Source: Oscillospiraceae bacterium
GTDB lineage: Bacteria; Bacillota; Clostridia; Oscillospirales; Ruminococcaceae
Length of the DNA: 64,000 nucleotides
NCBI GenBank assembly: GCA_014799385.1
Contig: JAAVIC010000020.1
Coordinates: 120,085-184,084 of the forward strand
Direction: 5' to 3'
Below the pieces are notes generated by a model. That model saw only the letters and a list, made by a program, of their open reading frames with translations, searched no databases and was not told the origin of the DNA. Below are positions 1-64,000 of the stretch, one piece after another. Within the stretch, counting starts at the first letter, position 1; every line of letters begins with the position of its first letter. The translations under genes were made by a program, and so were the position numbers.

Positions 1-1226
1 GGACAGAGCCGCACGATTTCGACATTACGACCGCTGCTCCGCCGCGCGAGGTGGAGCGTGTGTTCGCGGACTGCCGCGTTATTGAAACGGGGATAAAGCA
101 TGGGACGGTGACAGTGCTGTACAAGGGTATTGGCGTCGAAATCACGACATTCCGCGTTGACGGCGAGTATGCCGACAGTCGCCATCCAAGCTCCGTCAGC
201 TTTTCTGCTCGAATCGAGGACGATCTCGCGCGGCGCGACTTCACAATGAATGCGATTGCGTTCAGTCCGCGGCGCGGAACAGTCGACCCGTTCGGTGGAA
301 GAGAGGACATCGGGCGCGGTGTAATCCGCTGTGTGGGCGAACCGTGCAAACGTTTTTCCGAGGATGCGCTGCGGATTCTGCGCGCACTGAGATTCGCGTC
401 TGTGTGCGGGTTTGCGGTGGACGGTCCCACATCGGAAGCGGCGCGCAATCTCCGAGCGAATCTTCATCGCGTATCCGCGGAGCGTATTTTTGTGGAACTG
501 AAGCGGCTTTTGTGCGGTGAGTCGGTAAAGCAAGTGATGTTATCATTCCCCGAGATTTTTGCGGAGATAATCCCGCCGATTGGCTTGCAGATCGGGTACG
601 ATCAGAACAGCCGCTTCCACGATTCCACACTGTATGAGCACACCGCGCGCGCCGTAGAGTCCGCGCCGTCAAATCCCGTGATGCGGCTTGCAATGCTGTT
701 TCACGACACGGGAAAGCCGTTTTGCCGCTCCACAGATGAGGACGGAGTATCGCATTATTACGGTCACGCGGAGCGCAGTGCGCAAATCGCCGAGGAGCAG
801 CTCCGCATTTTGAAGTGCGACAATGAAACCTGCCTGCGAGTGGTGGAAATCGTGCGTTTTCACGATTTACCACTCCAAGACAGCAAGCGATTCATCAATC
901 GGCAGCTTTCCAAACACGGCGCGGTGCTTTCGGACATAATTTTAGCCCATATCGCGGACGACTCCGCGAAGACTCCCGAGGCGCGGGAGCGAATCCCGAA
1001 GTGGCGGCAAATCTTCGCGCTCACCGAGGAAGTCGCAGCGCAGCACCCGTGTCTGACCACGCGCGATTTGGCAATAGGCGGACGCGACCTTATGGAGCTA
1101 ATGCCGCCATCGCCGCGAATGGGGGAGATTCTGCGCAGTTTGCTTGCCGAGGTGATTGACGGCACACTCCCAAATGAGCGTGAGCCTCTGTTGATTCGTG
1201 CAAGGGAGCTTGCCAATAATTTGTAA
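1..1226 (+). CDS. cca: CCA tRNA nucleotidyltransferase (5' truncated by window edge)
   Basis: In-frame upstream of the ORF reads ..EPHDFDITT; RRDFTMNAIAF, DPFGG.., EDALRILRALRFA and HD-type FHDTGK motifs. Confidence 0.93.
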   Translation, partial: TEPHDFDITTAAPPREVERVFADCRVIETGIKHGTVTVLYKGIGVEITTFRVDGEYADSRHPSSVSFSARIEDDLARRDFTMNAIAFSPRRGTVDPFGGREDIGRGVIRCVGEPCKRFSEDALRILRALRFASVCGFAVDGPTSEAARNLRANLHRVSAERIFVELKRLLCGESVKQVMLSFPEIFAEIIPPIGLQIGYDQNSRFHDSTLYEHTARAVESAPSNPVMRLAMLFHDTGKPFCRSTDEDGVSHYYGHAERSAQIAEEQLRILKCDNETCLRVVEIVRFHDLPLQDSKRFINRQLSKHGAVLSDIILAHIADDSAKTPEARERIPKWRQIFALTEEVAAQHPCLTTRDLAIGGRDLMELMPPSPRMGEILRSLLAEVIDGTLPNEREPLLIRARELANNL

Positions 1227-1265
1227 TTTTCAAATTTACACGTGATTTTTTGTGCAAATTGCCTA

Positions 1266-1294
1266 TTGAAAACCCGATAAAATTGTTGTATTAT
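1266..1294 (+). promoter_or_regulatory. SigA-like promoter TTGAAA-17-TATTAT upstream of LacI-type regulator
   Basis: -35/-10 hexamers with 17-nt spacer. Confidence 0.55.
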
Positions 1295-1355
1295 ATGTAT
1301 ATGAAACAAAAATCGGCAATAGTTTTGTGGTTGAATACACCATGAGGTGATTTGT

Positions 1356-2360
1356 ATGAACAATCCGAATATAACTATTAAGGACGTTGCAAAAGCGGCG
1401 AATGTTTCGGTTGCGACCGTTTCCCGTGTGCTGAATAACAAGAAAAATGTATCAGAGGAAGCCATCCACGCGGTGAATCACGCAGTTGAGGAGCTTGGGT
1501 ACAGCCCGAACTTCATCAATCATGATCTTCACAAAGCCATTACGGGACGGATTCTCGCTTTGATTTGCGATCCTGAGCCAAAAAGCCGAATCGAACTTTT
1601 GCGTGGAATGCAAAACGCGGCGACAGCGGCGAAATACAACTTGCTTATATCGTCCACCGGTGGTGATGTCGAGTTGGAATCGCGTCTGCTGACTATGGCG
1701 GCGGCGCGTGTGGTGGACTGCACAGTGCTGATTTCTCCGCAGCTTGACAACAAAACGCTGGTAGAGTTCTCGCGGCGATGCAGATTGGCGCTATGTCCAA
1801 AGTGCACCGATGTCGCCAAAGTTCTCAATGTGACGATTGACAACGAGCGCGCCGCGTTCGATGCGGTAAGCTATCTTATTGGCAAGGGCAGACGGCGAAT
1901 TGCGATGATAACCTCGAAAGAGCGCAGCAATACCGTCATAGACCGCGAAAACGGTTATATGCGCGCACTTGAAAAAGCGGGGATTCCGTATGATAGCGAG
2001 CTTGTAATAAGCGGCGATCTTGATGAGGATTCAGGCGAGCTTGGGTGCGAGATACTGATGAGCCGCCCGCGCCGTCCGAATGCGCTGTTCGCGGTGTCTG
2101 ATGAGGCTGCGTTCGGGGCGATGAAATACGCGGGAAGTCACGGGATAACGGTGGGGCGCGATTTGCTGGTATTCGGGTTCGACAATATCCCCGCAAAAGA
2201 CACGTTGATTCCGAGATTGTCTACCGTGGAGCAGCCGTGGGCGCTCCTCGGACGTACGGTAATCGAGAAAATCATCGCGAATCTGCACGAGGAAACATTC
2301 GACAGAAACACGTACATATTGCCGCACAGCCTGATTCTGCGCGAGTCCACGGGAGATTAG
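1356..2360 (+). CDS. LacI family transcriptional regulator
   Basis: N-terminal ITIKDVAKAANVSVATVSRVLNNKKNVSEEA HTH plus periplasmic-binding-like domain; GAGGTG SD before ATG 1356. Confidence 0.93.
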   Translation: MNNPNITIKDVAKAANVSVATVSRVLNNKKNVSEEAIHAVNHAVEELGYSPNFINHDLHKAITGRILALICDPEPKSRIELLRGMQNAATAAKYNLLISSTGGDVELESRLLTMAAARVVDCTVLISPQLDNKTLVEFSRRCRLALCPKCTDVAKVLNVTIDNERAAFDAVSYLIGKGRRRIAMITSKERSNTVIDRENGYMRALEKAGIPYDSELVISGDLDEDSGELGCEILMSRPRRPNALFAVSDEAAFGAMKYAGSHGITVGRDLLVFGFDNIPAKDTLIPRLSTVEQPWALLGRTVIEKIIANLHEETFDRNTYILPHSLILRESTGD

Positions 2361-2501
2361 TGTTGGGTAAAGATTACACTTAGGGGGTTAACGGAAATCC
2401 AAAAAGAGTCAAAAATCTCGAAGAGAATTTTGACCGGTTCCCGAACGTTGGCGAAGCGCAGCGGAGCCTAAGCGTTCGGGAATTTTGGATTTTTTTAAGA
2501 T

Positions 2502-3164
2502 ATGAATAATATTAAAAAATACAATTTTATTACTGATGAGGATTTGGTAAAGCCGAATTATGACCTTGCCAAATATCCGTATAAAGTCCGTGTGGTATTT
2601 GAGCGTTCCGGGAATATTATCATTCTCGGAATGGTGAACGACTATGTTTATTGGGCGTCTTATACCAACGTTGAGGATACGGAGATAAACGCTGCGATTT
2701 TCAATGAAATTACGCGCAAGGATTTGTCGCGTATCTCGGATGAGTATACACTCATTCCCAAGATTGAGATGGATTGGGACGACTATCACTATCTTTTAGC
2801 GGAGGAGGTTTCACCGCGCGAGGACGGCGGATTTGATACTCCGTTCGGTCACGGATATTCGGCGGAGGGGGAAAAATGCGGAAAATGGTTTGCCGCTGAT
2901 TTGCGCCGACATCTTGACCATATGCGGGAGTTGTGCAAGACCCGCGAACAGGACGGTTTGTATGCCGGAATACTTGGAAAGTACCTCAAGCAGCTAGAAA
3001 AGCTCACTTGGGAGGACTATGGCGATGAAAGCTCGATACGCTCGATAATCAGGAGCGAGAGGTATCTGGTGCTGAGCGACAACGAGGCGATCCGCGGTGT
3101 GTATATCGAGTGTGCGCGCCGTCTGAAATCAATTTACTGCGAGTATATGGATCATATGCATTAA
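2502..3164 (+). CDS. hypothetical protein
   Basis: 220-aa ORF, no family recognised. Confidence 0.6.
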   Translation: MNNIKKYNFITDEDLVKPNYDLAKYPYKVRVVFERSGNIIILGMVNDYVYWASYTNVEDTEINAAIFNEITRKDLSRISDEYTLIPKIEMDWDDYHYLLAEEVSPREDGGFDTPFGHGYSAEGEKCGKWFAADLRRHLDHMRELCKTREQDGLYAGILGKYLKQLEKLTWEDYGDESSIRSIIRSERYLVLSDNEAIRGVYIECARRLKSIYCEYMDHMH

Positions 3165-3754
3165 CCGAAAATGCTCTGAAACCATTCAAATACAGCGAAT
3201 TTAACCGTGATTTTTTGCGGTTTGCCGAAAGCGTCCAGTACGTTTTCGGCATTTTCGTCTGCGGAAATCGGCTCGGAAACCGCCGGAAGACAGAGCTGCG
3301 GGAAAATCACGCACCACCAATTATGTCCCTCGCCGCTGCCCAGTGTGATTCGCAGGGCGCGGTATTCGCCTGCGGGGAGGATAAGGCGGTCATACTCGCG
3401 CGTGGTGAAGTACATCGTGGTAAGTTCCGCCTTCGCTCCGTAGGAGAATCCATTGTCGAGGAGAAATTCCGTGCATTCGCGTTCGATTTCGGGAATCAGC
3501 TCCTCGGCGCGTCTCTCGGCAATTTCAAGCGTTCCGCAGTCGGAAAGCTCGCCGCCGAACCTCTCCAGAACGAAATCACGGAGAGAGAGCTTTATTTGCT
3601 GATCCTCTTCGCTGTCCGAATTTGCGGGAATATGCAGCCTCAGAACCTCTTTTGTTACATCGCCGCACCGATTCGCGAACACCTGAAAGCTCCCGAATGC
3701 AGCCGAGAACAGGATTCCCAGAACCAAAACCGATATTGTAAGTATGTTTTTCAT
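3161..3754 (-). CDS. spoIIR: stage II sporulation protein R
   Basis: VLRLHIPANSDSEEDQQIKLSLRDFVLERF and NWWCVIFPQLCLP motifs, N-terminal TM segment. Confidence 0.9.
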   Translation of the reverse strand: MKNILTISVLVLGILFSAAFGSFQVFANRCGDVTKEVLRLHIPANSDSEEDQQIKLSLRDFVLERFGGELSDCGTLEIAERRAEELIPEIERECTEFLLDNGFSYGAKAELTTMYFTTREYDRLILPAGEYRALRITLGSGEGHNWWCVIFPQLCLPAVSEPISADENAENVLDAFGKPQKITVKFAVFEWFQSIFG

Positions 3755-3839
3755 AATGTACTCTCCTTGATGTCAATAATTAGTTAATGGTTTGCTGCTG
3801 ACATTATTGGAATATTTGTGGAATTTATTCAAAAAACCC

Positions 3840-3868
3840 TTGAAAAATCCAAAAAAATGGTGTATAAT
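3840..3868 (+). promoter_or_regulatory. SigA-like promoter TTGAAA-17-TATAAT for hprK
   Basis: hexamers with 17-nt spacer. Confidence 0.6.
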
Positions 3869-3917
3869 TAATATAAATGAATTTATTCGAGCATTGCGCT
3901 TGGGAAAGGACGTTACT

Positions 3918-4889
3918 ATGCCGCTTGAAGAGATTAGCCGGGAGTTTTCATTCCCGCTTAAGAAGATGATTGAGGAAATGAAATTAGAGGTGCTGTATAT
4001 GCCCGAAAACGGCGAGAACTCGCTCATTTCCAACAACGATACAAACCGCCCCGGATTGCAGCTTGCGGGCTTTTATGACTATTTTGACAACAAGCGTGTT
4101 CAGGTGTTGGGCAAGATGGAACACGCGTATTTGCAGGGTCTGGATTCCGATACGCGCAGAAAGCGTATCGAGGATCTGTTGTCTTATCGTTTCCCCGCGT
4201 TGGTTATTACACGCAGTCTGGACGTGTTCCCGGAGCTGATGGAACAATCGCCGAACTATGAGATCCCGATTCTCCGCACGGACGAGAGTACTACGGTGTT
4301 TATTTCCAAGCTGATGGCGTTCCTGAATTTACAGCTTGCGCCGAGAATAACCCGCCACGGTGTTTTGATTGAGATTTACGGCGAGGGCGTGATGATTATG
4401 GGCGAAAGCGGAGTCGGTAAAAGCGAGACCGCCGTGGAGCTTGTAAAGCGCGGACACCGCCTTATCGCGGACGACGCGGTGGAGATTCGCAAGGCATCGA
4501 ACATCACGTTGGTAGGCTCCTCGCCCGATAATATCCGCCACTTCTTGGAGCTGCGCGGAATTGGTATTGTAAACGCGCGCCAATTGTTCGGTATCGGCGC
4601 GGTCAAGACCTCCGAAAAGATCGATATGGTGGTCGAGATGGAGCTGTGGAATCCCGAAAAGACCTACGACAGAATGGGCGTGGATACGCATTTTATGACG
4701 ATTCTCGGAGTTAAAGTGCCGCTGTTGAATATCCCTGTTAAACCCGGACGTAACCTCGCGGTTATTCTTGAGGTAGCGGCGATGAACAACCGTCAGAAGA
4801 AGATGGGATACAACGCGGCTAAGGATCTGCTCCGTCAGCTCGGTATGGATTCCGATGTCGAGGAGATTATGTCCGATTTGAATTTGTAA
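3918..4889 (+). CDS. hprK: HPr kinase/phosphorylase
   Basis: Walker A GESGVGKSETAVELVKRGHRLIADDAVEI; LELRGIGIVNARQLFGIGAV. Start at ATG 3918 favoured over the longer ORF. Confidence 0.95.
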   Translation: MPLEEISREFSFPLKKMIEEMKLEVLYMPENGENSLISNNDTNRPGLQLAGFYDYFDNKRVQVLGKMEHAYLQGLDSDTRRKRIEDLLSYRFPALVITRSLDVFPELMEQSPNYEIPILRTDESTTVFISKLMAFLNLQLAPRITRHGVLIEIYGEGVMIMGESGVGKSETAVELVKRGHRLIADDAVEIRKASNITLVGSSPDNIRHFLELRGIGIVNARQLFGIGAVKTSEKIDMVVEMELWNPEKTYDRMGVDTHFMTILGVKVPLLNIPVKPGRNLAVILEVAAMNNRQKKMGYNAAKDLLRQLGMDSDVEEIMSDLNL

Positions 4890-4890
4890 T

Positions 4891-5385
4891 ATGTACGGGG
4901 TGGTTTTCGCGGGTTTTGACGGAACGGATAACTCCGCGCGGCTTCTGGTAGAACGGGTTTCCGCTCCATGCCGCAAGGTTATTATGCCGAACGACATCGC
5001 CCTCTCCGCGGTTTTAATGCGCGAGGAGATTGCCCGAGATCCCTCACTGGTGATAATGACGGGACAGAAGCCGTCCATTCGCTCAAAGATAGCAGTGGAG
5101 CGTTTTGCGAGAGCCGAGTACGGTATCCTCCAAACGAGCGTTGACTGCGGCATGGTAGTGAGTTTTTTTAATGAAAACGGCTATGACGCGTATCTGTCGT
5201 CGGGTGCAGGAAACTCATACTGCAACGCGGTTTACGCAGAGGTGTTAAAAATATACCCGCGTGGGCTGTTTCTTCATATTCCGACTATGGAAAATATCTC
5301 CGTTTTTTGGGAGCTTGTGAGTGCTTTTAATAGATTTATCGGTGAATTTAAATTTGAACAGGAGAAATTATTATGTACAATGTAG
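4891..5385 (+). CDS. pyroglutamyl-peptidase I (peptidase C15)-like protein
   Basis: short protein with SSGAGNSYCNAVYAEVL (catalytic Cys region) and FLHIP near C-terminus; overlaps glcK by 13 bp. Confidence 0.6.
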   Translation: MYGVVFAGFDGTDNSARLLVERVSAPCRKVIMPNDIALSAVLMREEIARDPSLVIMTGQKPSIRSKIAVERFARAEYGILQTSVDCGMVVSFFNENGYDAYLSSGAGNSYCNAVYAEVLKIYPRGLFLHIPTMENISVFWELVSAFNRFIGEFKFEQEKLLCTM

Positions 5386-6326
5386 GTATTGATTTAGGCG
5401 GTACTAACATCAAGGTCGGCTTGGTAAACGAGAATTACGAAATCGTTGAAAAGGCGTCCACGCCGACAAACCTCCCGCGTTCGGCGGAGGAAATCGTAAA
5501 GTCCATGGTGGACACGATGTGGAAGGTGCTGAATGCCGCAAAGGTGACTATTGGCGAGGTGAATTCCATTGGAATCGGAACTCCCGGTGTGGCAAACAGA
5601 AACAGCGGCGTGGTGTTGTATTCCTGTAATCTGGATTTCAAAAACGTTAATCTGCGCGAGTTGTTCAAGAAGTATCTTGATAAGCCGCTTTATGTGGAGA
5701 ATGACGCAAATTCCGCGGCGTTCGGAGAGGTTCTCGCGGGCGCGGGACAGGGATACAAGGACGTAATCGTTGTTACGCTCGGAACGGGCGTCGGCGGCGG
5801 AATCATCATTGATGGGAAAATCTACACGGGATTCAACTTCTGCGGTGCGGAGCTTGGTCATAATGTTCTCGTGTACAACGGCAGACAGTGCGGCTGCGGA
5901 CGCAAGGGCTGCTTTGAGGCTTATTCCTCGGCGACTGCGCTTATCAATATGACGCGTGAGTCGATGGAGGAGCATAAGGATTCCAAAATGTGGGAAATTG
6001 CGGGCAGTCTTGAGAACGTTGACGGCAAGACCGCGTTTGACGGAATGCGTGCAGACGACGCGGCGGCAAAGGACGTTGTGAATATGTATATTGACTACCT
6101 CGGCTGCGGACTGACGAATATTATAAACACGTTCCAGCCCGAGGTTCTGTTGATTGGCGGCGGAATCTGCAAGGAGGGCGAAAACCTCACAAATCCGCTG
6201 AACGAGTATATCAAGCGCGAGGCTTACTGCGTTGACGCAGAGCGCACCACCAAGCTCAATATTTGCAAGCTCGGCAATGACGCGGGCATAATCGGCGCGG
6301 CTTTCCTATATACTATTGCAGAGTAA
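5373..6326 (+). CDS. glcK: ROK family glucokinase
   Basis: GIDLGGTNIKVGLV, ENDANSAAFGE, GTGVGGGII, ELGHNVL, CGCGRKGCFEAYSS. Confidence 0.93.
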   Translation: MYNVGIDLGGTNIKVGLVNENYEIVEKASTPTNLPRSAEEIVKSMVDTMWKVLNAAKVTIGEVNSIGIGTPGVANRNSGVVLYSCNLDFKNVNLRELFKKYLDKPLYVENDANSAAFGEVLAGAGQGYKDVIVVTLGTGVGGGIIIDGKIYTGFNFCGAELGHNVLVYNGRQCGCGRKGCFEAYSSATALINMTRESMEEHKDSKMWEIAGSLENVDGKTAFDGMRADDAAAKDVVNMYIDYLGCGLTNIINTFQPEVLLIGGGICKEGENLTNPLNEYIKREAYCVDAERTTKLNICKLGNDAGIIGAAFLYTIAE

Positions 6327-6370
6327 TACTAATTCACAATCTACGTATAGACAAGATTGCGAATTAGTAT
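6326..6370. repeat. family C palindrome copy C1
   Basis: ATACTAATTCACAATCT ... AGATTGCGAATTAGTAT; termini shared with 56135-56293. Confidence 0.6.
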
Positions 6371-6401
6371 AAAATGTGTTCTGATTTTACGGAGAATCGA
6401 T

Positions 6402-7298
6402 ATGAATTTTGACAGTATTATCCAAGTCTGCAAAGAGTATGGGTGCGTGTGCGAACGAAATTTCATACTCGCGCCGTTGACAACAATGGGGATAGGCGGC
6501 GAGTGCGGCTTGTTCGTTGAGCCTGATTCGGAGGACTCTCTGCGCGAGGTACTGGATATTTGCCGCCGTGAGGGGATTCCGTATTTTCTGCTCGGAAAGG
6601 GCAGTAATCTGTTGATAAACCGTTTTGACGGTGTTGTGATAAAGATTGGCGGAAATCTCGGAGCGTTCGTTTTTGACGGCGAACGCGTAACGGCGGGCGC
6701 GGGCGGTTCGCTTGCGGTGCTTTGCGCGGAGGCTGCCAATAAGGGGCTTTCGGGAATGGAGTGCCTGTACGGAATCCCCGGCTCGGTGGGAGGCGCGCTG
6801 TATATGAACGCGGGCGCATACGGTTCGGAGATGAAGGATATTGTCAAGTCCGCGAGATGTATAAACGAGCACGGCGGAATCGTTGAAATAGACGCGGAGG
6901 ATATGGGGCTTTCGTATCGGCATAGCGTGTTCTCCGAAAATAAATATTGCATTTTGTCGGTGACTATGGAGCTTAAACGCGGCGAGGAGAGCGAAATCAA
7001 GGCGAAGATGAAAGAGATTGCCGCCAAGCGCCGCGACAAGCAACCACTGGAATATCCGAGCTGTGGGAGTACGTTCAAGCGCCCCGAGGGATATTTCGCC
7101 GCCGCGCTTATCGAGGAGTGCGGGCTTAAAGGGTTCACCGTGGGCGGCGCACAGGTGAGCGAAAAGCACTCCGGGTTCGTGATTAACAAGGGCGGAGCAA
7201 CATTCGAGGACGTGATGGGCGTGGTCGATCACGTCAAGTCGGTAGTCCGTGAGCAAAAGGGTGTAGAGCTTGAGTGTGAAATGCTGATTTTGGAGTAG
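6402..7298 (+). CDS. murB: UDP-N-acetylmuramate dehydrogenase
   Basis: LGKGSNLL, GIPGSVGGALYMNAGAYG, YPSCGSTFKRPEG, LIEECGLKG. Confidence 0.96.
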   Translation: MNFDSIIQVCKEYGCVCERNFILAPLTTMGIGGECGLFVEPDSEDSLREVLDICRREGIPYFLLGKGSNLLINRFDGVVIKIGGNLGAFVFDGERVTAGAGGSLAVLCAEAANKGLSGMECLYGIPGSVGGALYMNAGAYGSEMKDIVKSARCINEHGGIVEIDAEDMGLSYRHSVFSENKYCILSVTMELKRGEESEIKAKMKEIAAKRRDKQPLEYPSCGSTFKRPEGYFAAALIEECGLKGFTVGGAQVSEKHSGFVINKGGATFEDVMGVVDHVKSVVREQKGVELECEMLILE

Positions 7299-7300
7299 GT

Positions 7301-8161
7301 ATGCAATTTCTGATTGTAACGGGAATGTCGGGTTCGGGAAAATCCGCGTGTATAAAGGTTTTGGAGGACATCGGGTTCTTTTGCATAGACAATATGCCCC
7401 CCGCGCTGATTCCGAATTTCGCAGCGATGTGCAGCGAAAACAGCGAAATTACGCGCGTGGCGATTGTCACGGATATTCGCGGCGGAGTGATGTTTCTGAA
7501 TTTGTCCGAAACCATTGCGGGTTTGAAAAATACCGATGGTCTGGAACTGAAAATCCTCTTTCTGGAGGCTTCCAAAGAGGTGCTGATGAAACGGTACAGC
7601 GAAACGCGCCGCAAGCATCCGTTGGATGATATTTCCGACGGGGATCTGTCCAAGGCGATTGACGCGGAATGGGAGCTGCTGTCGGAGATACGCACGCACG
7701 CGGATTTCTTTATCGACAGTTCGCTGCTTACCGCCGCGCAGCTTAAGGATCAGGTCGCGGGGCTGTTTTTGGACAAGCCTACCGACCGAATGATCGTAAG
7801 CTGTATGAGCTTCGGGTTCAAGTACGGGGTGCCGGGCGAGGCGGATTTGGTGTTTGATGTGCGCTGTCTTCCGAACCCGTTCTACATACCGGAGCTTAAA
7901 CGCAAAACGGGTCTGGACGCGGATGTTAGGGACTATGTGATGCGGTTTGAGCAGTCGCGCGAGTTGGAGCGCAAAATCCTCGATATGGTGAAATTTCTGA
8001 TTCCGCTGAATGTTCAAGAGGGCAAAAGCCGTATGGTCATCGCGTTCGGCTGCACGGGCGGCAAACACCGCAGTATCACGTTCGCCGAGCGAATCGGCGG
8101 AAGTCTTGCGCAAAACGGCTGCAATGTGAGAATAATCCATAGGGATATTGATAAGAAGTAA
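7301..8161 (+). CDS. rapZ: RNase adapter / nucleotide-binding protein RapZ
   Basis: VTGMSGSGKSACIKVLEDIGFFCIDNMPP; SFGFKYGVPGEADLVFDVRCLPNPFY; AFGCTGGKHRSI. Confidence 0.96.
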   Translation: MQFLIVTGMSGSGKSACIKVLEDIGFFCIDNMPPALIPNFAAMCSENSEITRVAIVTDIRGGVMFLNLSETIAGLKNTDGLELKILFLEASKEVLMKRYSETRRKHPLDDISDGDLSKAIDAEWELLSEIRTHADFFIDSSLLTAAQLKDQVAGLFLDKPTDRMIVSCMSFGFKYGVPGEADLVFDVRCLPNPFYIPELKRKTGLDADVRDYVMRFEQSRELERKILDMVKFLIPLNVQEGKSRMVIAFGCTGGKHRSITFAERIGGSLAQNGCNVRIIHRDIDKK

Positions 8162-8173
8162 AGGGGCGGTGAG

Positions 8174-9058
8174 ATGTCCTTTTCATCGGAAGTTAAACGG
8201 GAGCTATGTAATGTCCGCGAGCTTTCGGCGGGTGAAATGTCAGCAATGCTGTACGGATTGATGTTCGCGGGGCGGACGGTAAACCGCAAACCCGTAATCC
8301 AGACGGAAAACACGGATTTGATCGCTGCGGCGAAAACACTCTCCGAGGGAGTGTTTTCGGGGGCAAAGACCGAAACCACGCGTTTGGTAAGGAACGGAAG
8401 TTCGTTGTATACATTTTCGGTGAAGTCCGCGCGAGTCGGCGAGTTGTACGGGGATTTCAGTATGATAAATCCCGAAATCGTTTCGGGGAACGACTCAGAC
8501 GCGGCGGCATTTTTGCGCGGAGTTTTCGTGTCCTGCGGCTCGATAACCGACCCGAAAAAGGAATATCATCTCGAAATCGTTCTCCCCGAGGACAGCCGCC
8601 GCGAGCCTTTGGCAGCGTTTATCCGCGAACACGGAATGGAAATCAAAACTGCCTCGCGCGCGAATAACACGATCATCTATGCCAAGGAGAGCGGACTAAT
8701 TGAGGATTTTCTGACCTACATCGGCGCGGGGATTCACGCGCTGGAGATTATGCAGGTGAAAATCGAAAAGGATTTGCGTAACCGCGCCAACCGTAGCGTG
8801 AACTGCGAGTGCGCGAACCTTGACAAGACAGTTGCCGCGAGTGAGAAAATCCGCCGCGACATTGAGCTGATTATCGAGAAAGGTGAGTTTGATTCTCTGC
8901 CGCCGGAGCTTCGAGAAACGGCGGAATTACGGCTTGCGAATCCCGAAAGTTCGCTGTCCGAATTGTGTGAGATGTTTAATCCTCTTATTTCCCGAAGCGG
9001 GCTGAATCACAGGTTGAGACGGCTCTCCAAGTTTGCGGAGAGTTTAAGAAATGATTAA
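8174..9058 (+). CDS. whiA: DNA-binding protein WhiA
   Basis: FSSEVKRELCN start, RGVFVSCGSITDPKKEYHLEI, NCECANLDKTVAAS, C-terminal HTH SRSGLNHRLRRL. Confidence 0.95.
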   Translation: MSFSSEVKRELCNVRELSAGEMSAMLYGLMFAGRTVNRKPVIQTENTDLIAAAKTLSEGVFSGAKTETTRLVRNGSSLYTFSVKSARVGELYGDFSMINPEIVSGNDSDAAAFLRGVFVSCGSITDPKKEYHLEIVLPEDSRREPLAAFIREHGMEIKTASRANNTIIYAKESGLIEDFLTYIGAGIHALEIMQVKIEKDLRNRANRSVNCECANLDKTVAASEKIRRDIELIIEKGEFDSLPPELRETAELRLANPESSLSELCEMFNPLISRSGLNHRLRRLSKFAESLRND

Positions 9059-9059
9059 A

Positions 9060-9090
9060 ACGGAGGACATTGCAGTCCTCCGTTTTTGTT
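9060..9090. terminator. bidirectional terminator between whiA and flavodoxin-like gene
   Basis: aaaacggaggacattgcagtcctccgttttt. Confidence 0.8.
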
Positions 9091-9718
9091 ATCTGATGAA
9101 ATTTGTTCTGATTTTGGGTTCGGGAGTCGGGAAGGCGATTCCGTTTTCCGCACCCTGTTCGATACATTTCAGCAGCCATGCCATATTAGTGCCGAGCATA
9201 CGCATTGTCTGAAGTCCCTCTTCGTCTTGCAGAACCTCCTCGGGAGAGTTTCCGTGTACCTGATTCCAGTAATTGGAAGAAACAATCGGCATTGAGTTTA
9301 TCGTGAAGTATTTGTTCATCTGGTCGAATGTTGCGGACGCTCCGCCGCGCCGACATGAAACCACGGACGCTGCGGGCTTTCCGCGAAGAAATGCGCCGCC
9401 CGAATAGAACGCGCGGTCCATAAACGATGTTATCGCGCCGCCCATTGACGCGTAGTGTACGGGTGAACCAAACACAAAGCCGTCCGCGTTTTTCGCCAGC
9501 TCCGCAAATTCATTTACGGTGTCCTCCGAGAAACATTGACCGAGTTTCACACACGCTCCGCAGCCAATACATCCCGTGATGGGTTTGTTACCGACCCAGA
9601 AAATCTCGGTTGAAATTCCGTTTCGGTTCAGCTCCTTTTCAACCTCGCACAGCGCCGTGTATGTACAGCCCTTTTCGTGCGGCGAACCGTTTACCAATAC
9701 TGCTTTAAGCTCCTTCAT
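9089..9718 (-). CDS. flavodoxin family / NADPH-dependent FMN reductase
   Basis: LVNGSPHEKGCTYTALCEVEKEL, CIGCGACVK, FGSPVHYASMGGAITSFMDRAFY. Confidence 0.88.
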   Translation of the reverse strand: MKELKAVLVNGSPHEKGCTYTALCEVEKELNRNGISTEIFWVGNKPITGCIGCGACVKLGQCFSEDTVNEFAELAKNADGFVFGSPVHYASMGGAITSFMDRAFYSGGAFLRGKPAASVVSCRRGGASATFDQMNKYFTINSMPIVSSNYWNQVHGNSPEEVLQDEEGLQTMRMLGTNMAWLLKCIEQGAENGIAFPTPEPKIRTNFIR

Positions 9719-9744
9719 AGCAAAGTTCTCCTTGTAGTGAATAT

Positions 9745-9768
9745 TAGAGCGTGTTCACATTAACGCTC
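9745..9768. repeat. 24-bp exact repeat TAGAGCGTGTTCACATTAACGCTC (copy 1)
   Basis: identical to 51977-52000. Confidence 0.75.
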
Positions 9769-9885
9769 TAGTTGACTTCCGTCTAATTAATATTATACAT
9801 CTTTTTACTGAAAAATTCAATAGATTTGCACAAAAACCTTGTATAAATTTTGTTCATTTTTTTAGAAAATTTTTGAAGAAACCCC

Positions 9886-9914
9886 TTGACATTACAAGGG
9901 ACTTGTGGTATAAT
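9886..9914 (+). promoter_or_regulatory. strong SigA-like promoter TTGACA-17-TATAAT
   Basis: ccccTTGACAttacaagggacttgtggTATAAT. Confidence 0.8.
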
Positions 9915-9954
9915 AGTTTCAGAGATTGAAAATAACTGAAAGGGGGATAGGGTT

Positions 9955-9993
9955 ATGTTCACAAGCTCACAGCATATGAATGGAGGCGGGTAA
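9955..9993 (+). CDS. possible 12-aa leader ORF (MFTSSQHMNGGG)
   Basis: GAAAGGGGG SD upstream; stop codon lies just after the SD of the next gene. Confidence 0.3.
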   Translation: MFTSSQHMNGGG

Positions 9994-9994
9994 A

Positions 9995-10381
9995 ATGAGT
10001 GATTGTTTAAGTGTGTTGAAGTCCGCGCGCGAGGCGGAACTTGAGGTAAAGTCAATGCTGGAGCAGATTAAGCTGTTCCACGGGATTTTGAACCTCAAAG
10101 GCAGAACGCGCGAATGGGCGGAGCGCACGGTGGAAAAAATCGCGGAATTGGAGAACGAGTTGAATCGTCAGATTGACGAGGCTGTTGACCGTAAGCGAGA
10201 GGCTGTGAAGGTGCTGAGCGCGCTCAGCGGCGCGGAAAAAGCCGCGATGTATCAGTACTACATATTGGCGCGGGACTGGAGCGAGATCGCCGATGAACTG
10301 TATTTCAGCGAAAGGCAGGTTTACAACATCAGAAAACGCGCCGTGGCGCACCTTTGCGAACGATATGCGGTAGTTAGTTGA
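9995..10381 (+). CDS. sigma-70 region 4-like / phage-type transcriptional activator-like protein
   Basis: 128 aa; C-terminal RDWSEIADELYFSERQVYNIRKRAVAHL HTH. Confidence 0.6.
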   Translation: MSDCLSVLKSAREAELEVKSMLEQIKLFHGILNLKGRTREWAERTVEKIAELENELNRQIDEAVDRKREAVKVLSALSGAEKAAMYQYYILARDWSEIADELYFSERQVYNIRKRAVAHLCERYAVVS

Positions 10382-10477
10382 TGGAAATAGTTGTTAGTTA
10401 CTTGGGTTAAAATCATAATCCGCTGTTTGTAGAGCAATTTAGGTGTGTTATAATCCAAAACGACTAACCGGAGTGAA

Positions 10478-10660
10478 GTGCAAATCCAAAACGCAAGCTA
10501 AGGCGACCGCCTTAGTTTCGCGGCATCCGTGCCGCGCTTTGGGCGGTCACCGGCAACGTCGTGTTGCCGCACAGCACCGCGCAGCGGTGTAGCGGCTCGC
10601 TTAGCGAGTGCAGATGAAATCCGCAAAGCGGATTTCATCTGCGCGGTTTTGGATTTGCCA
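10478..10660 (+). repeat. family A structured intergenic element, copy A1 (upstream of XRE gene)
   Basis: GTGCAAATCCAAAACGC ... GCGGTTTTGGATTTGCC outer arms with nested hairpins; ends just before AGGAGG of next gene. Confidence 0.85.
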
Positions 10661-10678
10661 TTAAAATCAGGAGGAATT

Positions 10679-11134
10679 ATGGCTATTAAGGATGAGATCA
10701 GACGTTTGAGAACCGAAATGGGGCTTTCCCAGAAACAGCTTGCGGCGCAAATTGGCGTAACGCCCGCCGCGATAGGAAATTATGAGTGCGGAGTGAGCTT
10801 TCCTAAGGAGGAAAAGCTGATGGCTTTGTTTACCGCGCTGAAATGTACCCCCAACGACCTGTTGGGCGAGGGGTATGTCGAGGAGGACGTTCTCGCGCAT
10901 TCGTCGGATTACGCACGGCTGGACGAGCAGGGTCGCCGCCGTGTGGACAAAATCACCGAGCAAGAGATGAACCGGTGTGGGGTATCATCTCGGTTTGCGG
11001 CGAATGAGAGCAGCTCCGCCCGCGAGGTGCTTATTGCCGCGCGTGACGGCGGTGATCCGAAGAAGTCCGAGCTTACGCCGCGTCAAGGCAAGAGCGTTCT
11101 TGACGCGCCCGATTACCGCGGAGGAAAGCGGTAA
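10679..11134 (+). CDS. XRE family transcriptional regulator
   Basis: IRRLRTEMGLSQKQLAAQIGVTPAAIGNYECGVSFPKEEKLMALF. Confidence 0.9.
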   Translation: MAIKDEIRRLRTEMGLSQKQLAAQIGVTPAAIGNYECGVSFPKEEKLMALFTALKCTPNDLLGEGYVEEDVLAHSSDYARLDEQGRRRVDKITEQEMNRCGVSSRFAANESSSAREVLIAARDGGDPKKSELTPRQGKSVLDAPDYRGGKR

Positions 11135-11650
11135 ATGGAAATCGCGGAAATCTACGAGCGCGCGGATATCCGCTCTTTACCGATAGACCCGCTGTCGGCG
11201 GCGCGCTCCCTCGGGATCAAAGCGGTCAGCTATAAAATAATCTCCGAGTGTTATCAAATTACCTTTGAGGAGCTGTACCGTAAAAGTCTGTGGGGATTCA
11301 GCTTTCTTGAAGGGGAATTTCCCGTAATCGCATTGAACGAGAGCGCTTGCTGTGAACGCAGACGGCGGTTTACGGCGGCGCACGAGCTTGGACATTGCGT
11401 TCTCGGACATTTGCACGGCGGAAATCTCGAATCGGCGGAACGCGAGGCTAATCGCTTTGCCGCGGATTTCCTCGCGCCGCTGTGCGTTCTGGAGCGGTGC
11501 GGAGTTAGTTCCGCAGCAGAGATTGGGAGGTTGTGCGGAATTTCCGAGTCGGCAGCGGAAATCAGATTACGTGAGCTGCGCTCCGGGATATTTCGGCGCG
11601 ATGAGCGGATCTCGGAGCAATTTGCAAGATTTATCGCGCGTTATTTTTAA
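11135..11650 (+). CDS. ImmA/IrrE family metallo-endopeptidase
   Basis: RRFTAAHELGHCVLGH (HExxH) and EREANRFAADFLAP. Confidence 0.88.
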   Translation: MEIAEIYERADIRSLPIDPLSAARSLGIKAVSYKIISECYQITFEELYRKSLWGFSFLEGEFPVIALNESACCERRRRFTAAHELGHCVLGHLHGGNLESAEREANRFAADFLAPLCVLERCGVSSAAEIGRLCGISESAAEIRLRELRSGIFRRDERISEQFARFIARYF

Positions 11651-11750
11651 TCGGACTGGTTTTAATCGGACTAATGTGCTCCGCGCTGTATGTTTTCGCG
11701 GAGCATTTTTCGAAAATATTCAAATCTGTAAAAAAATTTCAAAAAACCCC

Positions 11751-11779
11751 TTGACAAATACATAGTAATATGATATACT
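11751..11779 (+). promoter_or_regulatory. SigA-like promoter TTGACA-17-TATACT
   Basis: ccccTTGACAaatacatagtaatatgaTATACT. Confidence 0.75.
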
Positions 11780-11845
11780 TTAAGGGTAATGAAAAATAAA
11801 TGCGGATTTCCGAATATGGGAGCGCAATAAAAAGGAGATTTTATT

Positions 11846-13123
11846 ATGGCAAACAATTACAGATTCGAAACACTTCAGGTTCACGCGGGGCAGGAGAAAC
11901 CCGATGCAGTCACAGACGCACGCGCAGTGCCGATTTATGCGTCCACCAGTTTTGTATTCCACGATGCGCAGCACGCGGCAGACCGTTTTGCGCTGAAAGA
12001 CGCGGGCAACATTTACGGTCGTCTTACCAACCCCACTCAGGATATTTTCGAGCAGCGCATGGCAGCTCTCGAGGGCGGCGTTGCGGCTCTGGCGACCGCT
12101 TCGGGCGCAGCGGCGATTACATACACGATTCAGGCTCTGGCTCACGCGGGAGAGAATATCGTTTCCTCGCGCAACATTTACGGCGGAACATACAATCTCC
12201 TGGAGCACACGCTTCCGCAGTATGGAATTACGGGCAAGTTTGTAGACCCCGAACCCGCTGAGTTCGAGAAAGCGATTGACGACAAGACCAAGGCTTTGTA
12301 TATAGAAACGCTCGGTAATCCGAATTCCGATGTCGCTGACATTGAGGAAATCGCTAAAGTGGCTCACAAGCACGGTATTCCGTTGGTTGTGGATTCCACG
12401 TTTGCAACTCCCTATCTGCTCCGCCCGATCGAGTACGGCGCGGATATTGTGGTTCACTCCGCGACTAAGTTCATCGGCGGTCATGGAACTGCAATCGGCG
12501 GCATAATCGTTGACGGCGGTAAGTTCGACTGGGCTAACGGAAAGTTCCCGTGGATCTCCGAGCCGAACCCCTCTTATCACGGAGTTTCGTTCTCGCAGGC
12601 GGTTGGCGCGGCGGCATTTGTAACGTATATCCGCGCGATTCTGCTGCGCGATACCGGAGCAACGCTCTCACCGTTCCACGCGTTTATATTCCTGCAAGGT
12701 CTGGAAACGCTGTCGCTGCGTGTTGAGCGGCACGTACAGAACGCGCTGAAAATTGTGGATTACCTCGCGAAAAATCCTAAGGTTGAGGCGGTTCATCACC
12801 CGTCGCTCTCCTCCGAGCCTACTCACGCTCTGTATCAGAAGTACTTCCCGAACGGCGGCGGTTCGATCTTCACGTTTGAGGTGAAGGGCGGCGCGTCAGA
12901 GGCAATGAAGTTCATTGATAACCTCGACATTTTCTCGCTGTTGGCGAATGTTGCGGACGCAAAGAGCCTTGTAATTCACCCCGCGTCTACCACGCACTCG
13001 CAGCTTAACGAGCAAGAGCTGCTCGAACAGGGAATCAAGCCCGGCACGATTCGTTTGTCTATCGGAATCGAGCACGCGGACGACCTGATTGCGGCTCTGG
13101 ATAAGGCATTCGCGGCTATTTAA
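11846..13123 (+). CDS. O-acetylhomoserine aminocarboxypropyltransferase / cysteine synthase family (PLP)
   Basis: [71 protein letters not shown]. Confidence 0.94.
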
Positions 13124-13124
13124 G

Positions 13125-13814
13125 ATGAATAAGTTCTTCAGGGTTCTGGGGTACATTCTCGGGATAATCTGGCTGTTGGTGCTGGTGTTTTTTCTTTCCG
13201 GAATATATTCGGAGTTCAAGCGCGAGGACGGCGGTCTTCCGATATGGATAATCCTCATTCTGGCTTGGTTTGCGTTGGTCACGGCGGTTATATTTATTGT
13301 TCCGTGCGTGACTGTCAAAATGCAGCACAAGAAAGAGCGTGAGTACTGTGAGAAAAACATCTCCAATATAATTCTTTCCGATGATTTTTTCGGGGTGATG
13401 GTTTTCGAGCTCGACAGCGAACTGAAAACGCTGGATTCCAAGGACGTCAATCTGCCGCCGTTTGGCGCGGATCCCCCCGGAACGCTGGAGATTTACGGAT
13501 ATTCCGAGGATTTGCACAGCACGATTTTTGGAAATCTGCGGGAGCTGTATAACCACGCGGATGAGCTTATGGAGCGGGTCTGCCCCGAGTTTTTGAAAAC
13601 TTGCAATGATTACGAGGAGGTTGACGAGCGCGGCAAACCGTACACGCTTGATTCGTTGAGGAAGTCTGTTTATGCGGACAGAATAACGATTACAAACGGC
13701 GGAACATGTTTTGAGCTGTATTTCAGCACCGGTTACGTCCGTTTTGGAGGACACAGGTTTGTTGCGTGTGTGAACTTTTCGGATAAAACATTGGATTTCA
13801 ACCTTGAAGTCTGA
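13125..13814 (+). CDS. hypothetical membrane protein
   Basis: two N-terminal hydrophobic segments, no recognised domain. Confidence 0.6.
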   Translation: MNKFFRVLGYILGIIWLLVLVFFLSGIYSEFKREDGGLPIWIILILAWFALVTAVIFIVPCVTVKMQHKKEREYCEKNISNIILSDDFFGVMVFELDSELKTLDSKDVNLPPFGADPPGTLEIYGYSEDLHSTIFGNLRELYNHADELMERVCPEFLKTCNDYEEVDERGKPYTLDSLRKSVYADRITITNGGTCFELYFSTGYVRFGGHRFVACVNFSDKTLDFNLEV

Positions 13815-13855
13815 TAAAAAAATCCCTCGCTTTATGGAACGTGCGGTATAGAAGT

Positions 13856-13894
13856 TTTTCGGTGTCGAGCGAATACGCTTGACACCGATTTTCT
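13856..13894. terminator. bidirectional terminator between convergent genes
   Basis: ttttcggtgtcgagcgaatacgcttgacaccgatttt. Confidence 0.75.
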
Positions 13895-13942
13895 ATGAAA
13901 CGAAATACCAAAGGCGGCTCGCCTTGCGGCGGGGGATTTCTG

Positions 13943-14818
13943 TTATTTACCGGCAATCAACTCATACATTTCGGGGCGGCGGTCACGGAATACTCCCCAT
14001 TCGTACCTTTCTGTGCGTATCTCATCGAGGTCGAACTCGCGGAGCAGAACGCAGTCGGATTCACGGTCGGCGGATTCGAGGATCTCGCCTGTGGGGTCGG
14101 TGATAAAGCTGCTGCCGAAGAATGTCAGCTCGCTTGTCTGGTGAGCGTTGCCGTCATCGGGGGTAACGGATTCCGTCCCCGTGCGGTTCGCGGCAATCAC
14201 GGGGAGAACATTCGCTGCCGCGTGTCCTTGCATACACCGCCGCCAGTGGGGCATACTGTCGCAGCCGATAATCGGTTCGCTGCCGATAGCAGTGGGGTAG
14301 AGCAGGAGCTCCGCGCCTTGCAGAGCCATACAACGCGCCGCTTCGGGAAACCACTGATCCCAACAGATTCCTACACCGATTTTCCCGAAACGCGTTTCCC
14401 ATACGCGGAATCCCGTGTCGCCGGGCGTGAAGTAGAACTTCTCTTGATAAAAATGGTCATCGGGAATGTGCGTTTTGCGGTACACTCCGAGAATCTCACC
14501 GTTGTCTATCATCGCGATTGAGTTGTAGAAGTTGCTCACGTCACGCTCGTAAAACGAAATCGGCAGAACGATTCCCAACTCGCGTGAAACCTCGCTAAAC
14601 CGCTTTATAGCGGGATTCTCAAGCAACGGCATCGCCAAATCGTAATGTTCATACCTCCGCTCTTGGCAGAAGTATTTTGTTTCAAAAAGTTCGGGTAGCA
14701 GCACAATGTTCGCGCCCTTTGCGGCAGCCTCGCGAACTAACCTTTCCGCCTTTTCAATGGATTTTTCGCGCGTTTCCGGGATTGACATCTGGATTGCCGC
14801 AACTGTAATTTTTCTCAT
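13943..14818 (-). CDS. aguB: N-carbamoylputrescine amidase
   Basis: LLPELFETKYFCQ, VYRKTHIPDDHFYQEKFYFTPGDTGF, GVGICWDQWFPEAAR. Confidence 0.93.
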   Translation of the reverse strand: MRKITVAAIQMSIPETREKSIEKAERLVREAAAKGANIVLLPELFETKYFCQERRYEHYDLAMPLLENPAIKRFSEVSRELGIVLPISFYERDVSNFYNSIAMIDNGEILGVYRKTHIPDDHFYQEKFYFTPGDTGFRVWETRFGKIGVGICWDQWFPEAARCMALQGAELLLYPTAIGSEPIIGCDSMPHWRRCMQGHAAANVLPVIAANRTGTESVTPDDGNAHQTSELTFFGSSFITDPTGEILESADRESDCVLLREFDLDEIRTERYEWGVFRDRRPEMYELIAGK

Positions 14819-14839
14819 AATCTCCTCCTTATCTTAAAA

Positions 14840-14943
14840 ACAAATCCAAAACCACAAAGACGAGCTTTGCTCGTCTTTGTTCGCTGAGCGAACCGCTACA
14901 CCGCAAAGCGGTGTAGCGCTCCGCTCACGTTTTGGATTTGCAC
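14840..14943 (-). repeat. family A element, copy A2 (upstream of aguB)
   Basis: minus strand GTGCAAATCCAAAACG...GGTTTTGGATTTG then TTTTTAAGATAAGGAGGAGATTATG. Confidence 0.85.
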
Positions 14944-14967
14944 TGTTCGCCAATAGATTGTTTGGTT

Positions 14968-15771
14968 TTAACGTTTTAGCCTGAGTACACGTTCGTACTT
15001 TATATCCGAATCGAACACAACCTCGATTTTACCTGCCTTGATTAGCTTGTCAATTCTCAGCGCGTACCACCAATCGCCGATTCCGAGCGGGTTTTCGCCG
15101 AGGATTCGCCCGATAAGCACTGCCTCGCGAATCGGTTCTTCGGTAAGATACTTGCGAATCAGAAAATCGTAGAAATTCGCGGGAGCGCTAATAACCACAC
15201 CGTTTACGACCGCACGAAGGGGAGCATTCTCGGATTGCAGCCTCTTCCAGTCAAACGCGTTTTTGCGTATCTCGGCGCGCGGGATTTTCCGTTGGAGCGG
15301 CAGAAAGTCCGCGAAGGATTCGGGTGTAAACTCGCCCCACGAGCTGTAACAATGCGCATTGTTGCCAACAGCGACCACTCGCGGCATCTCCACGGAATAT
15401 ACATCGCTGTCATAATTTTCCAATAGAGAGCACAGCCACAGCAATCCACACATTGAATACGGCGCGGAGCAGTGCCAAATCCGAATGGGTTCACCGCTTT
15501 TGAGGTACGCGAACAAACGCTCCAACTGTTCCGAGTAGATTGCGCCGAGCTGTTTCAGCTCGCGTTTCATCTCCACGTCCTTGCCCCATTGCTTACGGTA
15601 GAGCATTCGGGCAATCAGCCGCCGCCGATATTCCCCGGTAAGCGGCTTGCTAATATCTCCAATATTTGCCATAAACGCTAAGCAAACCACATCGCGGCTA
15701 AGGATAAAACCTTGTTTCAGCGCGTATTTCATCGCTCCCGATTCGTTTTCGCCAAACAGAACCTCAATCAT
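14968..15771 (-). CDS. DUF1835/DUF3658-like protein
   Basis: MIEVLFGENESGAMKYA...; SGEPIRIWHCSAPYSMCGLLWLCSLL. Confidence 0.6.
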   Translation of the reverse strand: MIEVLFGENESGAMKYALKQGFILSRDVVCLAFMANIGDISKPLTGEYRRRLIARMLYRKQWGKDVEMKRELKQLGAIYSEQLERLFAYLKSGEPIRIWHCSAPYSMCGLLWLCSLLENYDSDVYSVEMPRVVAVGNNAHCYSSWGEFTPESFADFLPLQRKIPRAEIRKNAFDWKRLQSENAPLRAVVNGVVISAPANFYDFLIRKYLTEEPIREAVLIGRILGENPLGIGDWWYALRIDKLIKAGKIEVVFDSDIKYERVLRLKR

Positions 15772-16889
15772 TTTGCACCTCCGAAAATTGGAATTTGCTG
15801 GGTAATGCAATGGATATTTCCGCCGCCGATGAGGATGTCCCGCGCTTGAATCGGGATTATCTCGCGCGTTGGGAACAATTTCGCAAGCAGTTCACGTGCA
15901 GGCTCGTCCGCGGGGTCGTCGAAAAACGGCATAACCACCGCGTTATTCGCGATGTAGAAGTTGACGTAGGACGCCGCCAATCGTTCACCGGGAGTGCGCG
16001 TTGGCTGAAAATCACAGGAATCCAGACCCTCGCATTCCTCGGCGGTGACAGTCACGGGCGATGGGCAGCGCAGCTTGTGAACCGTTATTCTGCGCCCTTT
16101 CGCGTCGGTTTCGTGCTCCAGAATCTCGAGACAGGAGCGCGAAAGCTCGTACTGCGGGTCTTTCTCATCGTCTGTCCATGCGAGAACCACCTCGGCGGGT
16201 TTTACAAACGCACAGATGTTGTCCACATGTTCGTTGGTTTCGTCATTGAAGATTCCGCGTTTCAGCCAGATCACCTTGTCTATGTTCAGATACTCACGCA
16301 GATTATGCTCAATTTCCTCCTTTGTGAGGTCGGGATTCCGCCCCGCGCTTAGCAGACAAGCCTCCGTGGTAATGCACGTACCCTCGCCATCAACGTGAAT
16401 TGAGCCGCCCTCTAGGGTAAAATTGCCCAAATCGTACATATCTTTTTCATACAAATCGCACAATTTTCGTGCCATTTTATTGTCCAGATCCCACGGGAAA
16501 TACAGCCCGTCTACCAAGCCGCCCCACGCGTTGAAATTCCAGTTTATGCCACGGATTTCATTCCCCAGAGCCCGGGTGGTACCGTTCGTGACAAAGGTCG
16601 GCGCATAATCCCGCGCCCAGGAATCGTTCGAGGACATCTCCACCACGCGGATTTGGCTCGGGAGCATTCTCCGCGCGTTTTCATACTGTCGCTCGGAGGC
16701 ACACACCGTTACGCGCTCACTGCGGGAAATCGCCTCGGCGACCTGCGCGAACGCTCTCCGAGCCGCGTATCCGCCGAACTGCCACGAATCCGCGCGTTCG
16801 GGGAAAATCATTATGCAGCCGTAGTGCGTCTCCCATTCCGCCGGCATTCGGAATCCGTCCGCGCGCGGTGTTGAATCAATTATTTTCAT
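15768..16889 (-). CDS. aguA: agmatine deiminase
   Basis: RMPAEWETHYGCIMIFPERADSW, DSWARDYAPTFV, INWNFNAWGG, GNFTLEGGSIHVDGEGTC, NEHVDNICAF, GGGNIHCITQQIP. Confidence 0.96.
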   Translation of the reverse strand: MKIIDSTPRADGFRMPAEWETHYGCIMIFPERADSWQFGGYAARRAFAQVAEAISRSERVTVCASERQYENARRMLPSQIRVVEMSSNDSWARDYAPTFVTNGTTRALGNEIRGINWNFNAWGGLVDGLYFPWDLDNKMARKLCDLYEKDMYDLGNFTLEGGSIHVDGEGTCITTEACLLSAGRNPDLTKEEIEHNLREYLNIDKVIWLKRGIFNDETNEHVDNICAFVKPAEVVLAWTDDEKDPQYELSRSCLEILEHETDAKGRRITVHKLRCPSPVTVTAEECEGLDSCDFQPTRTPGERLAASYVNFYIANNAVVMPFFDDPADEPARELLAKLFPTREIIPIQARDILIGGGNIHCITQQIPIFGGAK

Positions 16890-17051
16890 ATATTAAAACT
16901 CCCGTGAATGTATTTCCGTGATTTCTCATAGACAATCACATAACTATATTAATTGTATCACATAGAATCGTAATTGTCAAGATATATCAAAATTCGGCAA
17001 TTATCACAAATTTTCACGTGAAAGATTGTGAAAAATCACCTGTGGAAATTA

Positions 17052-17080
17052 TTGACAAGTGGAATTTTTTAAGGTATAAT
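17052..17080 (+). promoter_or_regulatory. SigA-like promoter TTGACA-17-TATAAT for lgt
   Basis: hexamers with 17-nt spacer. Confidence 0.7.
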
Positions 17081-17113
17081 TTCTATGTATATAGTTTTTC
17101 AGGAGGTGTATCT

Positions 17114-17899
17114 ATGTTCCCGGGGATCCAAATCGGTCCGCTTTTTCTCAGCAGCTATGGAATTTGTGCAATAATCGGGATTTTCACAGCGTGTCCGTTG
17201 GCGATTCACATCTACAAAAAGCACACGGGTGATTACATCTCGATGGTTTTTATGTTTATGCTCAGCGCGATCGGTGTGTTTGTGGGAATGCATATTCTGT
17301 TTGGAATCACGAATATTCAATATTGGAGGATTTTTCTGAACGCAGCGGATTTCTTTGACTTTTGGAAACGCTTTGGGCTGCTTTTTGGCGGGTCGGTGTT
17401 CTACGGAGGGCTTATCGGCGGACTTATCGCGGGGGGAATCTTTATTAAGATTCGGAAGATGCCTGTGGATATAGCCACGGACTGCGGCGCGATGGTGATT
17501 CCGTTGTTTCACGGTTTCGCGCGTATCGGGTGTTTCTTTGGCGGCTGCTGCTACGGCATTGAGTGGGAACACGGTGTGACTTTCACGAACTCAATCGTGG
17601 AGAGCGCAAACGGAGTTCCGCGTGTGCCGATTCAATTGATTGAAGCGGGTTTTGAGTTTCTGCTGTTCGCAGTGATTTTCATTCTCTTAACCAAAACCAA
17701 CAAGCTGCGCGGCGGTCTGTTGGGGTTGTATCTGCTGGTGTATCCTGTCGGGCGGTTTATTCTGGAGTTCTGGCGCGGTGACGAATATCGCGGTTTCATT
17801 TTCGGACTATCGACCTCGCAATTTATCAGTATTCTTGTATTTGTTGGAGCAGTGGTTTTCTTTATTTTGAGAGCGCGTAAAATCCACGAATCCGTATAA
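17114..17899 (+). CDS. lgt: prolipoprotein diacylglyceryl transferase
   Basis: multi-TM; GGLIGG, HGFARIGCFFGGCCYG, GRFILEFWRGDEYRG; AGGAGG SD before ATG 17114. Confidence 0.95.
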   Translation: MFPGIQIGPLFLSSYGICAIIGIFTACPLAIHIYKKHTGDYISMVFMFMLSAIGVFVGMHILFGITNIQYWRIFLNAADFFDFWKRFGLLFGGSVFYGGLIGGLIAGGIFIKIRKMPVDIATDCGAMVIPLFHGFARIGCFFGGCCYGIEWEHGVTFTNSIVESANGVPRVPIQLIEAGFEFLLFAVIFILLTKTNKLRGGLLGLYLLVYPVGRFILEFWRGDEYRGFIFGLSTSQFISILVFVGAVVFFILRARKIHESV

Positions 17900-17936
17900 A
17901 AAATGCCGAGCTTAACGCTCGGCACTTTTGTATTAG
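17900..17936. terminator. bidirectional terminator
   Basis: aaaaaatgccgagcttaacgctcggcacttttgt. Confidence 0.75.
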
Positions 17937-17942
17937 AATAGA

Positions 17943-18596
17943 TTACTGAACATTTTCAATCGCATCGCCGATTGTCTGACCATTCTCATGAACGATAACG
18001 CAGATATATCCGTCATCGGTGGTGTCCATAACCGCGCCCTCTGCTGCAGCCTGCTGCATGGGGTAGAACGCGAGGTCGGGGTTGTTCTTGACGTTGCCGT
18101 AGAATGTCGCAAGCGCGTTTTCAACCTTTTCCTCCGAGCCTGCCTTGGGCTTTACCGCAAGTGCATACATAAGCTGGGTGCCGTTTGGGCAATAAGCAAG
18201 GCAATACTCCTCGCAATCGTCGAGTGAGAGGTCGGGAATCAGTGCGGGAGTGGTCTCCTCGTTCATTAGCATCATAAAGCCCCACTCGTCAGACGAGAGC
18301 ATTGTTCTTACGATACGTCCTGCTCTGTTGTCGGGATATTCAAGCGCGGCGTTTGCCACTGCGGGGTTGACTTCATTGTCACCATCGGGGTCGGAGTTCT
18401 CATCGGGAGTGCTCTCAGTTGTGGACTCGTCCCCGGTGGACTCGTTGGATTCCGTGGTGGATTCGTTATTCGTTGAATCGTTTACGGTCGTGGAGTTTCC
18501 GGTGCTCGGGGTGGAAACCTCCGTATTATCGCTGCAACCGGAAATTGCCATTGCAAGGACGATTGCCGCCAAAACTGCGCTCATAATTCTTTTCAT
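17943..18596 (-). CDS. DUF4358-like lipoprotein
   Basis: lipobox AMAISGC, Ser/Thr-rich linker, C-terminal DUF4358-like region. Confidence 0.65.
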   Translation of the reverse strand: MKRIMSAVLAAIVLAMAISGCSDNTEVSTPSTGNSTTVNDSTNNESTTESNESTGDESTTESTPDENSDPDGDNEVNPAVANAALEYPDNRAGRIVRTMLSSDEWGFMMLMNEETTPALIPDLSLDDCEEYCLAYCPNGTQLMYALAVKPKAGSEEKVENALATFYGNVKNNPDLAFYPMQQAAAEGAVMDTTDDGYICVIVHENGQTIGDAIENVQ

Positions 18597-18875
18597 AGTT
18601 TACTTCCTTTCTGAACAAAACTTTAATTGATATTATGCGGAATCTGCGATTTTTCGCAGAATCTGCAATCCGCATTAATATTATAATATATCTCTCCGAA
18701 AAAATCAATAGTAATTAATGTTGAATTTGTACAAACAAGGACGCAAAAATTCGTGATTTTGCACAAAAAACCGCGCCGAATAAAAATCGGCGCGGGACGC
18801 ATATTACCGGAACATTGCTCGGATTTCCCATTTTATCGGTACTACCAGTACATTTCGGTGATTTTGCTGTGGATT

Positions 18876-19151
18876 TTACTCGCCTCTCTGCTTAGCGAAG
18901 CACTCGCTGCAAAGAACGGGTCTGTCGCCCTTCGGCTCGAACGGAACTCTCGCGGTCTGTCCGCACTGCGCACAGGTTGCTTCATAGAAGGTACGTGCGC
19001 CTCTGGAAGCGTTCTTCTTGGCATCGCGGCAAGCCTTGCATCTCTGCGGCTCGTTCTCAAAGCCCTTTTCTGCGTAGAACTCCTGCTCGCCCGCGGTGAA
19101 TACGAAATCCGCTCCGCAGTCCTTACATTTTAGTGTCTTGTCAGTGTACAT
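18876..19151 (-). CDS. CxxC zinc-ribbon domain protein
   Basis: CKDCGADF...C..C, CAQCGQTARVPFEPKGDRPVLCSECF. Confidence 0.8.
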   Translation of the reverse strand: MYTDKTLKCKDCGADFVFTAGEQEFYAEKGFENEPQRCKACRDAKKNASRGARTFYEATCAQCGQTARVPFEPKGDRPVLCSECFAKQRGE

Positions 19152-19177
19152 AGTAATACCCCTTAATAAAATAGAAT

Positions 19178-19231
19178 TGACCCTGTCGGATTTGCACCGA
19201 CCAACTTACTAAACCTCATTGAGGCAGGTCA
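19178..19231 (-). promoter_or_regulatory. candidate structured 5'-UTR element upstream of zinc-ribbon gene
   Basis: minus strand GACCTG-CCTCAATGAGG-TTTAGTAAGTTG-GTCGGTGCAAATCCGAC-AGGGTC; two hairpins closed by GACC/GGTC. Confidence 0.3.
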
Positions 19232-19255
19232 TATGTAATGGGATAAATTCCCAAT

Positions 19256-19843
19256 TTAACTGTTTCCCGTAAATTTCAAGCCGCGGAACATTTTTCTCAG
19301 CTTGGTTCTCGCTCTTGAAAGCGCGTTATCCACGGTTTTTACGTCCACCTGAAACTCGCTTGCGATTTCGGTGTAGGAAAGTCCCATTGTCGCAGCGAAT
19401 ATACATTTACGTTCCAACTCGGAAAGCTCGGAAGCGACCTTGCGAAGCGCCGACTCATATGACTCCTTGGCAAGCACTACCTCCTCGGGAGTGGGTGCCG
19501 GGTCGGCGATGTCGGCAAGCTCGTCAAAATCCGCGCCACGAAGGTTTGAGCTGTGACGTTGAGCCATTCGCGCGGTATTGCGCAGACGATTCGTCACGCA
19601 TACCGAGGCATACGTGCCAAACTCGCCGCGGCTTTCGTCATATCCGCGGATTGCCGCCAGAAGCCCGTCCATTCCGTCCGACACGAAGTCCTCATAATCG
19701 GCGCGGTTGTAACGCTCGGAGAACTTTCGAGCAGCCGCCAGAACCATCTTCATATATCTTGAGATCAGTTCTGTGGTTTTCGCGCTGTCGGGGGGATTAT
19801 TTGCAAGCAATTCAAGATCGCTTAACGATGAATAGTCAGACAT
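19256..19843 (-). CDS. sigma-70 family RNA polymerase sigma factor (SigH-like)
   Basis: DYEDFVSDGMDGLLAAIRGYDESRGEFGTYASVCVTNRLRN; region 4 LSYTEIASEFQVDVKTVDNALSRARTKLRK. Confidence 0.88.
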   Translation of the reverse strand: MSDYSSLSDLELLANNPPDSAKTTELISRYMKMVLAAARKFSERYNRADYEDFVSDGMDGLLAAIRGYDESRGEFGTYASVCVTNRLRNTARMAQRHSSNLRGADFDELADIADPAPTPEEVVLAKESYESALRKVASELSELERKCIFAATMGLSYTEIASEFQVDVKTVDNALSRARTKLRKMFRGLKFTGNS

Positions 19844-20157
19844 AGTATTCTCCCCGCAGGAATTGACAGAATTTTTTACATATTATATTGTAACATATTT
19901 AATTCGATTTGTCAACGATTTTTTGTAATTTCTCACGAAAACCGCCAAAAATTAACAAATATGTGAATTATCGGTTGAATTTTAGGTTATTATGACTACA
20001 AATTCTGTGAAAATTTGTAATTGTTACACGGATAATTCACGATTGTGAATTAAATTATCCCTTTTTAATTTTGGTGTTGCTGCTGCTCAAATTTGTAAAC
20101 CTTTCGTCGAAATCACAAAACAAGCAGCCGCCTCTGCTCGATAACTTGGAATATGGT

Positions 20158-21036
20158 TCAATCATTGCATTTAATATATTGATAAAACTGTGTATGCAAA
20201 CGTCTCATTTCATCAGGGGCATTTATAGAGTGCTGATACATAAACACATTTCCAAAATTGCTTCTGAAAACTAAAGTAAGCCCGATTTTAAGTATAAAAA
20301 TGGACAAATAGCGGAAGATATTCATTTTCTTTGGCGAAAGGGTTATTCCCGAATCATGTAGCAAATTAAAATTTCTTTTCATTCGCTTTGCAGTTTTAGT
20401 CATTATTTCACATTCCCGCCACACCTCTTTTGGATTTTGAGCTTCATAATAAGCATCCGCAATCGGAACAACCATTGCAAGATGGCATAACTGCCATTGG
20501 TGCATGTCTTTCACAATCTGGTATGGTATTCCCGCTTCTTTTAGTAGCTCAGCTAATTTTAACAAACGTTTCGTTTGACTGCCATCAATTTCAGCAAATG
20601 TGGTAGGTTGAATCATGCGTGGCGTAAGAGCAGCTTTTAGTATGCCGTTATCAAAACTGCCGCCTGCGCCCGGAAATGCGGGAATGATACGTCCTTTCCC
20701 GCAAAGCTCTTCCCAATTGCTATATGGTTCAAGTGTATTCACCATAGTAATGATATTAGGGCTGGTATTCAAGCTTAGCTCCTTTAACGCTGTATGTACT
20801 TGATTTTCTTTTACCGTCAAAAAAATGAAATCATATTTATCATCTTTTTTTAGAAGGTCTATAATCTTTACTTCTGCTTTATATGTTGTGCCCTTCATTT
20901 CATAAAGCAAACCGTTTTTTCTGAATGTCTCAAGTCTTTTCCCTCTCGCATATAAAGTAGTGTCATATCCCGCTTGGCTGAATAAAGCTGCATACCAGCA
21001 ACCAATTACGCCCGCACCGTAGATCAGTAATCTCAT
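20158..21036 (-). CDS. ketopantoate reductase family protein
   Basis: MRLLIYGAGVIGCWYAALFSQAGYDTTLYARG; FLTVKENQV. Confidence 0.85.
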   Translation of the reverse strand: MRLLIYGAGVIGCWYAALFSQAGYDTTLYARGKRLETFRKNGLLYEMKGTTYKAEVKIIDLLKKDDKYDFIFLTVKENQVHTALKELSLNTSPNIITMVNTLEPYSNWEELCGKGRIIPAFPGAGGSFDNGILKAALTPRMIQPTTFAEIDGSQTKRLLKLAELLKEAGIPYQIVKDMHQWQLCHLAMVVPIADAYYEAQNPKEVWRECEIMTKTAKRMKRNFNLLHDSGITLSPKKMNIFRYLSIFILKIGLTLVFRSNFGNVFMYQHSINAPDEMRRLHTQFYQYIKCND

Positions 21037-21149
21037 ACTATAACCACCCTGCCCAATTTCGATTTGCCTCTTTACATTAAAACATATCACCATACCCACA
21101 GCAACAGCGTTAAATGAAATCGCCGGAGTTTTAATCGTCAACACTTATC

Positions 21150-21695
21150 TTAAAGCGCATATTTTGCACGGCCGCTTTGGAAGATATTTCCACCGTGGCA
21201 GTCGATTGCGACTGTCAATGGAAATTTATCGAACATCAGCCGCTTGACGCTCTCGCAGCCGAGATCCTCAAACGCTATTACATCGCATTCCGTTATGCAT
21301 TTTGCGGCGAGCGCGCCCGCGCCGCCTATCGCGCAGAAATACACCGCGCCGTTGCGTTTTATCGCCTCGCAGACAGCTTCCGAGCGTTCGCCCTTGCCAA
21401 TCATCGCGGCGAGTCCACGGTCGAGAAATCCCGGGGAGTACACATCCATACGGCTTGAGGTGGTCGGACCGCACGAGCCGATAACCATTCCCTCACGCGC
21501 GGCAGTAGGTCCGGCATAGTAAATCGCCGCTCCGTTCAGCTCATAGGGGAGCTTTTCGCCGCTGTCCAAAAGCGACTTGATTCGTTTGTGTGCCGCGTCA
21601 CGCGAGGTATACACCACTCCCGACAGCAGTACTTTATCGCCCGCATGGAGAGTTTTCGCTTTCTCTTTGAGTTCAGTTGTGTTAATTTCTATCAT
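21150..21695 (-). CDS. Fe-S hydro-lyase, tartrate/fumarate dehydratase beta subunit
   Basis: KVLLSGVVYTSRDAAHKRI, YYAGPTAAREGMVIGSCGPTTSSRMD, GKGERSE. Confidence 0.9.
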   Translation of the reverse strand: MIEINTTELKEKAKTLHAGDKVLLSGVVYTSRDAAHKRIKSLLDSGEKLPYELNGAAIYYAGPTAAREGMVIGSCGPTTSSRMDVYSPGFLDRGLAAMIGKGERSEAVCEAIKRNGAVYFCAIGGAGALAAKCITECDVIAFEDLGCESVKRLMFDKFPLTVAIDCHGGNIFQSGRAKYAL

Positions 21696-21765
21696 ATTTC
21701 ACTCCAAAACACAATAATGAACAGTTGACCGTCATAACGACCGTCAACTGTTCACTGTAAATTAA

Positions 21766-23067
21766 TCAGAATCCTCCGAACAAATCGCTGCTCATATCGT
21801 CATCGCCGGTGTTCGAGCCGCCGAAATCCCACAGAGAGCTGTCGTCCGTGTTGGGTACTTGCGGGTCCTCGTTGTAGGATTCGTTCAAGTCGGTGCTGTC
21901 CGAGCCATCGAATCCGCCCATATCCATTCCGCCGCTCATCGAGCTGAATTCCGCTTGAAGAGACGCCCACGGATTATCCGCCGGAGCTACATCGCCGCTG
22001 TCGAAACCGCCAATTCCTGCGGAACTGTCATTGCCCAGCGAGTTGAACTCCGCCTGAAGCGATGCCCACGGATTATCCGCAGCGGGCGGTTCTGCTCCGA
22101 AGCTGCCGCCGACCGACTCGGGTTCGGTGATCGCCGAGCTTTGCGCAAGCAGTGCTGCGGTGAAGCTCTCATCGAATCCTACCGTTTCGTTTTCGCTGAT
22201 GGGAGAAATCGCCTCAACCGCGCCTACTCCGCCCATGGAGTCCATATTGAACATATCCTCACCCATCGGGTTGAGCGGCTGAACCTCGGTTATCGGCTCG
22301 TTTGCCGAATTATCGGAAATAGAGTCGAATGAGAACATATCTCCGCTGTCGGTTTCTGTGGAAATTCCGGCGAAAACTTCTTGCGGATTAACCGCCGGAG
22401 TCGGGGTGGAAACCGGAGTCGGAGCGGGCATAGGAACACTCGCTTGGGGTGCCTGAATTTTTGAGAAATCGGGCATTTCCACGCTCGCTGCGGGAGCACC
22501 CGTACCCAAAGCCGCCGCCTGCGCTGCAACTGCTTTGAATCCACTGTTTACGATTTCAACAAATTTGCGCGCCTCTGCGATGAACTCCTCGGAAACCGCG
22601 CCTCCCGAACCGCCGACAGAACTTTTCGCGGACGAAATGATGTCTTGCGCAGTCTTTTTTGCGCGTTCAACAATGTCGTTGGCTTGTGCGTTAGCCGCGT
22701 TAATGATTTCCGCAGATTTCTTTTCCGCTTCTGCCGTGCTTGCTCCGCGAGCCGAACCAGCGTTTTTGAGCTTGCGTTTCAGCTCATCAATCTGATTGGT
22801 GAGCAAATCGCTGTTTCTGCGTTCGGTTTTTAAGCGGACTTCAAATTCCGTAGAGGACGCCATAAGCTGTTTTTTTACTTCCTCAACTTCCTTTTTAGCC
22901 GCGTCAGCCGCTTTCTCTGCTGTTGAAATGCGATCCTCACATGTTTTTTTGAACGTTTCCGCTTCTTGAATGCGCTGTCTGCATTTGTCTATGTAAGCGT
23001 TGACCTCGTTCTTATCAAATCCCATAGGTACTGTACGGAAAGAGCCATCTCCTGCCGGTGCTGCCAT
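21766..23067 (-). CDS. divIVA: DivIVA domain-containing protein
   Basis: VPMGFDKNEVNAYIDKCRQRIQEAETF plus coiled coil; acidic low-complexity C-terminus with repeated ADNPWASLQAEF. Confidence 0.75.
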   Translation of the reverse strand: MAAPAGDGSFRTVPMGFDKNEVNAYIDKCRQRIQEAETFKKTCEDRISTAEKAADAAKKEVEEVKKQLMASSTEFEVRLKTERRNSDLLTNQIDELKRKLKNAGSARGASTAEAEKKSAEIINAANAQANDIVERAKKTAQDIISSAKSSVGGSGGAVSEEFIAEARKFVEIVNSGFKAVAAQAAALGTGAPAASVEMPDFSKIQAPQASVPMPAPTPVSTPTPAVNPQEVFAGISTETDSGDMFSFDSISDNSANEPITEVQPLNPMGEDMFNMDSMGGVGAVEAISPISENETVGFDESFTAALLAQSSAITEPESVGGSFGAEPPAADNPWASLQAEFNSLGNDSSAGIGGFDSGDVAPADNPWASLQAEFSSMSGGMDMGGFDGSDSTDLNESYNEDPQVPNTDDSSLWDFGGSNTGDDDMSSDLFGGF

Positions 23068-23090
23068 AAAACATTCTCCTCTCGAGTTAA

Positions 23091-23377
23091 GGGAATACTG
23101 CACAAAGACCGCGCTTCGCGCTTTGCCGCCTGTTTGCCTTTAATGCGCGGCATCCGTGCCGCGCTTTGTATAAACAGCGCAAACATCCTGTTTGCGCACG
23201 CTTGCTTGCAAATTTTAGGTTGAACGCGAAGCGTTTATTCGGTCATTTTTGCCCAAAACTCCTCGATAAACATCAATATTATCTCATCGTTTTGTGCAGC
23301 TTTTTGCCGAAGGAATAATGCGCTGACAGAAAAATTTGCTTGACGCAATCGGACGACAATCTTTGTGCGGTGCTGCC
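23091..23377 (-). repeat. family B MITE-like element, copy B3 (with extra hairpin module)
   Basis: right end gacgacaatctttgtgcggtgctgcc and left end actgcacaaagaccgcgcttcgcgc match the B2 termini. Confidence 0.65.
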
Positions 23378-23702
23378 TTAAATTCACAAAATTCCCATAG
23401 GTCTTACAGCCCACAGGTTATATTTTAATTATAGCACAAATCTTTCGAATATTCAAGGGGTTTAGCAAATTTTATAAATATGTATATTTTGGGGGCAATT
23501 TTTTGTGAAAAATGCCCAAAGAGAATATGAAAAATTTGTGATTTTCATAGATTTTCTTGCTTGGATTCGGTTAATTTGGTAAATGTGGTTGTTTTTTGGA
23601 TAAATATTGTGTATAATTAAAGTAGGGAAGTGGAATAGGAGATCTCAAACTGCGGCTTGCCGCAAGGAGATTTTCTGAACTCCGGAAAGGAAATGATTAA
23701 CT

Positions 23703-23948
23703 ATGATGGACAAAACAATGACGTTCTCGGTGCATGAGGACAGGGAAAATGAGATGAAAGAGATACTCACGACCGTGTATGACGCGCTGAAACAAAAGGG
23801 CTACAACCCGATAAATCAGTTGGTGGGGTATATTCTGTCTGAGGACCCTACATACATCACCACGTATAACAACGCTCGGGGGCTTATCCGCCATATTGAC
23901 CGCGATGAGCTGCTTCAGGTGTTGGTCAAGAGTTATCTTGCAAATTGA
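23703..23948 (+). CDS. ireB: IreB family regulatory phosphoprotein (UPF0297)
   Basis: [54 protein letters not shown]. Confidence 0.93.
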
Positions 23949-24003
23949 TTGCGTAAAAGCTATCCGCGCATTTCATATGCGCGGATTTTTTGTGTTTACC
24001 CTC

Positions 24004-24032
24004 TTGACAAATTCAAAATATTATGGTATAAT
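24004..24032 (+). promoter_or_regulatory. SigA-like promoter TTGACA-17-TATAAT upstream of tRNA-Gly
   Basis: hexamers with 17-nt spacer. Confidence 0.75.
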
Positions 24033-24120
24033 AAAGACAACCCAATATCCTTACAGAAAATAACATTTGACCAAAGTCAACATAATATTGGGAACTGAAA
24101 AAATGGTATAATAACAATAT

Positions 24121-24194
24121 GCGGATATAGTTTATCGGTAAAACATTAGCTTCCCAAGCTGAGGTGGTGGGTTCGACTCCCATTATCCGCTCCA
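24121..24194 (+). tRNA. tRNA-Gly (anticodon CCC), CCA encoded
   Basis: GCGGATA/TATCCGC acceptor, TTAGC-TTCCCAA-GCTGA anticodon arm, GTGGG-TTCGACT-CCCAT T arm, CCA. Confidence 0.95.
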
Positions 24195-24347
24195 GTTTAC
24201 CAAAATCCCCCTTGCTTGCAAGGGGGATTTTGGTAAACGCAAAGGCATTTGCGGACTCCGTCCGCAATTTCGCTTCGCGAAACCGGAAAAATTGCGCGGG
24301 ACGGCTCTCCTCTTATAAAAATCTTTTTGGTCACGATATCACAACGC
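24195..24347 (+). repeat. family D tRNA-trailing element, copy D1
   Basis: long hairpin gtttaccaaaatcccccttgcttgcaagggggattttggtaaac then gcaaaggcatttgcggactccgtccgcaatttcgcttcgcgaaaccggaaaaa..tataaaaatctttttggtcac. Confidence 0.75.
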
Positions 24348-24423
24348 GGTATCCACGCAGTCAATTCCCAATGAAACGCTCATTGGGAATTTCTTTTTGG
24401 AATAAAGGTTTTTCTACAAACTG

Positions 24424-24452
24424 AAATCCCCCTATAAGGTCGGGGGATTTGT
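24424..24452. terminator. terminator-like hairpin
   Basis: aaatccccctataaggtcgggggattt. Confidence 0.6.
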
Positions 24453-25352
24453 TGATTGTTCGTTTATCTGTTTGTAAATCTCGTGGAGCGCAATGAAATA
24501 TGCGTCCGGACCGAGATGGATCCCATCGCCGGCATCGTACTTTTTAAGCAGCTTGCCGTCCTCATCGGTCAGCGGAGGGGTGAAATCGATAAAATGCACG
24601 CGCTTCTCGCCGCTTTTCGCGTAATCGGCTGCCAGCTTGCGGACTTGCTCGTTGAACTCGTCAATTCTGCCCTCCTCGGTGAATTCAGCGCTGATGGGAG
24701 TAATGGCGCACAAATACACTTCGGCGGAGGAATTTTCCAGCGCAGTATCAGCCACGTTTTTGAGATTCGTGTAGTGTTCTTCTGCGGTGACCATATTCAC
24801 ATCGTTCATGCCCATCGACAGGAACAGCCGTTTCGGATTTACTTCTTTAAGCACGCTTACGAATTTGCGGTTCTTGCCCCCGTAATAGACGGTGGTTTCC
24901 AACAGATTGCGCGCGCCAATATCTCCCGATGCGAAGGACTGCTTTGCGCTGACGAAACCATATGCCATATATCCTCTGCACACGCTGTCGCCGGCAAACA
25001 TCGACTCCGCGGCGAGTTCTTTCAGCTCCTGCGGCAAAATATATTCGCCCGAGGGGTCATAGGTTATGTAAGTATCGGGATCGTCAAATTCCAAGGGCTT
25101 GTTCGGTGGTTCGGGAATATCGGGGGTTGAAGTTGTGACAGGCGGTGTGGAACTCGAAGAGATTGGAGGATTTGACGATGTCACGGAACTCTCGGTGCTT
25201 GGGTTCGGAGAGCTTGTCCCGAAATTATAAACAAGCGGCGGAGTTGCCGGGGCGGGAGAGTAAATCCCCGATCTTCCCGTATAAATGCAGGAGCACAGCA
25301 GCGAAACAACAGCAAGCAAAGCCGCCGCGCTTAAAATATACTTCTTTTTCAA
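24432..25352 (-). CDS. SGNH/GDSL-like hydrolase lipoprotein
   Basis: lipobox LLCSC; FAGDSVCRGYMAYG; SMGMNDVN; DGIHLGPDAYF. Confidence 0.8.
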   Translation of the reverse strand: MKKKYILSAAALLAVVSLLCSCIYTGRSGIYSPAPATPPLVYNFGTSSPNPSTESSVTSSNPPISSSSTPPVTTSTPDIPEPPNKPLEFDDPDTYITYDPSGEYILPQELKELAAESMFAGDSVCRGYMAYGFVSAKQSFASGDIGARNLLETTVYYGGKNRKFVSVLKEVNPKRLFLSMGMNDVNMVTAEEHYTNLKNVADTALENSSAEVYLCAITPISAEFTEEGRIDEFNEQVRKLAADYAKSGEKRVHFIDFTPPLTDEDGKLLKKYDAGDGIHLGPDAYFIALHEIYKQINEQSTNPPTL

Positions 25353-25491
25353 AAAATCACCTGAATTAAGTTGTGATAGCGGCGGCAGATTCGTAACAAA
25401 TCCGCCGCAAGTATAGTATCTGTTTAAGATTTGAAAACGCGCTCACCGAAACGACTTACGTACAACAGTGAGCGCAGGGAATTATGTCTGA

Positions 25492-26043
25492 TTATTTCTT
25501 CTTTTTCTTGTTGGACTTAGCTGCGGCGGTCTTTGCTGTAGCAGGCTTGCTCTCCGTCTTTGCCGGAGCAGCGGCTGCGGGCTTAGCCTCCTCCTTTGCG
25601 GGGGTCTTTACTTCTTCCTTAACGGCGGGTTTGGTTTCTTCCTTTGCGGAAGTTTTGGCAGCGGTTTTTGTCGCGGTCTTTGTTGCGGTCTTGGAAGCTG
25701 CCTTGGTTTTCTTTTCGGGAACTAAGCATTCAAGCGCCTTGAACTTAGCAACATCGCCGCGCTGAACTTTTGCGGTTCCGTCGGACAATGCCTTATCAAA
25801 TGTCAACGCGCCGGAGAACAGCTTGTCAACGATTTCGGCGGAAGCCTCGATTACGCAGTTGCAGTCATTGTAGAAATAGGGTTCAACCAAAAGCTCGCCG
25901 TCTTTTACAACAACATAAATATCCTCGTTATTTTCTGAGATGAGGGAGAATGATACGGCAACAAGATCCTCAAACTTTGCCGCCTTGTCAAGCGAACCTT
26001 TGAGGTTGTTCCAAACCTTCTGCTGTAATTCAACGTTAGTCAT
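25492..26043 (-). CDS. SCP2-like sterol-carrier-fold protein with Lys/Ala-rich tail
   Basis: VIEASAEIVDKLFSGALTFDKALSDGTAKVQRGDVAKFKAL, then KTATKTA/KEE-rich tail ending KKKKK. Confidence 0.55.
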   Translation of the reverse strand: MTNVELQQKVWNNLKGSLDKAAKFEDLVAVSFSLISENNEDIYVVVKDGELLVEPYFYNDCNCVIEASAEIVDKLFSGALTFDKALSDGTAKVQRGDVAKFKALECLVPEKKTKAASKTATKTATKTAAKTSAKEETKPAVKEEVKTPAKEEAKPAAAAPAKTESKPATAKTAAAKSNKKKKK

Positions 26044-26400
26044 AATAAAAATCCTCCTGATTATGTTTCGGAACGGCAGAACCGAAAGTTCTGTCCGCAA
26101 ATTTCGATGTATTTTTGTTCCTTTTAATATTATAACATAACGTATTGATAATTTCAATAGTCAATTTCTATAAATTTGACAAAAATTTGGAATCAAATTA
26201 TACAAAATTCACATATCGCCAATGCGATTTGTGATATATCACGGATCAATTGTGAATTTTTTCCTCAAGCAAAATCATACATATGCAGCGCGGAAACGGA
26301 AATTATAAAACAGTTAATAGTTGTTTGGATTATAACCACAGTTCACTGTTCAAAGATACATTTTAGCACGTTATAATTCAAAACAAGTTATCGGTGATCA

Positions 26401-26520
26401 GTGCAAATTCAAAACGCAAGCGGCGTGCAAAACCGTTTTACGGTGTTGCGGGTCGCTTAGGCGAACCCAAACGAAATAGCAAAGCTATTTCGTTTGGGTG
26501 ATTTTGAATTTGCTATTTAA
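26401..26520 (+). repeat. family A element, copy A3
   Basis: GTGCAAATTCAAAACGC ... ATTTTGAATTTGCTATTTAAGATAAGGAG. Confidence 0.85.
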
Positions 26521-26536
26521 GATAAGGAGTGAGTTT

Positions 26537-27322
26537 ATGTTGAATTTATTTACTGTTGCGGCGGTGGTTTCGGCGGTTTCGAGTTTGGGGAATCTCACGG
26601 TTATCGGGGATTCTATCGCATCGGGATACGGACTTCCCGGCTATGTTTCGGGGGACGATTACAGTGCGCCCGGCTCGTTTGGGAGTATTCTGGGCGGTGA
26701 ATCCGAGGATTACAGAAATCTCGCAGTAGACGGACGCAAGTCGGGAGAGCTGTTGGCGGCTCTTGCAGGAGGTGAAATGGCGGACGCGGTTTCCGCTGCG
26801 GACAATGTAGTTATTTCGATTGGCGGGAATGATTTTCTCAAGCCGCTGTTCAGTGCGGTAAAAACCAAAGCGATAACGGACACAACGATTATACAGGCGA
26901 TTCTGGACGGAACATTCAAGGCGGAAATGATTTCGGAATACACCAATCGGATCATGACGGCGGCGTTATCGGCGGGTGAGAATGTTGATACGGCGGCTAT
27001 CGTGGATAACATACGTCAAATCACCGAGCGGATACACGAGCTGAACCCCGAAGCGAAAATCGTTCTGCTGACGGTGTATAATCCGTTTAACGGGAATGTG
27101 CTGTTGTCTGCGGCGGGCAGAGTCGCTGACGAGAAACTCGCCGAGCTTAACGGCGGTATAAAGGGGTTGGAGAGCGATTATGTGGCTATAGCGGATATAT
27201 ACGAGACGTTCCGCGGTAAGGAAGCGCAGACCACCAACATCAACAAGCTGGATATTCACCCCAATTCCGAGGGGCATATTATAATAGGTAGCGAAGTTAA
27301 AAAGGCACTTTTGAAATCCTAA
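26537..27322 (+). CDS. SGNH/GDSL hydrolase family protein (secreted)
   Basis: VIGDSIASGYGLPGY; VVISIGGNDFL; DIHPNSEGHIIIG. Confidence 0.88.
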   Translation: MLNLFTVAAVVSAVSSLGNLTVIGDSIASGYGLPGYVSGDDYSAPGSFGSILGGESEDYRNLAVDGRKSGELLAALAGGEMADAVSAADNVVISIGGNDFLKPLFSAVKTKAITDTTIIQAILDGTFKAEMISEYTNRIMTAALSAGENVDTAAIVDNIRQITERIHELNPEAKIVLLTVYNPFNGNVLLSAAGRVADEKLAELNGGIKGLESDYVAIADIYETFRGKEAQTTNINKLDIHPNSEGHIIIGSEVKKALLKS

Positions 27323-27345
27323 TGAAAATAATTTTACAAAAGCCC

Positions 27346-27374
27346 TTGATATTTTCGGTTAAATATGATATAAT
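27346..27374 (+). promoter_or_regulatory. SigA-like promoter TTGATA-17-TATAAT upstream of speD
   Basis: hexamers with 17-nt spacer. Confidence 0.65.
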
Positions 27375-27406
27375 CATTATAATTGCTATAATAATGCAAA
27401 TAAGGG

Positions 27407-28231
27407 GTGTTGGCTTTGGATAAAAAGTTGGCTTTGTATGGCTTTAATAATCTCACGAAAACGCTTAGCTTTAATATTTATGATATATGCTACGCGAAAA
27501 GCGAGAGAGAACAAAAGGATTATATCGCGTATATTGATGAGCAGTATAATTCCGAGCGTTTGACGGGGATTTTGTGCGCCGTTACCGAGAGGATAGGGGC
27601 TACGGTGCTTAATATATCGAAACAGGATTACGAACCGCAAGGGGCTTCGGTGAACGTGCTGTTCGCCGAGGGGAATATCAATCCCGACCGCGTTGACAGC
27701 TCCTGTAACAAGGGTATGGGGTATTTTCAGAATGTCGGCGGAAATGCCGAAACCATACTCGCTCACCTGGACAAAAGCCATATCACCGTCCATACCTTCC
27801 CCGAATATCACCCCGATAAGGCGATTTCAACGTTCCGCGTGGATATTGACGTTGCTACTTGCGGCGAAATATCTCCGCTGCAAACGTTGGATTTCCTTAT
27901 CGGCAGCTTTGATTCCGATATAATTATCATCGATTACCGCGTCCGCGGATTTACGCGCGATGTAACGGGCAAGAAGTGCTTTATGGACGCTCCGATGAAT
28001 TCCATTCAGCAGTTTATCAATCCCGAAACACTGACAAAATATGACGCGATGGACGTTAACGTTTATCAATCCAACATATTCCATACGAAAATGCTTATCA
28101 AAGAAATCGAGCTGCAGAATTACTTATTTAATACGGACGTTTATGAGGTTCACCCGCAGGAGCGGCTGGAGATCACCAACTCTCTGCGCAGGGAGATGAT
28201 TGAGATATTCAGCGGAATGAATATTTATTGA
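27407..28231 (+). CDS. speD: S-adenosylmethionine decarboxylase (E. coli-like, long form)
   Basis: LDKSHITVHTFPEYHP self-cleavage region; VRGFTRDVTGKKCFMDAPMNSIQQFI; non-ATG start. Confidence 0.92.
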   Translation: MLALDKKLALYGFNNLTKTLSFNIYDICYAKSEREQKDYIAYIDEQYNSERLTGILCAVTERIGATVLNISKQDYEPQGASVNVLFAEGNINPDRVDSSCNKGMGYFQNVGGNAETILAHLDKSHITVHTFPEYHPDKAISTFRVDIDVATCGEISPLQTLDFLIGSFDSDIIIIDYRVRGFTRDVTGKKCFMDAPMNSIQQFINPETLTKYDAMDVNVYQSNIFHTKMLIKEIELQNYLFNTDVYEVHPQERLEITNSLRREMIEIFSGMNIY

Positions 28232-28242
28232 CAGGAAAATAA

Positions 28243-29688
28243 ATGAAATTGAATCAGGATTACGCCCCGCTTTACGAGGCTATGCGCGAATACCGCAAGA
28301 ATCGTATAGTAAAGTTTGATGTGCCGGGACATAAGGGCGGGCGCGGAAATAAAATACTTACGGATTTTTTGGGGGAGAACTGCCTTCAAAGCGATGTGAA
28401 CTCCATGAAACCGCTTGATAATCTATGCCACCCGGTGTCGGTGATAAAAGAGGCGCAGGAGCTTGCCGCAGACGCGTTCGGCGCGGAAAACTCGCTGTTT
28501 ATCGTCAGCGGAGCAACCGGCGCGGTTCAGGCGATGGTAATGAGCGTGTGCAAGTCGGGCGATAAGATAATCCTCCCGCGAAACGTACATAGAAGCGCGA
28601 TAAATGCGTTGGTGGTGTGCGGCGCGATTCCCGTATATGTGAATCCGGGAGTGAACGGCGAACTTGGAATCCCGCTGGGAATGACTCCGGCGGAAGTGGA
28701 GCTTGCGATTATCCGCAACCCGGACGCTAAGGCGGTTCTGGTGAACAATCCGACTTATTACGGAATCTGCTCGGACTTGCGAAAAATCGTGGAGATTGCT
28801 CACAAGCACGGGCTGATGGTGTTGTGCGATGAGGCTCACGGAACGCATTTTTACTTCGGCGAAAATCTGCCCGTTTCGGGGATGGCGGCGGGCGCGGATA
28901 TGGCGGCGGCGTCCGTTCATAAGACGGGCGGAAGTCTTACGCAAAGCGCGATTCTGCTGATGGGGAAAAACGTCAATTGCGACTATGTGCGGCAAATCGT
29001 CAACCTCACGCAGACCACCTCGGCGAGCTATCTGCTGATGGTATCGCTCGACCTCGCGCGGCAAAATCTCGCGCTGAACGGTAGGGAGTTTTACGCAAAA
29101 ACCGTGGAGTTCGCCGAATACGCGCGGCGCGAGATAAACGCTATCGGCGGGTATTACGCGTTTGGAGAGGAGCTTTGCAACGGCGCGGAGTTCTTCGCGT
29201 TTGACAAGACCAAGCTGTCGATACATACGCGCGCGATGGGTCTGGCGGGAATAGAGGTGTACGACCTATTACGCGATGAATACGATATTCAGATTGAGTT
29301 CGGCGACATCGGGAATATCCTCGCGATTATTACGGGCGGCGACCGCGCCCTTGACATCGAGCGGCTGGTAAGCGCGCTCTCCGAGATAAAGCGTCTGTAC
29401 GGACGCTCCCCGGCGGGTCTGTTCGACCACGAATATATTAATCCCACGGTGGACCTGCCGCCGCAGAAAGCGTTTTACGCAAAGCGCGTGTCGCTGCCTA
29501 TCGAGCAGACGGCGGGCAGAGTGTGCGGCGAGTTTGTGATGTGCTATCCGCCGGGGATTCCGATTCTTGCGCCCGGAGAGCGAATCACGCGGGATATTCT
29601 CGATTATATCGCGTTCGCTAAGGAGAAGGGCTGTTCGCTGACGGGTCCTCAGGATATGAATGTGGAGTATCTTGAGGTTGTGGAGTAA
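28243..29688 (+). CDS. Orn/Lys/Arg decarboxylase, major PLP fold
   Basis: KFDVPGHKGGRG, FIVSGATGAVQAM, DEAHGTHFYFGE, SVHKTGGSLTQSAIL, CYPPGIPILAPGERI. Confidence 0.93.
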   Translation: MKLNQDYAPLYEAMREYRKNRIVKFDVPGHKGGRGNKILTDFLGENCLQSDVNSMKPLDNLCHPVSVIKEAQELAADAFGAENSLFIVSGATGAVQAMVMSVCKSGDKIILPRNVHRSAINALVVCGAIPVYVNPGVNGELGIPLGMTPAEVELAIIRNPDAKAVLVNNPTYYGICSDLRKIVEIAHKHGLMVLCDEAHGTHFYFGENLPVSGMAAGADMAAASVHKTGGSLTQSAILLMGKNVNCDYVRQIVNLTQTTSASYLLMVSLDLARQNLALNGREFYAKTVEFAEYARREINAIGGYYAFGEELCNGAEFFAFDKTKLSIHTRAMGLAGIEVYDLLRDEYDIQIEFGDIGNILAIITGGDRALDIERLVSALSEIKRLYGRSPAGLFDHEYINPTVDLPPQKAFYAKRVSLPIEQTAGRVCGEFVMCYPPGIPILAPGERITRDILDYIAFAKEKGCSLTGPQDMNVEYLEVVE

Positions 29689-29703
29689 TTTAAGGAGATA
29701 CAT

Positions 29704-29895
29704 ATGAGTGACTTTGGATCGCAGTTCGTTAAAAGGTTCTTTGGGAGAATGTTATGGGGCGGAGTAGGAGTTTCTATCGCCGCTGTTTACTGGTTGATAA
29801 AAGGTGCGGCATTTTCCGGAACAGTGCTTTTGATTGTTGGTCTTATATGCGTTGCGGGCGGATTGGTTTACAAGCTAACACATAAAAACCGCTGA
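29704..29895 (+). CDS. small membrane protein, hypothetical
   Basis: 63 aa, one to two TM segments, SD aaggag. Confidence 0.5.
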   Translation: MSDFGSQFVKRFFGRMLWGGVGVSIAAVYWLIKGAAFSGTVLLIVGLICVAGGLVYKLTHKNR

Positions 29896-29905
29896 TGTTG
29901 GGTAA

Positions 29906-29949
29906 GTCCGCAGGATGTGAATGTCGAGCGGTTGGGGGTTGCGGAGTAA
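29906..29949 (+). pseudogene. duplicated 3'-end fragment of an Orn/Lys/Arg decarboxylase gene
   Basis: encodes PQDVNVERLGVAE-stop, compare PQDMNVEYLEVVE-stop at 29646-29688; 34 of 45 nt match by hand alignment. Confidence 0.65.
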
Positions 29950-30336
29950 ATGGAATACAGAAAATATCCCGATGATGAAACGGTAAACGAATATATCAAG
30001 CGCAAAGAGCCGCTGATTATCGCGATTCCGTTTGACGATACCCAACCCGTAATCGTGGCGCACGTTAAGGACGCAGATGAACATCATACTCTGCTGACTC
30101 AGCTTGATATTCTCGATAAGAATTTCAGGATAGTCATTAACGGGGACAGCGCGGACTGGACGTTTATGTGTCCGCATAATTACAAGGGTATCTCCGACCC
30201 TAAACGCAGAATAACGCAATTTTATAATGACGGGTTTGCCGCAATATCTAAGGTGCTTTCGGATATCGGGTACTTCTCGGATATAAGGATTCCAAGGTGG
30301 TATAGATGTTTTTTTGACGCTTTGGATAATGGATAA
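29950..30336 (+). CDS. hypothetical protein
   Basis: 128-aa ORF. Confidence 0.5.
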   Translation: MEYRKYPDDETVNEYIKRKEPLIIAIPFDDTQPVIVAHVKDADEHHTLLTQLDILDKNFRIVINGDSADWTFMCPHNYKGISDPKRRITQFYNDGFAAISKVLSDIGYFSDIRIPRWYRCFFDALDNG

Positions 30337-30351
30337 TTCAGGAGGTTCATT

Positions 30352-30804
30352 ATGGTCGATTATGTTGACATCTGGGACGAATATTCCATTGAGTTCTGCA
30401 AAAAGCTGGAGTATCAATGCGGCGGCGACTGGAACAAATTAGATGAGGACGAACAGGAAATAGCCGCGTTGTGGAAACTGGTTGTGGATATATACAACGG
30501 CGGCTTTGTGCAATTTTTCTGCAACTGGGGATTTGATTGCTATTGGTACGCTATGAGAGGTATTCAGCGTATAGGGGACAAAAAGCTGCTGGAGCGGCTG
30601 AATAGTACCTATAAAAACGTTTTCGACAAGTTCAAAGATGACAAGCGGCTCACAAAGTACTGGGATATTCCGCAGTACCTCACCGAGGAGGATGAGAAAA
30701 TCCTCCGCGATACGGATACCGAGTTTTGGGATAAAGAGGGCGAGATTCTTTGCAAAATGGCATATGATTTTTATCATGATAATCTCAAGAAGTTATTGGG
30801 GTGA
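30352..30804 (+). CDS. DUF4375/DMP19-like protein
   Basis: YNGGFVQFFCNWGFDCYWYAMRGIQRIGDKKLLERL. Confidence 0.55.
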   Translation: MVDYVDIWDEYSIEFCKKLEYQCGGDWNKLDEDEQEIAALWKLVVDIYNGGFVQFFCNWGFDCYWYAMRGIQRIGDKKLLERLNSTYKNVFDKFKDDKRLTKYWDIPQYLTEEDEKILRDTDTEFWDKEGEILCKMAYDFYHDNLKKLLG

Positions 30805-30810
30805 TTTGAT

Positions 30811-31077
30811 ATGGACGGCGAGGCTATTTTAAGCAGCAGCGGAGAATACACTTCGTTCAGCTACAACGGACGGACAGTTCGGTTTATGACATCTCCGTAT
30901 CTGGATAGATATATTGAGGTCAAGGAATGGGATAACGGATATATCGTGGTTACGGCGCGGTATCGCGGCGTTGATGAGGAGGAATACATTGATCTTATAC
31001 CAACTTTGGAGGATTTGTATATTGACGCGAACGAGTTCCTGAAACCTATTAAGAAAGTGAGGATAAGTTATGATTGA
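30811..31077 (+). CDS. small hypothetical protein
   Basis: 88-aa ORF; overlaps the next ORF. Confidence 0.5.
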   Translation: MDGEAILSSSGEYTSFSYNGRTVRFMTSPYLDRYIEVKEWDNGYIVVTARYRGVDEEEYIDLIPTLEDLYIDANEFLKPIKKVRISYD

Positions 31078-31282
31078 TATACATGAGATAGCGGACAATG
31101 CTGATATGATTGTAATCGGATACGCGTTTACAAAATGTGATGGAAACATTCGGGTGCTTAACTTGAATAATGTGGAGAGCGCGGCAGTAATCAACGCTAA
31201 AGACGAGGTTATAGAAACGACTATGGACGAAATCGAGAAAGATTTTATATTGAGAAAACATCGGATGGTGCGGACGCTTTGA
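31070..31282 (+). CDS. small hypothetical protein
   Basis: 70-aa ORF; overlaps 30811-31077 by 8 bp. Confidence 0.5.
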   Translation: MIDIHEIADNADMIVIGYAFTKCDGNIRVLNLNNVESAAVINAKDEVIETTMDEIEKDFILRKHRMVRTL

Positions 31283-31312
31283 TAATTGTCAATTGTAAAT
31301 AGGAGTGAGATT

Positions 31313-32164
31313 ATGGAGCTATGGTTCACGGAAAATCATACGGAAAGCGTGCGGTTTTCGATTAAAATCCGCGAGCATCTGGTGAGCGAGAAAAGCGAGT
31401 TTCAGCAGATCGATATTCTTGAATCCGAAGAGCTGGGACGGATTCTTGTACTGGACGGATTTCTTATGCTCACCGAAAAAGACGAGTATATTTACCACGA
31501 AATGATCGCTCATGTTCCGATGGCGGTAAATCCGAATATCCAGCGGATTCTGGTTATCGGCGGCGGCGATGGCGGCGCGGTTCGCGAGCTGTGCAGATTC
31601 AAGAGCGTGGAGCATATCGACCTCGTGGAAATCGACAGGCGCGTGGTGGAGCTTTGTCGTGAGTATCTGCCGCAGACCGCGCGTTCCCTCTCGGATTCGA
31701 GAGTGAGGGTCTACTATGAGGACGGACTGAAATTCGTGCGCGGCGCGGAAAACGTATACGACTTGATTATCGTGGATTCCACCGACCCGTTCGGTCCGGG
31801 AGAGGGATTGTTTACCAAGGAGTTCTACGGGAACTGTTACAAGGCTCTGCGCGAGGACGGAATCCTTGTGAATCAGCACGAAAGCACGTTCTATGACGAG
31901 TACGCGGCGGCAATGAAACGCGCTCACAGCAGAATCAAGGCGTTCTTCCCGATTGCGCTTGTGTATCAGGCGCATATCCCGACTTACCCCAGCGGACATT
32001 GGCTGTTCGGGTTCGCTTCCAAAAAGTATCACCCCGTTAATGACCAGAACGCAGAGTGGTGGCTCGAACAGGGGCTGCGCACGCGGTATTACAATCGGTT
32101 TGTTCACAGCGGGTGCTTCGCGCTGCCGAATAACGTTCGCGATACGCTTGCGGGGAGGATTTAG
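31313..32164 (+). CDS. speE: spermidine synthase (polyamine aminopropyltransferase)
   Basis: VLDGFLMLTEKDEYIYHEMIAHVP, VIGGGDGGAVRELCRF, DSTDPFGPGEGLFTKEFY, PTYPSGHWLFGFASK. Confidence 0.95.
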   Translation: MELWFTENHTESVRFSIKIREHLVSEKSEFQQIDILESEELGRILVLDGFLMLTEKDEYIYHEMIAHVPMAVNPNIQRILVIGGGDGGAVRELCRFKSVEHIDLVEIDRRVVELCREYLPQTARSLSDSRVRVYYEDGLKFVRGAENVYDLIIVDSTDPFGPGEGLFTKEFYGNCYKALREDGILVNQHESTFYDEYAAAMKRAHSRIKAFFPIALVYQAHIPTYPSGHWLFGFASKKYHPVNDQNAEWWLEQGLRTRYYNRFVHSGCFALPNNVRDTLAGRI

Positions 32165-32167
32165 AAT

Positions 32168-32812
32168 ATGAAAATCAAATTAACCCAGTTAATTTTAATA
32201 CTAATTTTTTTAGGGTTAACGATATATAACATTATCGCTGCAATTTCGGGACTCGCCAAATCCGAAACCTGCTCTCCCGATAATCCGGAGAACAGCGCGT
32301 TGTGTGAGTTCGAGGTGGACTACGCGCAAAAAATTTACTGGATTAATAAAAAGCTGTATGGACTTATTCCTGCAGGAACTGATCATTATTATCTTGTATC
32401 TTCAAAGGGAACACCGTGGACTATGATGGTTAAAGCCAAAGATGAATGGTTCGCGGAAAATTTCGATTCCTCCGATGGAAAGGGTGGAAAAGCGAACAAA
32501 AGGGTTGTTGTGTGCGGCGAGGTGAGAGAATTCTCCGATAGCTCGAAAAATAAAATCGCGGAGATGAACGGAAAGCTATCCCATATTGATGTAAGGTTGG
32601 ATACAGATAATTACGTTGATCCTGATTACCGAACACGCTACGTATTGAAGTTGGTAACGAGTGTGATGGAATTGATTGGATTGGTAGCACCATTTATCAT
32701 TGTCATTCGGTTTGACAAAACTTCGCAAAAGGCGATAAAATTGATGATGCTTTATATGTTGATTGCAGTATTAGCAGCTATCGTATTAAATACATATATC
32801 GGAAAACTGTAG
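32168..32812 (+). CDS. membrane protein, tandem paralogue 1
   Basis: N-terminal TM, extracytoplasmic domain GTDHYYLV..EVREF, two C-terminal TMs. Confidence 0.6.
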   Translation: MKIKLTQLILILIFLGLTIYNIIAAISGLAKSETCSPDNPENSALCEFEVDYAQKIYWINKKLYGLIPAGTDHYYLVSSKGTPWTMMVKAKDEWFAENFDSSDGKGGKANKRVVVCGEVREFSDSSKNKIAEMNGKLSHIDVRLDTDNYVDPDYRTRYVLKLVTSVMELIGLVAPFIIVIRFDKTSQKAIKLMMLYMLIAVLAAIVLNTYIGKL

Positions 32813-32830
32813 AAATGGAGGCAATATGCT

Positions 32831-33454
32831 ATGAAAGTTAAATTCGGACTCGTGGTTCTTGTTCTCGGATTTTTGGGTTGGATGGCGTGGAGCGTTGTCA
32901 CGGGAATTTCGGGGCTTACAAAAACCGAAACCGAGGAGCTGACAAGATATTCAAAAGAGGGCACGCTGTGCGAGTTTAATGTGGAATATGCCATAGAGGT
33001 TCACAACTTAAAGCATGTAATGTTCCTATTTATTCCCTTGGGAACAGACCACTTTTATCTGGTGACTACCGAGGATTCGGTAGAGCCGCTTCTTGTGAAA
33101 GCAAGTCCCTCATGGTACGATAAGAATTTCAATTCCTTGGGATTAGCACGCGGAACGGTTACAATACGCGGCGAGGTTCGGGAATTTTATTCTCAATCGA
33201 AAAAAAGTATACGTACAGTAAACAGCAAGATTGCAGAACTCAACGTGAGCGTCAGCGAAGAAAATTATGTGGATTGCGATTATCGGACGACTTACATTCT
33301 GCGGTTGTTGACGGCAGTGCTGCTGTTGAGTACGGCGGTCGTGGCGGTAGTAACGTTTATGCGTGTCGGGCAGATGTCCAAGGCGGCGGCAAGCGCGGCA
33401 ACGATTTATATGATTGTCGCGGTATTGGCAAGTATTGGTATGAATTTGTATTAA
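32831..33454 (+). CDS. membrane protein, tandem paralogue 2
   Basis: GTDHFYLV..GEVREFYSQSKK..YVDCDYRTTYILRL parallels paralogue 1. Confidence 0.6.
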   Translation: MKVKFGLVVLVLGFLGWMAWSVVTGISGLTKTETEELTRYSKEGTLCEFNVEYAIEVHNLKHVMFLFIPLGTDHFYLVTTEDSVEPLLVKASPSWYDKNFNSLGLARGTVTIRGEVREFYSQSKKSIRTVNSKIAELNVSVSEENYVDCDYRTTYILRLLTAVLLLSTAVVAVVTFMRVGQMSKAAASAATIYMIVAVLASIGMNLY

Positions 33455-33660
33455 GGCAGCAAACCATAGTTATTTGGATTATAACCCAGATTCACTGTTT
33501 GGGGTGCAAGTATGGCACGTTTAATTCAAAACAATTTATCGGCGACTTGTGAATAGTGCGTTATAACCGACAACAAGTTATAGGTATCAAAGGCAAATCC
33601 GAAAACGTTATGGGGTGCGAGTTAAGCACGTTATATATTAAAATCAACCTATTGGTGATT

Positions 33661-33770
33661 AATGCAAATTCAAAACGCGAGCGGCGCGGTGCACGCGTAG
33701 CGTGAACCGGGTCGCTCAGCGAACACAGACGAGCGTAAGCTCGTCTGTGTGGTTTTGAATTTGCTATTTA
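33661..33770 (+). repeat. family A element, copy A4 (upstream of carboxynorspermidine synthase)
   Basis: ATGCAAATTCAAAACGC ... GGTTTTGAATTTGCTATTTAGATAAGGAG; degenerate leader repeats from ~33465. Confidence 0.85.
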
Positions 33771-33786
33771 GATAAGGAGAAGAAAG

Positions 33787-34989
33787 ATGAGTAAGGCATT
33801 GATTATTGGCGCAGGCGGAGTCGCGGGAGTCGCGATTGCAAAGTGCTGTCAGAACAGCGAGGTTTTTACGGAGATTATGATTGCGTCGCGCACGAAGTCC
33901 AAGTGTGACGCGATTCGCGATAAGCTGCAGCCGACCACTAAGACCGTGATTTCCACGGCGGCGGTTGACGCGGACAATGTGGCGGAGCTGGTTGCATTGA
34001 TCAAGAGTTATAATCCCGACATCGTGATGAATCTGGCACTTCCGTATCAGGATCTGCATATTATGGACGCGTGTCTTGAGTGTAAGGTAGACTATCTAGA
34101 CACCGCGAATTACGAGCCGGAGGACACCGCGAAGTTTGAATATTCGTGGCAGTGGGCATATAGAGAACGTTTCGAGAAAGCGGGAATCACCGCGATTCTG
34201 GGCAGCGGATTCGACCCTGGTGTTACGGGAGTGTTCTCGGCATACGCGCAAAAGCACGAGTTTGACGAGATAAATTACATCGATATTCTGGACTGCAACG
34301 GCGGCGACCACGGTTATCCGTTCGCTACCAACTTCAATCCCGAGATAAATATCCGCGAGGTAAGCGCAAAGGGAAGCTACATCGAGGACGGCAAATGGGT
34401 TGAAACCGAGCCGATGGAGATAAAGCGCGTTTATAATTTCAAGGGCGTGGGCGAAAAGGATATGTATCTGCTGCACCACGAGGAGCTTGAATCACTCGCG
34501 CTGAACATCAAGGGAATCAAGCGGATTCGTTTCTTTATGACGTTTGGGCAGAGCTATCTCACTCACCTGAAGTGTCTGGAGAATGTTGGAATGACGTCTA
34601 TCGAGCCGATAATGTACGAGGGCAAGGAAATCGTTCCCTTGCAGTTCCTCAAAGCGGTTCTGCCCGACCCCGCCTCTCTCGGTCCGAGAACGGTCGGAAA
34701 GACCAATATCGGCTGCATTTTCCAAGGCAAAAAGGACGGAAAACCTAAGAATTATTACCTCTACAATATCTGCGACCACCAAGAGTGCTACAAGGAAGTC
34801 GGCTCTCAGGCGATTTCGTACACTACGGGAGTTCCCGCGATGATCGGCGCAATGATGGTACTGACGGGCGAATGGAAAAAGCCCGGGGTGTTCAATGTTG
34901 AGGAGATGAATCCCGACCCGTTTATGGACGCTCTCAATAAGTGGGGCTTGCCGTGGGAAGAGGATAGAGACCCTGTGTTGGTGGACTGA
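33787..34989 (+). CDS. carboxynorspermidine/carboxyspermidine synthase (saccharopine dehydrogenase family)
   Basis: ALIIGAGGVAGVAIAKCCQN, ALPYQDLHIMDACLECKVDYLDTANYEP, GSGFDPGVTGVFSAYAQKH. Confidence 0.93.
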   Translation: MSKALIIGAGGVAGVAIAKCCQNSEVFTEIMIASRTKSKCDAIRDKLQPTTKTVISTAAVDADNVAELVALIKSYNPDIVMNLALPYQDLHIMDACLECKVDYLDTANYEPEDTAKFEYSWQWAYRERFEKAGITAILGSGFDPGVTGVFSAYAQKHEFDEINYIDILDCNGGDHGYPFATNFNPEINIREVSAKGSYIEDGKWVETEPMEIKRVYNFKGVGEKDMYLLHHEELESLALNIKGIKRIRFFMTFGQSYLTHLKCLENVGMTSIEPIMYEGKEIVPLQFLKAVLPDPASLGPRTVGKTNIGCIFQGKKDGKPKNYYLYNICDHQECYKEVGSQAISYTTGVPAMIGAMMVLTGEWKKPGVFNVEEMNPDPFMDALNKWGLPWEEDRDPVLVD

Positions 34990-35006
34990 CGTTTGAGGAA
35001 TATGCA

Positions 35007-35327
35007 ATGATTGACATTACAGAACTTCGTAAACTTGTTGTGGATATTGATAATATTATTGTTACAAAACATACCGCATATCGTTTTAGAGAGCGTGGTA
35101 TAAAATTGTGCGATGTGTGTAATACAATATTAAATGGTGAAATAATCGAACAATATCCCGATGACTATCCATATCCGAGCTGCCTTATATTGGGACTATC
35201 TGTTGGCGGAAAATCCCTTCACGTATGTGTAGGTTTGGGAGATGGTAAACTGTTTATAATAACCGCGTATTATCCTACGACGGATAAATGGAACGCGGAT
35301 ATGAAAACACGAAAGGCTGGTGATTGA
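35007..35327 (+). CDS. DUF4258 domain protein (putative TA toxin)
   Basis: TKHTAYRFRERGIKLCDVCNTILNGEIIEQYPDDYPYPSCLILG. Confidence 0.75.
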   Translation: MIDITELRKLVVDIDNIIVTKHTAYRFRERGIKLCDVCNTILNGEIIEQYPDDYPYPSCLILGLSVGGKSLHVCVGLGDGKLFIITAYYPTTDKWNADMKTRKAGD

Positions 35328-35328
35328 T

Positions 35329-35553
35329 ATGACTTGTTTCTATTGCAAGGGCGAAATGGAAGAATCGACAACGACACACGTTGTCGAGATTTGTGACCGC
35401 ATTATTGTTATCAAGCACGTTCCGTGCCTTAAATGCAAGCAGTGCGGCGAGGTGGTTTATACGGGTTCTGTTCTTGAGCGTTTGGAGCAGATTATTGAAC
35501 AATTGGAAAACACCTTGATGGAAGTCGCCATTGTTAATTACTCGGCGGCGTAA
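35329..35553 (+). CDS. YgiT-type zinc finger protein (MqsA-like antitoxin N-domain)
   Basis: MTCFYCKGEMEES...VPCLKCKQCGEVVYTGSVLERLEQII. Confidence 0.82.
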   Translation: MTCFYCKGEMEESTTTHVVEICDRIIVIKHVPCLKCKQCGEVVYTGSVLERLEQIIEQLENTLMEVAIVNYSAA

Positions 35554-35626
35554 ACGGGAATCCCGTTTTGGTGGACTAGTATGAAACGTATTGACAATGA
35601 TTGACACAGACTATGGAGGTGCGTAA

Positions 35627-36127
35627 GTGAAAAAGGCTTTGCTTGTGGTGGATATGCAGGAAGCAACAATGGGAACCAATCACGCTCCAATTTTTAGGTA
35701 CGATTCCGATTTGCTGAATAGGGTAAATAGTGTGATAGATAAAACCGATGCATCTTTAGTTATTTATATAAAGCATTTGACGAAGAAAAATCTTATCAAT
35801 ATGCTCGCTCCCGTGAAATGTTTTGAAGGAACAGCGGCAGCGGAATGGGTCAATGGACTTAAAATCGTTTCACCGCATTGTTTCCGTAAATATGTTGGCA
35901 ATGCGTTTTCTAATGCTGAATTAACAAATTTCCTAAAGGAAAATGCTTGTGATACAATAGAACTGATTGGTGTGGACGGCGGTGCTTGTGTTGCGCTTAC
36001 CGCAATAAGTGCTTGCGAAAATGGGTTTAAGGTTATTTTGAACACATCGGCAATCGGAACAGTATTTAAGTCAAAAAGAGATAGGTGTTTTAACAAGTTA
36101 AAAAGGCTTGGAGCTGAATTTATTTAG
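35627..36127 (+). CDS. isochorismatase/cysteine hydrolase family protein
   Basis: ALLVVDMQ..., ELIGVDGGACVALTAISA; GTG start. Confidence 0.75.
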   Translation: MKKALLVVDMQEATMGTNHAPIFRYDSDLLNRVNSVIDKTDASLVIYIKHLTKKNLINMLAPVKCFEGTAAAEWVNGLKIVSPHCFRKYVGNAFSNAELTNFLKENACDTIELIGVDGGACVALTAISACENGFKVILNTSAIGTVFKSKRDRCFNKLKRLGAEFI

Positions 36128-36302
36128 GCAACACCGCACAATTATTGTCGTTCGATTGCGCAGTCAGATTTTTCGTCAGATTGTGCAAATTGAGTGCCGT
36201 AAGGCTAACGCCTTTCAAGCGAAATTTGTGCAAGATGACGGAAAATATGCAAGCAAGCGGACGGCAAAGGCGATAGCCGCTAATTGTGCGGTGTTGCCTT
36301 AG
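36125..36302. repeat. family B MITE-like palindromic element, copy B1
   Basis: termini AGGCAACACCGCACAATTA / TAATTGTGCGGTGTTGCCT; flanking TTA on both sides. Confidence 0.8.
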
Positions 36303-36313
36303 GAGGTCGGAAT

Positions 36314-36730
36314 ATGAGAAACCCAGAAGAAACAATCGGCAAGATAATCGACAAATCCGGTACGAGCTTTATCTCGTATATAGACGCGGAGGGCTTTCCC
36401 GTTACAAAAGCGATGTTAAAGCCGAGGGAGCGTAACGGAATCAAGGAAATATGGTTCTCGACAAATACGTCCTCAAACAAGGTGAAATGCTTTTTGAAGA
36501 ACAACAAGGCGAGCGTTTATTTTATGGACAAGCGTTATTTCAGAGGGGTGAGCCTTGTCGGAACGGTCGAGGTTCTGGAAACGGCGGAAGCCAAGGAACG
36601 GATATGGCAGTTCGGCGATAAGATGTATTACAAAAAGGGTGTTACTGACCCCGATTACTGCGTGCTGAAATTCACGGCGGAAAAGGGAAGATATTACAGT
36701 AACTTCAAATCCGAGGATTTTGATATATAA
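36314..36730 (+). CDS. pyridoxamine 5'-phosphate oxidase family protein
   Basis: FISYIDAEGFPVTKAM, WFSTNTSSNKVKCFLKNNKASVYF. Confidence 0.8.
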   Translation: MRNPEETIGKIIDKSGTSFISYIDAEGFPVTKAMLKPRERNGIKEIWFSTNTSSNKVKCFLKNNKASVYFMDKRYFRGVSLVGTVEVLETAEAKERIWQFGDKMYYKKGVTDPDYCVLKFTAEKGRYYSNFKSEDFDI

Positions 36731-37056
36731 TGTCTATCACAATAAATATATATTACAGCGGAAAAAACAAAAACGCGAGAAAATTCGCCGAAGAGATGGT
36801 GAGCAGCGGTATTGTTGACGCTATCCGTGCGGAAAGCGGAAATCTGAGATACGAGTACTTTTTTCCGATGAATGATGAGGAAACCGTTCTCCTTATAGAC
36901 AGCTGGAAAGACCAAGCCGCGTTAGACGCTCACCACGCTTCGGATATGATGGCTCGGATTGCCGAATTGCGGGATAAATACGACCTCCATATGAAAGTGG
37001 AGCGATATGCGTCCGATGAATTGGAGGAGCGCGACAAATCGTTTATAAGGGAATAG
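36730..37056 (+). CDS. ABM-type putative quinol monooxygenase
   Basis: YEYFFPMNDEETVLLIDSWKDQAALDAHHAS. Confidence 0.8.
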   Translation: MSITINIYYSGKNKNARKFAEEMVSSGIVDAIRAESGNLRYEYFFPMNDEETVLLIDSWKDQAALDAHHASDMMARIAELRDKYDLHMKVERYASDELEERDKSFIRE

Positions 37057-37093
37057 GCTTGTGAAACGGTATTCTGTATGGAGTGAATAAAAT

Positions 37094-37831
37094 ATGAAAG
37101 TATATATACAATCCTACGAAAACAATATACCGCGGAATTATAATTTTATGAACGCGTATCAAGGTTTTCGCGAAATGGGATTTGAAACCGTTCATTTTTG
37201 TGATAAGGAAAAGCTCCGCGAAAGCAGTAAAGAAGACGTTGTGGTAGGATATGTCGATACGGTAAGGGAGCGTCTGTATGATTTTGGACTTATTACACCG
37301 GATATAGATTATCCCGATGAACTGCGGAAGTATCTGGGGCGAAAAATTTGGAAAGCAAAAATGAATGAAGTAAGCGATGACCCGGAAAAGTGGCCTGTGT
37401 TTGTGAAACCGCTTGAGGATAAGCAATTTACCGGAGTTGTTATACATTCTCCGAAGGATTTGATAGGCTGCGGAATAATGGGTGTGAATCAAGATGTTTA
37501 TTGTTCCGAGGTTGTTGACTTTGCAGCGGAGTGGAGATGCTTTGTGCGGTATGGAAGAATATTGAGCGTAAGACCGTACAAGGGAGATTGGAGAAAGCAA
37601 TACGATTATAAGGTGATAGAAAGCGCAGTCAAAGATTTTTCCTCCGCTCCTGCTGGCTATTCGGCGGATTTCGGGATAACCCGTGACGGAAGAACCTTAT
37701 TGATTGAAATTAATGACGGTTATTCATTAGGCTGTTACGGATTATTTTATATTGATTACGCAAAGCTGCTTTCGGCGCGTTGGGCTGAACTGACGAATAC
37801 GAAAGACGAGTGTGCTTTCGATATAATTTAA
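37094..37831 (+). CDS. ATP-grasp domain protein (DUF4343-like)
   Basis: VFVKPLEDKQFTGVV, SEVVDFAAEWRCFVRYGRIL, LLIEINDGYSLGCYGL. Confidence 0.75.
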   Translation: MKVYIQSYENNIPRNYNFMNAYQGFREMGFETVHFCDKEKLRESSKEDVVVGYVDTVRERLYDFGLITPDIDYPDELRKYLGRKIWKAKMNEVSDDPEKWPVFVKPLEDKQFTGVVIHSPKDLIGCGIMGVNQDVYCSEVVDFAAEWRCFVRYGRILSVRPYKGDWRKQYDYKVIESAVKDFSSAPAGYSADFGITRDGRTLLIEINDGYSLGCYGLFYIDYAKLLSARWAELTNTKDECAFDII

Positions 37832-37850
37832 CATAAGGAGTTGACGGTCG

Positions 37851-38984
37851 ATGACCGATTGGATAACCAAAGTAAAAACCCCGTGCTACGTTATTGACGA
37901 ACGGCGGCTGCGTGAGAATCTCGAAATTCTCAAAGATGTGCGGGAGCGTTCGGGATGCAAAATTCTGTTGGCGCAGAAAGCGTATTCCGCGTTCGCGACA
38001 TATCCGCTTATTGCGGAATATCTGGACGGCTGCACGGCGAGCGGCTTGTACGAGGCGCGTCTGGGATACGAGGAAATGGCGAAACCGTTCGGCAAGGAGA
38101 ATCACATCTTCTCGCCCGCCTATCGTGATGAGGACTTTGACGAAATCGCCGAGAAATGCGGACATATAAGCTTTAACAGCATTCACCAGTACGAGAAATT
38201 CAAGGACAGGGTGAAAAACGCGTCCTGCGGGATTCGTATTAATCCCGAACATTCCACGCAGGAGCACGGAATTTACGACCCGTGTGGCGAATTTTCACGA
38301 TTGGGCGCAACGATCGCGAATTTCCCCGAGCTGCCCGATGGCATAAAAGGACTGCACTTCCATACGCTGTGTGAACAAAACGCGGGTGCGCTGAGCGAAA
38401 CAATGGCGGCGGTAACGGAGAAATTCGGGAAGTTCCTCGGTAAAATCGAGTGGCTGAATATGGGCGGCGGACATCACATCACGCGCCCCGATTATGATGT
38501 CGATTTGTTGATTGAGGTGATTAAATCCACGCGGAATCGGTACGAATTTGACGTGTATCTCGAGCCGGGCGAGGCAATCGCGCTGAACGCGGGGTATCTC
38601 GTCACAACGGTTCTGGACACGCTGCAAAACGGTATGGATATCGCGATTACGGACGCTTCCGCGGCTTGTCATATGCCGGACGTTCTGGAGATGCCGTACC
38701 GCCCGAACATCATCGGCGCGGGGAATCCCGGCGAGAATCCGTACACATACAGGTTGGGCGGAAACACCTGCCTTGCGGGGGACATAATCGGCGACTATTC
38801 GTTCGAGAACAAGCTCCGCGAGGGCGACAGACTGGTTTTCACGGATATGGCGATATACTCGATGTGCAAAAACAACACCTTCAACGGGATTCCTCTGCCG
38901 TCGATTTATCTGCTGCGTGAAAGCGAAGAACTTGAACTGCTGCGGGAGTTCGGCTATGAGGACTTCAAGAACAGATTGTCATGA
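37851..38984 (+). CDS. nspC: carboxynorspermidine decarboxylase
   Basis: TPCYVIDERRLRENLEIL, LAQKAYSAFATYPL, GLHFHTLCEQN, LNMGGGHHITRPDYD, YLEPGEAIALNAGYLV. Confidence 0.94.
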   Translation: MTDWITKVKTPCYVIDERRLRENLEILKDVRERSGCKILLAQKAYSAFATYPLIAEYLDGCTASGLYEARLGYEEMAKPFGKENHIFSPAYRDEDFDEIAEKCGHISFNSIHQYEKFKDRVKNASCGIRINPEHSTQEHGIYDPCGEFSRLGATIANFPELPDGIKGLHFHTLCEQNAGALSETMAAVTEKFGKFLGKIEWLNMGGGHHITRPDYDVDLLIEVIKSTRNRYEFDVYLEPGEAIALNAGYLVTTVLDTLQNGMDIAITDASAACHMPDVLEMPYRPNIIGAGNPGENPYTYRLGGNTCLAGDIIGDYSFENKLREGDRLVFTDMAIYSMCKNNTFNGIPLPSIYLLRESEELELLREFGYEDFKNRLS

Positions 38985-39010
38985 CAGTTAAGGGAAGTTT
39001 TTGGTGATTC

Positions 39011-39120
39011 GTGCAAATTGCGAAAGCGAGCGGTGCGGCATACCGCGTAGCGGTGTGCCGTGCCGCTCAGCTAGCATAAACGAGCGTAAGCTCGTTTGTG
39101 CGGTTCGCAATTTGCCATTT
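39011..39120 (+). repeat. family A element, copy A5
   Basis: GTGCAAATTGCGAAAGCGAGC ... GGTTCGCAATTTGCCATTTAGATAAGGAG. Confidence 0.85.
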
Positions 39121-39135
39121 AGATAAGGAGTTAAG

Positions 39136-39789
39136 ATGGCTATTCAATATAATATGGATCCGTTTGCGGCTTTGAAAATAATCTATCAAGGGGCAACGGA
39201 CGGCTTTGCCGCCGAGGACTTTGTGATAAACGAGCGTGAGCGCGGAATCACACTTCCTATGGTGCTGAAGCGGTTTCTGCTGGATTATGGGTATATGACT
39301 GTAAACCGAATCTCCGACAGCGTTCGCTGGCTTCACCCGAATATAATGTCCGAGCGCGTATTCAGGTACGGGAGCAATGACGAACTTCCGCTGGTATTGA
39401 TAGGAAGACTCCAGGACTATCAGGTCGCGATTTCGGATACCTCTGCCGACAACCCGACAATCTTCTTGTTGAAAACCGCCCCGAATGAAACACAGATACT
39501 TCCAAGCGATGACACGCTTATCGAGATATTCAAGGTTCAGATTTGCTCTGTTCTGATGAATTACGAAGGCTCTGTAACCGCGGACGAGCCGGAATTAGCC
39601 GCGCGGCTTTTGCGGGAGAATATGGTGAACTTAGACTTGATCGCCAATAATCCCAAGCTTCGCCGCGAGTATTCGCTGAACTTCTCCGAGGAAATGCGGA
39701 CATTCGTTGTCGCGGAATACATCGAAGGGGAACTTTCACGTTTCTTCTTTATAAGGAATGAACAATTCCTTTCAGGAGTAAATTCATAA
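39136..39789 (+). CDS. hypothetical protein
   Basis: 217-aa ORF; ATAAGGAG SD supplied by the adjacent repeat end. Confidence 0.6.
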   Translation: MAIQYNMDPFAALKIIYQGATDGFAAEDFVINERERGITLPMVLKRFLLDYGYMTVNRISDSVRWLHPNIMSERVFRYGSNDELPLVLIGRLQDYQVAISDTSADNPTIFLLKTAPNETQILPSDDTLIEIFKVQICSVLMNYEGSVTADEPELAARLLRENMVNLDLIANNPKLRREYSLNFSEEMRTFVVAEYIEGELSRFFFIRNEQFLSGVNS

Positions 39790-39826
39790 AAAATCTCCCG
39801 CTGAAAGGCGGGAGTCTTTTTGTCCT
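39788..39826 (+). terminator. rho-independent terminator
   Basis: aaaaaatctcccgctgaaaggcgggagtcttttt. Confidence 0.8.
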
Positions 39827-39984
39827 TAAATCCCAAGATGTGGATACTTCCCCTTGATGTGGTGTACATATATAGTAAAAGTGCACAGAAAAAGCCACAA
39901 CAGAACGAAAAATACAGTATACTTTTTGTTGAAATTGCACAAAAATATGAACAAAATTTAGTCTTGATTTTTTTCGTTTAGCCC

Positions 39985-40013
39985 TTGAAAAAAATTTTTG
40001 TATGGGTTATAAT
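39985..40013 (+). promoter_or_regulatory. SigA-like promoter TTGAAA-17-TATAAT upstream of mraZ
   Basis: hexamers with 17-nt spacer. Confidence 0.6.
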
Positions 40014-40211
40014 ATAAATGTGGGGAAAAGTGGTGAGAAAATCCACTGTTTTGGTGAAAAGTTAATAAAAATATATAGATTCATCAAAATTCCCGAAAAA
40101 GGAAAATATATCAAATCTACGAAAAACACCGTCTGAGGAGGACGGACGCGCTTTTCAAAAGGGGCATTGCCGCAGGGTATCACGCGGCGATGAAAGCTCA
40201 AGGCAGGGGGG

Positions 40212-40637
40212 ATGGAAATGTACGGCGAATACGAACATACCGTGGACGCTAAGGGCCGTATGAACTTTCCCGCGAAACTGCGAGAGGAGTTCGGCGATCA
40301 CTTTTTCATCTGCAAGAGCTTTAACGAAAAGTGCTTAACGGTTTACACCGAGGAGAGCTGGGAGGCATTGAAAACCAGTCTTAAGGGTAAGCCGACAAAG
40401 GTTGCGCTGCCGATCGAGCGTTTTTTGTTCGGTAGCGCGTGCGAGGCTGAACCCGATAAACAGGGCAGAATCGCGATAGCTCCCGCACTGCGTACATACG
40501 CGAATATTACCGGCGAGGTCGTGGTCGTAGGACTGGTCGACCGCGCCGAAATCTGGGACAAGCAGCTATGGGAGGAGTATAACGCCAACACATCTCCCGA
40601 GGATATTGCGGGAATGGCGGAGGAATTGAGCATTTGA
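40212..40637 (+). CDS. mraZ: transcriptional regulator MraZ
   Basis: YGEYEHTVDAKGRMNFPAKLREEF; PDKQGRIAIAPALR. Confidence 0.96.
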   Translation: MEMYGEYEHTVDAKGRMNFPAKLREEFGDHFFICKSFNEKCLTVYTEESWEALKTSLKGKPTKVALPIERFLFGSACEAEPDKQGRIAIAPALRTYANITGEVVVVGLVDRAEIWDKQLWEEYNANTSPEDIAGMAEELSI

Positions 40638-41563
40638 TGGAATTTAAGCACACAACGGTGCTGCTGCGCGAAACGGTTGACGGAGCGTTTTCAGACCCAA
40701 AGGGCGTTTATGCGGATTTAACCACGGGCGGCGGCGGTCATAGTCTGGAATTGGCAAAACGGCTCTCGGGGGGGAGATTGATTTGCCTTGACCAGGACGC
40801 GGAGGCTTTGGATGCTGCCGGGGGGCGGCTGAAGGGGTATCCCGTGACATTTGTGCGGAGAAACTTCCGCGATTTGGAAAAAGTGCTGGACGAGCTGGGG
40901 ATTGAAACGCTCGATGGCATTATCGCGGATCTGGGGGTTTCGTCACATCAGCTTGATGACGCGGAGCGGGGATTCTCGTTCCATAATGACGCGCCGTTGG
41001 ATATGCGTATGAGCGGCGAGGGGCTTTCGGCTCGGGACGTGGTGAACGTCTACACTGAGGAAGAGCTAAGACGGATTTTGTTCGAATACGGAGAGGAGAA
41101 ATTCGCTCCGAAGATCGCTCGCGCAATCGTTACAGAACGCGGGAAAAACCCGATAGAAACAACAGGGCAGCTCGCGGAGATAATCAAAAACAGCGTTCCT
41201 GCGGCGTATCGTAGAGAGAAAAATCCGTGCCGCAAGAGCTTTCAGGCAATTCGCATTGAGGTGAACGGCGAACTTGACGCGTTGGATTCGGTGTTGGAAA
41301 TCGGGTTCAACCGTCTGAAAATCGGCGGGAGAATGTCAATTATTACATTCCACTCGTTGGAGGACAGAATCGTCAAGAATCGTTTTCGGGAATTCTGTAC
41401 GGGCTGTACTTGTCCGCCCGAATTTCCCGTGTGTGTGTGCGGAAAATTGCCGCGCGGCGAATTGATTACAAAGAAACCGATTACACCGAGCGAGGAGGAG
41501 TTGGAAAGCAATTCCAGAAGCCGAAGCGCGAAGCTGAGAGTGATCGGTAAAATAAGAGATTAG
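40637..41563 (+). CDS. rsmH: 16S rRNA (cytosine1402-N4)-methyltransferase
   Basis: HTTVLLRETVDG, ADLTTGGGGHS, DLGVSSHQLDDAERGFSF, ITFHSLEDRIVK. Confidence 0.96.
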   Translation: MEFKHTTVLLRETVDGAFSDPKGVYADLTTGGGGHSLELAKRLSGGRLICLDQDAEALDAAGGRLKGYPVTFVRRNFRDLEKVLDELGIETLDGIIADLGVSSHQLDDAERGFSFHNDAPLDMRMSGEGLSARDVVNVYTEEELRRILFEYGEEKFAPKIARAIVTERGKNPIETTGQLAEIIKNSVPAAYRREKNPCRKSFQAIRIEVNGELDALDSVLEIGFNRLKIGGRMSIITFHSLEDRIVKNRFREFCTGCTCPPEFPVCVCGKLPRGELITKKPITPSEEELESNSRSRSAKLRVIGKIRD

Positions 41564-41612
41564 AGAATTGCGTTGTTCGTGATTCAAACGAAAGAAATTG
41601 GAAGTGAATTTA

Positions 41613-42116
41613 ATGGATTATAATAATACCAACCTCGCATATGACCTTTCACGGTTTGATATGTCGGGGCGTGAACAGCGCGAGGAACAGCGCAAAAAGG
41701 ACGCGGAAGCGCGTAAAATCCGTATGGCGCCGCAGCTTTCGGTGTCGAAAAGCGGCAGCAAGCTGTTGGTATTGGCGACCGCTGTGGCAGTTTTCGCGGC
41801 GCTTTTCGCGGTGAATTATTACAACGCGAAAAATGATGACGCGGCTCGAATGGTTTCCAAACAGCAAGCGATCCTTGCGGCGGCTCAAGAAGACAACGCG
41901 CTGCTGCAGAGCAAGCTGGACAGCAAGGTAAATATCGGTTTTATCGAGAAGTACGCTACCGAAACGCTTGGAATGACCAAGGTTGGCGCGCAACAGAAGA
42001 GGTATATCAGCGTGAACACCGAAAGCCTTATCGAAACCGCTCCCGATGACAGCAAGGGGTTCCTCGGTTCGATTAAGAAGGGCTTTGGGGACTTTTTGGA
42101 ATACATCGGATTCTGA
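41613..42116 (+). CDS. ftsL: FtsL-like septum formation protein
   Basis: single TM plus coiled coil between rsmH and pbp; IEKYATETLGMTK. Confidence 0.75.
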   Translation: MDYNNTNLAYDLSRFDMSGREQREEQRKKDAEARKIRMAPQLSVSKSGSKLLVLATAVAVFAALFAVNYYNAKNDDAARMVSKQQAILAAAQEDNALLQSKLDSKVNIGFIEKYATETLGMTKVGAQQKRYISVNTESLIETAPDDSKGFLGSIKKGFGDFLEYIGF

Positions 42117-42172
42117 CGGCATAATATAGGGGTGAACAAGCCCTGTGGCTGTCGGCATAATGCACAAAATCA

Positions 42173-42204
42173 GCAAAGCCGGCTTGATTCGGCTTTGCTT
42201 TTTT
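42173..42204 (+). terminator. terminator-like hairpin between ftsL and pbp
   Basis: gcaaagccggcttgattcggctttgctttttt. Confidence 0.7.
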
Positions 42205-42253
42205 GATTTCCGTTATCTGTTTTATCAAAGAAGATATTGTGGAGGAATGCGTT

Positions 42254-44686
42254 TTGGGAGATATGCGTAATTCGAGGAGAAAAAGAGATAATCGCGGATT
42301 ACTTCGGCGGATTTTCGACTTTGCGAGGAAAAAGGACGCCGAGGACGCTGAGAAAAAGCCGTTGATCGGTGCGCGCGGACGGCAGATGTTCATTTTGGTG
42401 TGCATTGTGGGATTCTCGATGTTTGTCGGGTATCACCTGTTGAAGTTCACCGTGCTGGACGGCGACCAATGGCGCGCGCTTGCGAATCGTCAGCAGATGT
42501 CCGAGCTTACCATCAAGGCGAATCGCGGCACTATCTATGACGCGAACGGAAGCGTCCTTGCGCAAAGCTCCACAGTGTGGGATATAATCATAGCTCCCAC
42601 GCCGATTCACTTGGCGGACGAGGAGCGCCGCAAGGCATATGACAAGCGTGTTAAGAACCTCAAAGAAGGAGAAACAATCGAGCCGTATGTTCCGCTTGCG
42701 GATTTGATTTGCGAGAACATCGCGAAAATTCTCGACATCTCTCCCGACGGAATGAAAAATGCCTGCGCGCATTATGATGATTCATATTACTACACCGTCA
42801 AGCGCAAGGTGGAAAAGCCCGAGGTTACGCTGATAAATCAGTTCCTCTCGGACAACAATATCCTGTCGGACTGCGTTTATCCCGAGGAATCCAGCAAGCG
42901 TTACTACCCTTCGGGAAGTCTTGCGTCCACAGTAATCGGATTCACCAACTTTGACGGGGACGGCGTTTACGGACTGGAAGCGTACTACGATGAGTACCTC
43001 CGCGGCACGGACGGCAAAGCGTTCTACATAAAGGATGGTCAAGGCAGAGCTGTAGAATATCGCAATGACAACTACTTCTCCGCCGTTGACGGAAACAGTC
43101 TTGTGCTGACTTTGGACGAGGTTATGCAGCACTATCTGGAGAAAAACCTCGAGCTTACCGTGTCGCAGTATGACGTAATAAACCGCGCCACAGGCATTAT
43201 AATGAACTGCAAAACAGGCGGAGTTATCGCGATGGCGACTGTTCCCTCGTTTGATTTGAACGATCCGAGTGAGATTGTCGGAACTTACGAAAAGGGACAG
43301 CTTGACGCTCTGAAAGCGTCCGGAGCCTCCGAGGAAGAATACGATAAATTGGAGGCTGCACTCCGCGAGCAGCAATGGAAGAATAAATCGGTCGTTGAGC
43401 TTTACAACCCCGGTTCGGTATTCAAGACTATAAGCTGTGCGGCGGGTCTGGATACGGAAGTAATCGATATGAACACCACATTCACCTGTGAGGGCGGAAT
43501 GGACGTTGCGGGGCAGTTTATTCACTGTTGGAATTGGGGCGGTCACGGAACGCTGACAACACAGGGCGCAATTACCAAGTCCTGTAACCCCGCGTTTATG
43601 CAGATAGGCGCGAAACTCGGCGCGGATAAGTTTTCAAGCTACTATGAGGCATTCGGATTTACTCGTCCTACGGGAATCGACCTTCCCGGCGAGGCAATGA
43701 GTATTTTCTATACGCGCGACCAAATGGGTCCCGTGGAGCTTGCTACCTCCGCGTTCGGACAGTCGCATAAAATCACGCCGATTCAGATGTGCACGGCATT
43801 GTGTGCGGTGGTAAACGGCGGAAAGCTCGTAACTCCACACCTTGTGGACAAAATCCTCGACAGCAACGGAAACGTGATCAAAACCATTGATCCGCAGGTA
43901 AAGCGTCAGGTAATCAGCGAGGAAACATCAAAACAAATGTGCACTATCTGGGAAACTATTGTTTCGGAAAACGGCGGCACAAACGCGTATATTGAGGGTT
44001 ACCGAATCGGCGGCAAGTCGGGAACTGCGGAAAAGGTTGACGAATACAACGCGGCAGGCGGCGAGGCAGGTGGCGCGACAATGCGTTATGTGGCTACATT
44101 CGCGGCGGCAGTTCCGATGGACGACCCGGAAATCGTAATGCTTATTGCAATCGATTCTCCGACAGGTGGTTCGTCATATTACGGTTCGGCGGTTGCCGCG
44201 CCCGTAGTATCGGCAGTGTTCAGCGAGGGTCTTGAGCATCTGGGGATTTATCCCACCTACACCGCCGAAGAGCAGGCGAAGATGGACGCGATAGTTCCGT
44301 ATGTGATAGGTCAAAATTCTATGAGAGCGCAAAGCGCGCTTGTTGAGCAAGGCTTTGGTATAGAGATAGTCGGCGATGATACGGGTGACGCGGTGGTAAC
44401 AAACCAGATTCCGTATTCGGGAATGAGCGTTCCCAAGGGTTCGACCGTGGTGCTGTATATGGGCGGCGCAGAAAGCGAAACGGCGATTGTTCCCGGTGTT
44501 ATCGGTCTGGATCTGGCTTCCGCCAACAGCGCGATAACCAACGCGGGATTCAACATAAAGGTTATCGGCGGCGCGGCGTCCAATTCCGAGGCGAAGGCTG
44601 TTTCGCAAAGCGTAAGCTCGGGTACAACGCTTGAAAAGGGTTCTGTGATTGAAGTCACGTTCCGAGTGGATACGCGTGATAACTAG
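42254..44686 (+). CDS. penicillin-binding protein (FtsI/SpoVD type) with C-terminal PASTA domains
   Basis: NRGTIYDANGSVLAQS, NPGSVFKTISCAAGL, KSCNPAFMQIG, GGKSGTAEKV; PASTA-like VPYVIGQNSMRAQSALVEQGF and VPGVIGLDLASANSAITNAGF; TTG start with GGAGG SD. Confidence 0.93.
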   Translation: MGDMRNSRRKRDNRGLLRRIFDFARKKDAEDAEKKPLIGARGRQMFILVCIVGFSMFVGYHLLKFTVLDGDQWRALANRQQMSELTIKANRGTIYDANGSVLAQSSTVWDIIIAPTPIHLADEERRKAYDKRVKNLKEGETIEPYVPLADLICENIAKILDISPDGMKNACAHYDDSYYYTVKRKVEKPEVTLINQFLSDNNILSDCVYPEESSKRYYPSGSLASTVIGFTNFDGDGVYGLEAYYDEYLRGTDGKAFYIKDGQGRAVEYRNDNYFSAVDGNSLVLTLDEVMQHYLEKNLELTVSQYDVINRATGIIMNCKTGGVIAMATVPSFDLNDPSEIVGTYEKGQLDALKASGASEEEYDKLEAALREQQWKNKSVVELYNPGSVFKTISCAAGLDTEVIDMNTTFTCEGGMDVAGQFIHCWNWGGHGTLTTQGAITKSCNPAFMQIGAKLGADKFSSYYEAFGFTRPTGIDLPGEAMSIFYTRDQMGPVELATSAFGQSHKITPIQMCTALCAVVNGGKLVTPHLVDKILDSNGNVIKTIDPQVKRQVISEETSKQMCTIWETIVSENGGTNAYIEGYRIGGKSGTAEKVDEYNAAGGEAGGATMRYVATFAAAVPMDDPEIVMLIAIDSPTGGSSYYGSAVAAPVVSAVFSEGLEHLGIYPTYTAEEQAKMDAIVPYVIGQNSMRAQSALVEQGFGIEIVGDDTGDAVVTNQIPYSGMSVPKGSTVVLYMGGAESETAIVPGVIGLDLASANSAITNAGFNIKVIGGAASNSEAKAVSQSVSSGTTLEKGSVIEVTFRVDTRDN

Positions 44687-44771
44687 TAGTTTTGTGGGTT
44701 GTAATCCAAAATCGACCTATTGGCAGCTAGAGTTTAGCGCATTATAACCCAAATCAACTTTTTGGCGGCTA

Positions 44772-44946
44772 GTGCAAATCCAAAATGCGAGCTATAGCGA
44801 CCGCCTTAATAGCGCGGCATCCGTGCCGCGCTTTGGGCGGTCGCTGGCAACGTCCTGTTGCCGCGGCATACCGCGCAGCGGTGTGCCGTGACGCTCAGCT
44901 AGAGCAGACGAGCTTCGCTCGTCTGCTCGGTTCGCAATTTGCTATT
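44772..44946 (+). repeat. family A element, copy A6 (mosaic; upstream of murE)
   Basis: 5' half like A1, 3' half identical to A8; ends AATTTGCTATTAAAATAAGGAG. Confidence 0.85.
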
Positions 44947-44969
44947 AAAATAAGGAGTTAAAGCTACTA

Positions 44970-46418
44970 ATGACAGTCAGAGAAGTGTTCACGGGGATTT
45001 GCTCCGTGCCCGAATCCCTTGCGGATAAAGAGGTTGCGGGCGTAACCTCCGACAGCCGCGAGGTTAAGGACGGGTTCGTGTTCGTGTGTATAAAGGGAGC
45101 GAACTTTGACGGACATTCCGTGGCGGAGAAATTTCGGGACGTCTGTGCAGCGGTGGTTACGGAACGTCCGCTTGGTCTTGAAAACGAAGTGACCGTACGG
45201 TCTACACGCGAGATTTACGCGCGGTTGTTGTCGAACTTCTGCGGAAATCCCACACGCGGGTTGAAGCTGTGCGCCGTTACAGGCACGAACGGCAAAACAA
45301 CTGTGGTGAACCTGTGTGCGCAAATCGTGCGGAATCTCGGGCATTCGAGCGGCATAATCGGCACGCTCGGAACGGACACGGGCGGCGGATTGGTCTACTC
45401 CCATGACGGACCGCCCACCACTCCCGAACCAAGGCGGCTGTACGAGTTGTTCGCCGAGATGAAAGAACGCGGCACGGAGTATTGTTTCATTGAGGCAAGC
45501 TCTCAGGCATTGGCGCAGTATCGGTTCGCGGCGGAGAATTTTGCGTCCGCTGCGTTTACCAATCTCACAAGAGACCATTTGGACTATCATGGCACGATGG
45601 AGAACTATTTTCTTGCCAAACGGCGGCTGTTCGGTATGTGCCGAAACGCGGTGGTGAATATTGATGACGAATACGGCGCACAAATCGCGGAGTATTGCCG
45701 CGAAACGGGAGTTCCGGTGTATACGGTTTCAACGGAAAAGGACGCGGATTATAAAGCCGAGTTCATAAAGCTTCTGCCCGACCGCTCCGAATTTGTGCTG
45801 ACGGATTCGGCGGCGGGGAAGAGTTACCCAGTAAGATTCCGAATGACGGGTCTGTACAACGTCCTGAATGCCGTTGAAGCGGCAGTAACAGTTCATCTGA
45901 CGGGGATTCCGCTTGATGAGGTTATCGAGTCGCTCACGCGTATCGAGGGAGTATCCGGGAGGTTGGAAACGCTTTACAGCGGAGAGAAAACGGTGATTCG
46001 CGATTACGCGCACACCGAGGACGGACTTAAACAACTTTTGTCCACGCTGAAACCGTTGTGCAAGGGGCGGCTGATAACGGTATTCGGCGCGGCGGGGGAG
46101 CGTGACGCGGGCAAGCGTCCCGATATGGGCAGAGCGGCGGCGGAGTTTTCGGATCTGCTGATTGTCACTACCGACAGTCCGCGCCACGAAGACCCGCAGA
46201 AAACCATTGACGATGTGGTTCGCGGAATCCCCGAGGGAGTTTTGTATGAGGAGTTTGTCGACCGTAAAGAGGCGGTAATCCGCGCGCTGGAGCTGGCGCG
46301 GAAAGGCGATGTGGTCGCGCTGTGCGGCAAGGGTCACGAGGATTATCAGGCAATCGGCGACGAGTATTTACACTTCGACGAACGTGAGATCGTTGAAGAA
46401 TATTTCAGGAATAAGTAG
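44970..46418 (+). CDS. murE: UDP-N-acetylmuramoyl-tripeptide synthetase (MurE)
   Basis: VTGTNGKTTVVNL, FTNLTRDHLDYHGTMENYF, RDYAHTEDGLKQLL, GKGHEDYQ. Confidence 0.95.
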   Translation: MTVREVFTGICSVPESLADKEVAGVTSDSREVKDGFVFVCIKGANFDGHSVAEKFRDVCAAVVTERPLGLENEVTVRSTREIYARLLSNFCGNPTRGLKLCAVTGTNGKTTVVNLCAQIVRNLGHSSGIIGTLGTDTGGGLVYSHDGPPTTPEPRRLYELFAEMKERGTEYCFIEASSQALAQYRFAAENFASAAFTNLTRDHLDYHGTMENYFLAKRRLFGMCRNAVVNIDDEYGAQIAEYCRETGVPVYTVSTEKDADYKAEFIKLLPDRSEFVLTDSAAGKSYPVRFRMTGLYNVLNAVEAAVTVHLTGIPLDEVIESLTRIEGVSGRLETLYSGEKTVIRDYAHTEDGLKQLLSTLKPLCKGRLITVFGAAGERDAGKRPDMGRAAAEFSDLLIVTTDSPRHEDPQKTIDDVVRGIPEGVLYEEFVDRKEAVIRALELARKGDVVALCGKGHEDYQAIGDEYLHFDEREIVEEYFRNK

Positions 46419-46426
46419 GTGGAGAG

Positions 46427-47770
46427 ATGTTTTCAACAAAGGAAATCGCGCAAGTAACAAACGGAAAATTAGTGGGAGATGATGTGAGTATCTCCTCGGT
46501 GTCGTCCGATACGCGGACGATAAAAAAGGGTGCGCTGTTTATCGCGATAAACGGCGAACGATTTGACGGCAACGACTTCATAAAGCAAGCGGCGGCAGCG
46601 GGCGCGGCGGCGGCGATCTCGGATATGCCCGCTGGCTCGGTCAAGACGGATATTCCCGTAATTTATGTCGGAAATTCGCGCACCGCGCAGTTGATGCTCG
46701 CAAGGTATTACCGCAGCAAGTTCGATATTCCGTTGTGCGGAGTGACCGGCTCTGTCGGCAAGACCTCCACCAAGGATATGATTTATGCGGTACTCTCCGC
46801 GAAATTCAACACCCTCAAAACGGAGGGAAATTTCAACAACGAGATAGGACTCCCGCAGACGCTGTTCCGTCTTAATGAGGAGATGGGCGCGGCGGTTATC
46901 GAGATGGGAATGAGCGACCGCGGTGAAATCAGTATGCTTTCCAAGACCGCAATGCCCGATTGCTGCGTGATTACCAATATCGGTTATTGCCACATAGAGC
47001 AGCTCAAAACCCGCGAGAATATCCTCGCTGCAAAGATGGAGATACTTGATGGAGCGACCTGTATCGCCCCGCTGATTGTCTGCGGCGATGACGAGTATCT
47101 CTCCAAGGTAAATCCCGATTGCCGCGTGGTACGGTATGGAATGTCCGCCGCGAATGACGTTTACGCGGATAATGTGCGTCAATCCGAAAACGCGATGGAA
47201 TTTACAGTGCATTACAAGGGAAAGTCATATGACGCGCGCGTTCCCGCTGTTGGAGAGCATCACGTGCTGAACGCTCTCGCGGCATTTGCGGTGGGAATCG
47301 AATACGGAATGACCCCCGAGGAGATAGTCCCTGCGTTTATGAACTATGAGGGCAGCGGACTGCGCCAGAAAATCGAGAAGAGAGGCGATGTGACTGTGAT
47401 TCTCGATTGTTACAACGCAAGCCCCACATCAATGCCCTCCGCGCTGAAGGTACTCGGCTCTATGAAAGGACATAAAGTCGCGGTTCTCGGGGATATGCTG
47501 GAGCTGGGCGAGCAGTCCAAGGCTCTCCACGCGGGACTTGCCGATGTAGTTTCGGCGAACGCGGAGCTGATTTTCCTGTACGGGCGCGAAATGCACGCGC
47601 TTGCCGCGGAGCTTTCAAAGCGCGGGGTTTCCGTGTTCCATAGTGAAAACAAGGAGCAGCTTACGAAAATGCTTATCGAGAATATCAAAAGCGGCGATGT
47701 GATTCTGTTTAAGGGTAGCCGCGGAATGAAAATGGAAGAGATTGCGGACAAAATAGGTGGAAAATCGTGA
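46427..47770 (+). CDS. murF: UDP-N-acetylmuramoyl-tripeptide-D-alanyl-D-alanine ligase
   Basis: VTGSVGKTSTKDMIYAVL, GNFNNEIGLPQTL, DCYNASPTSMPSAL, GDMLELGEQS. Confidence 0.96.
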   Translation: MFSTKEIAQVTNGKLVGDDVSISSVSSDTRTIKKGALFIAINGERFDGNDFIKQAAAAGAAAAISDMPAGSVKTDIPVIYVGNSRTAQLMLARYYRSKFDIPLCGVTGSVGKTSTKDMIYAVLSAKFNTLKTEGNFNNEIGLPQTLFRLNEEMGAAVIEMGMSDRGEISMLSKTAMPDCCVITNIGYCHIEQLKTRENILAAKMEILDGATCIAPLIVCGDDEYLSKVNPDCRVVRYGMSAANDVYADNVRQSENAMEFTVHYKGKSYDARVPAVGEHHVLNALAAFAVGIEYGMTPEEIVPAFMNYEGSGLRQKIEKRGDVTVILDCYNASPTSMPSALKVLGSMKGHKVAVLGDMLELGEQSKALHAGLADVVSANAELIFLYGREMHALAAELSKRGVSVFHSENKEQLTKMLIENIKSGDVILFKGSRGMKMEEIADKIGGKS

Positions 47771-48810
47771 TTAATGAGAACATTCTGACATATGTGATTG
47801 CGGCGTGTGTGGCGTTCGCGCTGACGTGGCTTGCGGGATTCTGGCTGATTCCGATGCTGCACAAGCTGAAGTACGGACAGACCATTCTGGACATAGGTCC
47901 CAAGTGGCATAAGGCGAAGAAAGAGGGTACGCCGACAATGGGCGGAGTGATGTTCATTGTGGCGGTAGTGCTGACGTTCGCGGCGGGAATGGTGGCTCTG
48001 TCGGCTATGAGCGAATCCGCGCTGGATAAGGCGGAGCTTACGCGTTCGGTTTCGGGGCTGGTAATGGCTGCGGCATTCGGATTTATGGGCTTTCTGGACG
48101 ACTTTATCAAGGTAAAGAAGAAGCATAACGAGGGCTTGACACCGATTCAGAAGATTATTTTTCAGGTGATGATAATCGCTGCGTACTTCGCGACAATGTA
48201 TGTAAGCGGTCTTGCGCGCACGGTGATAACATTCCCGTGGGGACAGTGGGATATGGGATTGCTGTATTATCCGATCGTCGGTCTGGGGATTCTGTATCTC
48301 GTAAACTCCGTGAACCTGACAGACGGCATTGACGGGCTGTGCAGCTCGGTTACAGTGGTGTATATGGCGGCATTCGCGATGATTTCGGGAATGTTGGGCG
48401 CGTTCGGCGAGGAACTGCTGACGTTCTGTACGGCGGGCGGCTGCATAGGTTTTTTGATGTGGAATTTCCCGCCCGCAAAGGTGTTTATGGGCGACACGGG
48501 TTCGATGTTCCTCGGGGGAATAGTGTGCGCGGTAGGTCTGGGCTGCGGCGCGGAGTTCCTGATGGTTCTCGCGGCGATGGTGTATATTCTTGAGGCACTG
48601 TCGGTGGTGATTCAGTCCACGGTGTTCAAAATCACCAAGCGTATTCACCACACCAAAGAGGGAAAGCGTCTGTTTAAGATGACTCCGATTCATCACCACT
48701 TTGAGCTTTCGGGTTGGAGCGAGGTCAAGATTGATGTGGTGTTCTCGCTGACGGCGGCGATTTGCGGCGCGGCGGCGGTTGTTTTCGGGTACTTTATGTA
48801 CATTGCATGA
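47767..48810 (+). CDS. mraY: phospho-N-acetylmuramoyl-pentapeptide-transferase
   Basis: KEGTPTMGGVMF, NLTDGIDGL, VFMGDTGSMFLGG, PIHHHFELSGWSE. Confidence 0.96.
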   Translation: MINENILTYVIAACVAFALTWLAGFWLIPMLHKLKYGQTILDIGPKWHKAKKEGTPTMGGVMFIVAVVLTFAAGMVALSAMSESALDKAELTRSVSGLVMAAAFGFMGFLDDFIKVKKKHNEGLTPIQKIIFQVMIIAAYFATMYVSGLARTVITFPWGQWDMGLLYYPIVGLGILYLVNSVNLTDGIDGLCSSVTVVYMAAFAMISGMLGAFGEELLTFCTAGGCIGFLMWNFPPAKVFMGDTGSMFLGGIVCAVGLGCGAEFLMVLAAMVYILEALSVVIQSTVFKITKRIHHTKEGKRLFKMTPIHHHFELSGWSEVKIDVVFSLTAAICGAAAVVFGYFMYIA

Positions 48811-48869
48811 CAGTGTACGATTATGCTTTGAATTATAATGATAATCCACTATTTAGAGTGAAATTTCAG

Positions 48870-48985
48870 CGCGTTATAACTTACAACAATAAATCGGGTT
48901 GCAATCAATGTGCGTTATAACTCACAGCAAGCTATCGGCTACTCGTGCATAGAACGTAAAATTCACAACAGCCTACCGGCGACTT
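48870..48985 (+). repeat. family A leader: three degenerate ~40-45-bp direct repeats
   Basis: GCGCGTTATAACTTACAACAATAAATCGGG / GTGCGTTATAACTCACAGCAAGCTATCGGCTACTCGTGC / AACGTAAAATTCACAACAGCCTACCGGCGACTTGTGC. Confidence 0.6.
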
Positions 48986-49090
48986 GTGCAAATTCCGCAA
49001 GCCGCCGTGGAAGCGTAGCGCAGCGGAGCTTTCACGGCGAGGCTAGTGCAGATGAGCTTGCTCATCTGCACGGTGCGGGATTTGCTATTC
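48986..49090 (+). repeat. family A element, copy A7 (upstream of ftsW)
   Basis: GTGCAAATTCCGC ... GTGCGGGATTTGCTATTCAGATAAGGAG. Confidence 0.85.
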
Positions 49091-49106
49091 AGATAAGGAG
49101 ATTACA

Positions 49107-50546
49107 ATGCAGCACACAAGACAAGGTTCCGCGCCGCGCGGTCGTACACGGCAGCCGAATCCGCAAGGTCGGGCGAATCCGCAGAGACCGCAGGGTCGGG
49201 TGAATCCGCAAAATCCTCATGGTCGAGCGAATCCACAGAGACCGCAAGATCGGATGAATCCGCAGAATCCTCAGGGTAGAGCGAATCCGCAAGGGCGAAC
49301 GATTCCTAGGAATAAGCCGAAATCGGCTAGGAAACCCACTCCCGCGCAGATAAAACAGGCAAAGCGCGAAAAGCAGCAGAGAGACCCCAACCGCGTTCGG
49401 TTTTTCAGCCTTGACGGCAAAATCGATGTGCCGATGTTGGTAATTATAATGGTGCTGTTGGTGTTCGGAATTACGATGATGTTTTCGGCGGGGCACGCGC
49501 TGTCCTATCAGGAAACGGGCAACTCGCTGTATTATGTACTGCACCAGCTCCCCGCAGCAGGTCTGGGGCTTGTGGGAATGTTCGCTCTGACGTTGTTTGA
49601 TTATCGCTTTTTACGGCACGAAATCAGGCTGTTCAAAACCAATATTCGTACTACTTTGGCGCATATCCTGTTGGTGGCAACGATGTTGCTGAACTTTATG
49701 ACTATCTTCATCGGAATCCGCGCGGAAATCGGCGGTCAGAAACGCTGGCTGCCAATGCCGATTATCGGACAGTTTCAGCCCTCGGACTTCTTGAAGGTTG
49801 CCGTGGTTATCTTCTTCGCGTATTATATCCACAAAAACTTCGACAAAATGCGGCTGTTTTTCTACGGAATCGCAAAGCCGGTTATGATTCTGGCAATGAT
49901 AGTTCTGTCGATAATCAGTCAGATGCATATGTCGTGTATGCTGATTATTCTGATGGTGTTCGCGGTAATGCTGTTTGTTGGCGGCGTGAACATCAAGGAG
50001 GCTCTGCCGATTGCGTTGGCGGCGGTTCTTGCGGTGTATCTGGTTATCGTGGTGTTCAAGGTGGGGTATTTCGAGGAGCGTATTATTTATATGGATCCGC
50101 TTTCCGATCCGGGAGACGGCTCGTACCAGAATTACCAATCCGCGTTGGCAATCGGTTCGGGCGGAATCTGGGGCAAGGGATTCGGAAACTCCAGCCAGAA
50201 GTATTACTATCTGCCCGAGGCGCAGAATGACTTCGTTTTCGCGATTCTTGTCGAGGAGTTCGGCTTGGTGGGCGGCGTGGTAGTAATTCTGCTGTTCTTG
50301 ATTTTCACAGCTCGCGGATTCTACATAGCGCGTCACGCGGAGGATAAATTCGGGTGCTTACTTGCAACGGGAATCACGTTTATGACGGGTCTTCAAGCGT
50401 TCCTGAATCTCGGAGTAACGCTGTGCTGTATCCCGAATACGGGTGTTCCGCTGCCGTTTTTCAGCTACGGCGGTACGGCGTTAATGCTCCAGTTGTGGGA
50501 GATGGGCTTGCTGCTCTCTATAAGCAAACGCGCAAAGCTCAGTTAG
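49107..50546 (+). CDS. ftsW: FtsW/RodA/SpoVE family protein with repetitive N-terminal extension
   Basis: multi-TM; GGGIWGKGFGNSSQKYYYLPEAQNDFVFAILVEEFGLVGG; FFSYGGTALMLQLWEMGLLLSISK; N-terminal NPQxPQGRxNPQ repeats. Confidence 0.93.
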   Translation: MQHTRQGSAPRGRTRQPNPQGRANPQRPQGRVNPQNPHGRANPQRPQDRMNPQNPQGRANPQGRTIPRNKPKSARKPTPAQIKQAKREKQQRDPNRVRFFSLDGKIDVPMLVIIMVLLVFGITMMFSAGHALSYQETGNSLYYVLHQLPAAGLGLVGMFALTLFDYRFLRHEIRLFKTNIRTTLAHILLVATMLLNFMTIFIGIRAEIGGQKRWLPMPIIGQFQPSDFLKVAVVIFFAYYIHKNFDKMRLFFYGIAKPVMILAMIVLSIISQMHMSCMLIILMVFAVMLFVGGVNIKEALPIALAAVLAVYLVIVVFKVGYFEERIIYMDPLSDPGDGSYQNYQSALAIGSGGIWGKGFGNSSQKYYYLPEAQNDFVFAILVEEFGLVGGVVVILLFLIFTARGFYIARHAEDKFGCLLATGITFMTGLQAFLNLGVTLCCIPNTGVPLPFFSYGGTALMLQLWEMGLLLSISKRAKLS

Positions 50547-50713
50547 TTATTAGTTTCTGATTTTTGGATTTATAACTATGATCCGCTGTTTGGGGTGAAG
50601 TGCAAATTCAAAACGCGCCTTTTGAAGAGTGGATTTGGCGCGTTATAATTCACAGCAACAAATCGGGTTTCAATTTATGCGTGTTATAACTCACAACAAC
50701 CTACCGGCGACTC

Positions 50714-50820
50714 GTGCAAATTGCGAAAGCGAGCGTTGCGGCATACCGCGCAGCGGTGTGCCGTGACGCTCAGCTAGAGCAGACGAGCTTCGCTCGTCTG
50801 CTCGGTTCGCAATTTGCTAT
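50714..50820 (+). repeat. family A element, copy A8 (upstream of murG)
   Basis: GTGCAAATTGCGAAAGCGAGC ... GGTTCGCAATTTGCTATTAAGATAAGGAG. Confidence 0.85.
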
Positions 50821-50839
50821 TAAGATAAGGAGTGTTAGA

Positions 50840-51979
50840 ATGAGAATACTGTTCGCCGCGGGAGGAACTGCGGGGCATATCAATCCCGCGCTGGCAATCG
50901 CGGATAAGGTTCGCGAGGTGTTCCCCGAAACGCGGATTCTGTTTATCGGAACTCCCGAGGGAATGGAGAGCCGATTGGTAAAGAAAGCGGGATATGACTT
51001 CCGCGGTGTGGAGATGTCTGGATTTCGGCGGGATATTTCACCGAGCGCAATGGTGAGGAACGTCCGCGCGGCATATTGCTACTTGATTTCCGCAAAGAGC
51101 GCAGTGCGGAAAATAATCCGCGAGTTCAAGCCCGACCTCGCCATCGGAACGGGCGGTTACGTAACGGGCACGGTTTTGGGTCAGGCGGCGGCTATGGGAA
51201 TCAAGACCATCACCCACGAGAGCAACTCCTATCCGGGAATGGCGACAAAAATGCTCTCCACAAAGGCGGACAAGGTTCTGTTGGCGACCGAGGACGCAAA
51301 AAAGCACCTCAAAGATTCCTCGCGGTGCATAGTCACGGGAAATCCTTTGCGGACGAATATCCCACTCGAGGAGCGGAAAGCCGCACGTGAACGTCTGGGA
51401 CTTCCCGAGGGGTTCACGGTTCTGTCGTTCGGCGGAAGTCTTGGCGCGAATAAAATCACCGAATCGGTAGCGGAGCTTATCGCGTGGGAGCAAAAGACCG
51501 GGGGAATCAATCATATCCACTCCTATGGCGGCGGCAACCGCGATATATTTATGGACGCGCTGAAGTCCGCGAATGTCAGGGAGGATAAAAAGCGGCTGAT
51601 GTTCAAGGAATACATCGATAATATGTATACGTGTATGTGCGCCGCAGACTTGATCATTTCCCGCGCGGGGGCAATGACGATTACCGAGCTTACCGAAATC
51701 GGGAGACCGTCTATTCTCGTTCCGTATCCCAACGCGACAGAGAATCATCAGTACTACAACGCGCTGTCGCTGGTAAACGCGAATGCGGCGATTCTTATCG
51801 AGGATAAAGATTTGACGCGCGCGCGTCTGGTGGACGAGATTTCGCGGTTGTATTCCGACAGAGCGCGGCTATCCCTTATGGAGGAGAACGCGAAAAAGAG
51901 CGCGAAATCCAACGCGGCGGATAAAATCCTCGCGGAAATTGTGGATTTAGTCGGCGAGGAGGCTTTAAGAAAGTCCTAG
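50840..51979 (+). CDS. murG: undecaprenyldiphospho-muramoylpentapeptide beta-N-acetylglucosaminyltransferase
   Basis: FAAGGTAGHINPALAIAD, THESNSYPGMATK, FGGSLGANKI, ISRAGAMTITELTEIGRPSILVPYPNATENHQ. Confidence 0.96.
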   Translation: MRILFAAGGTAGHINPALAIADKVREVFPETRILFIGTPEGMESRLVKKAGYDFRGVEMSGFRRDISPSAMVRNVRAAYCYLISAKSAVRKIIREFKPDLAIGTGGYVTGTVLGQAAAMGIKTITHESNSYPGMATKMLSTKADKVLLATEDAKKHLKDSSRCIVTGNPLRTNIPLEERKAARERLGLPEGFTVLSFGGSLGANKITESVAELIAWEQKTGGINHIHSYGGGNRDIFMDALKSANVREDKKRLMFKEYIDNMYTCMCAADLIISRAGAMTITELTEIGRPSILVPYPNATENHQYYNALSLVNANAAILIEDKDLTRARLVDEISRLYSDRARLSLMEENAKKSAKSNAADKILAEIVDLVGEEALRKS

Positions 51980-52000
51980 AGCGTGTTCACATTAACGCTC
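51977..52000. repeat. 24-bp exact repeat (copy 2) starting at the murG stop codon
   Basis: identical to 9745-9768. Confidence 0.75.
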
Positions 52001-52013
52001 AATCACAAAATTT

Positions 52014-52092
52014 CCCTTTCAACATATTATGGTGTATACCTGTTTCGTTTTTCGGCGAAACGGTTCAACGTCGTGTTGAATATTTGAAAGGG
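52014..52092 (+). promoter_or_regulatory. 5'-UTR hairpin able to sequester the murA Shine-Dalgarno
   Basis: CCCTTTCAA-C-ATATT pairs with AATAT-TTGAAAGGG (14 bp, one bulge); GAAAGGG is the SD 7 nt before ATG 52100. Confidence 0.55.
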
Positions 52093-52099
52093 TGATGTT

Positions 52100-53365
52100 A
52101 TGGATAATCGCCAGAAATTGATTGTGAACGGCGGATCTCAGCGGCGGATAGAGGGCGAATTGCGCGTACACGGCGCAAAGAACAGCGCCCTGCCGCTGCT
52201 GTCGGCGACCGTTCTTGCGCACGGAGAGTGCGTTTTGCACAACACTCCGCGCCTTACCGATGTGGACGCCGCTTGCCGTATCCTCACGCAATTGGGCTGC
52301 CGCGTGCGCCGTGACGGAGATACCGTGAGCGTGGACGCAACAAATGTATCGGGATATGAGATACCCGAAACGCTGATGCGTGAAATGCGCTCGTCCATCG
52401 TGTTCCTCGGTGCGGTAATGGGGAGGAACGGCAGATGTCGATTGTCGTTCCCGGGAGGGTGCGAGTTGGGCGCGCGCCCGATTGACTTGCACCTGTCGGC
52501 ATTGGAGCAAATGGGCGCGGAAATTACCGAGGAACACGGCTATCTGAACTGCGAGGGAACGCTCCACGGGGCGAAAATCACGCTGTCTTTCCCATCGGTG
52601 GGAGCAACCGAGAATATAATGCTGGCGGCGGTTACCGCTAAGGGTTACACCGAGATTCACAATGCCGCCCGAGAGCCTGAGATTTCCGACCTGGCGAACT
52701 TTCTGAACAAGATGGGAGCGAAAATATTTGGAGCGGGAGAGAGTGTAATAACCGTGCGTGGCGTGGAGCGGTTAGAACCCGCAGAGCACAGCGTTATCCC
52801 CGACAGAATTGTCGCGGGGACATATCTGTGCGCGGCGGCAATCACGCGCGGAGAGCTGATTCTCACAAATTGTGAGCCGCAGCATATGAACGGATTCCTC
52901 ACCGTATTGGAATCAATGGGCGCGCGAATTTACAACTATGGCGGTGAAAAGTTGTATATCACCTGCAAAAAGCGGCTTATCGCTCCGCCGACAATTCGCA
53001 CAATGCCGTATCCCGGATTCCCGACCGATATTCAAGCGCCGTTCACCGCGCTTTGCGCCACCGCCGAAGGAACGTCCGTTTTCGTGGAAACCATCTTCGA
53101 GAATCGATTCCGTCATATTCCCGAACTGGTTCGCCTGGGAGCGTCCGTCAAGACCGAGGGCAGAGTCTGCGTTGTTGAGGGCGTAAAGCGGCTTTCGGGC
53201 GCGAAGGTCTGCGCTGCGGAGCTTCGCGGCGGCGCGGCATTGGTAACGGCGGCTCTCGCCGCAGAGGGCACAAGCGAAATCACCGGGCTGCAATATATCG
53301 ACCGCGGCTATGAGAATATCGAAACCGCATTGAGGTCAGTCGGAGCGGACATACGCAGAAGTTAA
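52100..53365 (+). CDS. murA: UDP-N-acetylglucosamine 1-carboxyvinyltransferase
   Basis: RIEGELRVHGAKNSALPLLSATVL, PGGCELGARPIDLH, FPSVGATENIMLAA, YPGFPTDIQAPF. Confidence 0.95.
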   Translation: MDNRQKLIVNGGSQRRIEGELRVHGAKNSALPLLSATVLAHGECVLHNTPRLTDVDAACRILTQLGCRVRRDGDTVSVDATNVSGYEIPETLMREMRSSIVFLGAVMGRNGRCRLSFPGGCELGARPIDLHLSALEQMGAEITEEHGYLNCEGTLHGAKITLSFPSVGATENIMLAAVTAKGYTEIHNAAREPEISDLANFLNKMGAKIFGAGESVITVRGVERLEPAEHSVIPDRIVAGTYLCAAAITRGELILTNCEPQHMNGFLTVLESMGARIYNYGGEKLYITCKKRLIAPPTIRTMPYPGFPTDIQAPFTALCATAEGTSVFVETIFENRFRHIPELVRLGASVKTEGRVCVVEGVKRLSGAKVCAAELRGGAALVTAALAAEGTSEITGLQYIDRGYENIETALRSVGADIRRS

Positions 53366-53387
53366 AAAATCAGGAGCGTGGAAAAGA

Positions 53388-54506
53388 ATGAACAAAAAAC
53401 CCGCAAAATCACAAAATAAACCCGTAAAACCGCAGCAGAAATCCGTCAATCAGCTGGGAAGTGCGCCCAAATCCGCGCGTCCGCAGAATTTGCAGAAAAA
53501 AACTCCGCGAAAACCGCAGAATCCGCAGATGAGAACCCCAAAAAAGCCTGTGCAAAAACCGCAGAATCCGCAGCGGAAAGCACCTCAGCGGGCACAGAAT
53601 CCGCCGAGACGTCCCGCGAATCCCAAGGCGGATAAGGCGATTACAGCGGCGATGCGGCGGCGCAATCCAAAAGCGCGGACAAAGCGGTTTCGCGGCGGAA
53701 ATTACATTCTTTACTACCTGATGGCGGCGGTGGTGGTGATTATCGTACTGATAATCCTGTCGAACACGGTGTTGTTTAAGTGCACGCGGATCGACGTAGC
53801 GGGGAACGTGCGATACAAACCCGAAGAGATCCTCTCCGTGTGCGGGATCACTGAGGGTGATAACCTGTTGAGGGTCAATACTGCCAACGCAGAGAAAAAT
53901 ATTGCCGATGCGTTGGTATATATTGACAGCGCGAGTGTGAAAAAGCATTTCCCGACACGTGTGGAAATCACCGTTACAGAGGCTGAAAAGTGGTATTGCG
54001 TGGAGGAGAACGGTATCACGGCGGCGATTTCGCGCGGCGGAAAGATTGTGGAGCATTGCGCGCCCGAGGATTTCCCCGTTGTTCACGGATTGGAAGCGGA
54101 GAGCCTTCAGACGGGCGCGTGGCTGAAATCCAAAACGGACGGCAAAACTGGGATTCCCCCGCTGCTGCTGAACGCTGCCGAAAAGGCGGGCTTAAGGGAC
54201 ATCACCGCCATCGACATCGCGGACAAGTTTTCGATAAAAATGGTGGTTGACGGCAGAATCACGCTTGAACTCGGTTCTTCGTCCGAAGCGGAATCCAAGC
54301 TGATCATCGCGAAATCCATAATCGACAGCGACATCGGCGAAAATGACAACGTAACAATGCTGCTGAGCAATCCGGATAAAGTCGCTTTGCGGAATAATCA
54401 AACCGAAGTGCCCGTTCAGTCTACAACTTCATCTACAAGTACTCCGGCTGAATCTTCCGAACCTCCCGAAGAATCAAAGCCGGAAACCCCCGAAGATTCC
54501 GAATAA
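53388..54506 (+). CDS. ftsQ: FtsQ/DivIB-type cell division protein with long basic Pro/Gln/Asn N-terminal tail
   Basis: single TM then POTRA-like VLFKCTRIDVAGNVRYKPEEILSVCGITEGDNLLRVN. Confidence 0.85.
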   Translation: MNKKPAKSQNKPVKPQQKSVNQLGSAPKSARPQNLQKKTPRKPQNPQMRTPKKPVQKPQNPQRKAPQRAQNPPRRPANPKADKAITAAMRRRNPKARTKRFRGGNYILYYLMAAVVVIIVLIILSNTVLFKCTRIDVAGNVRYKPEEILSVCGITEGDNLLRVNTANAEKNIADALVYIDSASVKKHFPTRVEITVTEAEKWYCVEENGITAAISRGGKIVEHCAPEDFPVVHGLEAESLQTGAWLKSKTDGKTGIPPLLLNAAEKAGLRDITAIDIADKFSIKMVVDGRITLELGSSSEAESKLIIAKSIIDSDIGENDNVTMLLSNPDKVALRNNQTEVPVQSTTSSTSTPAESSEPPEESKPETPEDSE

Positions 54507-54519
54507 AGGCGAAATTTAA

Positions 54520-54693
54520 GGCAACACCGCACAAAGATTGTCGTCCGATTACGTTAAGTAAATTTTTCGTCAGATTGCACAAAATTGACGCAGTAAGGCT
54601 GTCGCCTTTTAAGGGAATTTTGGGTAATATGACGGAAAATTTACAAGTAAGCGGGCGGCAAAGCGCGAAGCGCGGTCTTTGTGCGGTGTTGCC
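54520..54693. repeat. family B MITE-like palindromic element, copy B2 (between ftsQ and ftsZ)
   Basis: GGCAACACCGCACAAAG ... CTTTGTGCGGTGTTGCC termini; body homologous to B1. Confidence 0.8.
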
Positions 54694-54725
54694 TAAAAAC
54701 AGTCGAAAATAATTTCAAAAAACAG

Positions 54726-54754
54726 TTGCATTTTCCAAAAGAATGTGGTATAAT
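54726..54754 (+). promoter_or_regulatory. SigA-like promoter TTGCAT-17-TATAAT for ftsZ
   Basis: hexamers with 17-nt spacer. Confidence 0.7.
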
Positions 54755-54808
54755 TAAAAGTAGTCTTATATTTTTCATTAAATTATAGTCCGGAGGAGTT
54801 GTAAAAAA

Positions 54809-55993
54809 ATGGCTTTTGAAATTGACAAGAACGACGATGGCTTCGATATATCAGACGATTTTCAGATGTCCACAAAGCTGATGGTGTTCGGCGTAGGCGG
54901 CGCGGGCGGTAACGCCGTGGAGCATATGGTGAACAGCGGAATCGTTGATGTGGAATATGTAATCGCCAATACCGATGTAATGGCGCTTCGTAAGAAAGAC
55001 GGCTCTAAAATGGCGCGTATCCAGATCGGGCGAAAGACCACGCACGGACAGGGCGCGGGCAACGACCCCACTCGCGGCAAGGCTTCCGCCGAGGAGAATC
55101 ACGATGAGATTGCGGAAAAGCTTGAAGGCGTTTCAATGCTGTTCATAGCTGCCGGAATGGGCGGCGGAACAGGTACGGGCGCGGCTCCCGTGGTGGCATC
55201 CATAGCGCGTGAAATGGGAATCCTCACTGTCGGAGTAGTCACAAAACCTTTTAATTGGGAGGGCGCTTTTAAGATGGAAACCGCAATAAGCGGCGTTTCC
55301 GAGATGAAAAAGTACGTTGACGCGCTGATAGTAATTCCCAATGACCGCTTAAAAGAGCTTAAGGGCGCAAAAATCACGATGAAAAACGCGTTCGCCGAGG
55401 TGGATAATATCCTCTGCAAGGCTGTTTCGGGAGTGATTCGCCTGGTTCAGGGCAATGGCTACATAAACGTTGATTTCGCGGACATCTGTATGGCTCTGCG
55501 CACCAGCGGAATCGCGCATATGGCAATCGGTCACGGCAAGGGCGACGATATGATAAACGACGCACTGGACGAGGTTCTGAACAGCCCGCTGCTTGAAACC
55601 TCTATTGATGGTGCTCGCCGCTGCTTGCTGAACATCAGCATACCCAACAGCGATTCGTTCGGATTCGATTCCTGCGAGTCGATTACGAACCTCATCGCGC
55701 AGAGAATCAACCCGAACGCGCAGTTTAAGGCGGGCTTCGAGTTTGATGATACTCTGTCTGATGACGAGATTTCGATAATCCTCATTGCGACCGATTTCGC
55801 CGAGGAGGACGAGCCTGTAAAAGTCGCGGGAATTTCCTCTTCCAACAACGAACAAAGCCAAAGCCAGAGCCAGGCTGCGTCCGTAACAGTAACGCCCACC
55901 TCCGAGGGTCTTTCGGGAAATGTCGGTTTCTCCGAGCCTAACGACATAGACGCTCTGTTGCGTAAGTTCAACCAAGGCAGAGGAATGGATTGA
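54809..55993 (+). CDS. ftsZ: cell division protein FtsZ
   Basis: VFGVGGAGGNAVEHMV, GMGGGTGTGAAPVVASIARE, C-terminal DIDALLRKF. Confidence 0.97.
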   Translation: MAFEIDKNDDGFDISDDFQMSTKLMVFGVGGAGGNAVEHMVNSGIVDVEYVIANTDVMALRKKDGSKMARIQIGRKTTHGQGAGNDPTRGKASAEENHDEIAEKLEGVSMLFIAAGMGGGTGTGAAPVVASIAREMGILTVGVVTKPFNWEGAFKMETAISGVSEMKKYVDALIVIPNDRLKELKGAKITMKNAFAEVDNILCKAVSGVIRLVQGNGYINVDFADICMALRTSGIAHMAIGHGKGDDMINDALDEVLNSPLLETSIDGARRCLLNISIPNSDSFGFDSCESITNLIAQRINPNAQFKAGFEFDDTLSDDEISIILIATDFAEEDEPVKVAGISSSNNEQSQSQSQAASVTVTPTSEGLSGNVGFSEPNDIDALLRKFNQGRGMD

Positions 55994-56029
55994 TAAGTTC
56001 ATCTAATTTGCCTAAAAGCGAACAAATCA

Positions 56030-56064
56030 AAGCCGATTGGTGTATCCTATCGGCTTTTTTGTAA
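56030..56064 (+). terminator. rho-independent terminator after ftsZ
   Basis: aaagccgattggtgtatcctatcggctttttt. Confidence 0.8.
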
Positions 56065-56134
56065 CTTTTTCCTTAAAACCTCTTGCATTTTTCACATATT
56101 TGGTATACAATATAATATGTAGGAGTGTTTTCTA

Positions 56135-56293
56135 ATACTAATTCACGATTAAAAGCAGACAAATTATTTGCGAGGATATTTTGCGTCCTGCAAGGAAGAG
56201 GACGACAGCAGGCTGACGCCTGCCTAGGACGATGACGCAGCAGGACACAAAATAGACCGCAAAGAATGTCTACTTTTAATCGGGGATTAGTAT
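56135..56293. repeat. family C palindrome copy C2 (159 bp)
   Basis: ATACTAATTCACGATTAAAAGCAGACA ... TGTCTACTTTTAATCGGGGATTAGTAT. Confidence 0.65.
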
Positions 56294-56415
56294 AATATGT
56301 CAGCCAAAGCCTATCGTTCTCTCCCGCCGAGGGCGGAGAGAACGTAGGTATACGGATTGATGTAGGAGTGTTTTCTCTTACCTTTGTTTCGTACATCAAA
56401 AAAAGGGGAATCTAA

Positions 56416-57285
56416 ATGGATAAATTTGACATCTTACTGAAATTTTACAAAAACGTTTGGTTCAGACGCGCCGTAGCGGTAATCTGCTGGCTTTATACCA
56501 TAATAATGATCTGGGTCGCGTATCTGAGCTTCGGGTACTATATCGAGTTCAACAATCCCAAGCCGCTTTTCGTGTTGTACTTGTTCATAAACGTTGCCGC
56601 AATGGGACTGATGATACTCTCCCGAAAGCAGGTAATTACGCAAATCAACGCATATGTCTTGCCGTTAGCGGTATTCGCGCTGGTAATTCTTGGATTTGGC
56701 AACTGGTATATCGTCATTCCTCCAATCGCGGTGACGGTGGTATTGTTCTTCGTAAATTCCTCAAATGAAACGCTCAAAACCGTTGTCGGCACGATGTATC
56801 TGCTGATGTATGTAATCGGTATTGTGGGCTACATTGCTTTGCAGATGTTTATGGGCACTATCACGTTCAACGGTCTGGATTTCAATATGAACACCCGCGA
56901 CAGGAGTTATGAAAAACTCTCGCCATCGGGAGAATACCGCATTGTGCGTTATCTGGAAACAAGCGGCGATCGCAAGCTCCAGCACTATTACATCGAAAAA
57001 ACAGAAGATGATATTAAGATTCCGATGGGCATATGTAAGCGTGTGTACGGCAGTTATGCTCTGAACACCGCCGCCTATACGGACACCCCCGCTGATATTG
57101 ACGCGTGGACTACCCGTAAAGTGGACGGGGTGCTTCAGGACGTGCCGGTGGTTGAGGGCAGTATCCGAGAGAATCCGTATCTCATCAAGAAAATCGAGAA
57201 AACGGAAAGTTCAAGCTCCGTAAAATCCACGCAAACAAGCACCACAGAGTCAACCGCCGCCGAATCGTCGGCTTCTGCGGAATAA
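56416..57285 (+). CDS. hypothetical multi-TM membrane protein
   Basis: several hydrophobic segments, Ser/Thr-rich C-terminus. Confidence 0.6.
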   Translation: MDKFDILLKFYKNVWFRRAVAVICWLYTIIMIWVAYLSFGYYIEFNNPKPLFVLYLFINVAAMGLMILSRKQVITQINAYVLPLAVFALVILGFGNWYIVIPPIAVTVVLFFVNSSNETLKTVVGTMYLLMYVIGIVGYIALQMFMGTITFNGLDFNMNTRDRSYEKLSPSGEYRIVRYLETSGDRKLQHYYIEKTEDDIKIPMGICKRVYGSYALNTAAYTDTPADIDAWTTRKVDGVLQDVPVVEGSIRENPYLIKKIEKTESSSSVKSTQTSTTESTAAESSASAE

Positions 57286-57303
57286 TCAAGAAGGAGAATG
57301 GTT

Positions 57304-59625
57304 ATGGATACGCTGAAGCTCGTTGGGCGCACGTCATCGGAGATAGTATCGCTGCGTTTTCCCACAACATTGCTGAATTTTTACAGCTTTGATTTGTCAT
57401 ATTTTGCCAAAGGCGCGATAGAGGTCTGCAATGAAGCTCTGAAATCGGGCACTCCCGACTATGACCGTATGATGGAGCTGAAAAACGACATCAGAATCTT
57501 GCATTGCTACATCGAGCAGCATATCCGCACAACCTACGACAAAATCATCGAGGATTGCTGGATCGATTACATCTGCCGCCGAGACAACATTGGATTAAAC
57601 ACGTTGTGGAATCGTTTTATCCGCTGTAAATCCCCGTTTGAAAAGACTATCTTTGCGCGCTTGTGCGAGCTGCGCTACCACAAGGCGATAAATGAGTGGG
57701 TCAACATTGTGCGGGTTCAGGACTATGCGAAAACCAAGTTGAATTTCATATTCACGCCTGATGTGAAATCTGTTGGGGACGCTGCGGTGCGGCGCGATTA
57801 TTTTGACCTGATGTTCAGCGTCACCGCAAAAGAACTGGGCTGCCGACTGGAGGATCTGGGTGTTACAAAGGTGTTTACCGTTGGAAGAACCCCTTCTTCG
57901 CCGTTTATGTTTCCGAATATTTCCAAGGAAATTGTCCGCCACGTATTGCAAGGATTTGATTATTCCGATGATTATTCGGACGTTGGTGATTACGGTGAGA
58001 TTTCCGATGAATTGGCAATGGACGCGTTTATGCGAATGAAACCCGGACTTCCGTCCGAACCCGCGTCCTATAACGTTTCACGCGGAAAAATGGAGATATT
58101 CTCCGGGAAGATATATATGCCGTGCAGCTTAAAAGCGGCAATCGATTTAGAGTTCGATGCGATAATCGAAAACGGCGGCTGGCTGGCTAAATGCAAGCGC
58201 TGCGGTCGGTATTTTCTCCGCGATAAGGACCATACCGAGGAGTATTGTTCACGAATTGTGGAAAGAGGGAAAACCTGCCTCGAAATTTATGAGGAGGAGA
58301 ACCCCCGCATTCGTATGACGCCCGAACTGGAGCAGAAGTGCAATGAAGTAACGGACGAGATGTATCGCCGTGTTGACGTGTCTATCAACGTCAAGGAGTA
58401 CGAGTATTGGCGTTCATATGTCGAGGCTATGAAGAACAAAGTAAACTCGGGTGAGATTCCGCCCGAGGAATTGGAAAACTTTCTCGACTATTCGCTTGTG
58501 GTAGATATTTCCAAAAGCCACCCGATCCAACAGGTGGAAAAACCCGCGCCCGATGCGCCGAAAGAGCGCGTAGTAAAGCCGTTTGTCCCGGAGCGGATAA
58601 GCCGCAGCGAGCTTGCGCCCAAACAGCCCGAACCCGAGCCTGAACCCGTTGAAAAGCACCCCGAGGGATTTTTCACGTCTCCGCTTGTTCAGCGCCGAAA
58701 GGACAGCCGACCGATTTCACATATAATCCGCAACGGTGAAAGCCGCGGTGAAACGCATGACTACAAACCCGACCCATCGGGATTTCAACCGTTTGTGCAG
58801 ACCGCCGCGCCGCCTCCTCCAAGTCCCGAAAAAACCGCTCCCAAGCCGCAGCGAAGCCCCTATGAGGATTTGAAACGTCTTGAAGAGAAGCTGGAGGAGG
58901 AGAAGCGTCTGCGCGCTCAACAGCGTGAGCAGCCCCTCTCCACAAGCGGATTTACGCCTTTTGTTGAAGAGACGGTTCGGGAATTTGAGCCGTCAGCTCC
59001 GATACCCGAACCGCCGGAGATTCCCGAGCCGCAGCCCGAGAAACCTCCCGCGCCTAAACCTAAGGTGATACGCAAAAATGCCGCGGCAATCAGCGCATAC
59101 GGAAAAATCGCCGGCGCGGCATTAACGACCGCTCCGCCAGAAATGGATGTAATCTCCGATTCGGATTTGGCGGATTTTAACAAATCTGAATCTATATACG
59201 ATGAAAAAATTGTTGAAAACGTTGAAATTCCATCGCTTGAAACCGAACTGCCCGATGCCGATCCATTCAAAAATATTGGCAGCATTTTCGATGTTTTGGA
59301 GCAGTCCGAGCGCGATATGAGCAGCGCGCGCCGCCACAAGCCGCGTGATGAAACTCCCGAACCCGTTCCCGAATGGGAGGACGTTCCCGCGCCGCCAAAG
59401 CGCGTTACGCGTGAGAACCCGCCCGAGGGATTCTGGACAGAGGAACGGCATTTGTTCCCCGAACAGGAGGTCGATGAACGAATCCCCGAGGAGCAAGAAC
59501 CGGAGCAGTCCGAGCTGGATATGCTCAAAGAGAAAAAGCACGCGAAATCCAACAAGACCAAGCGTCTGTACGATATTATAATGCGCGATGCCGAGGACAA
59601 TCCTAACTTCCGCAAAAAACCGTAA
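57304..59625 (+). CDS. DUF6076-like zinc-finger protein with long disordered Pro/Glu-rich C-terminus
   Basis: CKRCGRYFLRDKDHTEEYCSRIVERGKTC; Pro/Glu/Lys-rich tail of ~330 aa. Confidence 0.6.
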   Translation: MDTLKLVGRTSSEIVSLRFPTTLLNFYSFDLSYFAKGAIEVCNEALKSGTPDYDRMMELKNDIRILHCYIEQHIRTTYDKIIEDCWIDYICRRDNIGLNTLWNRFIRCKSPFEKTIFARLCELRYHKAINEWVNIVRVQDYAKTKLNFIFTPDVKSVGDAAVRRDYFDLMFSVTAKELGCRLEDLGVTKVFTVGRTPSSPFMFPNISKEIVRHVLQGFDYSDDYSDVGDYGEISDELAMDAFMRMKPGLPSEPASYNVSRGKMEIFSGKIYMPCSLKAAIDLEFDAIIENGGWLAKCKRCGRYFLRDKDHTEEYCSRIVERGKTCLEIYEEENPRIRMTPELEQKCNEVTDEMYRRVDVSINVKEYEYWRSYVEAMKNKVNSGEIPPEELENFLDYSLVVDISKSHPIQQVEKPAPDAPKERVVKPFVPERISRSELAPKQPEPEPEPVEKHPEGFFTSPLVQRRKDSRPISHIIRNGESRGETHDYKPDPSGFQPFVQTAAPPPPSPEKTAPKPQRSPYEDLKRLEEKLEEEKRLRAQQREQPLSTSGFTPFVEETVREFEPSAPIPEPPEIPEPQPEKPPAPKPKVIRKNAAAISAYGKIAGAALTTAPPEMDVISDSDLADFNKSESIYDEKIVENVEIPSLETELPDADPFKNIGSIFDVLEQSERDMSSARRHKPRDETPEPVPEWEDVPAPPKRVTRENPPEGFWTEERHLFPEQEVDERIPEEQEPEQSELDMLKEKKHAKSNKTKRLYDIIMRDAEDNPNFRKKP

Positions 59626-59733
59626 ACAAAAAATCGTAAAATCTTACAGATTTCTCGGAAAAATTTTTCAAATTTGTGAGAAATGCACAAAAAGACGTAA
59701 CAAAGTTTATGGATAATTTAGACAAAAGTGGGA

Positions 59734-59762
59734 TTGAAATTGTCCTGTTTTTGTAGTATAAT
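59734..59762 (+). promoter_or_regulatory. SigA-like promoter TTGAAA-17-TATAAT
   Basis: hexamers with 17-nt spacer. Confidence 0.65.
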
Positions 59763-59827
59763 ATAAGTACAAATTGGTGCGGATTGCCCGCGCTGTTTGG
59801 AAATTTTTTATGGAGGATTATTCTATT

Positions 59828-60382
59828 ATGAAGAAGATTTTTGCAGTTTCTGCTGCAGCTATCGCAGCTATGGCACTTGTTCCCACAGCAGTTTCTTTTG
59901 CAGCTGAGGAAACAGTTAAGGTAAACTTCAGCATTACAGGCACTGACCTTACCGGTTGGCATTACTATGATTTTAGCCCCAATGTTGACGGTGCGGACTT
60001 TACCGCTCTTACCGTAAACGGCAGCACCGCTACTTTCTCTGTTGATATTGCACCGGAAGAGGTTGCAACCTACGGAGTAGTACTTGTTGACAACAATGCT
60101 TGGGGCGGTACTCAAAGCGTAGATGTCAAGATTACCGGTGTTGAGGCTGCTGCAGGCGATGAGATCAATGTAACAGTTACTCTTGGCGAGGCAAATGATG
60201 AGGGCAAGCTGACTGCAACCGTTTCTGCTGCTAAGGCTGCTCCGTCCAGCACCACTCCTGATACCACTACTACTCCCGACAATGATACAAACACCGATAC
60301 CGGTGTTGAGGGCGTAGCTGCTGTTGTTGGCGTAGCTGCTGTTGCTGCCGGCGCAATGATCGTTGCAAAGAAGAGAAAGTAA
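59828..60382 (+). CDS. secreted/surface-anchored protein with C-terminal TM and basic tail
   Basis: signal peptide; Thr/Pro linker; DTGVEGVAAVVGVAAVAAGAMIVAKKRK. Confidence 0.7.
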   Translation: MKKIFAVSAAAIAAMALVPTAVSFAAEETVKVNFSITGTDLTGWHYYDFSPNVDGADFTALTVNGSTATFSVDIAPEEVATYGVVLVDNNAWGGTQSVDVKITGVEAAAGDEINVTVTLGEANDEGKLTATVSAAKAAPSSTTPDTTTTPDNDTNTDTGVEGVAAVVGVAAVAAGAMIVAKKRK

Positions 60383-60436
60383 TTTCGCTTTGAGCAACGT
60401 GGACTGAAATTCATTTCGGTTCATACATATGCAAAT

Positions 60437-60468
60437 AAACACGGGGCGTAAAGTCCCGTGTTTTTTAT
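60437..60468 (+). terminator. rho-independent terminator
   Basis: acacggggcgtaaagtcccgtgtttttt. Confidence 0.8.
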
Positions 60469-60517
60469 TTTGTGCGGAGTTCTTAAAATCGGGAACTCCG
60501 CATATTTATTTACAGAA

Positions 60518-60552
60518 AGAAAAAGCACCGAACGAGTCGGTGCTTGTGAGTT
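60518..60552 (-). terminator. terminator for AbrB-family gene
   Basis: minus strand agcaccgactcgttcggtgctttttctttc. Confidence 0.7.
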
Positions 60553-60839
60553 TAATTGTTTGCAACGGTTGAATCCGCCGGCGTCTTGTCTTTTTCTTTT
60601 AGCGACATCAGCTCAGCCAAACAACTGCTGCAGATGTTGCGATTCTTGAATACCGTCACATCGCTTGCGTTAGAACAGAAACAGCAAGCAGGCGAGTACT
60701 TCTTAAGAATGATGTGGTCGTCCTCGACATAAATCTCCAGACTATCCTTATCATTGATATCCAAGTTTCTCCTAAGCTCAATCGGAATGACAACCCTTCC
60801 AAGATGATCCACTGTTCTGACAATACCCGTAGCTTTCAT
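60552..60839 (-). CDS. AbrB/SpoVT-family regulator with C-terminal CxxC zinc ribbon
   Basis: MKATGIVRTVDHLGRVVIPIELRRNLDINDKDSLEIYVEDDHIILKKY; CCFC..CSSC. Confidence 0.85.
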   Translation of the reverse strand: MKATGIVRTVDHLGRVVIPIELRRNLDINDKDSLEIYVEDDHIILKKYSPACCFCSNASDVTVFKNRNICSSCLAELMSLKEKDKTPADSTVANN

Positions 60840-61020
60840 AAAAAAACACCTCCATACAAACTTCGACAAACAAATTAACAATTCTTTGCTCTTTTCTATA
60901 TTATACCACAATATGTCAAATTTGTCAATATTTTTTATTCTCATCTTTGCGGGTTTGTGAGATTTATCACAAATTTTTACAAAAACTTCCTTAAATAGGA
61001 TTCGTTGGTAGGTGAATTTA

Positions 61021-61605
61021 ATGAAAATTTTGCTGATTGTAATTCCTGTTGTCTCACTGATATTTGCGATAGTGAATGGAAGAATTTCGGAGATGTCTGC
61101 GGGAATTTTGGATAAATCAGGCGAAGCGGTGGAACTTGTAATTTCTCTGTGTGGAATAATGTGCTTTTGGTGCGGAATAATGCGCGTTGCCGAACGTGCG
61201 GGATTAATGGAGAAATTGGCGAAATTGCTCAAACCGATTGTGAACTTTCTGTTCAAATCTACTAAAAACAATGCAAAAGCTGCCGCACTTATCACCGCAA
61301 ACCTTGCCGCGAATATTCTCGGGTTGGGGAATGCCTCCACGCCGTTGGGAATCGCTGCAATGAGGGAGCTGTCGAACGGCTCGTACAGCGCATCGGACGA
61401 TATGATACTGCTTGCCGTGATGAATACCGCCAGTTTACAGATAATTCCAACCACGGCGGCGGCTTTGCGAGCCGCAAACGGTGTAACCAAACCATTGGAC
61501 ATACTTCCGTGCGTGTGGATAGTGTCCGTCTATGCCGCTGCAATCGCAATAATTTCCGCAAAGGTAATGGGAAAATTTTCGCGAAAGCGTGATAAGAGTG
61601 AATAA
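61021..61605 (+). CDS. spmA: spore maturation protein A
   Basis: nucleoside-recognition (Gate) type; ANLAANILGLGNASTPLGIAAMREL. Confidence 0.9.
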   Translation: MKILLIVIPVVSLIFAIVNGRISEMSAGILDKSGEAVELVISLCGIMCFWCGIMRVAERAGLMEKLAKLLKPIVNFLFKSTKNNAKAAALITANLAANILGLGNASTPLGIAAMRELSNGSYSASDDMILLAVMNTASLQIIPTTAAALRAANGVTKPLDILPCVWIVSVYAAAIAIISAKVMGKFSRKRDKSE

Positions 61606-62122
61606 CTTTACGGACTACATAATCCCGCTGTTGACGGTGGGAGTGCTCGTCTACGCGGCAATCAAGCGCGTGGACGTGTTTGACGCGTTCTGCGAGGGCG
61701 CGGCCGAGGGGCTGAAAACCTGCGTAGACATTCTGCCCGCGTTGGTTCTGCTGTTGGTGTGCATCGGAATGTTCCGCGCAAGCGGAGCGGTGGAAACGCT
61801 CACCGCGTTTCTGAAGCCTATTTGCTCCGCTGTCGGATTCCCAAGCGAGGCTACGCCATTGGTGATTTTGCGACCGTTTTCGGGGAGCGGCGCGATGGCG
61901 GTCTATAACGAAATAGCCGCGTCAACAGGCGCGGACAGCTTTGCGGAGCGCGTTGCGGCGGTGCTTATCGGCTCGTCCGAAACTACGTTCTACACCATCG
62001 CCGTGTACTTCTCAGCGGTTAAGGTGAAAAAGACGCGCTATGCTGTTCCGGCGGCTCTGACAGCCGATTTGACCGCGTGGATAGTCTGCGGAGCAATTGT
62101 GTTTGCTTTTTTTGGAGGGTGA
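61598..62122 (+). CDS. spmB: spore maturation protein B
   Basis: FDAFCEGAAEGLKTCVDILPALVLLLVCIGMFRASGA; RPFSGSGAMAVYNEI. Confidence 0.9.
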   Translation: MNNFTDYIIPLLTVGVLVYAAIKRVDVFDAFCEGAAEGLKTCVDILPALVLLLVCIGMFRASGAVETLTAFLKPICSAVGFPSEATPLVILRPFSGSGAMAVYNEIAASTGADSFAERVAAVLIGSSETTFYTIAVYFSAVKVKKTRYAVPAALTADLTAWIVCGAIVFAFFGG

Positions 62123-62123
62123 T

Positions 62124-62381
62124 ATGGGTAAATTGGATATATTTGGAAACCAAGCAAAATCACCGAACCGCGCATTTGCGGCGCGATTGGACGAGGTTTG
62201 CGGCAGTCTGCGCGCGATCCGCGCGAGCTTCAACATCGTCACCGACCCCGCCGCGATAGACGCGCTTATCTACCGCGAAAACGCGATAATGTGCGAATTT
62301 GCTGCGCTTCTCCATGAGGCAAAATCGAAAAACATCAGGCTTGAAATTTACGAACGCGAAAATAATTTCCGAAGATTCTGA
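62124..62381 (+). CDS. small hypothetical protein
   Basis: 85 aa; immediately downstream of spmB. Confidence 0.5.
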   Translation: MGKLDIFGNQAKSPNRAFAARLDEVCGSLRAIRASFNIVTDPAAIDALIYRENAIMCEFAALLHEAKSKNIRLEIYERENNFRRF

Positions 62382-62455
62382 ATATATTTCGGAAATCCGC
62401 GCAAAATATGTTTGCGGCAGAAAGAACCGCAATAGTTTACAGGAGGAATTTGAAA

Positions 62456-62539
62456 ATGTCTAATCAGAATAACCAGAACCAGCAGAATCAGCAGAACGAG
62501 AGCCAGCAGAGCGAGCAGAACAAGCAGAACAAGCGCTGA
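62456..62539 (+). CDS. 27-aa Gln/Asn-rich microprotein MSNQNNQNQQNQQNESQQSEQNKQNKR
   Basis: consensus-like SD AGGAGG upstream of ATG, stop TGA, followed by a GC-rich terminator-like hairpin; absent from the supplied ORF track. Confidence 0.6.
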   Translation: MSNQNNQNQQNQQNESQQSEQNKQNKR

Positions 62540-62596
62540 GTCTTAGCCGGGCGAAGAAAATCTTCCCCGGCTTTACATATTTTTTTCAAAAACCCC

Positions 62597-62625
62597 TTGA
62601 CAAATTTCGAGAAGTGTGGTATAAT
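62597..62625 (+). promoter_or_regulatory. SigA-like promoter TTGACA-17-TATAAT upstream of tRNA-Ser
   Basis: hexamers with 17-nt spacer. Confidence 0.75.
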
Positions 62626-62748
62626 AATAAAGTCGACTGGTTGTGTTGAGTGCAAGTAAGACGAGCTATGATGATTAAGGTCTTGGACGGCGTTAGTCTG
62701 AGCATGACAGGTGACAGATACCAATTTAATACCAAAAGTATGACTAAT

Positions 62749-62840
62749 GGAAAGATGGCTGAGTTGGTCTAAAGCGCACGATTGGAAATCGTGTAACGGC
62801 TAATACCCGTTCAAGGGTTCGAATCCCTTTCTTTCCGCCA
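62749..62840 (+). tRNA. tRNA-Ser (anticodon GGA), CCA encoded
   Basis: GGAAAGA/TCTTTCC acceptor, CACGA-TTGGAAA-TCGTG anticodon arm, long variable arm, GCCA end. Confidence 0.95.
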
Positions 62841-63048
62841 GCAATGAGAAATTCCCTCGCGCTTCGCGCGAGGGAATTTCTCATTGACTAAAGGCTTTGG
62901 TCTACGCTGTTTCGCGTCTTGACCTCAGCTCTTTAGTAGCGCACTTTTCCTTTGCGGACTCCGTCCGCAATTTCGCTTCGCGAAACCGGAAAAACTGCGC
63001 GGAGTTGCTTTTCTCTTATAAAAATCTATTTGGTCACAACATCACATA
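62841..63048 (+). repeat. family D tRNA-trailing element, copy D2
   Basis: gcaatgagaaattccctcgcgcttcgcgcgagggaatttctcattg hairpin; shares tttgcggactccgtccgcaatttcgcttcgcgaaaccggaaaaa and tataaaaatctatttggtcac with D1. Confidence 0.75.
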
Positions 63049-63121
63049 ATAACGATTAAAGAAATCGACTTTTTGTCATATTGGATTACAGATAAGAACA
63101 TACTTTATTGGAGGGATTATA

Positions 63122-63580
63122 ATGAATGAATTTCTGGAATGGCTGAAAGAGAACAAAATCAATATTAACGGAAAATATAGAGGAAAACGGTGGGGTTCGG
63201 TAAACAAATCGGATAACGGTGATTGGCATATTCGCGTATGCGTTCAATATGACGAATATTTAGAACCCGTTTTATTAAATGAATCTGCTGCAATGCAAGA
63301 GTTAGTCAAAATGCGCACAGGGCATGAAGGATGCGGCAGATGTATAGACGGTAAATGCGCTTTTACCGGTTTTGATTTGGTAAATCCAACCGACGAGCAG
63401 ATTGAGTTAGCGAAAAGGTTAATTAAATTCAGGATCAATGCTATTAAAAACGGAAGAATACCGAAATGCAGTTATATAAAAATATCGAAACAAGGTGAAG
63501 CAATCGAACCATGTGCTGTATGTAAGGTATGTGATCCCAAATGCAAGGCGATGAAAAAATACTATGGCTTGTTTGAATAA
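63122..63580 (+). CDS. Cys-rich hypothetical protein
   Basis: 152 aa; GCGRCIDGKC and CAVCKVCDPKC clusters. Confidence 0.6.
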   Translation: MNEFLEWLKENKININGKYRGKRWGSVNKSDNGDWHIRVCVQYDEYLEPVLLNESAAMQELVKMRTGHEGCGRCIDGKCAFTGFDLVNPTDEQIELAKRLIKFRINAIKNGRIPKCSYIKISKQGEAIEPCAVCKVCDPKCKAMKKYYGLFE

Positions 63581-63608
63581 CGGAAATCTTTTTTATCAAC
63601 GTTTCACA

Positions 63609-63695
63609 GTTTAACAAAATTCCCCTCGGCTGTGCCGAGGGGATTTTGTTAAACGCAAAGGCATTTGCGTCTCGCCGTTGGCGAACCGCAAACAC
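63609..63695 (+). repeat. family D-like hairpin, copy D3 (downstream of a CDS)
   Basis: gtttaacaaaattcccctcggctgtgccgaggggattttgttaaacgcaaaggcatttgcg, parallel to D1. Confidence 0.65.
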
Positions 63696-63811
63696 TCTTT
63701 GCTAGCGCGCAAATAGCAGATAAACCTCTTGACATTTTGAAAAAAGGGATACAATGTATAACCGTGTCCCTTTTTGTTGGCGGTAAATCTTTCTCACTTT
63801 CGGTTTATAAA

Positions 63812-64000
63812 CTATTTATTAGTATTTTTGATTGTTTTAACACCGAAAATAAAATATAGGATATGGAAAACCCAAACGCACGCAAGCACTATCCTCCCGA
63901 CAACCACCTGATTCATCATAATAAACCCAATCGTCATCAGCACTGTAACGGTTATCATAATTTTGATCTTGGTTTTCCATGTCATACCTTGACCCTTTAC
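63812..64000 (-). CDS. DUF454/YbaN-like membrane protein (5' end beyond window)
   Basis: minus strand translation VKGQGMTWKTKIKIMITVTVLMTIGFIMMNQVVVGRIVLACVWVFHILYFIFGVKTIKNTNK-stop; not in supplied ORF list. Confidence 0.65.
   Translation of the reverse strand, partial: VKGQGMTWKTKIKIMITVTVLMTIGFIMMNQVVVGRIVLACVWVFHILYFIFGVKTIKNTNK

Follow-up and report, generated by a model that had tools for sequence, protein, structure and literature searches.

A conserved 27-aa reading frame downstream of spmA-spmB

Downstream of spmA-spmB in the 64,000-nt stretch of Oscillospiraceae DNA analysed here (the window), a very small Gln/Asn-rich reading frame is accompanied by signals of its own, which raises the question of whether it is a gene and what its product might do. 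The frame runs for 27 codons from ATG to TGA (Table 1), and 18 of its 27 residues are Gln or Asn; the peptide is polar and mildly basic, with a net charge of +1. Among the 413 ATG-started ORFs of 20–60 aa in the window, it is the only stand-alone ORF with at least 40% Q+N, the other such entry being this frame started at an ATG further upstream. Only one other ORF of the set has AGGAGG in place. An in-frame extension to 43 aa is possible from ATG 62408; this codon falls within the -10 element of the promoter described below, so that the downstream ATG is the likely start. The hairpin AGCCGGGCGAAGAAAATCTTCCCCGGCT and a T-rich tract follow the CDS; the segment 62540-62600 folds with -19.4 kcal/mol, none of 200 shuffles being equally stable, and many congeners carry a comparable GC-rich hairpin with TTTACATATTTTT at this place. 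The strong ribosome-binding site and terminator-like hairpin that a preliminary description of this DNA had assigned to a microprotein are thus borne out. Together with its stop codon, the CDS measures 84 nt, below the Prodigal minimum gene length of 90 nt, which would explain why it is unlisted, and standard gene finders likely skip proteins of this size. Between spmB and the ORF lies a DUF2508-like gene (62125-62381; 16.6 bits, below the Pfam cut-off of 22.5).

Table 1 Features of the microprotein gene in the window
Feature	Position	Strand	Basis
Putative forespore-type (sigma-F/sigma-G) promoter: GAATA (62380-62384), 14 nt, GCGCAAAATA (62399-62408)	62380..62408	+	Shared blocks, fixed spacing
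Small 5' transcript hairpin TTGCGG-N9-CCGCAA, at about the predicted transcription start	62412..62432	+	TGCGG invariant
Shine-Dalgarno AGGAGG	62441..62446	+	Sequence; AGGAGG or AGGAG in orthologues
Microprotein CDS, 27-aa Gln/Asn-rich MSNQNNQNQQNQQNESQQSEQNKQNKR	62456..62539	+	Frame, both ends and composition kept in 28 congeners
Hairpin (62545-62572) and T-rich tract, intrinsic-terminator-like	62545..62586	+	Fold z = -4.2

When 43 congeneric genomes were searched at the protein level, one contained an identical peptide and four others gave weaker matches; reading the loci around spmB across the genus revealed many more orthologues, which share the same ends throughout and almost without exception carry AGGAGG. 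The exact pattern M-x-N-Q-N-[N/K]-Q matched in 28 of the 43 genomes, including 21 of the 27 good ones, with a second match in G040, while the reversed control pattern gave zero matches; the strict pattern is missing in 15 congeners, some of them near-complete (G016, 100%; G031, 98%). The 28 orthologues (27 distinct CDS) are 26–44 aa long, and their lengths change in-frame only. Their pooled composition is 40% Q, 40% N, 8% S, 5% K, 4% R and 2% E, no hydrophobic residue occurs after Met1, and the C-terminal residue is Arg in all 28, encoded by CGC or AGA. Over the fixed N-terminal codons taken together, almost every substitution is synonymous: Ser2, Asn3, Gln4, Asn5 and Gln7 vary in no other way, and position 6 holds either Asn or Lys. 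The middle region varies freely in length and order, and codon use is extreme (CAG 327, CAA 4). The search of related genomes beside spmAB, proposed earlier as a check, recovered the peptide, and its reading frame is conserved in 28 of 43 congeners. Judged by these conserved features, the window ORF is a real, overlooked protein-coding gene and not a chance frame.

A promoter shared with SASP and sigG genes

Each of the 28 orthologues is preceded by GHATA-N14-GNNNANAATA, its spacing fixed and its spacer poorly conserved. Dinucleotide shuffling gives 0.03 expected matches in the 23 distinct upstream regions, the motif having been derived from these same loci, so that the match count there is no independent test. 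In the window, the -35 block and the stop codon of the preceding DUF2508-like gene overlap, and the promoter is equally readable as GAATA-N17-CAAAATA. This fits 11 of the 12 positions of the Bacillus sigma-G consensus, gHATR/CATWHTA, the one difference lying in the -10 block; scored by this consensus alone, the orthologues of G032, G008 and G015 do not rise above shuffles. In C. difficile, the sites of sigma-F and sigma-G resemble each other, those of sigma-F being marked by a G ahead of the -10 block (PMC3789822). Because such a G is fixed in the orthologue promoters, we do not choose between the two factors, and we read the conserved promoter as forespore (sigma-F/sigma-G) type. A sigma-E reading (GAATATT) was dropped, because GHATA is constant whereas the two final bases of that motif are not. 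Downstream of the promoter, TGCGG is kept in 28 of 28 orthologues and opens a small 5' hairpin, whose stem is predicted in most leaders.

Independent support for the forespore reading comes from other genes carrying the same pattern. An alpha/beta-type SASP gene is present once per genome in 41 of the 43 congeners, and TAATA-N14-GNNNANAATA precedes it at 28 of 30 congeneric loci, with blocks and spacing as in the microprotein promoter. In the window's genome, these blocks and their spacing also precede sigG (SigG, NCBIfam, 417.7 bits) and a DacF-like carboxypeptidase gene (Peptidase_S11/PBP5_C); in C. difficile, sspA, sspB and dacF belong to the sigma-G genes (PMC3789822). Genome-wide, the pattern occurs 25 times against 21 for its reverse, which is near background; it stands 39-68 nt ahead of a Shine-Dalgarno-bearing ORF at the microprotein, sigG, DacF-like, DUF378 and MazF-like genes, the remaining matches lying inside long frames or at a greater distance from a start. 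The motif may represent a forespore promoter for the genus, usable to find other unlisted forespore genes. The DUF378 and MazF-like genes with this pattern are at L203 and L200, and a looser match, GAATA-N14-TCCAATAATG, is found at spoIIR, which the window contains. The SASP of the genus (L155-L184), about 58 aa long, carries MQAANEVGV where C. difficile SASPs carry the EIA GPR site, and its leader forms a long hairpin, GCAAAGG...CCTTTGC.

A candidate small protein of the spore core

Our preferred reading, to which we give a probability of about two in three (0.68), is that the microprotein is a forespore-made, disordered small spore protein and a SASP-like component of the core. Its promoter of forespore type, its minute size, a composition that is polar and slightly basic, and the free variation of its middle all point to a bulk component of the spore core. 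It is probably a small protein, new among those packaged into spores, and the best explanation is that it would work like a minor or gamma-type SASP while sharing no family sequence or GPR site with them. The gene, the conserved frame and the promoter common to SASP and sigG are read from the sequence, and from them we infer forespore expression, core location and a storage or protectant role. In detail, RNA polymerase with sigma-G (and/or sigma-F) would transcribe the gene from GAATA-N17-CAAAATA in sporulation, yielding a short transcript with a small 5' hairpin, a perfect Shine-Dalgarno sequence and its own hairpin terminator at the end, and the 27-aa polar peptide is predicted to accumulate within the developing spore. 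There it might be a nitrogen-rich filler or reserve used on germination, and/or a dry-state protectant; we propose this storage or protectant role in the core tentatively.

The window microprotein matched nothing in Pfam or NCBIfam at E values up to 1, and three related peptides gave no Pfam match. The GPR cleavage site (T/S)E(F/I/L)A is absent from it, and the SASP domain PF00269 does not match it, the only PF00269 match of the genome being another gene. A literature text search for the peptide string was without match, and one for Q/N-rich endospore small proteins returned nothing relevant. The gamma-type SASP (SspE) of Bacilli is likewise a small, disordered, Gln/Asn-rich forespore product, the forespore origin being predicted in the case of the microprotein. 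SspE is longer and contains GPR-cleaved repeats, whereas the microprotein has neither a GPR-like site nor a family match and thus does not belong to the gamma-type family. Gamma-type SASP has been hypothesised to be an amino-acid reservoir (PMC8452069), and is reported to be absent from clostridia (PMC3533761). The minor SASPs (SspH, SspI, SspK to SspP, and Tlp) are also very small, forespore-expressed spore-core proteins, as the microprotein would be, but it matches none of their families in Pfam or NCBIfam. The alpha/beta-type SASP (PF00269) of the same genomes shares the promoter blocks, spacing, 5' hairpin and strong Shine-Dalgarno sequence with the microprotein, and differs from it in sequence, in binding DNA and in length (about 58-65 aa here). 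Clostridia are reported to be without gamma-type and most minor SASPs (PMC3533761, PMC8452069); the microprotein is a promoter-supported candidate component of the spore core in most species of a gut spore-former genus.

A forespore-made microprotein might instead have a specific job, such as binding RNA or protein, forming a gel or affecting germination, and not act as a SASP-like store or protectant. The conserved N-terminus MSNQN[NK]Q and the C-terminal Arg suggest more than bulk composition, and a precedent is GerG (CD0311) of Clostridioides difficile, a low-complexity, Asn-rich, gel-forming spore protein that affects germination (PMC5241399). GerG shows that Asn-rich spore proteins can have other roles, so a non-storage role is conceivable; it is larger than the microprotein, contains GMPNNMSNNMNSNM repeats and occurs in C. 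difficile only. Against a specific job, the Asn-rich repeats of GerG are dispensable for its function (PMC5241399), and the microprotein has a middle free in length and order, no hydrophobic residue and no fold-forming segment. We regard a specific job as rather unlikely.

Gene neighbourhood and other readings

The microprotein gene lies near spmAB in most congeners. In G020 and G021 (L041, L082), spmAB is not within the ORFs read around the gene and the same promoter is kept, and G024, G026 and G016 have spmB but no microprotein gene beside it. By SASP coordinates and peptide, L041, L082 and L097 are congeners G020, G021 and G022, and were not counted as independent. Because the gene stands elsewhere in several congeners with its own promoter, and spmB occurs without it, the linkage to spmAB is, on present loci, incidental. 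The spore role that had first been suggested from the position next to spmA-spmB is supported, through the conserved promoter common to SASP, sigG and DacF-like genes, whereas the argument from position is weak.

The same loci bear on the reading that the gene encodes a vegetative or general microprotein, expressed from a sigma-A promoter or by co-transcription with spmA-spmB-DUF2508, its likeness to sigma-G genes being fortuitous. Closeness to spmAB would fit, as would a -10 block readable as TAAAAT in some orthologues; however, the -35 block is GHATA and not TTGACA, the adjoining tRNA-Ser having a plain TTGACA/TATAAT promoter, and the microprotein promoter travels with its gene away from spmAB and recurs with identical blocks upstream of SASP and sigG. 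We consider this reading improbable. A run of Gln/Asn codons with a terminator-like hairpin directly 3' could also suggest an attenuator leader peptide controlling a downstream gene, which would require a promoterless regulated gene; what follows is a tRNA-Ser with its own TTGACA-N17-TATAAT promoter (62597-62625), as in many congeners. In addition, the downstream content differs among congeners (e.g. L009, L023, L106), the gene occurs in other neighbourhoods, and no alternative antiterminator fold was seen, albeit without a systematic search, so that we reject this very improbable reading. A chance ORF or an untranslated DNA triplet repeat, to which the slippage-prone CAG/AAC triplets and extreme codon use might point, is rejected as equally improbable, since the ends, frame, Shine-Dalgarno sequence and promoter are kept in 28 species, even at other loci.

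Several further features flank the gene. In the window, the tRNA-Ser promoter lies about 120 nt from the tRNA (62749), while in other congeners the tRNA is close behind it; the intervening segment (62626-62749) contains an apparent protein-gene remnant (MMIKVLDGVSLSMTGDRY...), and congener G027 has an intact 113-aa ORF at this spot (L280 2799-3140, minus strand). Divergent from spmA, a short AbrB-type regulator (60552-60866, minus strand) resembles the N-terminal part of SpoVT (TIGR02851, 63 bits, well below cut-off). An Rfam search of 60-64 kb of the window gave no credible match besides the tRNA.

Q/N-rich peptides outside the genus

A profile search of 199 family genomes found members in this genus only, true members scoring weak E-values (about 1e-3), so that absence of the microprotein from other genera is not established by it. 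Scanning the genomes of 84,980 species revealed short peptides rich in Q and N elsewhere in the Clostridia, and almost every one of them has Lys or Arg as its last residue. Q/N-only peptides at L069 and L096 are preceded by GAATA-N18/17-CATACTA, and those at L094 and L101 by GTATA-N18-CATAATA; all four promoters score 12 of 12 matches to gHATR-N17/18-CATWHTA, which 0 of 35 control genes attain. A convincing promoter is absent upstream of the Q/N peptides L099, L102, L112 and L078, and an order-wide scan added L250 (65 aa, 11 of 12 promoter matches), L261 and L266. By these matches, some but not all lineages of other Clostridia have a textbook sigma-G promoter before their Q/N-only peptides, and these peptides may be either homologous or convergent. 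It is possible, though doubtful, that gut Clostridia without gamma-type SASPs make an analogue in the form of forespore-controlled, Gln/Asn-only peptides of 26-44 residues, serving as a nitrogen store or dry-state filler in the spore core and possibly of more than one origin; the Q/N peptides of other genera are somewhat longer than this.

Lachnospiraceae proteins beginning with MDNQNNQN... (L040, L057, L065, L070, L071, L076, L087, L092, L103 and L113) are ones that we take to be FtsH-like, so that N/Q-richness at the N-terminus is by itself no diagnostic feature. Alphaproteobacterial MAGs (L042, L047, L052) encode mutually similar, Gln/Asn-rich MTNQNNQ... peptides of 54-60 aa with a GGAGG ribosome-binding site, which are probably unrelated to the microprotein family of the genus.
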